The translations under genes and the position numbers were made by a program. Below are positions 1 through 12,184 of a DNA stretch of 12,184 nucleotides, piece after piece (position 1 is the stretch's first letter; each line of letters begins with the position of its first letter). The stretch is from Clostridium sp. CAG:921. GTDB taxonomy: Bacteria > Bacillota > Clostridia > TANB77 > CAG-465. Where the stretch lies: NCBI GenBank assembly GCA_000433135.1, contig HF991961.1, positions 6,851 to 19,034 on the forward strand, read 5' to 3'. Under the pieces are notes generated by a model. It was given only the letters and a program-made list of their open reading frames with translations. It was not told where the DNA came from and ran no database searches.

Positions 1-380
1 GAAACCACATATATATCCTTATCTGTTTTTTTATTTCCATAAGTCAAATCAGTTTTTGAAAGCAACGACATATCAATTACAAACAAGTTAATTTTTGTGC
101 TATTTATTTTTGTTTCATCAGCAAATTGCATTTTTGAAACTGTTGTTAAACCAGAAATATCTAAAACTGCCGTATCGCCTACAGGATACTCACCAGAATT
201 TGCCTCTTTATAACTATCAACTAAATTTTGTATCTGACCAAGTTCACTAGCAAACTTCGTTAGTTTTGCTCTATTTAGAGCATTAATTCCAGATACAGTT
301 GTCGTGGTAGCAAGTATTACCAAAATTAACGTCATTATAAATAACGTAACTAAAGAAATTCCACTTTTCATATTCTTCAT
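1..380 (-). CDS. Type IV pilin-like (pseudopilin-like) protein, 3' end outside window
   Basis: The C-terminus lies beyond the left edge; about 126 codons are visible. The protein opens with a short basic leader, MKNMKSG, directly followed by a hydrophobic helix (ISLVTLFIMTLILVILA), which is the layout of a class III prepilin signal with cleavage after Gly7. The Glu normally found at mature position 5 is Thr here. The part after the helix (FASELGQIQNLVDSY, then GEYPVGD) aligns by eye with the next gene upstream, so the two are tandem paralogues. The start at 380 places AAGAGGT six bases upstream; an ATG at 386 is in frame but touches that site. It is 30 bp downstream of the other pilin-like gene and probably co-transcribed with it. 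Role inferred: a subunit of a pilus or a type II-like export apparatus. No assembly ATPase or prepilin peptidase is visible. Confidence 0.75.
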   Translation of the reverse strand, partial: MKNMKSGISLVTLFIMTLILVILATTTTVSGINALNRAKLTKFASELGQIQNLVDSYKEANSGEYPVGDTAVLDISGLTTVSKMQFADETKINSTKINLFVIDMSLLSKTDLTYGNKKTDKDIYVV

Positions 381-410
381 AAACATACCTCTTAAATCTT
401 ACTCATATTA

Positions 411-920
411 TTATAATTCAAGTTTCTTTTTTAATTCATCTGTTAAAGTGTAATATGTATTATTACCAATTGTTACGCCTTTTAAATAATACACCCTACC
501 AGTAGTTTCAGAAATAGCATATATATCATATGTAGAAGACTCATTTCCTCTTGAAATTGTTTCAACTCCTGCCTCATATAAATCAATTTTTTTAAGTGAA
601 ACTACATTAGATGAGTAACCTGGTTCACCAGAAAATTGAGCTTTTTCTGTTATTGATGAAATATTAAAATTGATACTATCCTTTACTGGATATTTTCCAT
701 TTAAAAATTCGTATTGTTCAGCTACTTTTTGCAAGTTATATATCTCAGTTGCAAACTCCCTTTGCTTGGTAGAAGTATTTATTCCTTTAAATGAAAATAA
801 CACCGTTCCTGAAATTATTAACATTATAACTATAGTAATTACAAGTACAATCATTGTTATACCATTTTTTATATTAAAAACTTTATGTCTAAACTTATAT
901 TTTTGTTCAAATTCACTCAT
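411..920 (-). CDS. Type IV pilin-like (pseudopilin-like) protein, 169 aa
   Basis: The protein has a 20-residue basic leader ending in KNG, then a hydrophobic helix from about residue 21 to 43 (ITMIVLVITIVIMLIISG), the N-terminal pattern of prepilin-like proteins common in Clostridia. Cleavage would follow Gly20. The usual Glu at mature position 5 is Val. A soluble domain follows, with an amphipathic stretch (EFATEIYNLQKVAEQYEF) and a C-terminal block (GRVYYLKGVTIGNNTYYTL) that I associate with clostridial pilin-like proteins. The start at 920 has AAGAGG seven bases upstream. It is first in a two-gene unit with the paralogue at 1-380 and has a near-consensus promoter just upstream. Without Glu5 it may be a minor or structural variant rather than a classical major pilin; this is inference. 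Confidence 0.8.
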   Translation of the reverse strand: MSEFEQKYKFRHKVFNIKNGITMIVLVITIVIMLIISGTVLFSFKGINTSTKQREFATEIYNLQKVAEQYEFLNGKYPVKDSINFNISSITEKAQFSGEPGYSSNVVSLKKIDLYEAGVETISRGNESSTYDIYAISETTGRVYYLKGVTIGNNTYYTLTDELKKKLEL

Positions 921-952
921 AATTCAACCTCTTATCACTATTTTACATATAT

Positions 953-981
953 ATTGTATACTTTATTTTCATAATTGTCAA
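953..981 (-). promoter_or_regulatory. Sigma-A-type promoter of the pilin-like operon
   Basis: On the minus strand TTGACA (976-981) is followed after 17 bp by TACAAT (953-958). The predicted transcript starts about 25 bases before the ATG at 920, leaving room only for the ribosome binding site. Confidence 0.7.
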
Positions 982-1034
982 CGATAATTTTTAACAAATT
1001 TATATAGATAAAACGCTTCTGATTTTGTAAATCT

Positions 1035-1083
1035 AAAAAAAAAATATGTAGATATAATGACGTTTTTTGTCATTTCCTACATA
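1035..1083 (-). terminator. Second terminator-like hairpin downstream of the Cys-rich gene
   Basis: Read on the minus strand, two nested arms pair: ctacata/tatgtag (1077-1083 with 1045-1051) and aatgac/gtcatt (1056-1061 with 1069-1074), with an internal loop between them. A run of ten U follows (1035-1044). It sits between the Cys-rich gene and the pilin promoter and probably catches read-through from the first terminator. Confidence 0.6.
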
Positions 1084-1117
1084 CTACTTATTGTTATATA
1101 GCTTATATTTAAAAGTT

Positions 1118-1153
1118 AAAAAATCCTCACCACTCCTATTAAAAGTGGTGAGG
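1118..1153 (-). terminator. Rho-independent terminator of the Cys-rich secreted protein gene
   Basis: A perfect 10-bp stem (cctcaccact at 1125-1134 with agtggtgagg at 1144-1153) has a 9-base loop. On the minus strand it is followed by a run of six U (1118-1123). It lies about 20 bp after the stop codon at 1174. Confidence 0.88.
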
Positions 1154-1159
1154 TAATCT

Positions 1160-1172
1160 ATATTAATTAAAG
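1160..1172. repeat. 13-bp direct repeat, copy 1
   Basis: atattaattaaag occurs here and again, identical and in the same orientation, at 2474-2486. The two copies bracket the GC-rich Cys-rich gene. The repeat is almost pure A/T, so chance recurrence is possible in this background. Confidence 0.5.
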
Positions 1173-1173
1173 T

Positions 1174-2343
1174 TTAGAAATCATCATCCAGATTTGAATC
1201 TACAGTGTAGACTTCTACGGATGTTGTTTCTGGTATTGTTGTGGCAGCCGGTGTATCCTTAACATACGTTGGCTTTGCCTCTTCTGCTGCAGTAGTTGTA
1301 GCAGTCGCAGTAGTTGTTGCTTCTTCTGACGCTGGAAGAGTTTCAGTCGGAGATGCCGTTGTACGCTCTTGGTACTCGGTAGACGGCTGTATATTTTCCG
1401 GCTCCTCCTGTTCTGCTGCTTCCTGTGATGCAGATGCTGATACACTTTCTTCCAATGCTGGGTCAATCGTGATCGGATTGTCACCCCAAGTTGGATCCGT
1501 TACAGGATCGGTAGGACGCTTGAGAATGGTCACAACTACCTCACAAGTATAACCATTCCACGAAATATGGAATGTGACATTTCCTGCAATATTTCCCTGG
1601 TTAGCTTCTGGACAATACCATCCGCTAACCTCCTCTTGAGTACCATCACTATATACCGCTTTCACGAATATATAGTTACACCAGTCAAGCTTAACTTGAC
1701 CTTCGTACACTTTACCATAATCACCAAGTGTTGCGGTGATTCCGGTAATTTCCCTGGTCTTCGCTGGTTGCTCTGCAGAAGATTCACCAGGCTGTGTAGG
1801 CTGTACTGGAACAGTTGCTGGCACTGTTCCATCCGGATTAACATGATCCTCTGGAACAGTCGGCTGTTCAGATGTACCAGTTTCTCCACTTGCATCTGTT
1901 GTTTGCTCGCAAGTTGGAAGCTCTTCTCCACATCTTAGAGCCTTGCAATAACTACAATTACAATTTACATTGTAAACGTAATTGTAGATATTTAATGTGT
2001 CAATGTAGAAGTTATTTGTATAACTTCCACAAATATTACCAGATGAACAACTTGAACAGTTACCGCTGCCATCAGCGGTACAATTTCCTCCACAAGCTCC
2101 AGTACAGTTCTGACACTGGCAAGTCGGAGAACTACACTTTTTGCCTACATTAACAGTAGCTGCAGAACTTGCATCGCTCGCCCGTGCTACTTTGTTGCTG
2201 TAGCTTACAAGGCACACAGCAACGCCAGATAACATACACAAAACTGCTGCGATTGCAACGATCATGATTTTATGTCTTGCAATGAATGCACTCTTTGCTG
2301 AAACAGCAGCTCTAAATCTTAACCAATTATTACTATTAGTCAT
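1174..2343 (-). CDS. Secreted or anchored Cys-rich protein with Ig-like domain and Ser/Thr-rich tail, 389 aa
   Basis: The product is not recognised as a named family. After a basic N-terminus there is one hydrophobic segment at about residues 25-47, either a signal peptide (possible A-X-A cleavage after Ala55) or a membrane anchor. Residues 70-145 hold 14 Cys, many as CxC or CxxC, split by a Tyr/Asn-rich stretch (about 108-126). A Pro/Thr/Glu linker (about 146-195) leads to a probable bacterial Ig-like domain (about 197-274), with the signature VKAVYSDGTQEEVSGWYC and three more Cys. The rest is Thr/Ser/Ala/Glu-rich low complexity ending in DDDF; there is no LPXTG motif. AAAGGAGG lies six bases before the ATG. 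Base composition and codons are visibly more GC-rich than the neighbours, which suggests horizontal origin. It has its own strong promoter, a roughly 160-base leader and terminators. An extracellular role is inferred. Confidence 0.8.
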   Translation of the reverse strand: MTNSNNWLRFRAAVSAKSAFIARHKIMIVAIAAVLCMLSGVAVCLVSYSNKVARASDASSAATVNVGKKCSSPTCQCQNCTGACGGNCTADGSGNCSSCSSGNICGSYTNNFYIDTLNIYNYVYNVNCNCSYCKALRCGEELPTCEQTTDASGETGTSEQPTVPEDHVNPDGTVPATVPVQPTQPGESSAEQPAKTREITGITATLGDYGKVYEGQVKLDWCNYIFVKAVYSDGTQEEVSGWYCPEANQGNIAGNVTFHISWNGYTCEVVVTILKRPTDPVTDPTWGDNPITIDPALEESVSASASQEAAEQEEPENIQPSTEYQERTTASPTETLPASEEATTTATATTTAAEEAKPTYVKDTPAATTIPETTSVEVYTVDSNLDDDF

Positions 2344-2433
2344 AATGGTCCTCCTTTTTATTATTTTTTTATTATTTTATCTATATAAACACAGCAATGT
2401 TGTTATTGCCATGAACCATAAGTTACTATATAT

Positions 2434-2471
2434 AAAAAGAAGGAAAACTTATAAATAATGTCATCCTTCTT
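2434..2471 (-). promoter_or_regulatory. Attenuator-like hairpin in the 5' leader of the Cys-rich gene
   Basis: On the minus strand AAGAAGGA (2464-2471) can pair with TCCTTCTT (2437-2444) across a 19-base loop, and more U residues follow. It lies inside the predicted leader between the promoter at 2511-2539 and the start codon. It could act as an attenuator or stabilise the mRNA. No known riboswitch core was recognised. Confidence 0.35.
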
Positions 2472-2473
2472 GA

Positions 2474-2486
2474 ATATTAATTAAAG
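2474..2486. repeat. 13-bp direct repeat, copy 2
   Basis: Identical to 1160-1172 and in the same orientation, located in the 5' leader of the Cys-rich gene. The pair encloses the gene and part of its leader but excludes its promoter and terminators. Confidence 0.5.
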
Positions 2487-2510
2487 AAGATAACAACTTC
2501 TAACATAATC

Positions 2511-2539
2511 ATTATACCACCTTTTTATCATTATGTCAA
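2511..2539 (-). promoter_or_regulatory. Consensus extended -10 promoter of the Cys-rich gene
   Basis: On the minus strand TTGACA (2534-2539) and TATAAT (2511-2516) are both perfect and 17 bp apart, with TGG directly before the -10 as in extended -10 promoters. This predicts strong vegetative transcription starting near 2504. The long gap 2344-2733 holds this promoter, its leader, and the divergent plus-strand promoter. Confidence 0.85.
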
Positions 2540-2611
2540 CATCTGTTCTTTTCATATTAGAGCTAACGACTCTTTTAATTTTATTATATTTAAAATAAAT
2601 TACCACATATA

Positions 2612-2640
2612 TTGACAAAATACATATCCAATGATAAAAT
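2612..2640 (+). promoter_or_regulatory. Sigma-A-type extended -10 promoter of the 203-aa gene
   Basis: TTGACA (2612-2617) is followed after 17 bp by TAAAAT (2635-2640), with TGA directly before it. The start is predicted near 2647, giving a leader of about 87 bases to the ATG at 2734. Confidence 0.75.
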
Positions 2641-2644
2641 ATTT

Positions 2645-2682
2645 ATTACATTATTTATGTAATGTTAAGCTACTAATGTAGC
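2645..2682 (+). promoter_or_regulatory. Paired inverted repeats at the transcript start and leader of the 203-aa gene
   Basis: Two inverted repeats lie back to back just after the -10. The first is attacat/atgtaat with a 5-base spacer (2645-2663). The second is gctac/gtagc with a 4-base spacer (2669-2682). Overlap with the predicted start site fits operator sites for a dimeric repressor; small leader hairpins are an equal alternative. Confidence 0.4.
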
Positions 2683-2733
2683 ACTTAAAGTATTTGAAAT
2701 AACAATTGTATTTTTCATGCAAGGAGGATTAAT

Positions 2734-3345
2734 ATGAACAGCAACATGCTAAAGTATGACGTAACAAAAGTGACAGATTCCACTATAAGAAATATAACTT
2801 TAGATGGAATATATGCACTCAAAGCAGAAAGTGCAACTATTGAATTTGAAGTTAAGCGACCACTCAATCCAGTGACCTTAAAACCTATAGGTAGATCTAC
2901 AAGAAGTGTTTTAAAAGAGCAAGTAACACCTTTAATTTACAAGTTAAAGGAAGTTAGCAAAAATGATCTTATTGAGTACAGGCAATTAAATATTCCTTCA
3001 TTTGTACTTAAATATAATGGGAAACTATATTATACACAAGTAGATTTTAATATCAATTTTATTGCTTTAAATCTTTTAAATAGACATATGTGTGGTAAAA
3101 ACTGTCGCCATCTTTCTGCTGCAAGTGATGAAAATGGAGGTTGCTTAAAAGTTAGACAATATTCGCAAGGAATAGAAAATTATCCATGGATAACATATGG
3201 TTATGAAACATTTGCAACTATACATGATTCTTTTGTTGTAGCAGATTGTTCACATTACAAAATGTGTTCTCCACAAAAAAAGCTTTCTGTTGTCGAGGCA
3301 AATATCTTAAAAAATACATTAGCACAATATATTTTTGGAGATTAA
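2734..3345 (+). CDS. Conserved-looking Cys/His-rich protein of unknown function, 203 aa
   Basis: I do not recognise a named family. The protein has no signal peptide or membrane segment and is probably cytoplasmic. The N-terminal half (about 1-110) looks like a mixed alpha/beta domain. The C-terminal half carries a clustered set of possible metal ligands: H118, C120, C124 and H126 (HMCGKNCRH), C137 (GGCLKV), H164, and C172, H174, C178 (CSHYKMC). That spacing suggests a Zn site or an Fe-S cluster. The motif YPWITYGYETF between the clusters looks conserved, which is only an impression. The start at 2734 is fixed by AAGGAGG seven bases upstream. It stands alone on the plus strand, is divergent from the Cys-rich gene, and converges on mbl with a shared terminator. 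Its own promoter has palindromic elements, so regulated expression is plausible. Confidence 0.8.
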   Translation: MNSNMLKYDVTKVTDSTIRNITLDGIYALKAESATIEFEVKRPLNPVTLKPIGRSTRSVLKEQVTPLIYKLKEVSKNDLIEYRQLNIPSFVLKYNGKLYYTQVDFNINFIALNLLNRHMCGKNCRHLSAASDENGGCLKVRQYSQGIENYPWITYGYETFATIHDSFVVADCSHYKMCSPQKKLSVVEANILKNTLAQYIFGD

Positions 3346-3421
3346 GGTAAAGCTAATAATTTAAAAGCCAAAATAACTTCTATTATTAATTGCCTCTTTA
3401 ATTTTTATTTATTATTAGTAA

Positions 3422-3465
3422 AAAAATAGTGTTAGTTCTATATAATTTAAACTAACACTATTTTT
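3422..3465. terminator. Bidirectional terminator between convergent genes
   Basis: A 16-bp perfect inverted repeat (3422-3437 with 3450-3465; core aatagtgttagtt) has a 12-base loop and begins and ends in A/T runs. It therefore gives a U tract on either strand. It ends both the 203-aa gene (plus) and mbl (minus). Confidence 0.9.
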
Positions 3466-3510
3466 ATTTTTAAACTTACTAATATTTTATATTTTTTCCA
3501 CTTCATTGTT

Positions 3511-4527
3511 TTAAAACTTTTTTATCTTAACAGCATTCCCTGTTTCAAGTAATTCTACATGATTTAAAGCTTTTCCAGTTCCAGTAGCAACGCAAGATTG
3601 TGCATCTTCTGCTATCATAACTGGTATTCCGGTCCTTTCTTCTATTAGTTTATCAAGTCCCCAGACAAGACCTCCACCACCTGTTATATATATTCCTCTT
3701 TCTGAAATATCTGCAGATAATTCAGGTGGAGTTTCCTCTAATACTGAGTGAACTCCTTCTACTATCATGTTTGCACAATCTCGTAGTGCTTCATACGCCT
3801 CATCAGAAGTAACATCTATTTCAACAGGAAGTCCTGTTGAAATATCTCTTCCTTTTATGGTCATATACTCTACAGTAGGCTTTGGATACATGCATCCTAT
3901 ATTTATTTTAACATCTTCAGCTGTCCTTTCACCAATTACCACGTTTCTGTTTTTCTTTATGTACTTTACTATAGACTCATCAAACCTATCGCCAGCTATT
4001 TTAAGTGATGTACTTCTTACAGATCCACCAAGTGAAATAACAGCAATATCAGCAGTTCCTCCACCAATATCAACTATCATACTTCCATAAGGTTTCGTTA
4101 TATCAATTCCAGCTCCTATTGCAGCTGCTATTGGTTCTTCTATTAAATATACTCTTTTTGCACCTGCGTGAGTAGCAGCATCAATTACAGCTTTTTTTTC
4201 AACCTCGGTTACACATGACGGAACACAAATCATAATTTTTGGTGCAAATACAAACTTTCCACATACCTTAGTTATAAAATACTTAAGCATTTTTTCAGTT
4301 ATAGTATAATTTGATATTACACCATCTTTTAATGGACGTATGGCAACAATATTTCCTGGTGTTCGGCCAAGCATTTTTCTTGCTTCCTGTCCAACCGCTA
4401 AAACTTCATTCGTATTTTTATCTATTGCTACAACAGAAGGTTCTCTTAAAACAATTCCCTTCCCCTTTACATAAACAAGTATAGTAGCTGTCCCCAAATC
4501 AATTCCAATATCTTGTCCAAATACCAC
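3511..4527 (-). CDS. mbl: Mbl/MreB rod-shape actin homologue, 338 aa
   Basis: This is a bacterial actin of the MreB/Mbl family. Its ATP-dependent membrane-bound filaments organise lateral cell-wall synthesis with the elongasome. The sequence shows the phosphate-1 loop (DLGTAT, residues 10-15), the catalytic Glu in LIEEPIAAAIG (about 128-138), the phosphate-2 loop (VDIGGGTADIAV, 152-163), and the adenosine motif ITGGGGL (281-287). The block YMTIKGRDISTGLPVEID is typical of the family, and the length is normal. The start codon is GTG, with AGGAGG seven bases upstream. Choosing Mbl over MreB rests on position just downstream of spoIIID, as in Bacillus subtilis; there is no mreC or mreD here. The usual short spoIIID-mbl gap is enlarged by a repeat-flanked insertion, and mbl appears to have its own promoter. 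Confidence 0.95.
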   Translation of the reverse strand: MVFGQDIGIDLGTATILVYVKGKGIVLREPSVVAIDKNTNEVLAVGQEARKMLGRTPGNIVAIRPLKDGVISNYTITEKMLKYFITKVCGKFVFAPKIMICVPSCVTEVEKKAVIDAATHAGAKRVYLIEEPIAAAIGAGIDITKPYGSMIVDIGGGTADIAVISLGGSVRSTSLKIAGDRFDESIVKYIKKNRNVVIGERTAEDVKINIGCMYPKPTVEYMTIKGRDISTGLPVEIDVTSDEAYEALRDCANMIVEGVHSVLEETPPELSADISERGIYITGGGGLVWGLDKLIEERTGIPVMIAEDAQSCVATGTGKALNHVELLETGNAVKIKKF

Positions 4528-4554
4528 GTCTTCTCCTCCTACTTTTCTGTTACA

Positions 4555-4583
4555 ATTATATTACATTTTTATTGCAAATGCAA
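4555..4583 (-). promoter_or_regulatory. Probable mbl promoter
   Basis: On the minus strand TATAAT (4555-4560) is perfect and lies 17 bp from a weak -35 TTGCAT (4578-4583). It would start transcription about 20 bases before the GTG. It would let mbl be expressed apart from sporulation genes. Confidence 0.5.
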
Positions 4584-4637
4584 CATATAGTATAAAAGTT
4601 TAAAAAAATAAAAGGCTTTTTAGAGCAGATATAAAAA

Positions 4638-4743
4638 TTATATAAAACATCAAAAAAATGCGTATATTTTCTATATCAAAACTACTTTCATTTCTAATTT
4701 CTACTAATACTTTTTCCGTGTTGATACTTTAATTTTGTAGCCA
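4638..4743 (-). pseudogene. Orphan duplicate of the spoIIID 3' end (direct repeat copy A)
   Basis: This 106-bp stretch matches 5601-5706 without gaps and with 8 mismatches that I counted. On the minus strand it encodes the last 15 residues of SpoIIID (ATKLKYQHGKSISRN, then TAG) plus 56 bases of downstream sequence. No start codon or upstream spoIIID sequence precedes it; homology stops abruptly at 4743. It looks like one end of an insertion. It may be the original gene end left next to mbl, with the intact gene now completed by copy B. Confidence 0.88.
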
Positions 4744-4775
4744 ACAGTGTGACAAGTAACATTTGAAATTATATT

Positions 4776-5248
4776 TTACTTATTTAATAATATTTTCTTC
4801 ATTTCAACTATATCATAAAATGGTATTTGCACATCGTCTTTTGCTAAATCAACCACTCTTAATGCTTTAGTAATTACCTTTTTTTATAATTTCTGGTATT
4901 TCAACATCCATATTAGAATTTGTATATTTCTTTTCTATGTAATCTAATGTTGTTGGAAATATATTTTGTATAAAAAAAACAGCTTTTTTTCCTAAAGCAC
5001 TGCCAAAGACAAAGTTATATACTGACTTCTTCCCACTTTTTGCCTTTTTTTTCATGAATTTTTTCATGCTTTTCATATTTAGTAGAAATTGGAACAAATC
5101 ATATTATTTTGCTATTTTGTCTATTTTTAAAGCAAAAATAGCAAGGTCTCTTATTGTCATTTTCTTTGTTAACCATTAATCCATAATCTTTAAATACATT
5201 AAAAAATCCATCTTTTATAAAATAAAATTTGCCATCTTCTATTACCAT
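4776..5248 (-). pseudogene. Decayed type III toxin gene, ToxN/AbiQ superfamily (CptN/TenpN-like)
   Basis: Intact members are endoribonucleases held in check by a repeat RNA antitoxin. The reading frame starts at ATG 5248 (MVIEDGKFYFIKDGFF) behind AAAGGAG and runs through NKENDNKRPCYF. It hits TGA at 5099-5101, exactly where the family pattern W-F/I-x-P-I-S needs Trp; the next residues are FVPISTKYEK. A run of eight A (5045-5052) then shifts the frame, and reading resumes as FGSALGKKAVFFIQNIFP. A second shift at a run of seven A (4879-4885) leads to the final segment ending KKILLNK and TAA at 4776. Removing one A from each run and reading the TGA as a codon gives 156 residues, a normal family length. 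Two sub-frames (4867-5097 and 5099-5320) are fragments of this one gene. Family assignment is from memory of motifs. Confidence 0.72.
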
Positions 5249-5271
5249 TTTGCTCCATCTCCTTTTTATGA

Positions 5272-5305
5272 AAATATGGGATCTACTTTTATAGACCCCA
5301 TATTT
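5272..5305 (-). terminator. Hairpin between putative antitoxin RNA and toxin gene
   Basis: AAATATGGG (5297-5305) pairs perfectly with CCCATATTT (5272-5280) on the minus strand. An inner five pairs include one G-U, the loop is six bases, and only a short U run follows. It lies just before the toxin ribosome binding site. Type III loci carry a leaky terminator in exactly this position, which sets the RNA to toxin ratio. Confidence 0.62.
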
Positions 5306-5404
5306 AACTATAATTAACATTTTTCCACTTGCACATTTGTATCCCGCAAGCAGAGTTGCAACTCACATTTTAATTATAGCAGATATTAAATATCTACTAC
5401 TATT
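5306..5404 (-). ncRNA. Structured RNA in antitoxin position (CptI/ToxI-like candidate)
   Basis: From a predicted start near 5404 the transcript forms a 10-bp closing stem (ctataattaa 5308-5317 with ttaattatag 5370-5379). Inside the 52-base interior are a perfect 12-bp palindrome GAGTTGCAACTC (5353-5364) and a second small stem, cttgc/gcaag (5328-5332 with 5346-5350). It is followed by the terminator and the toxin gene. Active type III antitoxins have tandem repeats of a few tens of bases; only one such unit is evident here, so it may be reduced or decayed. The call depends on the neighbouring toxin. Confidence 0.5.
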
Positions 5405-5410
5405 ATATTC

Positions 5411-5439
5411 GTTATACACGTATTTTATCATTTTTTCAA
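5411..5439 (-). promoter_or_regulatory. Promoter of the putative toxin-antitoxin locus
   Basis: On the minus strand TTGAAA (5434-5439) is followed after 17 bp by TATAAC (5411-5416). A second -10-like TATAAT lies a few bases further on. It is placed to transcribe the structured RNA and then the toxin remnant. Confidence 0.55.
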
Positions 5440-5600
5440 GAGTTTTTTTAATTTTTCATCTATAATTTAAGTTTCTAGTTACTGTTCAGCAGAAAAATAA
5501 AATAACAAAAAAGAATGTTACAAAATTATATAAATAAAATATATGTAAACTTTATATAGACTACTCCCTCTTACTTTTTATTTCATTTATTTTGAAACTT

Positions 5601-5706
5601 TTATATAAAACATCTAAATGATGTGTATATTTTCTATATCAAAACTACTTTCATTTTTAATTTCTACTAACACTTTTTTCGTGTTGATACTTTAATTTCG
5701 TAGCCA
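5601..5706 (-). repeat. Direct repeat copy B, containing the 3' end of intact spoIIID
   Basis: This is the partner of 4638-4743, same orientation, equal length, about 92% identical. It spans the last 15 codons and the stop of spoIIID plus 56 bp downstream. Differences inside the coding part are few (a Gly/Glu and an Ile/Val change, and TAG versus TAA), so both copies derive from a functional spoIIID end. Confidence 0.88.
5610..5624 (-). terminator. Weak hairpin after spoIIID
   Basis: A 5-bp stem (acatc/gatgt, 5-base loop) about 30 bp after the spoIIID stop is followed by UUUAUAU on the minus strand. In repeat copy A the same hairpin is broken by substitutions. It is a weak terminator at best. 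Confidence 0.3.
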
Positions 5707-5920
5707 TTCCTCCTCTTATATGTCTTTCAGATTTATTTATTTCTAATACCTTTTTGGCTTCGATCGCAAGCGAAGGATTTATTTTCTCTAGTCTTTCTGA
5801 TATATCCTTATGTACTGTTGACTTGCTAATATTAAATTTCTTGGCTGTTTGTCTTACTGTGCTTTTTGTTTCTATTATGTATATAGCAAGAATTTTGACT
5901 CTTTTTTCTATATCAGTCAT
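5657..5920 (-). CDS. spoIIID: SpoIIID, mother-cell sporulation transcription regulator, 87 aa
   Basis: SpoIIID is a small DNA-binding protein that, in the mother cell, switches sigma-E-dependent genes on or off and helps bring on sigma-K. The sequence matches the family along its length. It has a helix-turn-helix at about residues 20-43 (STVRQTAKKFNISKSTVHKD) and the conserved block ERHIRGGMATKLKY (65-78). The B. subtilis protein is a few residues longer, differing mainly in the tail. The start at 5920 has AAAGGAG seven bases upstream. It lies 69 bp after the spoIIQ-like gene on the same strand. Its last 15 codons lie inside direct repeat copy B, so the present gene end may have been supplied by the inserted segment. 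The reading frame is intact and all conserved parts are present. Confidence 0.97.
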   Translation of the reverse strand: MTDIEKRVKILAIYIIETKSTVRQTAKKFNISKSTVHKDISERLEKINPSLAIEAKKVLEINKSERHIRGGMATKLKYQHEKSVSRN

Positions 5921-5972
5921 ATTATCGCTCCTTTATATTAATTAGATTAGTACATTTTATTCATTTTCTTTA

Positions 5973-6001
5973 ATTATATACGTACATTTTTATTTGAATA
6001 T
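5973..6001 (-). promoter_or_regulatory. Possible sigma-E-like promoter before spoIIID
   Basis: On the minus strand ATATT (5997-6001) lies 16 bp before TATATAAT (5973-5980). This loosely resembles the sigma-E pattern ATATT then CATACAnT. In other species spoIIID is transcribed by sigma-E. The AT-rich context makes chance matches common. Confidence 0.3.
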
Positions 6002-6703
6002 GTATGTTGGATCTATAATTTCTTCTCCCTTTACAAGGCAAAAATGTAAGTGTGAATCATCTTTTATCTCTCCTATAGCACTAGAACCAATTTTGCCTAT
6101 TTTTTGTCCTTTAAGAACTACTTGATTTTCTTTTACTAAAACTTCTTCATCTAAATTCGAATAACAACTTTTATATCCCTGAAGGTGTTCTATTATAATT
6201 GTAGTACCATAAAATGAATCCGAATATACTTTTAAAACAACACCTTTTTCAACTGATTTTATTACTTTACCAACGTTTGCTGATATATCTATTCCATCGT
6301 GAGTTTTCCACATTTGAAGAGTTTTTGAGTATATAACTTTATCACTAGAAAACATTTTTTGAATTTTGCCATCAACAGGTTTAGAAAAGTTTACACTTTC
6401 ACTTTTATTTTTACTTTTTGATATAATTTTAGTTTTATTATTTGAATTACTTATAGTTGATACATTTGTATCTTTTGGCTCAAGACTTGAACTTACACTA
6501 ACTATTTCTTCTTTTAATGAATTTTCATTATTACTTTTAGTACTTATATTGTCAGCATTTTCTGACGCAATACTAGAAGCATTTATTTTTCCATATAATG
6601 TATATTCTTCAAGATTGTATTTATCATATGAACTTATTGCAAGTTTAATACTAATAAAACTAAGAAAAATCATACCAACCAACAGCGTGATATATTTTCT
6701 CAT
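5990..6703 (-). CDS. spoIIQ: SpoIIQ-like membrane-anchored LytM/M23 protein, 237 aa
   Basis: SpoIIQ is made in the forespore and binds SpoIIIAH of the mother cell across the intermembrane space, supporting engulfment and the feeding-tube channel. There is one N-terminal membrane helix (about 4-24), a Ser/Asn/Lys-rich linker (about 40-105), and a C-terminal LytM domain (about 106-237). Both Zn motifs are intact: HxGxD (H135, D139) and HxH (H218, H220). B. subtilis SpoIIQ has lost the first His; clostridial forms keep it. The third motif is YSNL (181-184), with Asn where active endopeptidases have His. The ATG at 6703 has no Shine-Dalgarno site, has TAA in frame just upstream, and overlaps the preceding gene by 44 bp just after a run of 11 A. 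A generic M23 peptidase is possible, but the spoIID and spoIIID neighbours favour SpoIIQ. Confidence 0.88.
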   Translation of the reverse strand: MRKYITLLVGMIFLSFISIKLAISSYDKYNLEEYTLYGKINASSIASENADNISTKSNNENSLKEEIVSVSSSLEPKDTNVSTISNSNNKTKIISKSKNKSESVNFSKPVDGKIQKMFSSDKVIYSKTLQMWKTHDGIDISANVGKVIKSVEKGVVLKVYSDSFYGTTIIIEHLQGYKSCYSNLDEEVLVKENQVVLKGQKIGKIGSSAIGEIKDDSHLHFCLVKGEEIIDPTYIFK

Positions 6704-7169
6704 TGTTAATTTTTTTTTTTACATTTTTACTTGTATACTTATTTTCCAACTTATTTTTTTCATCACTTAATTTGCTTCTTTTTTGAGATTTTTTTGGTAT
6801 AGTTTCACTTTTTAATTTTGCTCCATTTCTTCTATATACTATAATATCATTTACATTTTCCACATTACACTCAATAATTGCTCCACTTCTCGTTCTTTTT
6901 TTCTTAAATTCAATATCATCAATAATTTTCCCATTTTCCTTGTCTTTTTTAAAATTTATTATTTTTTCCTTTTCAGTTGATTTTTTTTTATTTTCTTTTC
7001 TATTTAACTTATATATTTTATCTAAGCTTTCATCATTTATATTCAATTTATCTTCTCTTATGTTATTTGAATCATTATTATTACTTTTACATATATCATT
7101 TTGATTTTTTCTTAATTTTATGATTCTAATTATTTTTTCAATTAATTTATTATTTATACTGATTTTCAT
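6660..7169 (-). CDS. Lys/Asn-rich protein of unknown function between spoIID and spoIIQ, 169 aa
   Basis: The family is not recognised. The protein is highly basic and low in complexity (KKKSTEKEKIINFKKDKENG at about 61-80), with no membrane segment. The only stretch that looks folded is about residues 94-120 (TRSGAIIECNVENVNDIIVY). The start at 7169 has GAGGTG about eight bases upstream and lies 21 bp after the spoIID stop, so it is read with spoIID. Its end overlaps the spoIIQ-like gene by 44 bp in another frame. The run of 11 A (6710-6720) falls in its codons 150-154. Losing one A there would join its first 153 or so residues in frame to the spoIIQ-like protein, as a cytosolic extension before the membrane helix. 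It may be a real coupling gene, a decayed gene, or half of a slippage fusion. Confidence 0.65.
   Translation of the reverse strand: MKISINNKLIEKIIRIIKLRKNQNDICKSNNNDSNNIREDKLNINDESLDKIYKLNRKENKKKSTEKEKIINFKKDKENGKIIDDIEFKKKRTRSGAIIECNVENVNDIIVYRRNGAKLKSETIPKKSQKRSKLSDEKNKLENKYTSKNVKKKINNEKIYHAVGWYDFS
6710..6720. repeat. Run of 11 A (minus strand) at the gene overlap before spoIIQ
   Basis: The tract lies six bases before the spoIIQ-like ATG and inside the 3' end of the upstream gene. Homopolymers of this length are prone to RNA polymerase slippage and length mutation. No ribosome binding site is present in the region. Confidence 0.7.
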
Positions 7170-7190
7170 ATGTATTCACCTCAATAATTA

Positions 7191-8213
7191 CTAATTTAGT
7201 TTTGTTACCTCAATGCCTGTATAGTAATGTTTAATTATATCTACGTAATTCATTCCACTATTTGCATAAAAATTTGCACCAACTTGACTCATACCAACGC
7301 CATGTCCATAACCTATAACGTTAAAAGTAATGTTATTATTATCAGCTACTATAGTAAAATTAGTTGATTTTAGCCCAAAGATTGTTCTTAACTTTTCAGC
7401 GCTTATTAAAAATTTACCAACCATGATATTTTTTACTCTACCACTAGTGGTAAATTCATTTATCTTAGAATTTTTTATCTCTTCAATATTAAGCTCATCC
7501 GTTACTAAATTATTACTTAGTAATTTTTCTTTAAATTCTAAGAATGGAATTACATTTTGACTAGTCCTATTTGCATATCCTTCATCTTCACTACTTTCAA
7601 CGGATAATAAATATGGTAATTTCTCTCCTCCCCATATTTGATCAATATTTTCTGTTTTAATAGGACTACTAGCATGAAAAAATGCCTTTATACATTCACC
7701 ATTATATGTAATTATTTCATTTTGTGTTGACACTACTGCCTCATTTACCTTATCCCAATATTCTAACTTTGTGATTTCATCTATGTCTTTTCTTCCCCAT
7801 ATTTCAAAAAGTTTTTCTTTTGGATAAAAAGCTTGGCAATGTGCATAATTATCGCATATATCTGCTCCATCCCCCTCAGCATTATTTAATATTTTTCTAT
7901 ATGTATAAGTCCTGGCAACAAGTGCTTGAGCCTTTAATGCCTCAATATTATATGTTGGTGACATTTCTGATGGGACAACACCTCTTAGATAATCATTAAT
8001 ATCCATAGCCACAATTTCACCAGTTTTTGAAAATCTTACTCTAATAGTTTGATTAGCTTTATATTCAATAGTATTTTTCTCTTCTTTCTTTTTAATTATT
8101 TCATCTTGTTTTACTTTTTCATTTTTATTTATAATATTATTGACTAACAAAAGAATGCATATTGATATTATTAAAAGAAGAGTAAAAAAATATATAGTAG
8201 GCTTTTTCTTCAC
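7191..8213 (-). CDS. spoIID: SpoIID lytic transglycosylase of engulfment, 340 aa
   Basis: SpoIID cleaves septal peptidoglycan glycan strands in the engulfing mother-cell membrane, with SpoIIP and SpoIIM. It has one N-terminal membrane helix (about 7-25), a charged linker, and the SpoIID domain from about 55 to the end. The catalytic Glu is E83 in VVPSEMSP, followed by IEALKAQALVARTYT. Also present are the Cys pair C120/C126 (DICDNYAHCQAF), FFHASS (178-183), IWGGEKLPYL (193-202), and the C-terminal signature GYGHGVGMSQVGANFYA (301-317). The usual SGG after FHxx is SPI here. The start is GTG at 8213 with AGGTGG just upstream; an overlapping ATG is out of frame. It is first of the minus-strand run spoIID, Lys-rich gene, spoIIQ and spoIIID. 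Expression by sigma-E is expected from other species; I found no clear matching promoter in 8214-8311. Confidence 0.96.
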   Translation of the reverse strand: MKKKPTIYFFTLLLIISICILLLVNNIINKNEKVKQDEIIKKKEEKNTIEYKANQTIRVRFSKTGEIVAMDINDYLRGVVPSEMSPTYNIEALKAQALVARTYTYRKILNNAEGDGADICDNYAHCQAFYPKEKLFEIWGRKDIDEITKLEYWDKVNEAVVSTQNEIITYNGECIKAFFHASSPIKTENIDQIWGGEKLPYLLSVESSEDEGYANRTSQNVIPFLEFKEKLLSNNLVTDELNIEEIKNSKINEFTTSGRVKNIMVGKFLISAEKLRTIFGLKSTNFTIVADNNNITFNVIGYGHGVGMSQVGANFYANSGMNYVDIIKHYYTGIEVTKLN

Positions 8214-8311
8214 ATTACCACCTACTATATATATATTCTTCTTTGTTCATATTATTACTGTTTGTCCATATGTTACAAAATGTTATCTTTTTTTCATACT
8301 TCAAAATACAC

Positions 8312-8352
8312 AAAAAAAAGCCATGTAGTGACAAATCTGCCACTACACAGCT
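8312..8352 (-). terminator. Terminator after the 73-aa membrane protein gene
   Basis: A 12-bp stem with two G-U pairs (8341-8352 with 8319-8330; core tgtagtg/cactaca) has a 10-base loop. A run of eight U follows on the minus strand (8312-8319). It separates the small gene from spoIID. Confidence 0.9.
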
Positions 8353-8368
8353 TACAGCAATATTACAA

Positions 8369-8590
8369 TTATCTTCTTCCGTGTGCCCTTGCAACTTCCA
8401 TTGCTGCACCAAGAAAATAAATTAACGACACCCAAAACACAACAGCAGAAATCAATGTAACAGTTATACATGCACCAATTGCTGTAGCAACCGCACCTAA
8501 TACCGCTATATTTTTTTTGTTCTTTACATTTTCCTCAATAGCCTCCTTGCCATTTTCTAATGTTACCATAACGTTCTTTACTTTCTTCAT
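8369..8590 (-). CDS. Small membrane protein of unknown function, 73 aa
   Basis: The family is not recognised. A charged N-terminus (MKKVKNVMVTLENGKEAIEE) is followed by a long hydrophobic stretch at about residues 28-63, enough for one or two membrane segments. It contains an Ala/Gly-rich first half (AVLGAVATAIGA) and an aromatic second half (FWVSLIYFLG). The end is basic (VARAHGRR). The start at 8590 has AAGAGGT four bases upstream. It forms its own transcription unit between two strong terminators, with a promoter that includes an ATT triplet run. Nothing ties it to sporulation except position. It could be a small toxin-like or envelope-stress peptide; that is a guess. Confidence 0.7.
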   Translation of the reverse strand: MKKVKNVMVTLENGKEAIEENVKNKKNIAVLGAVATAIGACITVTLISAVVFWVSLIYFLGAAMEVARAHGRR

Positions 8591-8608
8591 TTTTACCTCT
8601 TTCTTTTA

Positions 8609-8636
8609 ATAATAATAATAATAAAACAAATGTCAA
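8609..8636 (-). promoter_or_regulatory. Promoter of the 73-aa gene, -10 inside an ATT microsatellite
   Basis: On the minus strand TTGACA (8631-8636) is followed after 16 bp by TATTAT (8609-8614). The spacer and -10 are built from repeated ATT triplets, so several -10 registers are possible. The intergenic stretch 8591-8886 otherwise holds only A/T-rich sequence and the terminator at 8823-8860. Confidence 0.5.
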
Positions 8637-8822
8637 CGAGTTACGAAAAAATTTTCCTCCTTTCTCTTAATCAAAAGAAAAATAAAATAATATAAAATCT
8701 ATATTATGTAAAGTATTATATCATATGAATTTAATATTGTAAATAGAATTTTTAATTTTTTCCTTTTTATTTAACTTATTTAATTTATTTAATTTTGTTT
8801 AATATATTATTTATTATATAAT

Positions 8823-8860
8823 AATGAAAAAAGTGGAGAAACTATCCCCACCTTTTCATT
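8823..8860 (-). terminator. Terminator of the giant surface protein gene
   Basis: On the minus strand ggtgggga (8845-8852) pairs with tctccact (8832-8839), with two G-U pairs and a 5-base loop, followed by six U (8827-8832 region). Flanking aatgaaaa/ttttcatt extends the stem. It lies about 30 bp past the stop at 8887. Confidence 0.8.
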
Positions 8861-8886
8861 ATTATCACACTATAATACATAGCACG

Positions 8887-11800
8887 TTATTCAAAGTCAT
8901 TAGCAGCTCTATTATCTGTATCATACAAAATAACAGTTCCTCTAACTTTATTATATGTATTTTGATCTTTTATTCTCCAAACGCCATTTTCTAACTGAAT
9001 TCTTAAATCACCACTAAAGTTTCTACCTGATTGTATACCAAGATAACCTTCATAATCCCACTGTGTTGTATTTAAAATTTCATTGCCAGATGAATCTCTA
9101 TCGTTTTGATCATAACCAATAATTATAGTTGTATCTTTTTGTTTAGTTATGCATTCAATATTAAACTTAACACCAATATATCCATTTGTAAGTGGTTTAT
9201 TTATGTCATTGTTATTTTTATCAACAACTATAGTTGAATTTGGTAACTTAAACTCACCATACCAAGTTTGAATATATGATGGATCTTGATAATAACTCAT
9301 CATGTTCTCAGTTAATGTAAATCCGTTTTTACTTCCAATAGATAGCTTTTGAAGTTTATCTGACAGCTTTCCTGTATTCATTGTAGAATCTAAAATGTCT
9401 TGAGTTGCTCTATATCCATCATTTGGCTTAAAGTAAATATCATAATTGCTTCCTTCAAATGTTACATATTTTCCACTTGAATTTTTATAATACAATACTA
9501 CATTATCATTAAATGTTGTACCATCCTTACTTATATAATAATATGATGGTTTTATAACAATCGTTCTAGTAGCACCATTTCCTGGTGTATAAGAACCTGC
9601 AGTTTTTAAATCAAAACTAAATCTATAACCAAGTTTTGGAGCTTGTAAATAAGATGAATCTACATGTTTTGCTGGTCCAAGAGGTAATATTGCTTTTGTA
9701 GAGATCTTATTTAGTACTGAATCTGATCTTGTCTCAATTACATTTGATCCTTGCGATTCTCCATTTTTACTTACTATTAATCTTTTTATTCCAGAGAAAT
9801 AATAAATTCCTGTTGATTCATTTACATTATCATCAATTGATTTTCTAAACACATTTTTAAAGTTAACATCTAAGCAATCAGTTACTTTAAAATCATATAT
9901 TCTATCTAAAGTTATAATTTTTGCTGTATTTTGCGCATAGTACAATGAATCTGCTTCCATTTCAATTTTATTACTTGCTCCATCTTCATATAATACATTT
10001 TTCTTAGTTCCGTCTACATCTATAACATGATTTTTAGATGGATTTTTCTCATCACAAGAAGTTGCATTAGAATTTATCTCAGTATTTGCTATTATACTAA
10101 GTAATCCTGTAGATGACTTAGTTGAAGTAGCTGTTAAACTAGTATTATTATTTATTACTGTATTTGTCAAAACAGTATTCGCATTTTTAGTACATGCTAT
10201 AACTTTTATATTTCCTGTTACTGAAGAAGCTGTTGTGCCACTAGCTTCTTTTGCATCAACTCTACCACCAGATGGTACCTCAATTTTTGTATTTGAATCA
10301 AGCATTCCATACTCTTTATATAGCTTTCCATCTGAAGTATATACTCTTACATTAGATACTTTAAAATCTAATATTACCCAATAATTTTTTAAATAATTGC
10401 TTATATTTATATTTTTGTTATATACAGTTCCTGTATATGAAAGATCAAGTTTTGGTACCACTGTAAATTCTGAATTTTTTTCTATTACTGAGCCATCTAA
10501 TGAACCAACAGAATGATCTACGTAACTATCTTTCATTTTTATTTCAGGCTTTTCAACCTTTAATGGTGTATATACATTAATTTTTGTTGTATTTTCGTCG
10601 CTAGAAACAGATTCGATATTTTTATGTAGAACTTTTCCTTTATTGTCCCCAACAACACCAACAATATCATACATTGCAACACCATTTGGAGTCCTTACGC
10701 CATTAAATTTATCTTCATTTACTCTTTGCTTGTTATTTATATTCTTAAAGTTTTCTTTCGTAGTTGTAGGAAGTGACTTAACAGCAGCATTTATAGCGTC
10801 TTTATCTTTTGGATCAATATTACTAAATAACTTTTCTGTATTTTGTGCCTGAAGTATATCATTTAAAGTTAAATCAAATTTTCCATTTGAATTTATTACA
10901 CCATCACTACCAGTTGAAACAAATTTTGCTTTACCATCTTCATCATCTTTATTTGAAATGTAACCTCCTACCAATTGATATGCATCATATTCTTCTATAG
11001 TATATATTTTCTTACCTTCATTTGTAACACCAGTTAACTTATACACTAATGTATATGGCGATACAGTTGTTGTTTGAAGATATGGTCTTACATATTCTGT
11101 AATTGGTACATATGCTACTTTACACTTGCTACTTTCATCAACAGCATTTGCATTTATAGTTTCACCATCTTTATTTTCAACATCAATATATGTTTTTGGC
11201 TCAGGAGTAGTTCCTGGAACTGGACACTTTTCAGGTTTATCACATGGTGGTACTCCACCATCATTAGTGTAGAAAAAGTCAACATATGTTGTAGTATTTT
11301 TACCACTTATATTTACTTCTTGAGAATTAACCATTGCAGTACTTTTCTCATCCTTTTGGTTATTATACTTTGTGTATCCAACACATTCATATTTAGCAGC
11401 TAACTTATATACTGACCTAGATTTTTCAACATTTAAAGTATCAGTACTTTCTATTTCGTAATATTCACCATATCCCTCTTTGCTATTGTTACTATCTATT
11501 ATATCAACGCTAGTGTTATGAAGTGGTTTGTCATTTTCACCGCCTTTTACTTCTATAGTACTATTATCGTTCTTGTCATTTACAATACTAACATTATAGT
11601 ATTTAGAATTATGTGTAACTACTTGTGTAGGATTACTTAATATTTCATTAGCTAGTTTATAATACTTAGTTGCTCCATCAACAACACGTGAATATGTTGC
11701 ATATTCTTTTGTAGTTTCAACAAAATGTCTAACATAAACTTTACTTTTTGCAATTTTGTAAAATTTATATCTTACTATACTATAATCGCCACCGTACTTT

Positions 11801-12184
11801 AAAGTTTCATTATTTATTCCGCTTTCATTTATTTTATTAATCGAAATTTTATATATTTCACTATATTTTTTATTTTTTATATCACTTTTTGCAGCGCTAT
11901 GATTACTTGCTGTAGATGCCACTGCACCTTGATACTTATAACTTGCTCCATCAATTTTATATACAACGTCTTTTTCTTCTTTATATTTCTCACTTAATAT
12001 TTCAACTGGTATATCTTTACTAAATCCTGTTGATGTAGTCACGAGATGCTTTAAAATATTATCATTTGCATCTACAAATTGTACATCTACAACTCTTGGA
12101 GTAAAATATATATCAAGAGTTATTCCTCTTGTATCTTGATCTGGCTTAAATTTAATTAAACTAGTATTAATATCACTTAACTTA
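8887..12184 (-). CDS. Giant beta-rich, probably surface-exposed protein, N-terminus outside window
   Basis: The frame is open to the right edge, so about 1098 residues are visible and the true start is beyond the window. An internal GTG at 12042 is only the first usable start codon inside the window, and it has no convincing ribosome site. The family is not recognised. The visible N-terminal region (about 1-310) begins VVDVQFVDANDNILKH and ends TTYVDFFYT, with Tyr/Lys/Thr-rich segments between, resembling Gram-positive MucBP-like or repeat adhesin domains. A Cys-Pro hinge follows (GVPPCDKPEKCPVPGTTPEP, nt about 11195-11256). The remaining 770 residues are Asn/Ser/Thr/Asp-rich with predicted beta structure. 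There is no membrane segment, LPXTG motif or cell-wall repeat at the C-terminus (ends NRAANDFE), so it may be secreted or held from its N-terminus. It ends at its own terminator, separate from the sporulation cluster. Confidence 0.8.
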   Translation of the reverse strand, partial: KLSDINTSLIKFKPDQDTRGITLDIYFTPRVVDVQFVDANDNILKHLVTTSTGFSKDIPVEILSEKYKEEKDVVYKIDGASYKYQGAVASTASNHSAAKSDIKNKKYSEIYKISINKINESGINNETLKYGGDYSIVRYKFYKIAKSKVYVRHFVETTKEYATYSRVVDGATKYYKLANEILSNPTQVVTHNSKYYNVSIVNDKNDNSTIEVKGGENDKPLHNTSVDIIDSNNSKEGYGEYYEIESTDTLNVEKSRSVYKLAAKYECVGYTKYNNQKDEKSTAMVNSQEVNISGKNTTTYVDFFYTNDGGVPPCDKPEKCPVPGTTPEPKTYIDVENKDGETINANAVDESSKCKVAYVPITEYVRPYLQTTTVSPYTLVYKLTGVTNEGKKIYTIEEYDAYQLVGGYISNKDDEDGKAKFVSTGSDGVINSNGKFDLTLNDILQAQNTEKLFSNIDPKDKDAINAAVKSLPTTTKENFKNINNKQRVNEDKFNGVRTPNGVAMYDIVGVVGDNKGKVLHKNIESVSSDENTTKINVYTPLKVEKPEIKMKDSYVDHSVGSLDGSVIEKNSEFTVVPKLDLSYTGTVYNKNINISNYLKNYWVILDFKVSNVRVYTSDGKLYKEYGMLDSNTKIEVPSGGRVDAKEASGTTASSVTGNIKVIACTKNANTVLTNTVINNNTSLTATSTKSSTGLLSIIANTEINSNATSCDEKNPSKNHVIDVDGTKKNVLYEDGASNKIEMEADSLYYAQNTAKIITLDRIYDFKVTDCLDVNFKNVFRKSIDDNVNESTGIYYFSGIKRLIVSKNGESQGSNVIETRSDSVLNKISTKAILPLGPAKHVDSSYLQAPKLGYRFSFDLKTAGSYTPGNGATRTIVIKPSYYYISKDGTTFNDNVVLYYKNSSGKYVTFEGSNYDIYFKPNDGYRATQDILDSTMNTGKLSDKLQKLSIGSKNGFTLTENMMSYYQDPSYIQTWYGEFKLPNSTIVVDKNNNDINKPLTNGYIGVKFNIECITKQKDTTIIIGYDQNDRDSSGNEILNTTQWDYEGYLGIQSGRNFSGDLRIQLENGVWRIKDQNTYNKVRGTVILYDTDNRAANDFE

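Follow-up and report, generated by a model that had tools for sequence, protein, structure and literature searches.

How did direct repeats of the spoIIID 3′ end come to bracket a decayed CptIN toxin-antitoxin module in Clostridium sp. CAG:921?

How does the 3′ end of spoIIID come to stand twice ahead of mbl, with the remains of a toxin-antitoxin module in between? The question is raised by a 12,184-bp stretch of DNA from Clostridium sp. CAG:921 (contig HF991961.1), referred to here as the window. The order on its minus strand, on which all features given below in the form start..end are located, is spoIID, an M23 peptidase gene, spoIIID, repeat copy A, an insert, repeat copy B, and mbl. The spoIIID gene (5657..5920) is intact, with 87 codons and a Pfam SpoIIID match of 3.7e-36, and its right-hand neighbor mbl (MreB-like; 3511..4527) has a Pfam MreB_Mbl match of 2.1e-139. 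Copy A (5601..5706) comprises the last 2 bases of spoIIID codon 72, codons 73–87, the stop codon, and 56 bp of downstream DNA. Copy B (4638..4743), on the mbl side, is a relic of the spoIIID 3′ end. The copies are direct and gap-free, with 8 mismatches in 106 bp (92% identity), 857 bp between them, and a spacing of 963. The first-pass annotation had described two such copies, each with the last 15 codons of spoIIID plus downstream DNA, and both descriptions were reproduced. The repeat is also far above chance: it scores 143 bits versus 36.3 for the best of 400 cross-locus control pairs, a comparison from which one control pair (125 bits; two species sharing a single site) was left out. When the flanks were widened, one of 150 control pairs reached 103 bits because both of its members hold spoIIID, and the next best reached 44.1.

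The mismatches are scattered across the whole repeat, and, judged by their differences, the two copies look like alleles. An Ile in copy B, where copy A has Val, is also found in P0004 and P0011, which are SpoIIID proteins at 97%–98% identity. The Gly of copy B is absent from all 12 full-length near-identical SpoIIID proteins (P0001–P0012), so copy B may simply have decayed. Copy B continues into DNA that can be aligned to the region upstream of mbl in relatives. The 56 bp behind the spoIIID stop codon have no counterpart among the aligned relatives, in which a single spoIIID end is followed by a short gap. As a separate observation, the SpoIIID proteins P0013 and P0014 are almost the same as that of the window, with C-termini that differ after KLKYQH and after MATK; these could stem from separate events at this gene end or from errors of assembly.

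What lies between the copies? The insert (4744..5600; 857 bp) is almost certainly a dead CptIN type III toxin-antitoxin module. It has a promoter-like stretch for the antitoxin (5400..5439; TTGAAA and TATAAC, read by eye), a single antitoxin repeat (5316..5371) that resembles the 48-nt tandem repeats of locus L090 and the repeats of other loci, a terminator-like hairpin at the antitoxin/toxin boundary (5272..5305; inverted repeat I20 and fold), and a CptN toxin pseudogene (4776..5248; tblastn) with one in-frame stop codon and two frameshifts. The tblastn pieces of the toxin (5248–5036, 5073–4894, and 4877–4779) lie in three frames and cover most of residues 1–158 of a complete relative, and residues 1–71 are 75% identical to P0181. 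Two pieces of the insert match NCBIfam NF047359 (7.7e-13 and 1.1e-10); each alone scores under the cut-off of 90 bits because the gene is broken. In short, a CptN match is present, the toxin gene is not open, and there is one antitoxin repeat only. Rfam gave no matches over the window at E ≤ 1, so the antitoxin was recognized by comparison only. The first-pass annotation had called the middle unrelated sequence; the NF047359 matches reveal a recognizable decayed CptIN module instead, and ~140 bp adjoining copy A, including the left joint, are without a recognized relative. There is no recombinase or integrase between the repeats, where the four listed ORFs are two CptN pieces and two frames of 41–42 aa without a Pfam match. 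Pfam also gave no match for six further ORFs of the window, and the only PADLOC match was a weak one to AbiQ (0.0019), for the relative's toxin only.

Two further features of the window can be recorded here. A 389-aa ORF (1174–2343), rich in cysteine, Ser/Thr, and Pro and without a Pfam match, has a composition unlike its AT-rich surroundings, as judged by eye. Behind copy A, GAAATAAAAAGTAAGAGGGAGTAGTCTA (5557–5584) resembles a stretch before yabG in genome G141 (86% over 28 bp; E = 1.6e-4).

Is the interval between spoIIID and mbl a site of insertion, as had been claimed? It was compared across a sample of 36 genomes from the family of nearest relatives, 27 of which have spoIIID and mbl on one contig among the matches listed; 9 of the 36 do not. 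The gap, sized from match ends and accurate to a few tens of bases, is about 50–134 bp in 19 of the 27 relatives, in agreement with an insertion in the window, and 273–3437 bp in the other 8. Five of these 8 larger gaps contain ORFs of 244–610 aa. Our reading assigns the L132 ORF to the AAA-type ATPases, that of L133 to a repeat protein that has a tandem copy, that of L134 to the nucleosidases, and that of L135 to the Ig-like proteins; the L136 ORF has no assigned identity. The gaps of L137 and L150 hold short frames only, and in L138 mbl is preceded by two successive spoIIID-like genes. The larger gaps thus contain different genes, and the spoIIID-mbl gap tolerates insertions. The repeat of the window is absent from all 8 larger gaps; the sole repeat beside a spoIIID end, in L133, is part of the tandem gene copy. 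In L139 of genome G017, a second SpoIIID-like gene (1673–1906) is 46% identical and has last codons that are nearly identical in DNA to those of the true spoIIID (93% over 41 bp in comparison with the window).

How is the insert joined to copy B? A truncated antitoxin-like repeat downstream of the toxin (4734..4766) continues into copy B and aligns to locus L190. Within it, the candidate illegitimate joint TGGCTACAAA (4734..4743) is common to the downstream repeat and spoIIID and is 9/10 identical to L190. Antitoxin-like repeats are present behind the toxin in L189, L190, and L191, too. Aligned to the first downstream repeat of L190, the end of the insert plus ten bases of copy B scores 21, which 0 of 1000 shuffles reach; minus the ten copy-B bases, the score is 13, reached by 1 of 1000 shuffles. 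The alignments to L189 and L191 are not above shuffles (302 of 1000 and 65 of 1000 reach the score), and the downstream repeat is recognized from one relative, L190. These alignments suggest that the joint between the insert and copy B is an illegitimate join at a 10-bp microhomology.

Across the same order, many loci have CptIN modules with 67%–85% DNA identity. With window positions 4600–5800 as the query, 100 of 385 genomes match at E ≤ 1e-20, some by spoIIID only. From these, 60 loci were taken, mostly best matches, together with L090. A toxin match is present in 60 of the 61; L225, which has none, was dropped as a CptIN locus. How often is such a module flanked by repeats? A direct repeat of >45 bits within 400 bp of the module is found in 4 of 56 usable CptIN loci, the window included: the window (143 bits), L186 (124 bits), L185 (93 bits), and L209 (46 bits; 44 bp at 82%). 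L185 and L186 (G135/G254) represent one site in two species, where CptIN lies between 102-bp copies of the 3′ end of another gene. The repeats have identities of 90% in L186 and 81% in L185, the copies are 824 bp apart in L186, and the repeat consists of the 3′ end and terminator of a 118–119-aa gene in the same orientation as in the window. The upstream gene is strongly divergent between the two species (44% protein identity), in contrast to the conserved downstream copy; in L183, the module and the second copy follow a different upstream gene. At the L186 locus, the downstream gene is conserved, the adjoining stretch is variable, and only 4 of 243 genomes have the 119-aa gene, which leaves this case without a clean empty site. 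Other candidates were rejected as repeats of the window's kind: the 168-bp repeat of L189 is the spoIIID 5′ end, the 591-bp repeat of L210 is two paralogous genes, and the repeats of L196 and L231 are duplicated promoter-like and terminator-like stretches, respectively.

A second pattern among these loci is linkage. CptIN is linked to spoIIID or to one particular recombinase in 16 of the 60 non-window loci (L172, L173, L174, L189, L190, L191, L192, L195, L197, L198, L207, L208, L210, L211, L215, and L217). L173 was counted via the contigs of G141, and L210 was kept for a 94% recombinase fragment; L177, L178, L180, L181, L182, L184, L205, L220, and L223 were dropped because their recombinase matches are only 24%–30%. 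In the toxin tree, the window groups with L173, L215, L172, and L174, all of which are spoIIID-linked; its clade also has L182 and L187, in which no spoIIID link was seen. The CptIN closest to that of the window in the tree is L173, from G141. In G141, CptIN, yabG, and veg lie in that order behind an intact spoIIID, all on one strand, with no 3′ relic; the arrangement extends across two contigs that overlap by 24 bp and that we infer to be adjacent. Over 92 bp, the promoter region of the window's CptIN shares 93.5% identity with its counterpart in L174, a locus inside an element that splits spoIIID; L187 is next at 90%.

What are the elements that split spoIIID? Their recombinase is a 510-aa protein with Resolvase, Recombinase, and zinc ribbon domains. 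Of 385 genomes of the order, 52 have a match to it at E ≤ 1e-90, and in 50 of these the identity is ≥89% (89%–95%), some of the matches being partial only. A SpoIIID C-terminal half lies directly behind the recombinase in 28 of 30 loci opened, including L278 (48%) and L295 (with stops), and the contig ends within 160 bp in the other 2. Among 20 longer stretches, 9 include both spoIIID halves, separated by an element of 4.8–11.2 kb (element loci L270–L299, L309–L328, and L174). Both halves contain GTACACAAAGAT, or a sequence close to it, as their common core, and the element terminates in inverted arms, which in typical members read ACCGTTACGAAAAGTAAC and GTAACACTAAAGAACGGT. When the halves are joined at the core, an in-frame SpoIIID of 81–94 residues results for all 9 of the 9 elements whose two halves lie on a single stretch; lengths are counted from the match start, which is not always a start codon. 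Element cargo includes CptIN, and an ORF in the L311 element has been read as relaxase-like. The split site is equivalent to codons 35–40 of the window's spoIIID, ~35 codons upstream of the 3′-end stretch that is repeated in the window. The att-core equivalent in the window (5802..5817) is uninterrupted and has 3 mismatches to CAGTACACAAAGATGT.

Do genomes with the element have another spoIIID? The 3′ half is present in 22 of 22 element genomes, as is the 5′ half with the element tail (in G101, in two frames), a count that draws on 12 of 12 further 5′ halves with the tail. Exactly two SpoIIID matches are present in 19 of the 22; the other 3 have a third at 47%–51%, one with a stop. No open, uninterrupted spoIIID orthologue was seen in the 22 genomes, whose assemblies may be incomplete, and hence SpoIIID there seems to depend on excision. 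In L189 and L192, oriented so that the toxin reads on the plus strand, a 5′ spoIIID relic that extends up to the att core is followed by CptIN and an intact spoIIID. These two loci are mirror images of the window and apparent escapes from the element. The 36 family genomes have no recombinase at high identity (best full-length match 35%, one partial match 43%). Window-clade 5′ halves of SpoIIID that carry the element tail do occur in the protein database (P0241, P0242, P0243, P0245, and P0246), and the start of P0241 resembles the intact SpoIIID P0051. The window itself has no spoIIID-splitting element: spoIIID is intact, there is no recombinase, and there are no att arms beside the gene, the only place within 4 mismatches of an att arm being a chance-like one at 11808. 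A search of open-access papers found no report of an element in spoIIID.

How, then, might the repeats have arisen? We tentatively favor, at a little short of an even chance, the entry of spoIIID-linked CptIN DNA by recombination with homology at one end and an illegitimate join at the other, with copy B as the native end. The arriving DNA would have had CptIN already behind a spoIIID gene. On one side, a homologous crossover would have occurred inside the resident spoIIID; on the other, an illegitimate join would have used the ~10 bp match, visible in the DNA, between the post-toxin antitoxin-like repeat and spoIIID codons 72–75. Copy A, at the end of the intact gene, would consequently be of incoming origin, and copy B, beyond the module, would be what is left of the resident 3′ end. 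In effect, one-sided homology would have given an insertion with a long duplicated target, and no integrase would have acted at the spot. The linkage observed between CptIN and spoIIID could go back to CptIN being a common cargo of, or a remnant from, the serine-recombinase elements. Of the earlier proposal that a replacement end was brought in, the incoming end is retained here as copy A and the att integration is not. This explanation is supported by G141, which shows the donor arrangement, by L173 as the closest CptIN, and by L185/L186, which have the same geometry, as well as by the CptIN cargo, the short gaps in relatives, the match at the joint, the allele-like copies, and the linkage in 16 of 60 loci. 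It is weakened by the unexplained left joint and ~140 bp, by a downstream repeat known from L190 alone, by the presence of flanking repeats in only 4 of 56 loci, and by the clade-mates L182 and L187, which are without a spoIIID link. One-sided homology would need one event, and it would account for both the allele-like copies and the joint.

It is possible, although unlikely, that the window is instead the scar of an element that once split spoIIID here. An illegitimate crossover between a rearranged and an unrearranged chromosome would leave CptIN between an intact gene upstream and a displaced 3′ half downstream, and a microhomology deletion would then take the recombinase and the first part of the half. 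Such a history would match the order and strand of CptIN-carrying elements (5′ half, CptIN, recombinase, 3′ half) and would account for the spoIIID linkage; the mirror cases L189 and L192, the window-clade 5′ halves with the element tail, and the promoter region closest to that of L174, within such an element, all point the same way. Nevertheless, the window has no recombinase and an att arm only at the chance-like place, no high-identity recombinase is found in the 36 family genomes, and copy B begins at codon 72 rather than at the att core, so that a second deletion would be needed.

A plain CptIN insertion with a long target duplication, illegitimate at both ends and next to spoIIID by chance or because the gap tolerates insertions, is improbable. 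The geometry is indeed shared by L185/L186, where the gene is a different one, and 8 of 27 relatives have 273–3437 bp in the gap, but chance does not explain why 16 of 60 CptIN loci are linked to spoIIID or the recombinase. Still harder to credit is a local tandem duplication of the spoIIID end whose middle later decayed or was inserted into: the repeats are gap-free, and copy B, with its 8 differing sites, is no longer a gene end in use, but the middle is a recognizable module with relatives at many other loci.

The first-pass annotation had proposed that an element integrates via an att site in the spoIIID 3′ end and had suggested a search for longer integrase-carrying elements bounded by the same repeat. 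None was found: a search of IMG/VR viral contigs for the 28-base repeat core gave 0 exact matches, and the 106-bp repeat gives 17 short matches in the 36 family genomes, none covering more than 59 of the 106 bases. A search of phage DNA gave one 71% spoIIID match, in an unannotated fecal contig, and none in near mode, and a search of plasmid DNA gave no match. Three viral contigs have SpoIIID relatives at 51%–56%, and a scan of viral contigs found no relative of the spoIIID-splitting recombinase. It is therefore very improbable that an element carrying a replacement end integrated site-specifically at the 3′ end of spoIIID: the repeat does span a gene 3′ end and a replacement end is plausible, but there is no integrase between the repeats and no att structure, the mismatches are scattered over the repeat, the joint is explained by the antitoxin-like repeat with its 10-bp microhomology, the core has no exact match in the viral contigs and the repeat no long match in the family genomes, and the order's recombinase acts at a different site and has no relative in the scan of viral contigs. 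One-sided homology and the scar of a splitting element both make a 3′-end att site unnecessary.

Do known systems behave in similar ways? First, the CptIN family of type III toxin-antitoxin systems is described in PMC5086642. As in the systems described there, the window has an NF047359 toxin, an antitoxin repeat, an intervening hairpin, and an upstream promoter-like stretch; unlike them, the window copy is dead, with a single antitoxin repeat and a broken toxin. Second, restriction-modification genes insert with a long, variable target duplication, according to PMC3031569. The window resembles those insertions in being a small selfish module with long direct target repeats and no recombinase of its own, and it differs from them in its type III toxin-antitoxin cargo, in a joint that lies in a match to a repeat of the cargo, and in having a gene 3′ end as the target. 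Third, homology-facilitated illegitimate recombination, as defined in PMC3240628, combines one homologous and one illegitimate end, as is proposed for the window. Unlike that process, the window case is reconstructed from sequence rather than observed, and microhomology is seen at the copy-B joint. Fourth, sporulation genes are interrupted by intervening elements: skin in sigK, gin in gerE (PMC5595907), and SPβ in spsM, nearly all such elements being in mother-cell-specific genes (PMC6957869). What the related genomes share with these cases is a serine-recombinase element that splits the gene for a mother-cell regulator; unlike in these cases, the target is spoIIID, and the gene in the window is intact with no element left. 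The window could conceivably be a fossil of a developmental spoIIID rearrangement, in which SpoIIID would be made only after a small serine-recombinase element had been excised from its gene and an accidental crossover between rearranged and unrearranged chromosomes let the host escape and left an intact gene, CptIN cargo, and a displaced half gene. This rather doubtful reading would group the window, with its 3′ relic, with L189 and L192, with their 5′ relics, as such escapes.

What are the implications of these repeats? The repeat is a genetic scar, with a toxin-antitoxin cassette at a gene 3′ end, a target of ~100 bp duplicated, and no integrase, and one further site in the order has this geometry. 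It also pointed to a widespread element that splits spoIIID. If excision of that element is developmental, spoIIID would join sigK and gerE as regulator genes that are repaired by DNA rearrangement, and the question of how hosts lose such elements would become testable.
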